Part shown: one piece after another, positions 1 through 35,383 of the stretch | Layout of the letters: every line of letters begins with the position of its first letter | Position numbering within the stretch: the first letter of the stretch is position 1 | DNA from: a virus | IMG/VR virus record: IMGVR_UViG_3300026292_000014 | Coordinates: 1 to 35,383 of that record | Direction: 5' to 3' (one strand) | Length of the DNA: 35,383 nucleotides | Notes under the pieces: generated by a model | What the model was told of the DNA's origin: nothing | Databases searched by the model: none | What the model saw: the letters and a program-made list of their open reading frames with translations, nothing else | Program-made: the position numbers and the translations under genes

Positions 1-657
1 ATATTTGAATATATGGCATCACTCCCAACAGGAACCCAACGGGCATACTTTTTAAAAGGTTTGGATAAAGCAAACTTGTTTAAGTTAGGTATGCCGAAAG
101 TGCAAGATGCCCGACTAGCTGTAGCTGATAGCGCACAATTAGGTATGGATTGGGGAACAATGGGTTATCGTTTATTCAGGCCCGACATCGAAAGAGGATT
201 AATCGAAACAACCCCAGAAATGCACAAAACTTACGATACTGGTGTAGGTAAAGTGGGACCGTCTATGAGTTTACTTGGACGTACAATAGAGGAAGGTGCA
301 AACTCTAACCCAAGCAAAGGCATCCCAGCAAACCTATTAATGAGTGACTTATCTGAAGGTCAAAGATTAAAAGGTACTGGTGGCGGTCTACTTATGAGTA
401 GCCCTGATTACAAAGTATACGAAGGAAGCACTGCTAAAGCTGTACAGAAAGTAGAGCCAGTAAATGTGGATACAGTTAACACATTTCTTGAAGTCGAAAA
501 AACTCAAGGGCGTGATAGGGCTTATCAGTTTGCTCAAAAAGTGTTATCAGCGGGTAAAGTAACCAACGAATTGATTAAGCAAGCCAAAAAGATGAATGCC
601 CCAACATGGGTAGTAGCTCTGATGGTTTCACAGCAAGCAATGCAAGGGGACGAATAA
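1..657 (+). CDS. Large virion-associated protein, C-terminal part (truncated at left edge)
   Basis: The frame is open from the first base (I-F-E-Y before the first ATG at 13) to the TAA at 655-657, so this is the 3' end of a longer gene. The visible 218 residues include a block with LPTGTQRAYFLKGLDKA and the DWGTMGYR motif, followed by a predicted helical tail. I recall such blocks near the C-terminus of very large phage virion or polyvalent proteins; this is memory of the family, not a search. The open frame at the right edge (34428 onward) looks like its N-terminal part. The stop codon abuts the ATG of the adaptor gene (TAAATG), so the two are probably co-translated. The molecular role is unknown; internal virion protein is an inference from position between terminase and adaptor. 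Confidence 0.7.
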   Translation: MFEYMASLPTGTQRAYFLKGLDKANLFKLGMPKVQDARLAVADSAQLGMDWGTMGYRLFRPDIERGLIETTPEMHKTYDTGVGKVGPSMSLLGRTIEEGANSNPSKGIPANLLMSDLSEGQRLKGTGGGLLMSSPDYKVYEGSTAKAVQKVEPVNVDTVNTFLEVEKTQGRDRAYQFAQKVLSAGKVTNELIKQAKKMNAPTWVVALMVSQQAMQGDE

Positions 658-1281
658 ATGGCTCTTACAACTTACGACGAACTGAAAGCTTCAGTAGCAG
701 ACTTCCTGAACCGTGATGACTTAACAGCCCAGATACCAGATTTCATCACATTAGCTGAAACTCAACTTAATCGTGATGCAAGGCATTGGCGCATGGAAGA
801 TAGAGTGATTGCGACAGTGGATAGTCAGTACACAGCCTTACCCTTAAATTTTGCAGAGCCAATTCGAATAACTATTCCAGCTAATGAAAGCCATATTTTA
901 GAATTAGTTGGGCCGATGGAAATCTCTAAGTTACGACAAAATAATAGTGATACGAAAGGTAGACCACAATTTTATACCATAACGGATCAAGCTTTCGAAG
1001 TATTTCCCACACCAGATACTGACTATGTTTTGGAGTTGGTTTATTATGAAACAATTCCAAATATGAGTGCTTCCTTGCAATCGAACTGGGTCTTACAATA
1101 TTACCCAGATGCAATTTTATATGGCAGCTTACTGCACAGTGCGCCATACCTACAGGAAGATCAAAGAGTTCAGGTTTGGGGAGCGTTGTATCAGTCAGCG
1201 GTTTCTGCTATAAATCTGGAAGGTGAACGTGCTAGATCGTCAGGTTCTGGTCGTAGAATTAAAATTAGGAGTTATGCATAA
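658..1281 (+). CDS. Head-tail adaptor (SU10 / T7 gp11-like)
   Basis: The 207-residue protein opens with LTTYDELKASVADFLNRDDL and continues with IPDFITLAETQLNRDAR, the signature of the SU10-type phage adaptor family. Adaptors form a twelve-fold ring under the portal and connect it to the tail nozzle. Length agrees with the family (about 200 residues). The gene follows the preceding stop without a gap, and its TAA overlaps the next ATG (TAATG at 1279-1283), so it is tightly coupled in the late operon. It is unusual that the portal gene lies about 13 kb downstream and not just upstream. The family call is from the N-terminal motif and the virion context; confidence is good. Confidence 0.8.
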   Translation: MALTTYDELKASVADFLNRDDLTAQIPDFITLAETQLNRDARHWRMEDRVIATVDSQYTALPLNFAEPIRITIPANESHILELVGPMEISKLRQNNSDTKGRPQFYTITDQAFEVFPTPDTDYVLELVYYETIPNMSASLQSNWVLQYYPDAILYGSLLHSAPYLQEDQRVQVWGALYQSAVSAINLEGERARSSGSGRRIKIRSYA

Positions 1282-1712
1282 TGGCAAGTTTTACTAAAGT
1301 TAATGACTTTGTGGTCAACCTAGCTAACGCGATGGACATGAACGCTGACACGTTTAAAGTTGCATTGTGTGCTACTGATCCCACATCTGGAACAAGCATC
1401 GTAACAGACGGCAATGGTGTTTTGGCAAACGCAACGCAAATCAGTTATACAAACCTTTCTGATAGAACATTAGCAAACGTAACAAGTACCCAAACAGGCG
1501 GCACTTATAAATTATCTGCTGATGATAAAGTGCTTACAGCATCAGGCGGTTCGGTGGCGGCTTTCAGATATGTTATTATTTATAACGATACGCCAACATC
1601 CCCTGCTGACCCTATCGTTGGTTATTACGATTATGGTTCAAACTTAACACTTAATGACGGTGATACTTTTACTATCGACATTGGCACAAACGGTATCTTA
1701 ACGCTTACATAA
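1281..1712 (+). CDS. Conserved phage structural protein (tail or decoration type)
   Basis: This 143-residue beta-rich protein begins ASFTKVNDFVVNLANAMD and contains ISYTNLSDRTLANV and FRYVIIYNDTP, ending in a short strand LTLT. The pattern (N-terminal helix, then YTNLSxR and FRYVxxYND strands) is common to a widespread phage family usually left unnamed and found next to adaptor or tail genes. It starts at an ATG overlapping the adaptor stop. No enzymatic motif is visible. A role as a tail completion or minor structural protein is inferred from its neighbours only. Confidence 0.65.
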   Translation: MASFTKVNDFVVNLANAMDMNADTFKVALCATDPTSGTSIVTDGNGVLANATQISYTNLSDRTLANVTSTQTGGTYKLSADDKVLTASGGSVAAFRYVIIYNDTPTSPADPIVGYYDYGSNLTLNDGDTFTIDIGTNGILTLT

Positions 1713-1724
1713 TAGGAGTACATC

Positions 1725-2954
1725 ATGGCGAAATTATTTAATAGAGCCAAGATGGGAACTAGCACAACTGGTGCAGGAACCATTACACTGGGAAGTGCGG
1801 AAACAGGCTTTCAAAGCTTTGCTGATGCAGGCGTAGCAAATAGCGATGTTGTTCAATATGTCATAGAAGATGGCTCTAATTGGGAAATAGGAACAGGAAC
1901 CTATACTGCTAGTGGTACAACTTTAACACGTTCCCCAAGCGAAAGTAGCGGTGGCGGTAGTGCGTTATCTCTCAGTGGCAGTGCAAAAGTTTCTATTACT
2001 GTTATTGCTGATGATTTTAAAAGGCTTCAGTTAGCAGGGGCTACAAAGGCTGAGGCGACTTCTGGCGGTTTAGATGTTACTGGAAATATTGTTGTTAGTG
2101 GCAATGTAGATGGTAGAAATGTTGCATCTGACGGGACTAAATTGGATGGCATAGAAGCAAGCGCAACGGCTGATCAAACTGCGGCTGAAATAAGAACGCT
2201 TGTGGAAAGTGCTACAGACAGCAATGTGTTTACCGATGCTGACCATACAAAGCTCAATGGTATTGAAGCTTCAGCAACGGCTGACCAGACAGCTAGTGAA
2301 ATCTTGACTGCAATTAAAACAGTAGACGGTTCGGGTTCTGGCTTAGATGCTGACGTTCTTGATGGTTTAGACAGTGGTTCATTTTTAAGGGCTGATGCGG
2401 CTGATACTGCTTCTAGTGCCATTACATTTTCTGGTGGGAATGGCGCGGTAACGCTAAGTGGCGGCACAAGCGATATAAGGTCAGGCTCAAATACTTGGTC
2501 TGGTGAAAGTCATGGTAAACTGCAATACCATTCGAACTCATGGTATATGCAATATTACTCAGCTTTCCACCATAGAAACAGTGGCGGCACTAACACTATG
2601 TATTTAGACAGTAGTGGTAACGTAACATATACTGGCAACGTAACGGCTTACTCAGATATTAAATTTAAAAAAGATATTGTTACAATAGATAATCCTATTG
2701 ATAAAATTAAACAAATGCGTGGTGTTTACTACAAAGAAATAGAAACAGATCGTGCCAGAACAGGTGTTATTGCCCAAGAACTTGAAAAAGTTTTGCCAGA
2801 AGTGGTTATGGATATTGAAGATACAAACCCAACAACAGGCGAAACAACGTCAAGCAAGGCAGTAGATTACGGCAACATGGTTGGCTTGCTAATCGAAGCG
2901 ATAAAAGAACAGCAAGATGAAATAGAGCGACTAAGAGCAATACTTGAGGGCTAA
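1725..2954 (+). CDS. Tail fibre/spike with C-terminal S74 chaperone domain
   Basis: The 409-residue protein has an N-terminal virion-attachment-like region (about 1-100, beginning [20 protein letters not shown]), a central low-complexity region with near-duplicated segments ([20 protein letters not shown] and [20 protein letters not shown]), and a C-terminal domain from about residue 310. That domain starts [10 protein letters not shown] and contains [16 protein letters not shown] and [17 protein letters not shown], the hallmark of the peptidase S74 intramolecular chaperone, which helps fibres trimerise and often cleaves itself off. SD sequence AGGAG lies at 1714-1718. It is the first gene of a fibre cluster extending to 6651 and probably contributes to host recognition. 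Confidence 0.82.
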
Positions 2955-2956
2955 AT

Positions 2957-3940
2957 ATGACGTTACAAAGCAGTGGAGCAATATCACTAGCAAACATTGC
3001 ATCTGAATTTGGTGGCTCTACACCACACAGTTTAAGCGAATATTATTTAGGTCATAGCGGAATACCCTCAAGCGGAACAATAAGCATGAGCCAATTCTAT
3101 GGCACTAGCGCACCTTCATATGTTTATGCTTCTGGCGGCAGTGTTTCTCAAAGCGGTAATTATAGAACGCATTACTTTTATAGTTCTGGTTATTTTAATG
3201 TAACAAATTCTGGGAATAGTGCAGGGTCTAATAGCGTAACGGCTCTTATTATCGCAGGCGGTGGCGGTGGAACTGGCATCGGTGGTGCAGGCGCAGGGGG
3301 CTATAGATACCTTTCTTTTGGTATAGGAACAGGAAACCATTATGTCGGTGTAGGCGGTGGAGGAGCAGGGCGATACGGTAACTACAACACAGCATCAGGT
3401 GGAAACGGTGGGAATAGTTCATTTTATGGCTATACATCAACTGGTGGCGGTGGCGGTGCGGCTACTGAAAACTGGTACGGAACATATCCTTATGCCCCTG
3501 CAGGGAGCGGTGGCTCTGGCGGTGGTGGAGGGTTTGCGACATCTGTAACAACAACCTACGCAGGCGGTAGCGGTATAAGTGGTCAAGGCCATAACGGTGG
3601 CTCTGGTTCTAGACTAGCAGGCGGTGGCGGTGGTGGTGCAGGAGGCACAGGTCAAAACGGTCACGCAAGAGCAACCCATCATGGCGGTAATGGCGGTTCT
3701 GGCTCTTATCATTTTGGCGCATATAGAGGTGGTGGGGGCGGTGGCGTTACTTGGTCTTATAATGCTCCAAGCCCTGCATCTGGCGGTTCTGGTGGTGGCG
3801 GCAACGGTGGAGCGATTAATACTTGGCAGCATAGTGGCGGTGGAACTAATACTGGCGGTGGTGGCGGTTCTGCTTGGAGTACGGCAGGCTCTAAAAATGG
3901 TGGCTCTGGTATTGTCATTATTCAATATAGGTTTCAGTAA
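2957..3940 (+). CDS. Glycine-rich tail fibre/adhesin-like protein
   Basis: The 327 residues begin TLQSSGAISLANIASEFGG followed by SLSEYYLG, a short N-terminal module seen in many marine phage fibre proteins and repeated in the gene at 5836. From about residue 98 the chain is dominated by GGGGG and GGSGG runs, ending with a strand-like GGSGIVIIQYRF. Such Gly-rich domains resemble polyglycine-II-type tips of phage adhesins, so binding to the host surface is plausible. The gene starts two bases after the previous stop. Long open frames on other strands here are by-products of the GGN-rich codons and were not called. Confidence 0.75.
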   Translation: MTLQSSGAISLANIASEFGGSTPHSLSEYYLGHSGIPSSGTISMSQFYGTSAPSYVYASGGSVSQSGNYRTHYFYSSGYFNVTNSGNSAGSNSVTALIIAGGGGGTGIGGAGAGGYRYLSFGIGTGNHYVGVGGGGAGRYGNYNTASGGNGGNSSFYGYTSTGGGGGAATENWYGTYPYAPAGSGGSGGGGGFATSVTTTYAGGSGISGQGHNGGSGSRLAGGGGGGAGGTGQNGHARATHHGGNGGSGSYHFGAYRGGGGGGVTWSYNAPSPASGGSGGGGNGGAINTWQHSGGGTNTGGGGGSAWSTAGSKNGGSGIVIIQYRFQ

Positions 3941-4348
3941 ATGGCACATTTTGCTAGATTAGATGGAAATAAAGTTACTGACATTGTTGTGGTAGATAAT
4001 AACGACATTGTGGGCGCAGACGGAAACGAAAGCGAAGCTGTTGGTATTGTTTTTTTAAAAGATATGTTTGGGCAAGATACTGTCTGGAAGCAAACAAGTT
4101 ACAATAAAAATTTTAGAAAAAACTATGCTATGATAGGCGGCATTTACGATGCTGACAAAGATGCGTTTATTGCTGTTAAACCGTCTTTTGCTTCGTGGCA
4201 ATTAAATGAGGAAACCTGCATATGGGAAGCACCAGTGCCAATGCCAGATGACCACGAAACAAACCCTGTTCGTTGGGACGAAGATAATCAAGAATGGGTT
4301 GAATTTAAGCCATTAGGCGATGAACCAGATTTAGGAGAAAAACCGTAA
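3941..4348 (+). CDS. Fibre-cluster-associated conserved protein
   Basis: The 135-residue protein begins AHFARLDGNKVTDIVVVDN and contains NESEAVGIVFLKDMFGQDT, WKQTSYNKNFRKNYA, IGGIYDADKDAFI and a terminal NPVRWDEDNQEWVEFKP. This order is familiar from small proteins encoded beside tail fibres in marine cyanophages and related viruses, usually unnamed. The ATG directly follows the previous TAA. No enzymatic motif is seen. It may be a fibre-associated structural component or chaperone, but that is inferred from location only. Confidence 0.65.
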   Translation: MAHFARLDGNKVTDIVVVDNNDIVGADGNESEAVGIVFLKDMFGQDTVWKQTSYNKNFRKNYAMIGGIYDADKDAFIAVKPSFASWQLNEETCIWEAPVPMPDDHETNPVRWDEDNQEWVEFKPLGDEPDLGEKP

Positions 4349-4969
4349 ATGTTAGGCTTTTCCCCATTAGGCACAACTGCGCTAGGCTCACCAACAGCTA
4401 ACGAAGCGCACACAATGCAAGTCACAAGCGGTACGTTTACGCTTTCTATGCAAGGTACAGCCAAGCTTATTACTGACGTATTTCCAAATGGAACATTTAC
4501 GCTAAGTGGTCAATCTGTTGGCCTGAGTGCAGGCCGTCCGTCTACATTTACCGCAGGGTCATTTACCTTAACTGGTCACAATGTTGGCTTGGATTATGGC
4601 TTTGGGATTATAGCTGAAACTGGAGCGTTTAGCTTAACAGGTCAAAATATAATTTTTGATACTGGCTTTGGTATGGTGCTTGATAGCGGTTCTTATACGC
4701 TTACTGGACAAAGTGTTAATCTTAAAAAAGATATGAACATTTCTGCTGAGACAGGCACTTTTACATTAACAGGCCAAGATGCGCTAAAAGGTGTTAGCGA
4801 AGTATTTAGCAAAGGAACTTTTACTTATACTGGTCAAAATGTAGACATGACTGTTCAACGGTATTTTGGTGTAGATGCAGGAACATATACTTATACCTTT
4901 AATGATTTTAAAATAAGGGGTTGGATAACACCTGTTGTTCCAACGACAATATGGACGGATGTGGCCTAA
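4349..4969 (+). CDS. Beta-repeat virion protein with tandem GTFTLTGQ units
   Basis: The 206-residue protein starts LGFSPLGTTALGSP and is then built of about eight imperfect repeats with core (S/T)G(T/S)(F/Y)TLTGQ(N/S), spaced about 20-25 residues apart: SGTFTLSMQG, NGTFTLSGQS, AGSFTLTGHN, TGAFSLTGQN, SGSYTLTGQS, TGTFTLTGQD, KGTFTYTGQN and AGTYTYTFND. The C-terminus is GWITPVVPTTIWTDVA. Regular spacing suggests stacked beta strands as in a fibrous or shield-like structure. It sits inside the fibre cluster, with its ATG directly after the preceding stop. Function is not known. Confidence 0.65.
   Translation: MLGFSPLGTTALGSPTANEAHTMQVTSGTFTLSMQGTAKLITDVFPNGTFTLSGQSVGLSAGRPSTFTAGSFTLTGHNVGLDYGFGIIAETGAFSLTGQNIIFDTGFGMVLDSGSYTLTGQSVNLKKDMNISAETGTFTLTGQDALKGVSEVFSKGTFTYTGQNVDMTVQRYFGVDAGTYTYTFNDFKIRGWITPVVPTTIWTDVA
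4426..4908 (+). repeat. In-frame tandem repeat coding for (S/T)GTFTLTGQ units
   Basis: Eight diverged copies of a unit of about 60-75 bases, each centred on a sequence like ACGTTTACGCTTTCT or ACATTTACGCTAAGTGG, lie within the gene at 4349. Copies differ mainly at third codon positions and in the linker, so this is an old coding repeat under selection and not a recent DNA duplication. Confidence 0.65.
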
Positions 4970-5000
4970 CGTGCTACTTTTGCGTAAATAGGAGAATAAA

Positions 5001-5849
5001 ATGGCTATTACGATAACAAAACCAACTGTAGGTGGTTCTGAGGGAACGTGGGGTGCAACAATTAATACCGCACTTGATACTATAGTAAATGCCGCTAATG
5101 GAACCGCAGGAACTACCGCGCCAAATTTAACGGCTGTAACAATAAATGGTGTTTCTAGTTCTGTAACAGCCCCAGAGCTAGATTTATTGAGCAGTTTAAA
5201 TACATCTGGTAGCGTAATGCAAAGTTTCGTGTTGGAAGATGGTGACGGAACAGAGGTATCTATTACTGAAGGTAAAGAGGTAAAGTTTGTTGAGGGTCAC
5301 GGTATTGATATTAACTGGACTGACACTTCTGACGGAACAGACGCAGACCCTTACGATTTAGAGTTTTCGCTAAAAACCGATATGCGAATAAACAGTAATA
5401 CAGATGTATATACTGGAAATTCTAACGACTATATTCATTACGATACTGACGTAGGTATGCGGTTTTACACAAATAGTGGCGAAGATATGAGGCTTACCGA
5501 TGGCGGTGACTTGCACGTTGACGCAAATATTATTGGTTACTCTACCACTATTTCTGACCAAAGGTTGAAGGGCAACATCAACAAAATAGAAAATGCTTTA
5601 GACAAAGTAATGCAAATTAATGGTTATACTTTTACTTATAATCATGACGGCAAGCAAAGCGCAGGGGTAATAGCTCAAGAAGTTGAAAACATTATGCCAA
5701 GTGCTGTTCAAAGCACTAATTTAGTTTTTAATGAAGATAATGACGTTGAGTTTAAGACAGTGCAATATGATCAGCTTCATGGCTTATTAATTGAAGCAAT
5801 AAAAGAATTAAAAGCGCAAATAGAGGAATTAAAAAATGCCTCTACCTAG
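5001..5849 (+). CDS. Second tail fibre with C-terminal S74 chaperone domain
   Basis: The 282-residue protein begins AITITKPTVGGSEGTWGATI, a common start for phage fibre or collar proteins. From about residue 183 it carries an S74-type domain: SDQRLKGNINKIENALDKVM, SAGVIAQEVENIMPSAVQ, then [19 protein letters not shown] as the terminal coiled helix. It is paralogous at the C-terminus to the protein at 1725, with a different N-terminal part, so the phage carries at least two S74-matured fibres. SD AGGAG is at 4990-4994. The end overlaps the next gene by 14 bases. Confidence 0.8.
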   Translation: MAITITKPTVGGSEGTWGATINTALDTIVNAANGTAGTTAPNLTAVTINGVSSSVTAPELDLLSSLNTSGSVMQSFVLEDGDGTEVSITEGKEVKFVEGHGIDINWTDTSDGTDADPYDLEFSLKTDMRINSNTDVYTGNSNDYIHYDTDVGMRFYTNSGEDMRLTDGGDLHVDANIIGYSTTISDQRLKGNINKIENALDKVMQINGYTFTYNHDGKQSAGVIAQEVENIMPSAVQSTNLVFNEDNDVEFKTVQYDQLHGLLIEAIKELKAQIEELKNAST

Positions 5850-6651
5850 CAGTGGGCAGATAACAATAGACCAAATTCATATCGAAGCAGGCGGTAGTAG
5901 CACCTCTCAAGCTGCAATAAATGATGCTGATATTCGTGATATGATTGCAAAGGGTTCTGGCGCTCAAAATGCTTTTAACGAATACTATGGGGTTTCAGCT
6001 ACTGCACCTGTTGCAACCTACAAAGGGCGCACACTAACAACTGGCAATGGTTTTCCGACAGGAAACGTTACTCTAAGTTCTGGGTCAAAGTTAGTTGTTG
6101 TAACCTGTCAGCTTGCAGGGGGTGGTAATACCTATGTAAATGTAGGTGGTGTTAGCGCAACTCTTGCTGCAAAAATGGACACTGCACCAACTGGCGGTGT
6201 TTGGGCGGCAGGACTTACATCAGCAATTTATTATTTAGTTACTTCTGCTTCTGGTTCTACGCAAATAACTGGTAACGGTGGCAGTGGTAGGTCAGTTACC
6301 CATGTTTGGGAAATTACTGGTTATAATAGCTCTACGCCTACAGCAACAGCGACAGCGCAAAATACTGATAATACAAGCTTTTCTAAAACCATTTCACTTT
6401 CAACTCAGTATAACGGAGTAACTATTGGTTCTGGAATAACTGAAGATACTAACCCTGCCGCATCGGTTACAGTGAGCAATTCTGACACGATACAGCAAAT
6501 TGATTTGGAAAGTGCCACAAATCATTTCTGTTGGGACGATGAGGGAGCCGCATCAGGTACAACAAGTTATAACTGTGTTCAAAATAACCCTGCTAGTAAT
6601 ATTGTTGCAGGGTCAGCAATAATGCAACTATCTGCCGCGCATTGGAAATAA
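5836..6651 (+). CDS. Fibre-like protein with SSGQI N-terminal module
   Basis: The 271 residues begin PLPSSGQITIDQIHIEAGG and NAFNEYYGVS, matching the N-terminal module of the glycine-rich protein at 2957 (SSGxIxLxxI, GGS, xxYYG). The remainder is Ser/Thr/Gly-rich beta sequence with no glycine runs, ending MQLSAAHWK. The two proteins likely attach to the virion through the same N-terminal module and differ in their displayed part. The ATG overlaps the preceding S74 fibre by 14 bases. Receptor binding is inferred, not shown. Confidence 0.65.
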   Translation: MPLPSSGQITIDQIHIEAGGSSTSQAAINDADIRDMIAKGSGAQNAFNEYYGVSATAPVATYKGRTLTTGNGFPTGNVTLSSGSKLVVVTCQLAGGGNTYVNVGGVSATLAAKMDTAPTGGVWAAGLTSAIYYLVTSASGSTQITGNGGSGRSVTHVWEITGYNSSTPTATATAQNTDNTSFSKTISLSTQYNGVTIGSGITEDTNPAASVTVSNSDTIQQIDLESATNHFCWDDEGAASGTTSYNCVQNNPASNIVAGSAIMQLSAAHWK

Positions 6652-6652
6652 T

Positions 6653-8482
6653 ATGCCTCTTGTACCATTAGATTTAAAATCAGGATTTTACAGAAACGGC
6701 ACTGATTTAGATGCTTCAAACAGGTGGCGTGATGGAAGTTTAGTTCGATGGCGCGATGGTTCTTTACGCCCTATAGGTGGATGGCAAACCTTTAAATCTG
6801 GCTTTTGTACTAATCCGATCAGAGGCGCACACGCTTGGGAAAGTTTAAACGGAACGGCTTACTTTGCGGCTGGAAGTCATAACGAACTTACCGCGATGGT
6901 AGGATCTGGTGCAACTTTTGATATTACACCAGCAACTATGGCAACGGGGCGTGAGGATGCGGGGCTTAACCTTGGTTTTGGAGGCGGCTTTTATGGTACT
7001 GGTTACTTTGGCACTCAGAGACCCGCAACGGGTACTTATTCAGAGGCTACCAGTTGGTCACTTGATAACTTTGGTCAGTTTTTGGTTGGTGTACATTATG
7101 ACACTGGAACTTTAATAGAATGGCAACTTGGTTCATCGACTGTAGCTGCCCCTGTAGCTAACGCTCCAACCAATAATCTTGGTCTTGTTGTAACTGAAGA
7201 GCGTTTTGTTTTTCTTTTAGGTGCTGGTGGAGATCCACGTAAGGTGGCATTTTCTGATAAAGAAGATGTTACAACATGGACCCCAGCCGCAACAAATGAA
7301 GCTGGAGATATAATTCTCCAAACTAGTGGTCAGATAATGCAAGGATTAAAAACCAGAGGTCAGACACTAGTCATTACAGATACAGACTGTTTTGCAATGC
7401 GATATTTGGGTCCACCTTATGTGTACTCTGCATCAAGGGTGGGAACTTCTTGCGGGGCCGTTTCCAGAATGTCAGCGGTAGATACTGACATGGGTGCATT
7501 TTGGATGGGGCAAAAGGGCTTCTTTGCGTTCGATGGTAACACTGTTAGAGAATTGCCTTGTGAAGTACACGACTACGTTTTTGACGATATAAACGTAAAC
7601 CAACAATCTAAAATATGGGGTTGGAGCAATACAGAATTTAGCGAAGTATGGTGGTTTTATCCATCTGCAAATAGCTTAGAAATTGATAGATATGTTGCTT
7701 TTGATATGCTTGAAAACCATTGGCTAATTGGCAATCTGTCAAGAACTGGTGGGGTTTCTAGGGGGGTATTCAGAACGCCAGTTTTGAGTGGTGAATATTC
7801 TGAAAATATAACTTACAATGTAACTGTGGCTGCAAGTGGTGGTGGCAATAAATATTTTATTTCAGATCATTCTGGTGCGGCTCCTACGTTAACTCTCAAA
7901 AAGGGAAATGTTTATCGTTTTGATCAATCAGATAATTCAAATATTGGGCATTTACTGCAATTTTCAACAACATCGAACGGAACACATGGAGGCGGTTCAG
8001 CTTATAGTTCAAATGTTGTTACAACAGGTTCGGCTGGAAGCGCGGGGGCTTACACAGAGATAACTGTAACAGATAGCACACCATCAACTCTTTATTATTA
8101 CTGCACAGCTCACAGTGGCATGGGAGGCACTGCAAACGTGATAGAGCCTGTTGTAGTTTGGAACCATGAACAAGGATTAAATTATGATAGCGGTTCAATT
8201 TTTTGTGAAACTGGGCCAGTATCAATAGGTAGTGGAGATCAGGTTGCAAAGGTAACTGATGTTATTCCAGATGAAAAAACACAAGGCGATGTAGACTTAA
8301 AATTTAAAACAAGATTTTATCCAAACGACACAGAAACAACTCATGGACCATTTAATCCAAGCAATCCAACCTCTGTTAGATTTACTGGGAGACAAGTACG
8401 AATGAGAGTTGAAGGTGATCAACCTACTGCATGGCGCGTTGGAACTATGCGGCTAGAAACAAAAGCTGGGGGGCGTAGATAA
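6653..8482 (+). CDS. Tail nozzle / P22 gp10-like stabilisation protein with cupredoxin-like insertion
   Basis: The 609-residue protein opens PLVPLDLKSGFYRNGTDLD and contains SNRWRDGSLVRWRDGSLRPI, the start motif of a large family of podovirus nozzle or tail stabilisation proteins. Blocks such as ERFVFLLGAGGDPRKVAFSD and LVITDTDCFAMRYLGPPYVY fit a beta-propeller-like nozzle. Between about residues 383 and 497 there is an extra domain with KYFISDHSGAAPTLTLKKGN, a GH433LLQF strand and YYYC484TAH487SGM490GG, resembling the copper-site loop of pseudoazurin/plastocyanin-type cupredoxins. The nozzle sequence resumes afterwards and ends FTGRQVRMRVEGD. It should assemble below the adaptor at the tail tip. 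Confidence 0.75.
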   Translation: MPLVPLDLKSGFYRNGTDLDASNRWRDGSLVRWRDGSLRPIGGWQTFKSGFCTNPIRGAHAWESLNGTAYFAAGSHNELTAMVGSGATFDITPATMATGREDAGLNLGFGGGFYGTGYFGTQRPATGTYSEATSWSLDNFGQFLVGVHYDTGTLIEWQLGSSTVAAPVANAPTNNLGLVVTEERFVFLLGAGGDPRKVAFSDKEDVTTWTPAATNEAGDIILQTSGQIMQGLKTRGQTLVITDTDCFAMRYLGPPYVYSASRVGTSCGAVSRMSAVDTDMGAFWMGQKGFFAFDGNTVRELPCEVHDYVFDDINVNQQSKIWGWSNTEFSEVWWFYPSANSLEIDRYVAFDMLENHWLIGNLSRTGGVSRGVFRTPVLSGEYSENITYNVTVAASGGGNKYFISDHSGAAPTLTLKKGNVYRFDQSDNSNIGHLLQFSTTSNGTHGGGSAYSSNVVTTGSAGSAGAYTEITVTDSTPSTLYYYCTAHSGMGGTANVIEPVVVWNHEQGLNYDSGSIFCETGPVSIGSGDQVAKVTDVIPDEKTQGDVDLKFKTRFYPNDTETTHGPFNPSNPTSVRFTGRQVRMRVEGDQPTAWRVGTMRLETKAGGRR

Positions 8483-8829
8483 TGCCAGTTACTCCACCAG
8501 TGATAGGCACAGACATACGACAATGGGGCAGAGAACTTAATCTTTTTCTTAGCAGAAATTTAGGTAAGTTGTTTTTTAAACAATCTGATGATGTGCCAGC
8601 CGATAATGGAATTTTCCTATGGGATGAAGAAAGAAACTATCCTGTTGTTTCGGCACAGAATGTATTCAAACAAGTAGCCATGAAGCAAACCACTCCTAGC
8701 TCTAGCGTAGGTGCGGCTGGCGATGGTGCTGGAATGATAGCTTGGGATACTAATTATATTTATATCTGCACCGCTGCACACGATGGATCAACAGCAATTT
8801 GGAAGAGGGTAGCATTGTCTACATATTAA
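8482..8829 (+). CDS. Small conserved tail-region protein
   Basis: The 115-residue protein begins PVTPPVIGTDIRQWGRELN and carries FLWDEERNYPVVSAQNVF and GMIAWDTNYIYICTAAHDG, then WKRVALSTY. The last block resembles short beta motifs found at fibre or tail-tip protein ends. Start and stop overlap the neighbours directly (TAATG at 8480-8484; the next ATG follows the stop). I do not recognise a defined family. By position between nozzle and ejection genes it is probably a minor virion component. Confidence 0.6.
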   Translation: MPVTPPVIGTDIRQWGRELNLFLSRNLGKLFFKQSDDVPADNGIFLWDEERNYPVVSAQNVFKQVAMKQTTPSSSVGAAGDGAGMIAWDTNYIYICTAAHDGSTAIWKRVALSTY

Positions 8830-9216
8830 ATGGCAAAAGACTTTATTTTATCAGATGATTTGGAAAGATGCAGACCGTGGATAGAAGCGGCATTAGTATA
8901 CACGGGTGGCACACATGAATTTGACGACATAGTAAAAAATATTGCTCTTGGAACCATGCAATTGTGGCCCAGCCCAAGGGGGTGTATTGTCACTGAAATT
9001 GTGGTATATCCAAGAAAAAAGGTTTTGAATGTGTTCTTAGCTGGTGGTGAATTAGACCAAATACTAGAAATGAATGACGACGTTAAGGCTTGGGCATCGG
9101 CTAACGGATGCACCGCTGCAACGATGGCTGGACGCATGGGTTGGAAAAAACCACTTGCCCCGCTAAATTGGAAGCTACAACAGGTGTGTTTTATGAAGGA
9201 GTTCGATGATGGCTAA
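8830..9216 (+). CDS. Conserved podovirus late protein, possible GNAT-like fold
   Basis: The 128-residue protein contains FDDIVKNIALGTMQLWPSP, GCIVTEIVVYPRKKVLNVFL, GGELDQILEM and CTAATMAGRMGWKKPL. The order (strand-strand, then GGxLDxI helix, then AxxxGRxGW) recalls small unnamed proteins in many podoviruses and vaguely the acceptor half of GNAT acyltransferases; I cannot confirm a catalytic site. It begins with an ATG right after the preceding TAA and overlaps the next gene by 11 bases. Role unknown. Confidence 0.55.
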   Translation: MAKDFILSDDLERCRPWIEAALVYTGGTHEFDDIVKNIALGTMQLWPSPRGCIVTEIVVYPRKKVLNVFLAGGELDQILEMNDDVKAWASANGCTAATMAGRMGWKKPLAPLNWKLQQVCFMKEFDDG

Positions 9217-9640
9217 AGGTGGTAGAGAAAGTAAAGATCAAACATTACCAGCATTTTTTGAAACTGCGTTACAACAGGGTGTTGGAATGGGTACAGATTT
9301 GGCTCAATCTCCATATGCAGCATATCGGGGTCCCGACGTAGCGGCTTTCAGCCCTCTCCAGAATGCGGCTTTTCAATCCACGGACCAAATGTCATCTGCA
9401 TTCGGTATGCCCACTACAGGCGGTGCTAATTACTTGCCAGACCCTGTACAGGCTGGTGGGGCTATGGGGTACTCAGCGGCCCCAGTTTACGATCAGGCAG
9501 TAGCAAATCTACCAGCCCCTGTTTCAGAATTTTATTCAAGTTTTGGTATTGATCCAAATACAGGTGCAGTGGGTGCAAACGCCCCTACAGCGCAACCAGT
9601 AGCATTAGAAATGCAATCAAGAGGTAGAAGGGGTAAGTAA
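9206..9640 (+). CDS. Virion/ejection-type protein, N-terminal segment
   Basis: The 144-residue protein is Ala/Gly/Gln/Pro-rich. It contains SPYAAYRGPDVAAFSPLQN and AAFQSTDQMSSAF, a motif I associate with the first part of longer podovirus internal virion proteins. The next gene starts at the shared TAATGG and carries the block that usually follows in such proteins, so the two may be a split single-chain ancestor. SD AAGGAG lies at 9195-9200 before ATGATG; either ATG may start. The C-terminus is basic (SRGRRGK). Confidence 0.55.
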   Translation: MMAKGGRESKDQTLPAFFETALQQGVGMGTDLAQSPYAAYRGPDVAAFSPLQNAAFQSTDQMSSAFGMPTTGGANYLPDPVQAGGAMGYSAAPVYDQAVANLPAPVSEFYSSFGIDPNTGAVGANAPTAQPVALEMQSRGRRGK

Positions 9641-10269
9641 TGGCGGGTGCAGCAAATCCAAACATGACGGTCAATCCGTTTCAACAAGCTTCTCAGGCGC
9701 AACAAGGAGCATTATCAACTTACGCAAATCCATCAGCGGCTGCGATGAACATGATGAACCCATACAACCAGCAAGTAGTCGATGCTACTTTGCGGGATGT
9801 GGGTAGCGCAGCCCAAATGGGCCTCAATCAAATTGGAGCGCAAGCACAAGGGGCGGGAGCTTTTGGAGGCTCTAGGCAAGCAATAGCAGAAGCAGAAGCA
9901 CTCAAGGGTTTTAACCAACAGGCACTTGATCAAGTATCAAGACTTAGGCAGCAAGGTTATAATCAATCGATGAATGACGCATTTAGATCAGCATCAGGAT
10001 TGCAAAATGCTGGTCAACAATCATTCGGTTATGGTCAAGCCATTCAAAACCAGCAAATGCAACAAGGTGCAATGCAACAACAGATGATGCAAGATCTCAT
10101 TAATTCAGGTAAAGGTATGTTCTCTGGTTTCGTTGGTCAGCCATCCCAAAACTTAAACAATCTTATAGGAACAATTTCTGCAACACCTAATTTAGCGGGG
10201 CAAACAACCTCTTTCCAACCTGGAATTTTCAATTATTTTCAAACACTTAGCAGTATGCCAAGGGGATAA
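9640..10269 (+). CDS. Virion/ejection-type protein, Gln/Ala-rich
   Basis: The 209-residue protein includes MMNPYNQQVVDATLRDVGSA, then GAQAQGAGAFGGSRQAIAEA and a long helical Gln-rich stretch (QAIQNQQMQQGAMQQQMMQD). The NPYxxxVVDxTxRD and GAFGGSR motifs are typical of podovirus internal/ejection proteins that help deliver DNA. It overlaps the previous gene by one base and precedes the lysozyme-bearing protein. A role in DNA ejection is inferred from motif memory and context. Confidence 0.6.
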   Translation: MAGAANPNMTVNPFQQASQAQQGALSTYANPSAAAMNMMNPYNQQVVDATLRDVGSAAQMGLNQIGAQAQGAGAFGGSRQAIAEAEALKGFNQQALDQVSRLRQQGYNQSMNDAFRSASGLQNAGQQSFGYGQAIQNQQMQQGAMQQQMMQDLINSGKGMFSGFVGQPSQNLNNLIGTISATPNLAGQTTSFQPGIFNYFQTLSSMPRG

Positions 10270-10277
10270 ATGACTGA

Positions 10278-11855
10278 ATGGCTCAAACATTCAATATACC
10301 TTTTGGAACGCAACTAGCGTTTCTTTATGATGAGCTTTTAGGTAAAGAAAAGAAAACACTAGACGCTTTCAAAAGCGGTAATTTTTCCACCCCAACAGAA
10401 TATGCAGTAGCCTTTGAAAATTTATATGAACGGGCAGATGGCGCAAACATAGGGCGTCGCACAAAATTTGCTGATCAAGTCTTTACAGAACTAAACAAAG
10501 AAAATCCCAAATTATCAGAAAGAGTATTAGAGGCGGCTAGGTTTTTTGGTGGTAAGGGATTTGATAATGCTCAGACCGCTGGGATTATTGGTAATCTCAT
10601 GTCAGAAAGTTATAAAAATTTGCAGCCAGACGCGTTCAATCCGAAAGGTGGCGGTCAAGGCGCATACGGTATTGCACAATGGCGTGGATCTAGACTGAAA
10701 GATCTGGTAAACTTCAGTAAGAACTATCCGAATACAGCACCGCCATTAAACGAAAGTAAAATTTTAGGTCCAGTTGTTAGAGGGACATCGTCAGGAAATA
10801 CGTCAGGAGTAAACAGCATGGCTTCATTAATGGACATACTTATGGGTAGACGCCCAGATCAGCAAGTACCGCAATCACAAGGTCAAATGACGGGCATGAA
10901 TAGGTTTATGAACCAGCGTAATCCAGCTACTGGCTTGACGCCATTCCAATCATTAGGGGCTGGCATGGATAGTTTGATCCTTCGTGGTTACGGTCAGGGG
11001 CAAGCAATTCGTGAGCAAGGTCTGCGTCAGGCTGAACTAGATAAAAGAAATCTCACAGCGGAATGGTTTGCAAGTCAACCTAATGGCGCACTATTTGCAG
11101 AAATGATGAAAATGGGCGTACCTGTAGCGCAAGTGTATGCAGCTTACGTGAAAATGACACAAGGTGACGCTGTTACGGTAGGTAAATTTTTAGTTGATAG
11201 AAAAACAGGTGACGTTCTTTTTGATGGATCGAAGGGCAGTGATCTGGGTTCTGGTGGTATAAGGTATAATACAAAAACAGGTGAGCTTGAAATAACAGCG
11301 GCTGGACCAGAAAAACAAGATCAAGCCAACGCAATGCTGTTTGGTAAAAGAATGCAAATAGCTGATGACTTAATTACAAAGAATGAAATGGCTGGTACAG
11401 AATTTATGAATGTATTTTTGAAAAAGTTCGAAGATTTTGGTTCAAGAGCATTAATGCCAGAAAATTTTCAGATTTTCGATGATGCTAGGAGAGACTTTGT
11501 TAATGCTGTACTGCGTCGTGAATCTGGTGCTGCTATCGCTCCAAGCGAATTTGAAAGTGCTGAACGGCAATATTTTCCAGTGTTCGGTGATAGCCAAGCG
11601 GCTATAGAAGAAAAAAGAAAACGAAGAAAAGTTGCAACAGATCTTTTGATAGCTGCTTCTGGTGCAGATGGCAAAAACTTCTTATCTGCTTATGACGCAC
11701 AATTAGAGGCGTTAGCAAAGACCATTAACCCAGCTTTCGGTACAGAGGCATATAATGAAGAACGCAAAAGGTTGAAAAAAGAAAAAGAGGAAAACGATAA
11801 TAGTAATAGCAGCGAAACAACGCCACAAGGCAACGAAAGAATAACATTTCCATAG
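10278..11855 (+). CDS. Internal virion protein with permuted phage tail lysozyme-like domain
   Basis: Residues about 84-150 of this 525-residue protein read RVLEAARFFGGKGF, then AGIIGNLMSE110S and GAYGIAQWRGSRLKDL, the N-terminal half of the phage tail lysozyme family (PF18013-like), with E110 as the likely catalytic acid. The half that normally follows (QLAFxxxEL, then TPxEAxxxFExxYER) is instead found upstream at residues 12-53 as QLAFLYDELLGKEKK and STPTEYAVAFENLYERADGA. The domain therefore appears circularly permuted. The rest is helical with a charged Asn/Ser-rich tail. It probably digests peptidoglycan locally during DNA entry. Start ATG is 9 bases after the previous stop. Confidence 0.7.
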   Translation: MAQTFNIPFGTQLAFLYDELLGKEKKTLDAFKSGNFSTPTEYAVAFENLYERADGANIGRRTKFADQVFTELNKENPKLSERVLEAARFFGGKGFDNAQTAGIIGNLMSESYKNLQPDAFNPKGGGQGAYGIAQWRGSRLKDLVNFSKNYPNTAPPLNESKILGPVVRGTSSGNTSGVNSMASLMDILMGRRPDQQVPQSQGQMTGMNRFMNQRNPATGLTPFQSLGAGMDSLILRGYGQGQAIREQGLRQAELDKRNLTAEWFASQPNGALFAEMMKMGVPVAQVYAAYVKMTQGDAVTVGKFLVDRKTGDVLFDGSKGSDLGSGGIRYNTKTGELEITAAGPEKQDQANAMLFGKRMQIADDLITKNEMAGTEFMNVFLKKFEDFGSRALMPENFQIFDDARRDFVNAVLRRESGAAIAPSEFESAERQYFPVFGDSQAAIEEKRKRRKVATDLLIAASGADGKNFLSAYDAQLEALAKTINPAFGTEAYNEERKRLKKEKEENDNSNSSETTPQGNERITFP

Positions 11856-11867
11856 TAGGATACGGTC

Positions 11868-14237
11868 ATGGCAGAAGAAGAAAAAAAAGTAAAATCAAAA
11901 TATTTTTTCCGTGCGCCTAACAGCGACAGAATAGTTATGATACAGGCGGCTTCTCAAGCAGAGGCTGATAATTTATTCGATAATATGGATCAAAGCCAAG
12001 CAACCTTCGTCGCAATAGGTCCAGATAAAAACCCTTTAGTGAGAAAAATAGGAGACATGAACGACGGTGGGATAAATGCCGACGTTGTCTTGGAAAGTGT
12101 TGATGGTACAAGATTTTTAGTTGGTCAGGGTTACTCTACTAGCGATCCCGAAATAATAAATCAATTTATAGATGACGGAACTACAACCGAAGATCTTTCA
12201 CAATCGATGATCGATCAAGCAATTATACAAGAAAATCCAGCAGCCGCCCGTGCAGCCGTTGGGCGACAAGTATCGCTTGGTGGACTTGGATCTTTTGCAG
12301 ACGAAATTGTCGATGCTTTATTTGGTGGTAATTACAAAACGGCTAACGACGCATATGTCAGGGCAATGAACTCAGAAAAGCCACTTGAAACATTTCTAAT
12401 ACAAGCGGGTGTAACTACGCTTGAAGCTGCTTCAGTTGTTGGAGCGTTTCCACAACTTCTCAGACTTTTTGGTGCTGGTGTACGGGGGGGAAGTAGGCTG
12501 GCGCAAGCTGTGAGGTCTGGTGCAGCGTCTGGTACAGCGGCTGGTGTAACGTCTGGAATACAATCGGCTGGGGAAGCCGAAAGCGGGTTTAGAATAAGTG
12601 AAGGAATAAAGGGTGCTGGTTTAGGTGTTGCCACTGGTGGTATTATTGGTACTGGTACGCCATTTATTGGTGATGGATTTAATCGTGTTGCCGAAGTGAT
12701 TAAAAAATCTGATATTGCTCAAATAGCAGCAACATTAGGAATTAGCCGATCATCGGCAATGGTAATCAAAAGCTCTATTACTCAAGGTGGAGATTTATCA
12801 AAAGCTATCCAGAATATTTCAAAGGCTGGTGAAGAGGGAATGATTGCGGATGCTGGTGTTGCGGCTCAAGCCCTTACCGATGCAGCGGCTGCGGCTGGTC
12901 CAGAGGCAGCGCAAACGGTTTCAACAAATATCTCTAAACGTGCAGACACAGTTATAGGTAACTTAGATAAAACCCTTACTGAAGAACTTGGTGGTCAAAC
13001 ACTGGGTCCAAAATCAGCATTGAAGATAATAAGAGATCGTCAGGGTACTCAAAGAATAGATGCTTACAATATAGCTTATGCAACACCAATTGATTACGCT
13101 AGTAAGGCTGGCATAGCCTTAGAAGAAGTTTTGGATACGATAGATCCATCTATTATGGAAACAGCCGTAAGAAGAGCAAACGTCAGAATGAGGGCTGACA
13201 AGCTAAAAAATATGCAAGTCAAAGCTACTATAGGTGACGACGGTGAAATAACTTTTAGCAATCCACCAAATGTCATGCAATTAGATTACATTAAGAAAGC
13301 GTTGGGAGCATTGGCAGAGGACAGTAAGGGTGAGTTTGGTAAAATAACAGACGATACAAGATTATACTCTAATCTATACAGGCGGCTTAGAGGCGCAATG
13401 AATGAAGCTATCACAGATGTAAATGGCAACCGTGTTTATCAAAATGCTACCCAATTTGGTGGTGACGTTCTGCAAGAAGAAGCGGCATTTAAAATGGGCC
13501 GTGACTTGTTAAAAAGCAAAGTAGAACTTGAGGATGTTCTGGAAAGTTTAGGAAGTGATCCTTCAGTAGCTCAACTTGCGGCATTGCGTATGGGTCTACA
13601 ACAATCAATCCGAAAATCATTAAATGATGTTAAAATTTTACCAAGTGATACCGACATAGCTTCAAGGCAATTAGCTCAATTCATGAAGGATACGGGATCT
13701 GCCAATGCACTTGCTAAGATAAGGGCTGTAATGGGTGACGGGGCTGACGCCTTAATTAAACAGATCGAAGAAGTTCAAACCGCTGCAAGCACAAGGGCTT
13801 CTGTAGCTGCAAATTCTAAAACTGCAATTAGATCATCTACTCAGAAAATGGTAGACGATTTAACAGCGGCTGGACCAATAAGAACTTTTCTTGAAGGAAA
13901 ACCGTTAGAGGCGACACAGCAATTAACTCAAGAGCTAACAGGATTTACTAAAGAGTTCAGTGAACGACAGCGCCAAAATATCTTTAACGAAATATCTGAA
14001 GCCCTTACAAGAGTTGGAACAGATGACGCTACAGAGGTTCTGAGAGTTCTGGACCGCGTTCAGCGTGGCTTAGAAGTAAGTAATGAACAAAGACAATTTG
14101 CAGCTACAAGATTAGCATTCTACTTACAGGGCGCAAATCAAAAAACTACTGAGCAACAAATATCAGAAGCTGTTGGTCGTTCAGAAGAAACTAACTTTCC
14201 AAGATATGGTCTTGGACTGCTACCGATACTACCATAG
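11868..14237 (+). CDS. Large internal virion (DNA ejection-type) protein
   Basis: The 789-residue protein begins with a charged segment (EEEKKVKSKYFFRAP), then a Gly/Ala-rich hydrophobic stretch around residues 190-265 (GAASGTAAGVTSGIQ, GAGLGVATGGIIGTG) that resembles membrane-inserting regions of ejection proteins. A long alpha-helical remainder ends PRYGLGLLPILP. There is no enzyme motif. It is directly upstream of the portal and directly downstream of the lysozyme protein, the usual setting for the largest ejection protein in podoviruses. SD TAGGA is at 11854-11858. The assignment rests on size, composition and neighbours. Confidence 0.6.
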   Translation: MAEEEKKVKSKYFFRAPNSDRIVMIQAASQAEADNLFDNMDQSQATFVAIGPDKNPLVRKIGDMNDGGINADVVLESVDGTRFLVGQGYSTSDPEIINQFIDDGTTTEDLSQSMIDQAIIQENPAAARAAVGRQVSLGGLGSFADEIVDALFGGNYKTANDAYVRAMNSEKPLETFLIQAGVTTLEAASVVGAFPQLLRLFGAGVRGGSRLAQAVRSGAASGTAAGVTSGIQSAGEAESGFRISEGIKGAGLGVATGGIIGTGTPFIGDGFNRVAEVIKKSDIAQIAATLGISRSSAMVIKSSITQGGDLSKAIQNISKAGEEGMIADAGVAAQALTDAAAAAGPEAAQTVSTNISKRADTVIGNLDKTLTEELGGQTLGPKSALKIIRDRQGTQRIDAYNIAYATPIDYASKAGIALEEVLDTIDPSIMETAVRRANVRMRADKLKNMQVKATIGDDGEITFSNPPNVMQLDYIKKALGALAEDSKGEFGKITDDTRLYSNLYRRLRGAMNEAITDVNGNRVYQNATQFGGDVLQEEAAFKMGRDLLKSKVELEDVLESLGSDPSVAQLAALRMGLQQSIRKSLNDVKILPSDTDIASRQLAQFMKDTGSANALAKIRAVMGDGADALIKQIEEVQTAASTRASVAANSKTAIRSSTQKMVDDLTAAGPIRTFLEGKPLEATQQLTQELTGFTKEFSERQRQNIFNEISEALTRVGTDDATEVLRVLDRVQRGLEVSNEQRQFAATRLAFYLQGANQKTTEQQISEAVGRSEETNFPRYGLGLLPILP

Positions 14238-14246
14238 GAGAAATAG

Positions 14247-16367
14247 ATGGAATTAGAACCATTAGACCAGACGCAAATTGAAAGTATCGTTTCCAAAGCA
14301 GTAAGTGACGCGGTAGATTTTATATCGGCTGAGATAACGCCCCAGAGGACTAAAGCTCAAAGATATTTTGATTTAGAAACAGATCTGGAACATGAACAGG
14401 GAAGATCAAGTGTCGTAGCTACCAAGTGTCGGGAAGTTGTTCGTGGCATCAAGCCCTCATTACAGCGTGTATTCTTAGCTAGTGACAAGCCAGTAGAGTT
14501 TGTTCCTAGAGGCGCAGAGGACGTTGCAGCGGCTGAACAAGCTACACAATTCATCAATTACAAATTCCAACAAATGGACGGGTATAGAATTATCAACGAC
14601 GTTTTTCAGGATGCGTTGGTTAAAAAAATGGGTGTAGCTTACGTCTATTTTATGGATGCAATGAGAAGCGAAATTCATACTTACAGAAATTTAAGTGAGG
14701 ATGAATACGCATTGTTGCTTAGTGATGATGACGTAGAGGTTCTTGAACATGAGGCAAGCTTGTATATGCAACTTGATGAAGATGGCGTTGAAGCTGAAAT
14801 GCCACAACACGCGGTTAAGATCTCACGCAAAATACCAGATGGGAAAATGTGTGTGGAAAGTGTTCCACCAGAAGATTGGTTTTGCGATAGGAATGCCAGA
14901 TCCATAGATGACTTTTATGTGGTGGGCCATAGTTCTGAAATGCGGGTATCTGACTTGCTTGCTATGGGCTTTTCAATGGATGATTTATCCGAAATTAATA
15001 GTGGTGATTATTCTGTTACTGATGATGAAGCTGAGTTCGAACGTCGTGGATACGCTACTGATGAAGGTGAAGATGAAAACACAAGCACGGCTTCTAAAAA
15101 AATAACGGTGACCCAAGCATATATGGAATTGGACATTGAGGGTACAGGTGTTCCCCAGCTTTACCAATTCATCTGTGCTGGAGCAAATTATAAGTTGCTT
15201 AACTTCTATGAAGCTGACCACCCCCCATATGCTTTGTTTGAAGTCGATCCAGAACCCCATGCTATGTTTGGGACATCGTTAGTTGATTTGGTGATTAATG
15301 ATCAGGACGCGGCTACTTCTATGCTTCGTGGTATATTGGATAACGCTGCTTTGGTGAACAATCCCGCACTGCAAGTCGTCGAAAATGGAGCAGAAATTTC
15401 TGATATTTTAAACAACGAAATTGGTCGTGTAATTCGCGTTAAAAATTTACAGTCCATTGGAGAAATGACTGTACCTTTTACAGCGGCTCAAACATTGCCA
15501 GCCTTACAATATTTTGATCAGCTAGTAGATAATAAAACTGGCGTTAGCAAAATGGCGCAAGGTTTAGATCCAGAAGTTCTCAAGAGTGCTACAGCTACCA
15601 GCGTGGCGGCATCGATGGAAGGACAAGCTGGGCAAGCGGAAGTTATCGCTAGAAACTTGGCTGAAGGTGGGATGCGTCGATTATTTAAATTGATGCTGGA
15701 TCTTTACATCAAAAACACTGACAAAGAAGAAGTTATGAGAATGAACGGTTCATTTGTTCCTGTCGATCCAATGGCGTGGAATGCAGAAATGGACCTAATA
15801 GTTAATGTCGGAATAGGCACTGGGCGCGAAGCAGAGCGTCTGTCAGCACTGCAAATGGCTTTTGGGGTGCAACAACAGTTATATCAGACTTACGGCCCTC
15901 AGAACGGCCTTGTGACGCTCTCACAGCTTAGAAACACAATGGCTGATATACTGGCGATTGGTGGCGTTAGAAATATTGACAGGCATTTTCTGCCCATGAC
16001 GCCAGAAATGGAACAGCAAATGATGCAACAACAGCAAGAACAGCAAATGATGATGATGCAACAACAGCAAGGACAGCCAGATCCAATGACTATGGCTATG
16101 CAAGCTGAAGCAATGAAAACTCAAACAGAGGCCCAAGTTCAAATGCAAAAGGCTGCAATGGACAATCAGTATAAGATGCATAAGTTAGGTATGGATGACG
16201 ATCTAGAACGTGATAAGATGGTTCAGGATCTTGCGGTTGAGGTTGCTAAAGTTCTTGGTCAATATGGAACAGCGGTTGATACTCAATCAATCAAAGCAGA
16301 ACAAGATGCTGAAAGACAGCATAATGAAGAAATGAAAAATATGGGAATGATGGCTGGTGGATATTGA
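14247..16367 (+). CDS. Portal protein
   Basis: The 706-residue protein contains YFDLETDLEHEQGRSSVVAT, VVRGIKPSLQRVFLASDKPV and FVPRGAEDVAAAEQATQF, then a clip/stem region and FEVDPEPHAMFGTSLVDLV followed by DQDAATSMLRGILDN. This pattern is typical of large podovirus portals (P22/SU10-like). The C-terminal part is Gln/Met-rich (EQQMMQQQQEQQMMMMQQQ), compatible with the long helical barrel. The portal is the twelve-fold ring for DNA entry and exit and the docking site for terminase and adaptor. SD AGGAG is at 14236-14240. It is followed by an overlapping 82-residue gene, scaffold and capsid genes. Confidence 0.85.
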   Translation: MELEPLDQTQIESIVSKAVSDAVDFISAEITPQRTKAQRYFDLETDLEHEQGRSSVVATKCREVVRGIKPSLQRVFLASDKPVEFVPRGAEDVAAAEQATQFINYKFQQMDGYRIINDVFQDALVKKMGVAYVYFMDAMRSEIHTYRNLSEDEYALLLSDDDVEVLEHEASLYMQLDEDGVEAEMPQHAVKISRKIPDGKMCVESVPPEDWFCDRNARSIDDFYVVGHSSEMRVSDLLAMGFSMDDLSEINSGDYSVTDDEAEFERRGYATDEGEDENTSTASKKITVTQAYMELDIEGTGVPQLYQFICAGANYKLLNFYEADHPPYALFEVDPEPHAMFGTSLVDLVINDQDAATSMLRGILDNAALVNNPALQVVENGAEISDILNNEIGRVIRVKNLQSIGEMTVPFTAAQTLPALQYFDQLVDNKTGVSKMAQGLDPEVLKSATATSVAASMEGQAGQAEVIARNLAEGGMRRLFKLMLDLYIKNTDKEEVMRMNGSFVPVDPMAWNAEMDLIVNVGIGTGREAERLSALQMAFGVQQQLYQTYGPQNGLVTLSQLRNTMADILAIGGVRNIDRHFLPMTPEMEQQMMQQQQEQQMMMMQQQQGQPDPMTMAMQAEAMKTQTEAQVQMQKAAMDNQYKMHKLGMDDDLERDKMVQDLAVEVAKVLGQYGTAVDTQSIKAEQDAERQHNEEMKNMGMMAGGY

Positions 16368-16605
16368 ACAAAGAGCAAAACGCTCAAAGTCATTATTAGA
16401 GAATGAATGGTTTCAAGAAACCATGAAGAATTTGCGGGATACTCAAATGAGTATTTTTGCAAATAGTAGTGCCTCAGAGGTGGAAAAACGTGAGGATGCT
16501 CACGCCATGCTCAGGGCTTTAAGTGCAATAGAGTATTCGTTGAAAGCTGATGTAGATACAATGATGCTCATGGAACGGAAGGGAAAGCACCGTGGAAACG
16601 ACTAA
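16357..16605 (+). CDS. Small helical protein between portal and scaffold
   Basis: The 82-residue protein starts at a GTG inside the portal 3' end (11-base overlap) and is almost wholly helical and charged: DIEQRAKRSKSLLENEWFQE, then MRNLRD-like and EKREDAHAMLRALSAIEYSL. Small genes at this position are common in SU10-like phages and are usually unnamed. Its own end overlaps the scaffold start by 14 bases. Head-assembly function is an inference from location. Confidence 0.6.
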   Translation: MDIEQRAKRSKSLLENEWFQETMKNLRDTQMSIFANSSASEVEKREDAHAMLRALSAIEYSLKADVDTMMLMERKGKHRGND

Positions 16606-17575
16606 CCCATTAGGGGGCAATTTGATGGATGTTGCCGACAACCTAATTATGGAAAATCCTAAAAATCAAGATGAAGTAACTGATGAAACAGTTGAGGCAA
16701 TTCTGGACACAGAAACTGAAACTGAGGAAGAGGTTACCGAAGATCAAGATGTCGTCGAAACTTCTGACGACGATGAAGAAACCACAGAAGTTGAGGATAT
16801 TGAGGAAGAAGAACCCACTGTTCAACAAGAACTTTACCAAGTCAAGATCGATGGAGAGGACCGTGAAGTCACCTTGGATGAATTGAAACGGGGTTACTCA
16901 GGACAAAAGTATATCCAAAAGGGAATGAGTGACGTAGCAACTCAGAAAAAAGAATTTGAACAGCTACAAAGCGAAACGTCCCAAGAACGCCAGATGCTAC
17001 AGCAAATGATGCAGCGGATGCAGCAAGGTAATATTCCAACCATCCCTGAGTATCCCCCAGAGGAGCTTAAACAAAGTGACCCTTTCAGGCATTCTCAGAT
17101 GGCAGAGGAATATCGTCGGGCAGTTGAGCAACGTCAAGTATGGGATCAGCAAGTTAAATTAGTCTCAGATCGGGAAAAAGCGGAGCAAGAACGGCTCCAT
17201 ATGCAAAATCTAGAACAGCAAGCCATGCGGTTGGCTGAGTGGATGCCCGAATATAAGGACGAAAAAAAACGTGCTGACTTCATGATAGATATGTCCAAAA
17301 ACGCTAAACAGTTTTACAAGTTAACCGATGAACAGATCGGAACTGTACAAACAGCGGAAGAGGTTATGATCTTAAATGACGCTGTTCAATGGAGAAAACT
17401 ACAGGCTAGTAAAAAAACCAAAGTCGATAAAAAGACTGAGGGAGCCAGACCCGTAGTTAAACCTTCAGCGGCCCGTGCCAAAGGTGCAGCTAAAGCTTCA
17501 AATGCTAATAGTAGAAAGGCGGCAATGAAACAATCAGGAAGCGCAGATGATGTTGCTAACTGGTTACTATCTTAA
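16592..17575 (+). CDS. Head scaffolding protein
   Basis: The 327-residue protein has a very acidic first third (EDQDVVETSDDDEETTEVED), then YQVKIDGEDREVTLDELKRG and YSGQKYIQKGM, a long coiled-coil Gln/Glu helix, and a basic Ala/Lys-rich C-terminus (KPSAARAKGAAKAS) ending SADDVANWLLS. The acidic N-terminus, VxVDGxxxEVTLxEL motif and basic C-terminus immediately before the capsid gene are classic for podovirus scaffolds. The GTG at 16592 overlaps the previous gene; an in-frame ATG at 16625 is an alternative start. It should template procapsid assembly and then be released. Confidence 0.8.
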   Translation: METTNPLGGNLMDVADNLIMENPKNQDEVTDETVEAILDTETETEEEVTEDQDVVETSDDDEETTEVEDIEEEEPTVQQELYQVKIDGEDREVTLDELKRGYSGQKYIQKGMSDVATQKKEFEQLQSETSQERQMLQQMMQRMQQGNIPTIPEYPPEELKQSDPFRHSQMAEEYRRAVEQRQVWDQQVKLVSDREKAEQERLHMQNLEQQAMRLAEWMPEYKDEKKRADFMIDMSKNAKQFYKLTDEQIGTVQTAEEVMILNDAVQWRKLQASKKTKVDKKTEGARPVVKPSAARAKGAAKASNANSRKAAMKQSGSADDVANWLLS

Positions 17576-17599
17576 TCTTTTGTCAGAAGGACTAAAATC

Positions 17600-18592
17600 A
17601 TGGCTGTAACTGCCAATACAAATGAGACATACGATGTCTCAACAATAAGAGAAAGTCTACAAGAGGCTTTAACATCTCTAACCCCTACGGAAACTATTCT
17701 GATGAGTACAATCGGCTCTAGAAACGTCGATAATACTTACTTTGAATGGGCAGAAGTAGATCTGGCGGCAACTAGTGCAAATAGGGCTATAGAGGGCGAT
17801 TCGGGCCTATCGAATACAGCCCCCACAAATGCCGTGAGAAAAGGGTCGTATACCCAGATCTCAACTAAGGTCGTTGAGGTGTCGTCAACCAATCAGGCGG
17901 TGAACGGTATCTCTAATGCACAGACCACTGCAAAGCAAATTGCCTATAAATTACAAGAACTTAAGCGTGATATGGAGGCAATGCTTCTACAGAACGTACC
18001 TAGTGCAGCGGGTTCTTCAGGTACTGCTAGACAGACCGCTGGTTTACCAGCTTACCTAACCACAAACGTAGATCGTGGTTCTGGTGGTGCTAACGGTACA
18101 ACTTCAGGTTCTGGGGAAAGTGGTTCTGTAAACGCAGCCGCTACAGATGGGACCCTTCGGCCCATAACGGAAGCTCTCCTTAAAAATGTGATAAAATCAT
18201 GTTGGGAGAACGGAGCTAACCCTTCAATCGTAATGTGCGGGCCAGCTCAAAAACAGAAAATTTCTACATTCACTGGTAACGCTACAAAGTTCCAAGAAGT
18301 AGATAATAAAAAATTGACCGCTGCGGTCGATATTTATATTTCTGATTTTTCTGAGGTACAAGTGGTTCCGAATAGACACATGCGTAGTCGCACAGTGTCT
18401 AGCGTGGACTACACTCCAGACGTTTTGGTACTTGACCCAAGCTATGCTGAAGTGGCTTACTTGCAGACTGCAAAACAAGAGCCATTAGCCAAGCAAGGTC
18501 TGAGCGACAGACGCCTCATAAGCTGTGAATATGGCTTACAGGTAACTTCGCAAAAAGCACATGGTATCGTTGCAGATATCAACGCATCATAA
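17600..18592 (+). CDS. Major capsid protein (SU10/DUF5309-type HK97 fold)
   Basis: The 330-residue protein contains NETYDVSTIRESLQEALTSL, TPTETILMSTIGSRNV, the strongly conserved STKVVEVSSTNQAVNGIS with QTTAKQIAYKLQELKRDMEA, and a C-terminal part with DVYISDF-like, VVPNRHMRSR and DRRLISCEYGLQV. These are the landmarks of the SU10-type major head protein family (DUF5309), predicted to adopt the HK97 fold. SD AGAAGGA is at 17583-17589 and ATG at 17600. It follows the scaffold as expected. A short GC-rich hairpin lies just after the stop codon. Confidence 0.85.
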   Translation: MAVTANTNETYDVSTIRESLQEALTSLTPTETILMSTIGSRNVDNTYFEWAEVDLAATSANRAIEGDSGLSNTAPTNAVRKGSYTQISTKVVEVSSTNQAVNGISNAQTTAKQIAYKLQELKRDMEAMLLQNVPSAAGSSGTARQTAGLPAYLTTNVDRGSGGANGTTSGSGESGSVNAAATDGTLRPITEALLKNVIKSCWENGANPSIVMCGPAQKQKISTFTGNATKFQEVDNKKLTAAVDIYISDFSEVQVVPNRHMRSRTVSSVDYTPDVLVLDPSYAEVAYLQTAKQEPLAKQGLSDRRLISCEYGLQVTSQKAHGIVADINAS

Positions 18593-18600
18593 AATTAGGT

Positions 18601-18616
18601 GGGGCAGAAATGCCCC
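18601..18616 (+). other. GAAA-tetraloop hairpin after the capsid gene
   Basis: GGGGCA-GAAA-TGCCCC is a perfect six-base-pair stem closed by a GNRA tetraloop, 8 bases after the capsid stop codon and about 10 bases before the next Shine-Dalgarno sequence. No T-run follows, so it is unlikely to be a full terminator. An mRNA 3' stabiliser or a partial attenuator that keeps capsid output above downstream genes is possible. Confidence 0.6.
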
Positions 18617-18637
18617 ATCACTTTACAGGAGAGAGAT

Positions 18638-18913
18638 ATGAAAAAAATAAAAATTACTACTGACAGAAAACCTTGGGCGGCTGGATCTCCAGCTATGATT
18701 GGTGACACTGTTGAAGTCAGTGATGAAGAAGCAACGATTTTATTACAGGCTGGATTTGCAGAGGAAGTATCTGGATCAGCTAAAGCTCCAAAGAGAGCGC
18801 GAAATTCTAAGGGTCAGCTTCAGAGCGATGATCCATCGACACCCGATTTCAATGAAGCTTGGGCCGACGGAAAAGGACCAGCTAAGAAACGTGGGAGGCC
18901 AAAAAAGAAATGA
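18638..18913 (+). CDS. Small capsid-adjacent protein with basic AT-hook-like tail
   Basis: I place the start at the ATG at 18638, preceded by AGGAGAGAG; an in-frame GTG at 18599 would read through the hairpin and lacks a good ribosome site. The 91-residue product has KKIKITTDRKPWAAGSPAMI, then VEVSDEEATILLQAGFAEEV, a short conserved fold seen after capsid genes in podoviruses, and ends AKKRGRPKKK, an AT-hook-like GRP motif. It could bind DNA or the inner capsid. It overlaps the next gene by four bases (ATGA). Confidence 0.6.
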   Translation: MKKIKITTDRKPWAAGSPAMIGDTVEVSDEEATILLQAGFAEEVSGSAKAPKRARNSKGQLQSDDPSTPDFNEAWADGKGPAKKRGRPKKK

Positions 18914-19206
18914 TTGGTGGTAACAGCGCGGGTGAAGTTAAGACACGTTTCTTGGATGAGGACGGTAAGCTTATCATCCAAAGGCAACAAGATGTTCAGC
19001 GCATTTTAGATTGGAATAAAGAGCGCAACATAGAAGGACACAACCGTAAATCTGACATGAGGCACGTTGGGTCAGTTCCGTTTGTCGTGATTGAAATGTG
19101 GATGAAAGAATGTGGTGCTAAATTAGGTAGTCAAGAGTTTAATGAGTACGTCAAAAAGAAACTTACTTCTGGTGAGTTTAGCAAGCTCATAGCTAACGGT
19201 TACTGA
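18910..19206 (+). CDS. Conserved small late protein
   Basis: The 98-residue protein reads AGEVKTRFLDEDGKLIIQRQ, QDVQRILDWNKERNIEG, MRHVGSVPFVVIEMWMKECG and ends KLTSGEFSKLIANGY. The DVxxILDxNKxxxN and PxxxxxxW patterns are familiar from unnamed small proteins between capsid and lysis genes of marine podoviruses. The start overlaps the previous stop (ATGA) and its TGA overlaps the next ATG. No function can be stated. Confidence 0.6.
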   Translation: MIGGNSAGEVKTRFLDEDGKLIIQRQQDVQRILDWNKERNIEGHNRKSDMRHVGSVPFVVIEMWMKECGAKLGSQEFNEYVKKKLTSGEFSKLIANGY

Positions 19207-19655
19207 TGGAACTGCCCAAGGTAAATATCCTGACCGCTGGCACATTCTCTATTGCCATACTGAGTGCGGCTGGAGGTTCCATTTGGTATGCCTCAAATCA
19301 AGCGTCTATTATTGAAGCATTACAGTCAGAAGTGGAAATTTTAAATATACAGAATAACCAAGCTGATAAAACTAATTTAATCAGGGATGTAGAACATAAC
19401 ACAGAACAGATAGAAGAAATCATAGAATATATAATTGAGGTGGAGGAAGATGGTGGTGAAACTATTGAAGAAATATATGACGCCATTGACGATCTTGAGG
19501 GGCAAATTAACTTAGAATTTGAAGATGTGTTCGAAACCCAAGAAGGTTTCCTTCTTCAATTCAATCAAATCATTAAATTGCAAGCTAGAATTAAGACGCT
19601 AGAAAACACAATGGAATATCTTACAAGACGCCCCATGAACTCTGATGGGAGGTAA
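19206..19655 (+). CDS. Membrane-anchored coiled-coil protein
   Basis: The 149-residue product has one N-terminal hydrophobic segment (about residues 9-28, ILTAGTFSIAILSAAGGSIW) followed by a long acidic helical region with coiled-coil character and FLLQFNQIIKLQARIKTLEN near the end. This topology, short cytoplasmic N-terminus, single TM and periplasmic coiled coil, fits an inner-membrane spanin-like protein, and the gene lies 1 kb upstream of holin and endolysin. No lipoprotein partner is seen, so spanin is only one option. Confidence 0.5.
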   Translation: MELPKVNILTAGTFSIAILSAAGGSIWYASNQASIIEALQSEVEILNIQNNQADKTNLIRDVEHNTEQIEEIIEYIIEVEEDGGETIEEIYDAIDDLEGQINLEFEDVFETQEGFLLQFNQIIKLQARIKTLENTMEYLTRRPMNSDGR

Positions 19656-19657
19656 AA

Positions 19658-20128
19658 ATCGATCCTATTAGTTTATTATCGTCAATCAAATTAGGCGTTA
19701 CGGCGGGCAAGTCTTTGGCTTCCTTGAGCAAAGAAATCGGTAATTTTTTCGATGCTACGGATAACGCAAAAAAGCGATTACAAAAAAAAGGTGTCACTAC
19801 TAAAGACGTAAAAAGTGAGGCATATTCAAGGTGGGCCGCTGAGATCCAAGCCGCTGAAGCTGAACAGCAGCTTAAAGAGTGGGTGTGTGACGTAAGGCAA
19901 TCGGGGTTGGGTCCGTCCCATTGGAACACTTTATTGAAGATCCGAAGGGAAGTTTTAGCAGAAAAGCGTGAAGCAGAGCGTCTAGCGAAGCGTGAGGCAC
20001 AGGAAAGGGCTGATTTGGCACTTACCCTTACATCTATCATTTTGCTCATCACGGCCTCTTTCATTGGCTCTACGGCATGGTTGCACCATAAAGGTTGGGT
20101 AAATGCTTGGGATTACTGGCCTTGGTAG
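19658..20128 (+). CDS. Late tail-anchored membrane protein with apparent AUC start
   Basis: The open frame runs from a stop at 19643-19645 and shows coding-like sequence I-D-P-I-S-L-L-S-S-I-K-L-G from the ATC at 19658, which has GGGAGG at 19647-19652 ahead of it at proper spacing. The first ordinary start is a TTG at 19715, in mid-domain and with no ribosome site. The product (156 residues from ATC) has KSLASLSKEIGNFFDATDNA, a charged helical middle and a C-terminal TM segment (LTLTSIILLITASFIGS). It is a familiar unnamed protein beside marine phage lysis genes. The start could also reflect a base error at an ATG. Confidence 0.6.
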   Translation: MDPISLLSSIKLGVTAGKSLASLSKEIGNFFDATDNAKKRLQKKGVTTKDVKSEAYSRWAAEIQAAEAEQQLKEWVCDVRQSGLGPSHWNTLLKIRREVLAEKREAERLAKREAQERADLALTLTSIILLITASFIGSTAWLHHKGWVNAWDYWPW

Positions 20129-20316
20129 CTTATGCGTTAGTTTGGTTTCACTTTGTGAGGACAGATCATTTGCAATATTATTTGCTGGACACTTACACAG
20201 ATAAGGAAACTTGTTTAGTAGAACGTGACAAGGCTAATGTCTTAGTCACTGCCAACGACATGATTATTGAGTGTATAGCATTATTAGATGACGATAGTAG
20301 AGGTGAAGCAAAATAG
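20095..20316 (+). CDS. Small membrane or secreted protein
   Basis: This 73-residue frame starts with TTG at 20095 (TTG at 20107 is another option) and overlaps the previous gene by 34 bases. Residues 4-20 are hydrophobic (CLGLLALVAYALVWFHF), then DTYTDKETCLVERDKANVLV and MIIECIALLDD with two cysteines that could pair in the periplasm. The frame bias and the clean TM/soluble division suggest it is real. Function unknown; it lies in the small-protein group before the holin. Confidence 0.5.
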   Translation: MGKCLGLLALVAYALVWFHFVRTDHLQYYLLDTYTDKETCLVERDKANVLVTANDMIIECIALLDDDSRGEAK

Positions 20317-20398
20317 GTTTGTAGTGTATACAAAAAATGGTAAAGTTGTTATACAGACAAGTGACCTTAGAGTTGCAAGGGGTTTTTTGAATGACTGA
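20288..20398 (+). CDS. 36-residue basic small protein
   Basis: A short frame with ATG at 20288 and TGA at 20396-20398 encodes MTIVEVKQNRFVVYTKNGKV followed by VIQTSDLRVARGFLND. It overlaps the preceding gene by 29 bases and the EF-hand gene by 8, filling the otherwise empty 74-base gap exactly. The strand-strand-helix pattern (FVVYTKNGKVVI, then TSDLRVARGFL) looks like a folded mini-protein and not random sequence. AGAGG at 20300 is inside it, so initiation is probably by coupling to the upstream gene. Function unknown. Confidence 0.5.
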   Translation: MTIVEVKQNRFVVYTKNGKVVIQTSDLRVARGFLND

Positions 20399-20705
20399 AT
20401 TTGAAAAGTTAGACAAAGATAATAATGGCAATTTAAGTAAAAAAGAATTTTTGGCGTTAGAAGTTGAAGATCGAAAATTAAAGATTGCCGATGCAGATGA
20501 AAAAAGAAATACAGAGCGATTGTTAGTGAAAGCTTGCTGCGCGGGAATGCTGTTGTATCCCTTTATAATTCTTTTGGCTTCAGTATTAGGTTTCGAAACA
20601 GCAGCATCACTCATTACAGACATTGCCAGCCTATACGTTTTGGCGGCTAGTGGAGTAGTTGTAGGCTATTTTGGGTTTAATAGTATTAGGGAGAAAAACC
20701 AATGA
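20391..20705 (+). CDS. EF-hand protein with two transmembrane segments
   Basis: The N-terminus has a canonical 12-residue EF-hand loop at residues 8-19, DKDNNGNLSKKE, with Asp at 1 and 3, Asn at 5, Gly at 6 and Glu at 12, so it should bind calcium. After a charged helix there are two hydrophobic segments, about 48-68 (VKACCAGMLLYPFIILLASV) and 73-94 (LITDIASLYVLAASGVVVGY). The gene overlaps the holin gene by four bases and is in the lysis cassette. It could be a second holin/antiholin whose topology responds to calcium, or an unrelated membrane protein; the sequence cannot tell. Confidence 0.65.
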   Translation: MTEFEKLDKDNNGNLSKKEFLALEVEDRKLKIADADEKRNTERLLVKACCAGMLLYPFIILLASVLGFETAASLITDIASLYVLAASGVVVGYFGFNSIREKNQ

Positions 20706-21079
20706 TAGACAAGCTGATTGGCCCTGTAAGTGGCATTCTTGATAAGGTGATACCTGATAAGGATCAGGCTGCTAAACTAGCCCATGAGGTCGCTACAATG
20801 GCTGACAAGCACAGTCAGGAGCTTGCACTAGCCCAGCTAGAAATACTTAAAAGTGACGCCAAGGGCAATTGGTTCCAATCGTCGTGGCGTCCACTCATAG
20901 GATGGCTGGGGGGAATAGGGTTAGGTGTGAATTACATCGTCAGCCCAATATGCGCTGGGTTCGGTGTTATTGTTCCGCAAGCTGACATGTCAGTTATGAT
21001 GCCTTTACTTTTAGGAATGCTTGGCATGGCTGGAGCTAGATCATTCGACAAATTAAACAAAACGGATACAAAAAAATGA
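20702..21079 (+). CDS. Holin, GTA-type 3-TM family
   Basis: The 125-residue protein has an N-terminal amphipathic helix (LIGPVSGILDKVIPDKDQAA), a middle helix rich in Ala/Leu and the signature NWFQSSWRPLIGWLGGIGL at 56-74, followed by hydrophobic segments to residue 110. This matches the gene-transfer-agent 3TM holin family, which permeabilises the inner membrane. It is placed between the EF-hand membrane protein and the endolysin, overlapping both by four bases. Charged C-terminus DKLNKTDTKK is usual. Confidence 0.8.
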   Translation: MIDKLIGPVSGILDKVIPDKDQAAKLAHEVATMADKHSQELALAQLEILKSDAKGNWFQSSWRPLIGWLGGIGLGVNYIVSPICAGFGVIVPQADMSVMMPLLLGMLGMAGARSFDKLNKTDTKK

Positions 21080-21552
21080 GTTTTAAATTAGGTAAAAGAA
21101 GTCTTGAAAGATTAGAGGGCGTCGATGAGCGCATGGTTGAAATCGTTAAACTGGCAATCACACTGTCAAAAAATGATTTCACAGTGCTGGAAGGTTTACG
21201 AACCAAAGAACGTCAGGCAGAGTTAGTCAAGGCTGGCAATAGCCAAACGATGAAAAGTAAACATCTAGAAGGTAAGGCTGTGGATCTGGGCGCATACGAT
21301 CCTGTCACTGGCATACGCTGGGAAGAAAACGCATACTTTCCGATTGCTGATGCAATGGCTGAAGCATCTAAAAAACTTGGGATCAAATTGTGCTGGGGGG
21401 CTGCATGGGCCGTTCCAGAGCATCCCTATCCTTACAATTGTGGTGATTGGGATGGTGACATGAAATCATGTTGGAAAGCATACCATGACCTTCGACGTTC
21501 TCAAGGGCGCAGAGGTTTTAACGATATGCCTCATTTTGAATTGATGGACTAA
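21076..21552 (+). CDS. Endolysin, M15-family zinc peptidase (VanY/CwlK-like)
   Basis: The 158-residue protein holds SKH63LEGKAVD70LGAYD, the M15 zinc-binding signature, and H153 in MPHFEL as third ligand. VLEGLRTKERQAELVKAGNS upstream is also typical. Members cleave peptide cross-links or L-Ala-D-Glu bonds in peptidoglycan. No signal peptide is seen, so release depends on the holin just upstream (four-base overlap). Two extra cysteine-bearing loops (LCWGAAW, YNCGDWDGDMKSCW) are usual for phage members. It is the last gene of the rightward late block. Confidence 0.87.
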   Translation: MSFKLGKRSLERLEGVDERMVEIVKLAITLSKNDFTVLEGLRTKERQAELVKAGNSQTMKSKHLEGKAVDLGAYDPVTGIRWEENAYFPIADAMAEASKKLGIKLCWGAAWAVPEHPYPYNCGDWDGDMKSCWKAYHDLRRSQGRRGFNDMPHFELMD

Positions 21553-21571
21553 AAAATTTCTGATAGAAAAG

Positions 21572-21645
21572 TTGTGTTGGGTGGTGTTCTTTCGGTGTCC
21601 TGTTTCTTGCTCTCACTTGAAACATTGAATTTACCACCCACACGA
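21572..21645. other. Long-range inverted repeat in the convergent junction
   Basis: GTGTTGGGTGGT (21574-21585) pairs with ACCACCCACAC (21633-21643) with one bulged T, and two flanking pairs extend it. The loop is about 45 bases. No T-run follows directly on either strand, so a bidirectional terminator is possible but not clear. Its right arm ends four bases before the parS palindrome. Confidence 0.4.
21601..21624. promoter_or_regulatory. Degenerate second parS-like element
   Basis: TGTTTC at 21601-21606 and GAAACA at 21619-21624 are the outer arms of a parS palindrome, separated by 12 bases in place of 4. The 16-mer ending at 21624 matches the parS consensus at about 12 of 16 positions. Its centre is about 40 bp from the perfect site. 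It could be a weak or decayed site. Confidence 0.3.
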
Positions 21646-21646
21646 T

Positions 21647-21662
21647 TGTTTCACGTGAAACA
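21647..21662. promoter_or_regulatory. parS: Perfect parS (ParB-binding centromere) site
   Basis: TGTTTCACGTGAAACA is a full 16-bp palindrome and is identical to the consensus bacterial chromosomal parS, the loading site for ParB clamps. It is in the convergent intergenic region between the endolysin and the first leftward gene, directly next to that gene's stop codon. No parA or parB is present in the window, so host ParB would be the natural partner. I saw no other perfect copy by eye. Confidence 0.75.
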
Positions 21663-22031
21663 TTATTTGTAATCAGTTGGCTTAACTAACCTGACATTTT
21701 TTCGTGGTAGCCTGTATCGGGTCATCATGTTAATGACCTTTTCAAAAGTAGTATTAAGAACATCAGCTATCTGCATTGGCTCTAAGCCATACTTCAGCAT
21801 CTTGTTTATCATCATACCACGCGGGGAAACTGATATTAGGGGTTTTCTCATTGGCTCCTTTTGTTTAGGTTCTGCCATCCCCAATGCTCTGCGTCGCTCT
21901 ATCTCTTTTTTAGCTTTATTTTTTTTATCTTGCAGTTTCATTAGCATCGACAATTCTTGTTCAGTTGGAGTTCTCCCAAATGTCTGCTTAAAATTGTCAA
22001 ACGAAATGTCTACATCAATTACATTTACCAT
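21663..22031 (-). CDS. Small HTH-like protein next to parS
   Basis: The 122-residue protein has FGRTPTEQELSMLMKLQDKK, a basic helix, then SPRGMMINKMLKYGLEPMQI with ADVLNTTFEKVINMMTRYRL, which has the spacing of a helix-turn-helix (LEPMQIADVLNTTFEKVINM). The ATG at 22031 overlaps the TGA of the upstream gene (TGATG) and AGAAAGGA is upstream. It is the last gene of the leftward operon, and its TAA is followed immediately by the parS palindrome. It may bind DNA; there is no ParB-type CTPase motif. Function unknown. Confidence 0.6.
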   Translation of the reverse strand: MVNVIDVDISFDNFKQTFGRTPTEQELSMLMKLQDKKNKAKKEIERRRALGMAEPKQKEPMRKPLISVSPRGMMINKMLKYGLEPMQIADVLNTTFEKVINMMTRYRLPRKNVRLVKPTDYK

Positions 22032-22213
22032 CAGATATTGTGTCCTTTCTTCCTGAGTGATGCCGTGTATCGTGTTAGCTCCAATCGTGCATAATGATAT
22101 TCTGAGTTAACTGTTGGACGGGCATCGTTACGAAACCGTTCTTCCGACAATCGATCAACTTGCTGACGCAAATATTTTAACGTCTGTTGTTGCTCTGGAT
22201 TTAACCCCATCAT
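22031..22213 (-). CDS. Small helical protein
   Basis: The 60-residue frame reads MMGLNPEQQQTLKYLRQQVD, then RLSEERFRNDARPTVNSEYH and a helical basic tail. It starts at the ATG sharing its A with the stop of the upstream 30-residue gene (TGATG) and ends sharing its TGA with the next ATG. Such chained overlaps argue for translation. A short coiled coil is likely; function is unknown. Confidence 0.55.
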   Translation of the reverse strand: MMGLNPEQQQTLKYLRQQVDRLSEERFRNDARPTVNSEYHYARLELTRYTASLRKKGHNI

Positions 22214-22305
22214 CAGAAGTAACCCCAGCTAACGCCAAGTATCCAGATAATAACCATCATCAACACCAAAGCTGCAATGGTCCATTCTTCCCAATCAATC
22301 TTCAT
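22213..22305 (-). CDS. 30-residue single-TM protein
   Basis: From ATG at 22305 to TGA at 22215-22213 the frame encodes MKIDWEEWTIAALVLMMVII followed by WILGVSWGYF. It is an acidic/aromatic N-terminus followed by one strong hydrophobic helix. It overlaps the upstream gene by 11 bases and its stop forms TGATG with the next start, exactly filling the gap between the neighbours. Single-TM micro-proteins are common in phage early operons as host-interaction or lysis-timing factors, but no role can be assigned. Confidence 0.6.
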   Translation of the reverse strand: MKIDWEEWTIAALVLMMVIIWILGVSWGYF

Positions 22306-22690
22306 GGACTTTGGTCCTTATACCTCTGTCATCATAAGTGTTATTCTCATCCTTATAATAAACTTGCCCCGTGTTATCGTTCGAAATTCTTTCTGTTATG
22401 TGAAACAAATCTAACACAGATTTTGTTGAAACTGGAGAAATTTTATATTCTATCCAAATACGGAACAATCTATCCAGCCCACGTTCTGGACCACCAGCAC
22501 AGTCAGCAACAATGCTAAACTTCTGAATGCGTGGCCCACCCCAGCTTGATAAAAACGTAAGCTGATATTCGATAGGAATGTATCCACGCTTATGGAGTTC
22601 CTTCCTAGCTTTATTCATGACTTCGATTTCGACATCAGTGATGCTTCTTTTCTCAAAGCTATCGTAAAAAGTATATTTTTTTTCACCCAT
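22295..22690 (-). CDS. Unrecognised early protein
   Basis: The 131-residue protein starts MGEKKYTFYDSFEKRSITD and has EVMNKARKELHKRGYIPIEY, QKFSIVADCAGGPERGLDRL and YYKDENNTYDDRGIRTKVHE. The region after residue 55 looks like alternating strands. SD AGAAAGGGA lies 9 bases upstream. No family is recognised and no catalytic pattern is evident. It is part of the tightly packed leftward operon of small genes. Confidence 0.6.
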   Translation of the reverse strand: MGEKKYTFYDSFEKRSITDVEIEVMNKARKELHKRGYIPIEYQLTFLSSWGGPRIQKFSIVADCAGGPERGLDRLFRIWIEYKISPVSTKSVLDLFHITERISNDNTGQVYYKDENNTYDDRGIRTKVHED

Positions 22691-22692
22691 TT

Positions 22693-22977
22693 TTAGATCC
22701 CTTTCTCAACAGGTATGTTGTAACGTCTACCGTATTCTAATTTGGTAGTCTGACATTTGCCTTCGAATAAACGCTCCAGTAGTTCTGCGTTTTCTTCTGG
22801 CGTATTGTAAATGCAATTGGCATCCATTGCCCCCGTGATAACCTGATGATCATAATCAGTCATGCTGGTGTCACAGCGGCATACCTCATGCATTCGATGT
22901 TCAGGACCAAAGTGTTCAGTCCTGAAGGTGTGTGTGATCCGCTTAGTGTCGCGGCATATGGGACAAGCGTAACTCAT
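22693..22977 (-). CDS. Small zinc-ribbon-like protein
   Basis: I choose the ATG at 22977, which overlaps the upstream TGA (ATGA); a longer frame from 23007 starts inside the neighbour. The 94-residue product has SYAC5PIC8RDTKRITHTF and HEVC33RC35DTSMTDYD, a CxxC...CxC pair that suggests one bound zinc, as in DnaJ-like or ribbon modules. The rest is helical (NAELLERLFEGKCQTTKLEY). Function unknown; perhaps a protein- or RNA-binding early factor. Confidence 0.6.
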   Translation of the reverse strand: MSYACPICRDTKRITHTFRTEHFGPEHRMHEVCRCDTSMTDYDHQVITGAMDANCIYNTPEENAELLERLFEGKCQTTKLEYGRRYNIPVEKGI

Positions 22978-23237
22978 TTGCTTATCCAGTATTCCATCAT
23001 CAAGCATTCCTTGTGAGGGAGTTGCTTGGGTGGTGTGAACTGCATGTACTTATTCATGCGTACCATTATTTTAGTCATAGGCACACGCCTACTTTCGATG
23101 ATCCAACCATCCTTGCGGATCTTGGTTAGTTCAGCGGCTGGGTTGCAAACCCCAAACATTGACATCATTTCCAAAAGGGAAACCACGTTACCCTCAAGCA
23201 TGAAATCCAACATTGCGTCAGCGGAAAAAGTTGCCAA
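22974..23237 (-). CDS. Winged-helix-like small regulator
   Basis: The start is TTG at 23237, 7 bases after AGAAAGGA. The 87-residue protein contains EGNVVSLLEMMSMFGVCNPA, then AELTKIRKDGWIIESRRVPM, the helix-turn-helix and wing pattern (fGxxxxxxxIxxLRxxGWxI) often seen in small phage winged-helix proteins. DNA binding is probable. It is preceded by a UUCG-capped hairpin whose arm touches its SD, so its translation could be structurally insulated. Confidence 0.6.
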   Translation of the reverse strand: MATFSADAMLDFMLEGNVVSLLEMMSMFGVCNPAAELTKIRKDGWIIESRRVPMTKIMVRMNKYMQFTPPKQLPHKECLMMEYWISK

Positions 23238-23252
23238 TTGAAAATCCTTTCT

Positions 23253-23268
23253 GGGGGCCGAAGCCCCC
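23253..23268 (-). other. Intercistronic hairpin with C(UUCG)G tetraloop
   Basis: On the minus strand GGGGGC-TTCG-GCCCCC is a perfect six-pair stem closed by the extra-stable C(UUCG)G tetraloop. It begins 6 bases after the stop codon of the upstream gene and its 3' arm directly abuts AGAAAGGA, the ribosome site for the gene at 23237. No T-run follows. Confidence 0.7.
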
Positions 23269-23274
23269 GATTAA

Positions 23275-23766
23275 TTACTTGATGTTGATTAAAGTTCTGG
23301 CGTGTAGGCACTGAATGTTATAACCGCCAGCTAAGATTGTTCTGATATGTACCTTGTGACCAGCTACATCGAAGAAACCTTCCAAGCCATTTGAGTATTC
23401 AACCAATTCAAACTCTGGGATTTCAGTAACTTCTTTTTTCTTCAATGCGTTTGTGATCTGTGCATTACGTCGGTCAATTTTACCTTGAACATTTTTGTAA
23501 GCCATATCTAAGCTGTCTTGCATTGAACGATGTTTAATTATGTTCATCATTGCTTGTGAGCCAAAATAGCTTAGTTCCCAATCCCAAAGTCTTGCATACT
23601 GCGCTCTAGGATGTAGTTCTCCTTTAGAAACTTTTTCTCTAAGCTCTGCACTTTTCTCATCGTACAATCTTGCATAATTTTCTTTTTTATCCTTAACGAA
23701 CTCAACAGCAGAAACGTGCATTTTTTCATCTAGTTCTGCGAACGCTTTATTAATTTGATCTAACAT
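23275..23766 (-). CDS. Unrecognised early protein with own promoter
   Basis: I place the start at ATG 23766, preceded by GAGAAAGGAACCTAAA; the longer frame to 23820 would run through the promoter box. The 163-residue product is mostly helical and charged (DQINKAFAELDEKMHVSAVE, QYARLWDWELSYFGSQAMMN) with a C-terminal strand part (FFDVAGHKVHIRTILAGGYN) ending ARTLINIK. The C-terminal piece looks like a short beta module. No family is recognised. Separate transcription from the box at 23789-23825 is likely. Confidence 0.65.
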   Translation of the reverse strand: MLDQINKAFAELDEKMHVSAVEFVKDKKENYARLYDEKSAELREKVSKGELHPRAQYARLWDWELSYFGSQAMMNIIKHRSMQDSLDMAYKNVQGKIDRRNAQITNALKKKEVTEIPEFELVEYSNGLEGFFDVAGHKVHIRTILAGGYNIQCLHARTLINIK

Positions 23767-23788
23767 TTTAGGTTCCTTTCTCTTTAAC

Positions 23789-23825
23789 CTATAATACATA
23801 TAGTATCTTTTATCAGACATTCAAG
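23789..23825 (-). promoter_or_regulatory. Repeated promoter/operator box, copy A
   Basis: Minus strand reads CTTGAATGTCTGATAAAAG then ATACTATATGTATTATAGG. CTTG to TGTAT is 27 bases. A -35 of TTGAAT with a -10 of TATATG 16 bases on is one reading. The dyad CTATA-TGTAT-TATAG covers the -10. It lies 23 bases upstream of the ATG of the gene at 23766 and shares more than 35 bp of pattern with copies B, C and D. Confidence 0.65.
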
Positions 23826-23834
23826 CTTTTGCAA

Positions 23835-23863
23835 GAAAAAAGTTTAGGGGCCATTACAGCCCC
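23835..23863 (-). terminator. Probable terminator after the DUF6011 gene
   Basis: Minus strand GGGGC-TGTAATG-GCCCC forms a five-pair stem with the gene's TAA stop in the loop, followed within six bases by an ACTTTTTT run. Promoter box A follows straight after, which separates two transcription units. Confidence 0.55.
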
Positions 23864-24693
23864 CAGTTATCCGCGCATATTGGACCGATCCCACGTGCGA
23901 TGCTTTCAGGATCTGTGAGTGTACGTCCACAGCATGAACATACGCCTGTCTCACGCCCGTAAGCTACCGCTGTGGCTGTAGGGTCAGAAGCAAGCCCTTG
24001 TAGTGCCTCAGTGACGCTGTCAGGGGCTGTACGCATCTTATGGAACTGACCATTAAGTACCTTCCCGTAATACTCACTCTCAAAGCTAGATCCAGCTTTC
24101 ACATATATCGCACCAGCATTTTTGCTGTGAGCTTTGGCTTGTGACAAAACCATGCCAGCTAATCGAAGCTTTGGTGATTTGATACCTGACTTATTAGCTG
24201 TTTCGAAAAGATCCTTTACGCGGGAAAGATCTACTTCTGGCTTGGGTGCAGCATCCCGTGCAGCTTCCCGTGCAGCTTGGGCGTCTACAATTTTGTGAGC
24301 CAATGCGACTTGCTTCTCAGTCAATGAACCGTAAGCGTTAAGGTTTGATAGAAGTGACTGTGCAATGTTATGCCACTGCATACGTGTGAGGGCTTCGACT
24401 AGCTCCTGATGACCCGCATTGAATGCCTCACGTTCAGCTTGCTTCAGATCAGCTTTACGCTTTGCAGCTTGCTGACGCTTCTTCAATCGATCTGCGTAGC
24501 TGCTATAGAAGTAACCTTTACCGTTACAAGCAAAGCATTTCTTTTTGCCATCACGGTTAACGCCACCCTTCCAGTTACCTGTACCAGCACACTGACCGCA
24601 TGGAAATTTCTCACGGTTGTCTACTTCAGATGTAGGATCATTCAAAGTTTTAATGAAGCTTTCATCCTCTAGATCTGACCAATCGTTTATCAT
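23854..24693 (-). CDS. Zinc-finger protein with DnaJ-like CxxC pairs and DUF6011 C-terminus
   Basis: Start at ATG 24693 after GAGAAAGGAAAAAATT; the frame to 24762 would include promoter box B. The 279-residue product has C32GQCAGTGNWKGG and C53FACNGKGYF, two CxxCxGxG units that bind zinc as in DnaJ, a long Lys/Ala-rich helical section, and a C-terminal GVC252SCCGRTLTDPESIARG with GPICADNWGL, the DUF6011 pattern. Possibly a nucleic-acid- or protein-binding factor of early infection. Its stop codon lies in the loop of a terminator-like hairpin. Confidence 0.72.
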   Translation of the reverse strand: MINDWSDLEDESFIKTLNDPTSEVDNREKFPCGQCAGTGNWKGGVNRDGKKKCFACNGKGYFYSSYADRLKKRQQAAKRKADLKQAEREAFNAGHQELVEALTRMQWHNIAQSLLSNLNAYGSLTEKQVALAHKIVDAQAAREAARDAAPKPEVDLSRVKDLFETANKSGIKSPKLRLAGMVLSQAKAHSKNAGAIYVKAGSSFESEYYGKVLNGQFHKMRTAPDSVTEALQGLASDPTATAVAYGRETGVCSCCGRTLTDPESIARGIGPICADNWGL

Positions 24694-24714
24694 AATTTTT
24701 TCCTTTCTCACTAA

Positions 24715-24753
24715 CATATAATACATATAGGTGCTTTCGTGATACATTGCAAG
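24715..24753 (-). promoter_or_regulatory. Repeated promoter/operator box, copy B
   Basis: Minus strand reads CTTGCAATGTATCACGAAAG then CACCTATATGTATTATATG. CTTG to TGTAT is 28 bases, one more than in other copies. Flanks upstream (CTTGACAAAGCTTG) resemble those of copy A (CTTGCAAAAGCTTG), so A and B are probably duplicates of a longer unit. It lies 22 bases upstream of the ATG at 24693. Confidence 0.62.
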
Positions 24754-24796
24754 CTTTGTCAAGAAAATTATTTTATTTTTTTTCAGGGGGGGTTAC

Positions 24797-24814
24797 CCCC
24801 GCAATTAAGCGGGG
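24797..24814 (-). other. Hairpin with stop codon in the loop
   Basis: Minus strand CCCCGC-TTAATT-GCGGGG is a perfect six-pair stem, and the TAA stop of the gene at 25575 lies in its first arm/loop junction. The sequence after it is A-rich and not T-rich on the minus strand, so termination is doubtful. Confidence 0.5.
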
Positions 24815-25575
24815 ATAGTTATTGCTCTATTGTAGCCATGCTCCTTTCTGTATTCGGCTATTGAATTGAGGGCGTCGCAAACTTCCCACCACTCATAACA
24901 GCAATGGTATTCAAGAACCCCGATATCAACGAAGTCGATGTTCTCACCATTGGCATCGATGTCATCATAACCCGTGACCCACTTCTGGATCTCACCGCCA
25001 AGCCTATCAAGTTCGATGGTGATGTTCATAGCTTTAGCCATGCGCTGGGCTTCACGATAATCAGAAGCTGCTGGACTAGCCGACTTCTTAGGCTTGATGG
25101 CTTCAGGTGGCTTGCAGATCTTACCCATGCTGTGAAGCTCATAACAGCCTGATACACGGGCGCGACGCTTGACGCTTTTACTACGGATCGATGTCGGCTC
25201 CCCAAGTATCCCGCACACAATGCGACGCCCCTGAACTAACTGGTAATGGTTGCCAGCTATAATCAAGAATACACGTTTAGCTGTGCGTTCCTTTTTAGTG
25301 TGTCGAAGCCAAGCGGCTAATGTCGGACCCCGATTGCTACCGCTAAGTTGCAAACCAAAATGTTCCCATTGAGATCTAATCCCGCACATTTCAAGTGCTT
25401 CTTTGACTTCGTAAGTATACGAACCCTTGACTGATCTGCGTCCACCAACGTGACGGATCAACCGTGCAGCTTCGCCTGTATTGATACCAGTGATGGCACT
25501 GATTACTGACGGGCCACAGTATCGGTTCTTATCGCCTTTTACGTGAAGCACTGGTTTGATGTTTAAGTTTTTCAT
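24805..25575 (-). CDS. Putative papain-like (C39-like) cysteine-fold protein
   Basis: Start at ATG 25575, seven bases after GAGAAAGGA. The 256-residue protein has KGDKNRYC20GPSVISAITG, the (N/D)xCGPxAL motif that opens papain-like peptidase and related folds, then helices, a GGRRSVKGSYTYEVKEALEM segment and a strand RVFLIIAGNH110YQLVQG with the expected His. A third acid is not evident: the usual Asp after the His strand is absent, the sequence being RRIVCGI. The C-terminal half is a separate helical/acidic part (FVDIGVLEYHCCYEWWEV). It may be an early host-protein-cleaving enzyme or an inactive homologue. Confidence 0.55.
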   Translation of the reverse strand: MKNLNIKPVLHVKGDKNRYCGPSVISAITGINTGEAARLIRHVGGRRSVKGSYTYEVKEALEMCGIRSQWEHFGLQLSGSNRGPTLAAWLRHTKKERTAKRVFLIIAGNHYQLVQGRRIVCGILGEPTSIRSKSVKRRARVSGCYELHSMGKICKPPEAIKPKKSASPAASDYREAQRMAKAMNITIELDRLGGEIQKWVTGYDDIDANGENIDFVDIGVLEYHCCYEWWEVCDALNSIAEYRKEHGYNRAITIPA

Positions 25576-25608
25576 GAGCAAATCCTTTCTCTAATTTGCT
25601 GGGTGGGT

Positions 25609-25624
25609 GGGGGCCGTAGCCCCC
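25609..25624 (-). other. Intercistronic hairpin with C(UACG)G tetraloop
   Basis: Minus strand GGGGGC-TACG-GCCCCC is a perfect six-pair stem with a UNCG-class tetraloop, preceded by TCAACA as at two other sites. It lies 6 bases after the stop at 25631 and about 20 bases upstream of the SD of the gene at 25575. Confidence 0.7.
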
Positions 25625-25630
25625 TGTTGA

Positions 25631-25987
25631 TTAAAATGTTTCGCCTGTAAAGATGTTGGTGATCTCTACTCCGTCACCGAAAGCTGCCCTTGCCATTGCT
25701 CTTTCTTCAGCAATTTGTTCTGGCGTTCTATTAGCCATAGCTTCTTTATATTCTTGGATAGCCCGTTTATCATCGAAGCTTTTTTTCATAAGGCAAAAGC
25801 TAACGAAACCATTGCCCTCTATTAATCCAAGTTCTTGCCAATCAGTAAGCATATCCTCAAAAGGTACTCTGCCATTAGACTTCCAAGCAACAGCACCGTC
25901 CTCACGAAAATATGTTTTAGAAAATTTTTCTCTTAACTCATCTGGTGTTTGTCCAGTGTAAGTTGCGTATTGACCCCATCTTCTCAT
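25631..25987 (-). CDS. Unrecognised early protein
   Basis: The 118-residue protein starts at ATG 25987 after AGAAAGGAATTTTTAAA. It has GQYATYTGQTPDELREKFSK, FEDMLTDWQELGLIEGNGFV, SFDDKRAIQEYKEAMANRTP and ends ITNIFTGETF. It is mostly helical with one short strand pair. It is the first gene after promoter box C. No family is recognised. Confidence 0.6.
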   Translation of the reverse strand: MRRWGQYATYTGQTPDELREKFSKTYFREDGAVAWKSNGRVPFEDMLTDWQELGLIEGNGFVSFCLMKKSFDDKRAIQEYKEAMANRTPEQIAEERAMARAAFGDGVEITNIFTGETF

Positions 25988-26008
25988 TTTAAAAATTCCT
26001 TTCTGTTT

Positions 26009-26048
26009 CCTATAATATACATATAGGTACTTTTATCAGACATTCAAG
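26009..26048 (-). promoter_or_regulatory. Repeated promoter/operator box, copy C
   Basis: Minus strand reads CTTGAATGTCTGATAAAAG then TACCTATATGTATATTATAG and G. CTTG to TGTAT is 27 bases. The dyad CCTATA-TGTATAT-TATAGG has perfect arms. It is just upstream of the AGAAAGGA site and ATG at 25987. Confidence 0.68.
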
Positions 26049-26262
26049 TATTACATAGAACTTTTTTTAAAAAATTTAATCCTTCAGCAATCCACTGATC
26101 ATATGACAGATGATTTAACCTGTAGACGTAGACACTGTGATCTTGGTAAACCATTTCATCCCCTTCCTTGCCGTTGTCGTAAGTGAAGTAGAAATAACCG
26201 TCCCCCCTGTACAATTGTAGGTGAGGGTTACCGATGGCCCCGATGATTTGAGCGCGGGTCAT
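26044..26262 (-). CDS. Small early protein
   Basis: The 72-residue protein reads MTRAQIIGAIGNPHLQLYRG, then DGYFYFTYDNGKEGDEMVYQ and DHSVYVYRLNHLSYDQWIAE. The fold looks like helix, three strands, helix. It overlaps the upstream gene by four bases (ATGA) and partly overlaps promoter box C at its 3' end. I have seen similar unnamed proteins in phage early regions, often with a YFYFxYDD motif; no function is known to me. Confidence 0.6.
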   Translation of the reverse strand: MTRAQIIGAIGNPHLQLYRGDGYFYFTYDNGKEGDEMVYQDHSVYVYRLNHLSYDQWIAEGLNFLKKVLCNT

Positions 26263-26615
26263 TGACCCACACCCCTCTGTGCTTTTAGTCCAAGCTTTAG
26301 CATTTCGATTGCTTTAGCTTTTTCGCCCATGACCAGCTTATCCAATGCCCATGACACCCAGCTTGCTGACAGCTTGTTAAGCTTTTCATGTGATGGCTCA
26401 TATGGACCCGCTGGTGCGTCAGGGTCATAAGGTGCAACCACGACACTTTCCACGGGCTGGTCATAACCACCACCCACTTGATTAGCATTCAGCCAGTTGA
26501 TGAGATCCTGTTTGGATGTAGGCACATCAACTTCAACCCAGTTTCTGGGTGAACCTTTACGGGCTTCAGCTTGTGTCCCAAACCATGCCCCAGATTTATT
26601 AGTATATAATCTCAT
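26259..26615 (-). CDS. Unrecognised early protein
   Basis: The 118-residue protein begins MRLYTNKSGAWFGTQAEARK, then SPRNWVEVDVPTSKQDLINW and LNANQVGG, a spacer rich in Pro/Asp, and a helix SASWVSWALDKLVMGEKAKA. The N-terminal part (LYTxxxGxWxGTQAEA) is known to me from small phage proteins where it reads like a nucleic-acid or substrate-binding module, but I cannot name it. SD AGAAAGGAG is 7 bases before the ATG and abuts a GC hairpin. Confidence 0.6.
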   Translation of the reverse strand: MRLYTNKSGAWFGTQAEARKGSPRNWVEVDVPTSKQDLINWLNANQVGGGYDQPVESVVVAPYDPDAPAGPYEPSHEKLNKLSASWVSWALDKLVMGEKAKAIEMLKLGLKAQRGVGQ

Positions 26616-26631
26616 GTGAGATCTCCTTTCT

Positions 26632-26648
26632 GGGGGGACACGCCCCCC
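26632..26648 (-). other. Intercistronic GC hairpin
   Basis: Minus strand GGGGGG-CGTGT-CCCCCC, preceded by TCAACA, forms a six-pair stem. The 3' arm directly abuts the AGAAAGGAG site of the gene at 26615. There is no T-run. Same plan as the elements at 23253, 25609 and 26953. Confidence 0.65.
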
Positions 26649-26660
26649 TGTTGAACAGTG

Positions 26661-26936
26661 CTAAGACCAAGTATTCACACCGTTGATTTCATATTCGTAG
26701 CTTGAGTTATTGGCTCCACAGCGTCGTACTGGCAACTCATCGATTGCTTTTTCGATTTCATCGACTGTATCGAAAACCGCTACACCAAAATCGTAGTCCA
26801 CCCAAAACTTTGTGGATGTAATCAGAAAGTCATTCTCCTGATCAAATTTTACAACCCAACCAGAGGTCATTGCCACGTTACCAGAGGCACGGTCAGTAGT
26901 GATCTCAGTCACTTTGATTGCATATTTGTTTGCCAT
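26661..26936 (-). CDS. Unrecognised early protein, beta-rich
   Basis: The 91-residue protein reads ANKYAIKVTEITTDRASGNV, SGWVVKFDQENDFLITSTKF, WVDYDFGVAVFDTVDEIEKA and ends YEYEINGVNTWS. It is mostly alternating strands with one helix (DTVDEIEKAIDELP). Start ATG 26936 is after AGAAAGGAGCCTAACA. No family is recognised. Confidence 0.6.
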   Translation of the reverse strand: MANKYAIKVTEITTDRASGNVAMTSGWVVKFDQENDFLITSTKFWVDYDFGVAVFDTVDEIEKAIDELPVRRCGANNSSYEYEINGVNTWS

Positions 26937-26952
26937 TGTTAGGCTCCTTTCT

Positions 26953-26969
26953 GGGGGGACTAGCCCCCC
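26953..26969 (-). other. Intercistronic GC hairpin containing a stop codon
   Basis: Minus strand GGGGGG-CTAGT-CCCCCC. The TAG stop of the upstream gene lies in the loop and the last two codons (GGG GGC) form the 5' arm. The 3' arm directly abuts AGAAAGGAG of the next gene. Preceded by TCAACA as at the sister elements. Confidence 0.68.
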
Positions 26970-27157
26970 TGTTGAGTTTCCAATACGACTTCAGCAGCTT
27001 TCTTACTGAGGTCCACTTCTTTAGCAGTCATTCCTGAAGCTATCTGTTGTGCCATCCTTTCCGCTTCTTTTGACTGTTCGTCTGTTGGTGCTGTTACAGC
27101 TAAAACAAGAGCCACTGTTAATGCATCCCCGTTATTTTCGATTACAAGCTGTTCCAT
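26960..27157 (-). CDS. Small early protein
   Basis: The 65-residue protein reads EQLVIENNGDALTVALVLAV, APTDEQSKEAERMAQQIASG and MTAKEVDLSKKAAEVVLETQ. It has a strand/helix start and an amphipathic helical remainder. It starts at ATG 27157 after AAAAAGGGA, directly behind promoter box D, as the first gene of a leftward unit. The stop codon is in the loop of a GC hairpin. Function unknown. Confidence 0.6.
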   Translation of the reverse strand: MEQLVIENNGDALTVALVLAVTAPTDEQSKEAERMAQQIASGMTAKEVDLSKKAAEVVLETQQGG

Positions 27158-27175
27158 AAAAATCCCTTTTTGTTT

Positions 27176-27215
27176 CTTATAATATACATATAATCATTTT
27201 TGTGAGACATACAAG
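27176..27215 (-). promoter_or_regulatory. Repeated promoter/operator box, copy D
   Basis: Minus strand reads CTTGTATGTCTCACAAAAAT then GATTATATGTATATTATAAG. CTTG to TGTAT is 27 bases. The dyad is TTATA-TGTATAT-TATAA: both arms have changed together compared with copy C (CCTATA/TATAGG). Located 19 bases before the ATG at 27157. The region 27216-27297 beyond it is AT-rich and holds the rusA leader. Confidence 0.66.
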
Positions 27216-27297
27216 GGGGGGATAGAAAAAAAATTGTAAATAATTAAAAAAAATGTAACGACTGAGTGCAGTTTTTACACAAATCTAAGGAGATCGT

Positions 27298-27747
27298 GTG
27301 ATCGAACTAACAAAAGTAGAGATCGAACTGTCGGGTCAGCCTGTTGGTAAAGGGCGTCCACGGTTCACTAAAACGGGCCATGCGTACACCCCGCATAAAA
27401 CAAAAGAATATGAGCGAAGGTTACACGCGGCTGCTTGGGGGCAGATGGTCAAACAGAATGTTGATCAAACAGAACGTCCCGTGGTTCTGGAGATTGTAGC
27501 ATTCATGGAGATCCCCAAATCGTGGCCCAAAGTAAAAAGATTAGAAGCTGAATATGGGGCTATTTCTCACACATCTACCCCTGACTTAGATAATATCGTC
27601 AAATGCGTTGCAGACGGGCTTATACACACCGTCTATGCGGATGATAAACAAATTGTGTCCATCAAGGCACAGAAACGTTTCTGCCACCCAGAGCGCGGTC
27701 CAGCCCTCTACGTGTCGGTTTCTTGGACGGATGAAGTCAAAGAATAG
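27298..27747 (+). CDS. rusA: RusA-family Holliday junction resolvase
   Basis: The 149-residue protein has the RusA start (LSGQPVGKGRPRFTKTGHAY), then STPD96LD98NIVKCVADGLIHT and VYADDKQIV, with the conserved acidic residues that hold the metal. RusA cleaves four-way junctions during recombination and packaging. The start is a GTG, 5 bases after AAGGAGA-type SD. It is the only rightward gene within the leftward block, and its 3' end overlaps the end of the convergent HNH gene by 40 bases. Transcription probably starts in the AT-rich leader at 27216-27290. Confidence 0.87.
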   Translation: MIELTKVEIELSGQPVGKGRPRFTKTGHAYTPHKTKEYERRLHAAAWGQMVKQNVDQTERPVVLEIVAFMEIPKSWPKVKRLEAEYGAISHTSTPDLDNIVKCVADGLIHTVYADDKQIVSIKAQKRFCHPERGPALYVSVSWTDEVKE

Positions 27748-28055
27748 GAATAGTCGGGTCCGTAAGCTTCACGCCATTTCAAAGGACTTTTGTGTATCGC
27801 CAGTTTAGATTTGTCGGTTCCCCAAAGCTGTTGGTGGTGGTCATCACATAGCGGAATAGCAAGTCGGTCTGAAACTTTTCTGGATGAGAACCTGTCGTGT
27901 ATCGGGTGATGCGCTGTAGTTGGGGATCGTTGAACCATCCCAAACCGTTTGCAAACGCAACATGGTAATTCACGGATTTTCTGTAGGAATTTTTCATCCT
28001 TTTTGTCCTTTGATTTTTTTAATCCAAGCGGTGGCTTGTTGCTCAAATTACTCAC
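27708..28055 (-). CDS. Putative HNH-type endonuclease (DUF968-like)
   Basis: The 115-residue protein begins at GTG 28055, overlapping the preceding stop (GTGA). It has a basic N-terminus, then LPC32CVC35KRFGM, SPTTAH49HPIHDRFSSRKV, and IPLC70DDHHQQLWGTDKSKL. Two CxxC-like knuckles around AHH and a CxxHH loop fit a small His-Cys/HNH nuclease used in phage recombination or packaging. It lies in the recombination set next to rusA. Activity is an inference from motifs. Confidence 0.65.
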   Translation of the reverse strand: MSNLSNKPPLGLKKSKDKKDEKFLQKIRELPCCVCKRFGMVQRSPTTAHHPIHDRFSSRKVSDRLAIPLCDDHHQQLWGTDKSKLAIHKSPLKWREAYGPDYSYSLTSSVQETDT

Positions 28056-28540
28056 GGATCGTACTTATCAATTTTGTTTGGATCGTGCATGATCTCAGCT
28101 TCCAGATCAATAGCAAGCAGTTTAAATTCTTTTACGGGGTAGTAGAAAACAATCTCCCTATCACTTTCTGGGTTGCGCCTGTTCTTACTTATCGGGCTAA
28201 CCCTGATGTCCCTATGTGCGATTATATCTTCGATGTTGGCGTATCGAACTTGATCCAGCCAGTTGACTACAAACAAGCACGGCAAATTTAAAACAGGATA
28301 CAGCGTCTGCCAGTTTTGAATTTTGGTGTAACTAATCATGGCATCAGGGAAACTATTGGAGTAGCAATTCAATCGACGGATTTCTACTAGGGCTGTGGGT
28401 CTACCGTCCCGATGTAGGAACCCATCGAAGCTGGCTTTCTTTTCCAGAGATCTCACGCTTTCACATTTCCATTTTTTCTCTAAAAATTTGAGAACACGTT
28501 CTTCATGTTCTTGATCACTCTTATTCACGTAAAGGGTCAT
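28052..28540 (-). CDS. Putative PD-(D/E)XK-like nuclease
   Basis: Start at ATG 28540 with AGAAGGA upstream (a GTG/other start at 28579 would lie deep in the neighbour). The 162-residue product has KASFD39GFLHRDGRPTALVE53IRR, the D-x(n)-ExK core of PD-(D/E)XK nucleases with Arg in place of Lys, followed by strands and helices including YPVLNLPCLFVVNWLDQV. It is in a recombination cluster, so DNA trimming or resolution is a reasonable role. The ExR variation makes activity uncertain. Confidence 0.6.
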   Translation of the reverse strand: MTLYVNKSDQEHEERVLKFLEKKWKCESVRSLEKKASFDGFLHRDGRPTALVEIRRLNCYSNSFPDAMISYTKIQNWQTLYPVLNLPCLFVVNWLDQVRYANIEDIIAHRDIRVSPISKNRRNPESDREIVFYYPVKEFKLLAIDLEAEIMHDPNKIDKYDP

Positions 28541-28916
28541 ATCCAATTCCTTCTGCAAGTTTCTGCATGGCAAGCTCAAAGTATTTCGTAAATTCTTGTT
28601 GGGTCATTTTATCGAAGCGGATACTGTCAGGGATGTTGACTAGCTCCCCGTTCAGTCCAGACAACTTGATACGCACGTAGCCACAAGCAATCTTTAATTC
28701 ATCGTGTAGGTGATGCTCTGTAGGCCACTTCCCTGTATCACGGGCCACATTTCGAAGCGTGGACCAATACAAATTATGGTGGGGGTTGGATCTCTTTCCC
28801 GCTGCTTTTAAATTAAACAGTTGACCTTCGGGAAAATCTTCCATGCGTTCTGCGTCGTATTTTGTGACGGGCTGTAGTCGCCCATCACTTAGTTCCATTT
28901 GCAAATTGATAGCCAT
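28521..28916 (-). CDS. DUF1367 / NinB-like recombination-associated protein
   Basis: The ATG at 28916 shares its A with the SSB stop (TGATG); a TTG at 28919 is possible. The 131-residue product has NPHHNLYWSTLRNVARDTGK, WPTEHHLHDELKIACGYVRI and PDSIRFDKMTQQEFTKYFEL, the pattern of DUF1367-type proteins found between SSB and nucleases in phage ninB-like regions. A role in recombination is inferred from the family and place. Confidence 0.65.
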   Translation of the reverse strand: MAINLQMELSDGRLQPVTKYDAERMEDFPEGQLFNLKAAGKRSNPHHNLYWSTLRNVARDTGKWPTEHHLHDELKIACGYVRIKLSGLNGELVNIPDSIRFDKMTQQEFTKYFELAMQKLAEGIGYDPLRE

Positions 28917-29371
28917 CAAAAGGGTATCTCATCGTCCATGTCTTGGGACGTTGTATTCTCATGCTGTGGCGGGGGTGTAGCATCCCTAGAATAATCGACT
29001 TCGATAGCTTCTTTGTTTTCGTATCGCATACGCTCCTGTTCAGCTACCCGTGCGGCTGCTTCAGGCACAGTCATTTCTTCTTTAACGATACTACCCAAAA
29101 GGGTGACAGAATTAGCGCGAACTTTCAAATAAGTTTTACCGTTATATTCTTCCGCTTCGAAGTCTCCAACGACACACACTGATGTTCCCTTTTTCATCCA
29201 TTGTGCCAGCCCCGTGCGATTGTAAGTGCAATCAAAAAACATCACTCCTTTTTGTTTTGTTTTTCGATCATACGTTTCAACCGCGACAGAAAAGGTAATA
29301 AACTCCCTTCCTTCGTGCGATTGAACTTCACAGTCTCTGCCTGTACGCCCTGCAATTGTAATAGCTTTCAT
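28916..29371 (-). CDS. ssb: Single-stranded DNA-binding protein
   Basis: The 151-residue protein has the OB-fold start KAITIAGRTGRDCEVQSHEG, then FITFSVAVETYDRKTKQKGV, FFDCTYNRTGLAQWMKKGTS and VCVVGDFEAEEYNGKTYLKV, and a flexible tail ending DMDDEIPF, the acidic tip for partner binding. It follows the annealing protein with ATGA overlap, a usual pair in phage recombination operons. It should coat ssDNA during replication and recombination. Confidence 0.88.
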   Translation of the reverse strand: MKAITIAGRTGRDCEVQSHEGREFITFSVAVETYDRKTKQKGVMFFDCTYNRTGLAQWMKKGTSVCVVGDFEAEEYNGKTYLKVRANSVTLLGSIVKEEMTVPEAAARVAEQERMRYENKEAIEVDYSRDATPPPQHENTTSQDMDDEIPF

Positions 29372-30009
29372 AACATTAGCTCCGTTTTTTTGGTTAAGTA
29401 GGCTTCGTTGATGCGCTCACGTAACGCTGGGGTTAGTTCATCAGCCCTTGTGAACCACCGTTGAAATTTTCTGTCGTTTTCTGCAAACTTAGTTGCATCG
29501 ACAGTATCGTCGTGAAAAAACTCAAGCCACATTTCAGCTTTCTCTTCGTGGCTCATGTTTAGGTTTGGGTTGTGGGTCTGAGCTTCCTGTTCAGTCAGTT
29601 GACCTTCGGGTAACTCTTCGCCCGCGTAGATGTAGTGACCCATCCCGTGCATTGCGATAGCTTTAGTCAGGCAACGCATTCGGGTGTCACTTACTTCTCT
29701 GGATGTCGGGTTAACTTTGGCGTCGTTCTTGAAGTCCATTACAGGTAGCCACATCATGTGGGTCTGATCCTCAATGGTGACGCTTACTCTGGTTTCGACA
29801 GTATTGTCAGGAAAGAATATATCGTCGTGTATTTCATATGATGCAGTTGGATACCGCTTTTTAACTTCGGCCCAAGCCCAAGCCCACGACAAATATGACA
29901 GACCATATTCTCTACCAGTTTTTTTGTTTTTGAAATATTTCTTTTCGACACGTTCAGAAACATTTATTTTAGACAGTGTCTCCCACACTGATGTTTTCTT
30001 ACTAACCAT
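29368..30009 (-). CDS. Sak3/DUF1071-type single-strand annealing protein
   Basis: The 213-residue protein has GREYGLSYLSWAWAWAEVKK, RYPTASYEIHDDIFFPDNTV, LPVMDFKNDAKVNPTSREVS and RMRCLTKAIAMHGMGHYIYA followed by GEELPEG. These are the core blocks of the DUF1071 (Sak3) annealing family, which pairs complementary ssDNA during phage recombination. A C-terminal helical extension follows. It is coupled to ssb (ATGA) and to the upstream small gene (TAATG). Confidence 0.82.
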   Translation of the reverse strand: MVSKKTSVWETLSKINVSERVEKKYFKNKKTGREYGLSYLSWAWAWAEVKKRYPTASYEIHDDIFFPDNTVETRVSVTIEDQTHMMWLPVMDFKNDAKVNPTSREVSDTRMRCLTKAIAMHGMGHYIYAGEELPEGQLTEQEAQTHNPNLNMSHEEKAEMWLEFFHDDTVDATKFAENDRKFQRWFTRADELTPALRERINEAYLTKKTELML

Positions 30010-30218
30010 TACGCAATCTCCTTTCCAGATTTTTTCTCTTTGTGCTTATTAAAGAAATGCATATCTGCATCCTGATCCTTATTATGATTTTCCATAGCAT
30101 TAACGATTGCGTTATGGATCGAATGACTGTCCAAAGGCATGATATTCCTTTCAGTCATTACATTAAAAAGGGCAGTCCTTATTACTAACTGCATCTTTAG
30201 ATTAAATTTATTATTCAA
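30009..30218 (-). CDS. Small basic protein at head of the recombination operon
   Basis: I favour TTG at 30218, with AAGGAG 8 bases upstream; a GTG at 30227 is too near the SD and an ATG at 30194 is also possible. The 69-residue product reads MNNKFNLKMQLVIRTALFNV, then TERNIMPLDSHSIHNAIVNA and ends HFFNKHKEKKSGKEIA. It is helical and basic. First gene of the leftward recombination operon, with its stop overlapping the Sak3 ATG. Function unknown. Confidence 0.55.
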   Translation of the reverse strand: MNNKFNLKMQLVIRTALFNVMTERNIMPLDSHSIHNAIVNAMENHNKDQDADMHFFNKHKEKKSGKEIA

Positions 30219-30235
30219 CTTTCTCACTCCTTATA

Positions 30236-30278
30236 CTTGATGTCTCTTGCATATATATTATTTGTATCTTATATACAA
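30236..30278 (+). promoter_or_regulatory. Rightward box E with TTGTAT-N5-ATACAA operator
   Basis: Plus strand CTTGATGTCTCTTGCATATA then TATTATTTGTATCTTATATA. CTTG-TGTCT to TGTAT is 27 bases, as in boxes A, C and D. A perfect inverted repeat TTGTAT-CTTAT-ATACAA is at 30262-30278, 32 bases before the HTH gene. The same 90-base region must carry the leftward promoter of the recombination operon. It has the look of an early switch. Confidence 0.6.
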
Positions 30279-30310
30279 CCCTAACAGCAAAAAAAATTAA
30301 AGGAGATATT

Positions 30311-30508
30311 ATGCTTAATGCTGGAATGATGTACAATTTAAGGTATGTGCGAAACGCCATACAGGATAGGCAAGCATCGAAGGTATGTGATGCCACGGGA
30401 TTATCCCGACATACTTTCTATCGCGTCCGTGACAACACGGGGAACGTCAGTTATGATACTGTAAAGGCTTTATCAGATTATTTGATGCAAGCGGATACTG
30501 GTGAATAG
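30311..30508 (+). CDS. Small HTH (Cro/CI-like) regulator
   Basis: The 65-residue protein is nearly only DNA-binding domain: MYNLRYVRNAIQDRQASKVC, then DATGLSRHTFYRVRDNTGNV and SYDTVKALSDYLMQAD. The DATGLSRHTFYRV helix-turn-helix is of the XRE/Cro type. SD AAAGGAG is 5 bases before the ATG. It is the first gene of the rightward replication operon, next to a divergent operator, so self-regulation and control of the boxes is likely. Confidence 0.75.
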   Translation: MLNAGMMYNLRYVRNAIQDRQASKVCDATGLSRHTFYRVRDNTGNVSYDTVKALSDYLMQADTGE

Positions 30509-30513
30509 TAAAA

Positions 30514-30533
30514 CCCCCAGCGTGAACTGGGGG
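30514..30533 (+). other. Seven-base-pair hairpin after the HTH gene
   Basis: CCCCCAG-CGTGAA-CTGGGGG is a perfect stem five bases after the HTH stop codon. No T-run follows, so it is probably an mRNA processing or stability element or a weak attenuator before the replication gene. Confidence 0.6.
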
Positions 30534-30576
30534 CTTGAGAGATAAAAGAATTGAGAACAATGTAAGGAGTATTCTC

Positions 30577-31272
30577 ATGTCCCATTATATGACAGCTTTA
30601 GCCATGAAACAACAGGGATTAAAGCCAGCCACTAAAATTGTTTTATATTGGCTTGCAGATCATCACAATGGCGAAACGAATAAATGCTTCCCCAGCCTGA
30701 CTAGATTGGCTGAGTGTTGCGAAATGGATAAGACTACAGTTATCCGACACATAGATTTTTTGATGGTCCACGGCTACGTCAGGAAGAAAAAGGAAGTAAG
30801 AAAAGACGGGGGCTATACCTCAAATTCTTACATTTTAAATTTAGCTGAACCCAAGTCGCAAAATACAACTAGCCCTAGTGGTAAAATGCAACCACCCCTA
30901 GTTGCAAAACACGACACTAACCAAGGAAGTAGTAACCTTGGAAGTAATGAAGTAGTATTTGTAAGATCGATTGATGAAGTTATAGATTTTTTCAAAGAGT
31001 TCTGGAGCCTCTATCCTAGAAAGATAGGCAAGGCCCAAGCTGAAAAAGTTTTTGCTAAAGCACTGACAAAAATAGAGGGTGGTGAACTAATCCAAAAAGT
31101 AGAATTGTTTTCTGAGGTATGCAAAGGTAAGGATCAAAAGTTTATTCCACACGCTGCCACATGGCTAAACCAAGAACGATGGAATGATGAGATCGAAGTG
31201 CCAAAAGAAAACTTGCAACATCAGGTTTTAAATGATTTGATCAAAGACAGGGAAGGAATGAGAAATGTCTAG
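30577..31272 (+). CDS. Replication-initiator-like protein with winged helix
   Basis: Start at ATG 30577, with AAGGAG upstream; the longer frame from 30535 overlaps the hairpin. The 231-residue product has TKIVLYWLADHHNGETNKCF, SLTRLAECCEMDKTTVIRHI and FLMVHGYVRKKKEVRKDGGY, a helix-turn-helix as in phage replication proteins O or DnaD-like. It is followed by a C-terminal FWSLYPRKIGKAQAEKVFAK and FIPHAATWLNQERWNDEIE, a block frequent in such proteins. It should recruit host replication machinery to the origin. No helicase gene is visible. Confidence 0.72.
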   Translation: MSHYMTALAMKQQGLKPATKIVLYWLADHHNGETNKCFPSLTRLAECCEMDKTTVIRHIDFLMVHGYVRKKKEVRKDGGYTSNSYILNLAEPKSQNTTSPSGKMQPPLVAKHDTNQGSSNLGSNEVVFVRSIDEVIDFFKEFWSLYPRKIGKAQAEKVFAKALTKIEGGELIQKVELFSEVCKGKDQKFIPHAATWLNQERWNDEIEVPKENLQHQVLNDLIKDREGMRNV

Positions 31273-31732
31273 GAATGAAGAACTAAAGCAATTGATGCTA
31301 AAGATGTTGGGGCGTTTAAATGCTCCACGGGCTGTCTCAGGCAACCCAGAAGCGATGAAAGAGGAAGCTGAGTACCTTTGTGGTGCGATAATTAAACTAG
31401 CACCCACACGCGGCTACGTTGATTGGTGGGAAGATTTTAGTGACGCGGTATTTGATAACTTGGAGACAAGAAGCTGGCCCACTAAAAAAGATTTAAGCAC
31501 AGCGGCTAAAAAGATTGCACCTAAACGTCCAGAGTTCAAAGATCTTACAGGTGACAAAAGCTACCAGCCAGATCCACTTAAAATAAACGCGGCTAGGATT
31601 AAAGCTGGACAACCAGTGTGTCAAAGTTATATCGTCGGATCACAATCTGATCTCCTTTTGCGAAAGGGGCTGGTCGATGAATACGATCTTGATCCATATC
31701 GTGAGGCCATGCTGCATAGAAATGATGGTTAG
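31265..31732 (+). CDS. Replication-operon partner protein
   Basis: The 155-residue protein overlaps the initiator gene by eight bases. It has NEELKQLMLKMLGRLNAPRA, GYVDWWEDFSDAVFDNLETR, SWPTKKDLSTAAKKIAPKRP and ends LDPYREAMLHRNDG. It is mostly helical with a conserved-looking RxWPTxxDL block of the type found with phage replication proteins. Location suggests a helicase-loader-like or accessory role, but no ATP-binding motif is present. Confidence 0.6.
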   Translation: MSRNEELKQLMLKMLGRLNAPRAVSGNPEAMKEEAEYLCGAIIKLAPTRGYVDWWEDFSDAVFDNLETRSWPTKKDLSTAAKKIAPKRPEFKDLTGDKSYQPDPLKINAARIKAGQPVCQSYIVGSQSDLLLRKGLVDEYDLDPYREAMLHRNDG

Positions 31733-31747
31733 ATTGTGATACTGTTT

Positions 31748-31775
31748 GACAGGGTAGTGTGTCTACCTCCCTGTC
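31748..31775 (+). other. Hairpin in the replication-terminase gap
   Basis: GACAGG-GTAG-TGTGT-CTAC-CTC-CCTGTC: two stacked stems with a short bulge, 15 bases after the previous stop. It is followed 18 bases later by a full terminator, so the 163-base gap 31733-31895 holds tandem structures. Confidence 0.6.
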
Positions 31776-31793
31776 ACATTGCTCAACAACTTG

Positions 31794-31837
31794 CCCCTCT
31801 AGCGTTCCTTTCTCATTCCAGCTAGGGGGGTTTTTTT
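31794..31837 (+). terminator. Rho-independent terminator
   Basis: CCCCTCTAGC (31794-31803) pairs with GCTAGGGGGG (31821-31830), ten pairs including one G-T, loop 17 bases, followed by seven T (31831-31837). This should end the early rightward transcript before the terminase genes. The loop includes TTCCTTTCTC, the complement of the leftward ribosome-site sequence. Confidence 0.85.
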
Positions 31838-31895
31838 ATTGTGGTGATTAGTATATATTCTACTACATATAGACGCACCCACAACGGACGGTACT
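31838..31895 (+). promoter_or_regulatory. AT-rich leader before terS, possible late promoter
   Basis: The stretch contains TATATATT and ACATATAGACG after the terminator and leads to the ATG at 31896. A promoter here is expected because the terminator separates the units, but I cannot fix clear -35/-10 elements. SD-like GGACGG is 4-9 bases before the ATG. Confidence 0.35.
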
Positions 31896-32213
31896 ATGAG
31901 AACAGAAAAAGAACAAAGCACTAAAATAGTGAAAAATAGTGGAAAACCACCAGCGGCTGGTAAGGGCAGACCAAAGGGGGCCACTAACAAAAATAGTAGA
32001 TTGTTAAAGGATGCAATTCTAGAGGCAGCTACAAGGGCGGGCGATAAGTTTGGTAAAGAAGGATTAGTATCTTATCTTGAAGAGCAAGCCAAAGAAAACC
32101 CCAGCGCATATTTAAGTTTAATGGGTAAGGTTTTACCACTTCAGGTCAAAGCAGATCTAGAGGGTGAGCTACAGCACGTGGTGAGGGTCCAATGGCGAAA
32201 GACCAAGAAATAG
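31896..32213 (+). CDS. Terminase small subunit-like
   Basis: The 105-residue protein has a basic start, AGKGRPKGATNKNSRLLKDA, then ILEAATRAGDKFGKEGLVSY, LEEQAKENPSAYLSLMGKVL and PLQVKADLEG. The GRPKGxxNK opening and the PxxYLxLxGKxLPLQV close are typical for small terminase-type proteins that sit directly before terL. The large subunit overlaps by 22 bases. It should recognise packaging sites. Confidence 0.72.
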   Translation: MRTEKEQSTKIVKNSGKPPAAGKGRPKGATNKNSRLLKDAILEAATRAGDKFGKEGLVSYLEEQAKENPSAYLSLMGKVLPLQVKADLEGELQHVVRVQWRKTKK

Positions 32214-33478
32214 TCTACCACGACATCGAACTGGATTATGAACCCCGTAAGCTAATGGATGCATTCCATGATCGAACTGAAAGGTTTGCAATCATCGTGG
32301 CGCATAGACGGTTCGGTAAGACTGTGGCTGTGATCAATGATCTAATCAAAGAATGTTTAGAGCTTGATCGTGAGAACGTCAGGGTCGGATACATAGCTCC
32401 ATATTTAAGCCAAGCCAAAGCTGTAGCTTGGGACTACGTGCTTCAATACACGCGGGACATTCCAAACATCAAAATAAATCACAGCGAATTAAGAATAGAT
32501 TTTGATAACGGTTCACGATTTAGATTGTTCGGAGGCGATAACTATAATGCAATTCGTGGTCTGTACTTTGATTATGTTTGCATCGATGAGTACGCTGACT
32601 TTCCAGCATCGGCTTATCCTAATGTTATCAGACCAGCCACAGTAGATCGTAAGGGTAAGATCTGCATCATCGGAACGCCAAAGGGTAAGAATGAGTTCTG
32701 GGAAATGTGGCAACACGCCAAGTCAGATCCAACGTGGTTCAGCGCAATGTTCAAAGCATCCGAAACAAATATCTTGGACCCCGAAGAATTAGCCGACGCA
32801 AAAGAAACAATGGGTGAGAACAGATACCTTCAGGAATTTGAGTGTTCCTTCGAAGCAGCTATTGAGGGAGCTTATTACGGGGTTGAAATGAAACAGGCAA
32901 CGGATGACGGTAGAATAACCAGTGTTCCATACGATCCAAGTATGTCAGTGATAACAAGTTGGGATTTAGGAATTTCCGATAGTACAGCGATATGGTTTTG
33001 CCAGTTTCACGGGGCTGGGGAAGTACGTGTGATTGATTACTATGAAAACAGTGGAGTAGGTTTAGATCATTATGCAAAGATCTTAGCTGACAAAGATTAT
33101 TACTATGAACAGCACATTCTACCGCACGACGCCAGAGTAAGAGAATTAGGTACAGGTAAAAGCCGACTTGAAACACTTGATGCGCTAGGAATTAAAAACG
33201 TGACAATAGCTCCAAAGTTGCAAATTGAGGATGGCATTCAAGCAGCTAGATCCATGTTGGCGCGATGTTGGTTTGATGAAAAAAATTGCGGGCGTGGCAT
33301 TGAAACTCTAAGGCAATACAGGCGGGACTTCGATGAAAAAAATAAATCGTGGAGAGCTAGACCGTTGCATGATTGGACTTCACATGGTGCTGATAGCTGG
33401 CGTTACATGGCTATCGGGTACAATCCACTCCCAGAATATAGAGAGCCGTTAAGAAGGAATTTGCGCGGCATAGCTTAG
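32192..33478 (+). CDS. terL: Terminase large subunit
   Basis: The 428-residue protein has Walker A-like AHRRFGKT at 37-44, Walker B DYVCIDE at 127-133, motif III IIGTPKGKNEF at 159-169, and the nuclease site SWD258LG, PHD313AR and AD401SWRY. This is the two-domain packaging motor: ATPase that pumps DNA through the portal and nuclease that makes the cuts. It is shorter than many (usual 450-600). It overlaps terS by 22 bases. Family type is not assigned to headful or cos by sequence alone. Confidence 0.9.
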   Translation: MAKDQEIVYHDIELDYEPRKLMDAFHDRTERFAIIVAHRRFGKTVAVINDLIKECLELDRENVRVGYIAPYLSQAKAVAWDYVLQYTRDIPNIKINHSELRIDFDNGSRFRLFGGDNYNAIRGLYFDYVCIDEYADFPASAYPNVIRPATVDRKGKICIIGTPKGKNEFWEMWQHAKSDPTWFSAMFKASETNILDPEELADAKETMGENRYLQEFECSFEAAIEGAYYGVEMKQATDDGRITSVPYDPSMSVITSWDLGISDSTAIWFCQFHGAGEVRVIDYYENSGVGLDHYAKILADKDYYYEQHILPHDARVRELGTGKSRLETLDALGIKNVTIAPKLQIEDGIQAARSMLARCWFDEKNCGRGIETLRQYRRDFDEKNKSWRARPLHDWTSHGADSWRYMAIGYNPLPEYREPLRRNLRGIA

Positions 33479-33515
33479 TGTGTTAAGCTGACATCAAAAA
33501 GAAAAGGAGTTAACA

Positions 33516-33560
33516 ATGCATTACGGTAAAGGTAAGAAAAAGGGCGGGAAGAAAAAGTAA
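33516..33560 (+). CDS. 14-residue Lys/Gly-rich micro-protein
   Basis: An ATG at 33516 with AAAAGGAG 6 bases upstream encodes MHYGKGKKKGGKKK and stops at TAA 33558-33560, whose last A begins the ATG of the next gene (TAATG). The SD is among the best in the window and belongs to this start only. Tiny Lys/Gly-rich frames at this place are familiar from marine phages. It may be a real basic peptide or a leader that couples translation of the next gene. Confidence 0.5.
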   Translation: MHYGKGKKKGGKKK

Positions 33561-34150
33561 TGGCCTCTTACATCAAAGACGGTCAAGTCGTCAAAATGAC
33601 TGAAGAAGAAGAAGCTGACTTTAACGAACGATTTAATCGTGGCCGTAATGTTGGAGCGCAAGCACAGCCAGTAGCCAGAAGCGGGGGCGGTGGTAAAGGT
33701 GGGCGTCCTGATATTAATCCCAATACAAATGAGGGGGCTGAAGCTTTGGCAATGGCTCAATCACAATTTAATAATGACGGTAGTTATGGGTACTACAACA
33801 ACGAAGGTCGTTATGTTGGTTTTCTTGAAGATGCTTTTAATGGTGGTGGTATGAATACAACCGACACCTTCTTTGCTGGCGGGCCACTATCAAATGTTCT
33901 AAACGTTGCTAAAGTTCGTCCTATGGGTATGGCTAGGGAAACAAATGAACAAGGTCAGTTTATAGTAGATCGTGCTAATATCGGCTATCGTGATGCTACA
34001 GATATGAGTGATGGCGGTGGTCCACAATTCTCTGGCGGTCCTAAGATGGGTGGTGGTACTGTCAGTGCTATGGCTAACCTTATTGATTTCTTAGGTGGTG
34101 TCGATCAAGGTGAGCGCAAGCGATATAAGCGTGTGGGTCTAATGAAGTAA
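33560..34150 (+). CDS. Conserved virion-region protein
   Basis: The 196-residue protein begins ASYIKDGQVVKMTEEEEADF and carries a Gly-rich linker, then YGYYNNEGRYVGFLEDAFNG, GGPLSNVLNVAKVRPMG and a Gly/Met tail with SGGPKMGGGTVSAMANLIDF. It starts by one-base overlap with the micro-protein stop and its own TAA overlaps the next ATG. No family is recognised. Placement after terL in the late block suggests a structural or packaging-linked part. Confidence 0.6.
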   Translation: MASYIKDGQVVKMTEEEEADFNERFNRGRNVGAQAQPVARSGGGGKGGRPDINPNTNEGAEALAMAQSQFNNDGSYGYYNNEGRYVGFLEDAFNGGGMNTTDTFFAGGPLSNVLNVAKVRPMGMARETNEQGQFIVDRANIGYRDATDMSDGGGPQFSGGPKMGGGTVSAMANLIDFLGGVDQGERKRYKRVGLMK

Positions 34151-34431
34151 TGGCAAGAACTAGGGCTGAAAAAATTGCGGCTGCAAAAAAGCGGCACGGA
34201 TTTAAAAAGATTAATACTCCAAGAAGGGGTGGCCCTAAAAAGTTCGAAGTGTTAGCAGTCGAAGGTAACACAGTCAAAAAGGTTAATTTCGGTGATCCAA
34301 ACATGAGCATCAAAAAGGACCAGCCCAAGGCTAAAAAAGCTTATTGTGCTAGGAGCGGTGGCATAAAAGGAAAGAACAGCAAGCTCTCAGCAAACTACTG
34401 GTCACGTAAAGCATGGAATTGTAGAGCATGA
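34150..34431 (+). CDS. Small basic conserved phage protein
   Basis: The 93-residue protein has ARTRAEKIAAAKKRHGFKKI, KKFEVLAVEGNTVKKVNFGD, PNMSIKKDQPKAKKAYCARS and SANYWSRKAWNCRA. The block FGDPNMxIKKDxPxxKKxYxAR with terminal YWSRKxW is familiar from many phage small proteins near terminase and portal genes, usually unnamed. Very basic, with two cysteines. DNA or capsid contact is possible. Its TGA overlaps the next ATG. Confidence 0.65.
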   Translation: MARTRAEKIAAAKKRHGFKKINTPRRGGPKKFEVLAVEGNTVKKVNFGDPNMSIKKDQPKAKKAYCARSGGIKGKNSKLSANYWSRKAWNCRA

Positions 34432-35383
34432 ACTTCTTAGAATTTTTAACATTGCCAGCCAGAGAACGTCGGGAAGAACTGGGTAACTTTGCTGGCAGTA
34501 TGTTTGAAACAGTTTTTGGAACCCCAGAAGAACGTGAAGCGACTAGACAAAAACTCAGGCAACCCCCTTCAGGTGGCTATACTGATATTTACCAAAATAG
34601 TTTCTTAGCAAGAAATAGAAATCAAACTCCATTTTCTGTGCAATTTTTAAAAGACTACGGTGACTTTATGCCAGTAATTGGTGACTTTGCTGGTGTGGCT
34701 GACGTTGCTCAAGAGCTTACAAGTGAAGAACCCAACTATCCATTAGCTGGTGCGTTGGGTTTAGCTACAGCGGTTGGTGCTGTGCCGTATGCTGGTGACT
34801 TGGCTGCAAGAGGAATTTCTTCAGGTGCTAGATCACTGTTTGATGTTGCTAGTCGTATTGAGGTAGATCCCAGCACAGTAGGAATGAACTTAGGTAATGT
34901 TAGGATAAAACCAAAAACAGAAACCCGTGAGGGTGAAAAGATATTCCAAGCATTACAAGGTCAGCCTACAGCCCCAGAATTTATGGGAAGTGAACCATTA
35001 GCTCCAATGTCCAACGTGACTAATGTTAAAAGTCAAAAAAACATAGCTTTGCAAAACCATGAAAGCATAATTAGGGGTACAGGTGAGTTAAAAAAACCAA
35101 CGCAAATAGATATTGATCAGCTTGAAGGGTCAACACTCTTAGCAATTGTTGGTGACAATACGGGACGCCATAATGTTTTGTCGGTAGGCGGTGAGGTTTT
35201 CGATACCCCAGTAGAAAGCCTAGCTGGTTTTCAATACATCGATGTGGACAATCCATTGCACGGTTATGCTGGGGCTAGACCAGCCACAAGTGCAAAGCTA
35301 AATGAAGCACAAAAGATAGCAGAAGCTGGTGGAGATCCTGTCTATATTTCGTTTCTGATGGGTGAAAAGTCTGGTGATTTTGC
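34428..35383 (+). CDS. Large virion-associated protein, N-terminal part (truncated at right edge)
   Basis: ATG at 34428 overlaps the previous stop (ATGA), and the frame is open for 318 codons to the window edge. It starts NFLEFLTLPARERREELGNF, has a hydrophobic Ala/Gly part (LAGALGLATAVGAVPYAGDL), then VTNVKSQKNIALQNHESIIR and HGYAGARPATSAKLNEAQKI, and ends VYISFLMGEKSGDFA. That last block is one I associate with the middle of large phage polyvalent/virion proteins, whose following block resembles the frame at 1-657. The two edge frames are thus probably parts of one gene; a direct join of window ends would put them out of frame, so some bases are missing. Confidence 0.65.
   Translation, partial: MNFLEFLTLPARERREELGNFAGSMFETVFGTPEEREATRQKLRQPPSGGYTDIYQNSFLARNRNQTPFSVQFLKDYGDFMPVIGDFAGVADVAQELTSEEPNYPLAGALGLATAVGAVPYAGDLAARGISSGARSLFDVASRIEVDPSTVGMNLGNVRIKPKTETREGEKIFQALQGQPTAPEFMGSEPLAPMSNVTNVKSQKNIALQNHESIIRGTGELKKPTQIDIDQLEGSTLLAIVGDNTGRHNVLSVGGEVFDTPVESLAGFQYIDVDNPLHGYAGARPATSAKLNEAQKIAEAGGDPVYISFLMGEKSGDF

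Follow-up and report, generated by a model that had tools for sequence, protein, structure and literature searches.

The 16-bp palindrome TGTTTCACGTGAAACA at positions 21647-21662 of the window, which is the whole stretch of viral DNA analysed here, was found to match the bacterial chromosomal parS consensus, as used in PMC10197239, with 0 mismatches. We consider it somewhat probable that this site is an orphan host-type centromere, which would load the ParB protein of the host on the phage DNA.

The parS site and the phage that carries it

With 35,383 bases, the record is a linear virus contig from IMG/VR, and its ends may be missing. When up to 3 mismatches were allowed, the palindrome was the sole match anywhere in the window, and from the base composition about 1e-5 exact copies are estimated per 35 kb. 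By its letters the single-copy element, which has no strand, would class as a chromosomal-type parS. Domain searches for ParB_N, HTH_ParB and ParA/CbiA detected none of the three in the record, whose ends may be absent. The cognate ParB and ParA were thus both undetected, and no complete parABS system was found in the record. The idea that the site is read by a ParB of the phage itself or by a lone ParB HTH was rejected, since neither was found in the window. The original prediction had described a base-for-base parS consensus on a phage genome without parA and parB, and on both points our analysis agreed with it.

The window encodes portal, scaffold, capsid, holin, endolysin and tail-fibre proteins, together with a RusA resolvase, a Sak-like annealing protein, an SSB, an O-like initiator and a terminase. 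No integrase was recognised among its genes. The C-termini encoded by the genes at 1725-2954 and 5001-5849 match the same set of tail-fibre families, and the two genes perhaps code for duplicated or alternative receptor-binding proteins. The leftward block contains four 68-nt repeats with a TATAATACATATA-like core (23773-23840, 24700-24767, 25996-26063 and 27163-27230), which are probably early promoters. Four repeated G/C-rich hairpins (GGGGGG...CCCCCC) were observed in the gaps of the same block at 23244-23275, 25599-25630, 26623-26654 and 26944-26975, and these are terminator-like.

The capsid search of IMG/VR returned 365 relatives. The best capsid or portal matches among cultured or named phages were below 50% identity and mostly marine or environmental; they were scattered across several bacterial groups, and an assignment of the host by this route was rejected. 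The GTDB genomes were also discarded as a guide to the host, as just two MAG contigs with related capsid genes matched, both possibly mis-binned, and neither genome had parS at up to 1 mismatch. In the class of one related MAG, the exact 16-mer was present in 24 of 143 genomes and the reversed control in 0. No marker was found that ties the record to a bacterium using TGTTTCACGTGAAACA as its parS.

The junction behind the endolysin

The parS site is located in a 110-bp gap. On one side lies the endolysin gene (21076-21552, + strand; phrog_465, E 1.2e-44), the last gene of the rightward virion and lysis block. On the other side is a 122-aa ORF (21663-22031, - strand), the last of the leftward block, which has homologs of 88-89% identity in the relatives that share the junction, and gave no PHROG match and no Pfam match above the cut-off. 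The stop codon of this ORF starts at 21663 and abuts parS, which stands between the stop codon and a conserved hairpin at 21574-21643. The hairpin, GTGTTGGGTGGT...ACCACCCACAC, takes up most of the gap, with its arms at 21574-21585 and 21633-21643 and the inner arms TGTTTC and GAAACA at 21601-21606 and 21619-21624, respectively. When its RNA fold was compared with shuffled sequences, z was -4.0 on the + strand and -2.1 on the - strand. The hairpin was present in all four junctions compared, with and without the 16-mer, and it probably serves as terminator for the convergent junction. The junction was also searched for known structured RNAs and tRNAs, and none was found. The gap had been described as the only convergent one, which did not hold up: a second lies at 27748-28051, where RusA (+, 27298-27747) faces a leftward ORF (28052-28579).

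The place directly after the stop codon of the leftward gene and before the hairpin would also suit an extra hairpin or terminator element, in which the palindrome acts within the RNA, where the leftward transcript ends. We regard this as highly unlikely, because the stem is A+T-rich and has no U-tract of its own, the neighbouring hairpin exists in relatives without the palindrome, and a terminator does not need the exact letters of parS.

The original prediction had proposed a scan of related phages for the 16-mer at the same junction, and had named its absence from close relatives with that junction as one observation that would refute the interpretation. For the lineage of this phage, absence is what was found. 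At up to 2 mismatches, parS was detected in 0 of 80 capsid-related loci and in 0 of 50 whole relative records. The same junction was found in five contigs only, which represent three distinct versions (L168, L130 and L167), and the site is absent in all three. These junctions align with the window through the hairpin and both flanking genes. The block that is absent with respect to the window is 16 bp long in L168 and 17 bp in L130 and L167, a difference that leaves the coding sequence and the hairpin intact. Based on the site-free junctions and the two counts, parS as a family trait of the window's own phage group was rejected; conservation of the site among the relatives of the element, as looked for in a hijack like that of SGI1, is not observed.

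Since the junctions of the relatives align throughout and lack exactly that block, the comparison indicates that parS is either a discrete gain in the window or a precise loss elsewhere. The palindrome is flanked by ATT...ATT, and a deletion between them would give exactly the L167 junction (CGATTATTTG), which would make a loss of parS in the relatives by slippage possible. Gain is the simpler reading. The hairpins of the window and L168 are almost the same, and provided that the two are sisters at the locus, a gain takes fewer steps than a loss. The parS of the window is recent or patchy.

A gain might have been a neutral local mutation, in which template switching at the neighbouring hairpin built the palindrome and its identity to parS is coincidental. 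Most of the half-sites are available in the inner arms TGTTTC/GAAACA, the hairpin 23 bp leftward carries TGTTTC and CACTTGAAACATT, and the 9-mer TGAAACATT is common to the hairpin and to the insert with its right flank. The absence of the site from the relatives is also what a neutral event predicts. However, the central ACG is present in no local copy, and at least one more change is required in each templated version to obtain all 16 letters. In the relatives, perfect palindromes of 16 bp or longer are rare, with about 6 in 1.19 Mb, and therefore no general palindrome-making process is at work; on the same count, the idea that long palindromes are generally in excess among these phages was rejected. 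In addition, viral contigs are rich in this exact palindrome and not in its close variants. Taken together, we hold a neutral origin to be rather unlikely.

The 16-mer in other virus contigs

In a scan of IMG/VR, the exact TGTTTCACGTGAAACA was found in at least 120 viral stretches, whereas control palindromes of the same composition gave 1 (reversed), 5 (arm-swapped) and 13 matches (only the centre changed). Chance is a poor explanation for the 16-mer in viral contigs as a class, and for the class the claim that a chance match is very unlikely was borne out. Of 100 parS-positive contigs tested, only 4 had a ParB_N, and one broad terminase profile alone detected TerL in 23 or more of the 50 longest. 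Many of these contigs are therefore true phage DNA without ParB, with the main caveat that some of them, and the short ones in particular, may be partial or come from a chromosome. In three contigs without ParB (L017, 2657-3444; L044, 10535-11462; L053, 240-961), 3-5 exact parS sites form an array near a distantly related terminase of about 29% identity.

A random exact match or an assembly error was considered for the window itself, as the site is known from one contig only and is not conserved, and comparable control palindromes do give 1-13 exact matches per collection. Against this, 86 of the 120 parS-positive matches listed were without a relative of the terminase of the terL clade, and the top control (13) explains at most about 15% of these 86. 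Moreover, the site forms a clean block of its own length beside otherwise alignable sequence. We find a random match or an error very unlikely.

When the parS-positive contigs were compared with each other, many had parS just upstream of the gene for the large terminase subunit, terL. This clade of marine phages (L120, L255-L333) was gathered by a terminase search and not by parS. Since the terminase used as query was taken from a parS-positive contig, parS did determine the choice of the clade, but not that of its members. In the 300 bp upstream of terL, an exact parS was found in 51 of 71 contigs and a parS with up to 2 mismatches in 63 of 71, mostly 27-92 bp upstream of the gene. Three control palindromes gave 0 matches within 2 mismatches in the same 300 bp of the 71 contigs. 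Across 15 dereplicated upstream regions, the parS columns were 97% conserved, compared to 48% in the 40 bp to the left and 47% in the 25 bp to the right. In 24 of 80 loci of the clade, two sites were observed at a spacing of 23-25 bp, and one site per pair is the symmetric variant TGTTCCACGTGGAACA. No ParB_N was found in 17 longer contigs of the clade and no HTH_ParB in its longer contigs. In the clade's cultured or named relatives HTVC027P, HTVC023P, 023Pt_psg01 and DSL-LC04, whose TerL is 56-64% identical, there was no parS near terL.

The conservation of parS against diverged flanks can be taken as stronger evidence than the site counts, and the alignments point to a clear selection for an orphan parS in the terL clade. 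At this locus the clade and the window are not close relatives. Judged by these upstream regions, the clade shows that phage genomes can have an orphan parS as a selected feature.

Proposed function and known systems

ParB acts as a CTP-dependent clamp, which is loaded onto DNA at parS and then slides off the site (PMC8367383). A perfect site should load the standard chromosomal ParB, provided that the host of the phage has one. We propose that the host chromosomal ParB would load at the phage parS during infection, and that the loaded clamp would close and slide over the neighbouring phage DNA. The phage genome would thereby gain the ParA gradient of the host and the recruitment of SMC/condensin. 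The most likely benefit would be that the phage genome inside the cell is positioned and shared out in a slow or carrier-type infection, which is favoured because no integrase was recognised; this purpose is less certain than the loading. The organisation of replicated phage DNA before packaging would be the next option, with condensin recruitment and titration as further candidate gains. Points against a hijack of the host system are that the window has a single site, that this site is not adjacent to terL, that it comes from one assembled contig and that the cultured or named relatives of the terL clade had no parS near terL. The original interpretation, that the phage could recruit host ParB to its own DNA, gains from the perfect parS, the lack of ParA and ParB, the excess in the class and the selection in the terL clade, and loses the conservation in the phage's own relatives.

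The site might instead be a decoy that titrates the host ParB or perturbs host segregation, with no role in the partition of the phage. Phage DNA that carries parS and replicates to many copies would compete for ParB, and SGI1 uses such competition to stabilise itself and also to destabilise its helper (PMC10954446). However, a single site per genome offers little capacity for titration and no companion factor was recognised, so we consider a decoy unlikely.

Beyond the window, we tentatively suggest that many uncultivated marine phages might repeatedly and independently acquire the centromere of the host chromosome as a discrete unit of about 16 bp and use the host ParB, with its clamp, the ParA gradient and SMC loading, for positioning, sharing or organising their genomes. 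The terL clade would then represent the fixed, often paired state and the window a fresh acquisition. If phages load the host ParB, phage development would be coupled to segregation and SMC loading, and for slow-growing marine bacteria the carrier state of infection would gain a concrete, testable mechanism. The junctions with and without parS are a natural pair, and the terL clade with its conserved site is the better testing ground. As a phenomenon, orphan parS sites of host type in phages are real enough to merit a test, the function of the window's site being putative, and viruses may borrow the chromosome-segregation machine of their hosts. The hijack of a partition system via an orphan centromere is already documented for SGI1 with the IncC plasmid, and no papers on phages borrowing the parABS of the host chromosome were found in the open-licence literature.

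The bacterial chromosomal parABS systems have a 16-bp site identical to that of the window. In contrast to them, the window is a phage record without ParA and ParB that would depend on host proteins, and its site is not near a chromosome origin. The terL clade has the same 16-mer in common with the window, also on virus contigs without ParB. There, the site is conserved and often paired, whereas in the window it is single, placed behind the endolysin and absent from the relatives. The phage-plasmids P1 and N15 code for their cognate Par proteins and rely on centromere sequences of their own. They resemble the window as phage DNA that carries a centromere, but the window record encodes no Par proteins. 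SGI1 has two parS mimics and both borrows and disrupts the parABS of IncC plasmids (PMC10954446). It is similar in that orphan centromere mimics on a mobile element borrow the ParAB of another replicon (PMC10954446), and the window, too, carries a parS mimic on an element without ParAB. In SGI1, a plasmid system is borrowed with two sites and the helper protein Sci, as was shown by experiment (PMC10954446), whereas the window has one site and its apparent target would be the system of the host chromosome. By analogy, the hijack of the IncC parABS by SGI1 appears to be the closest demonstrated precedent.
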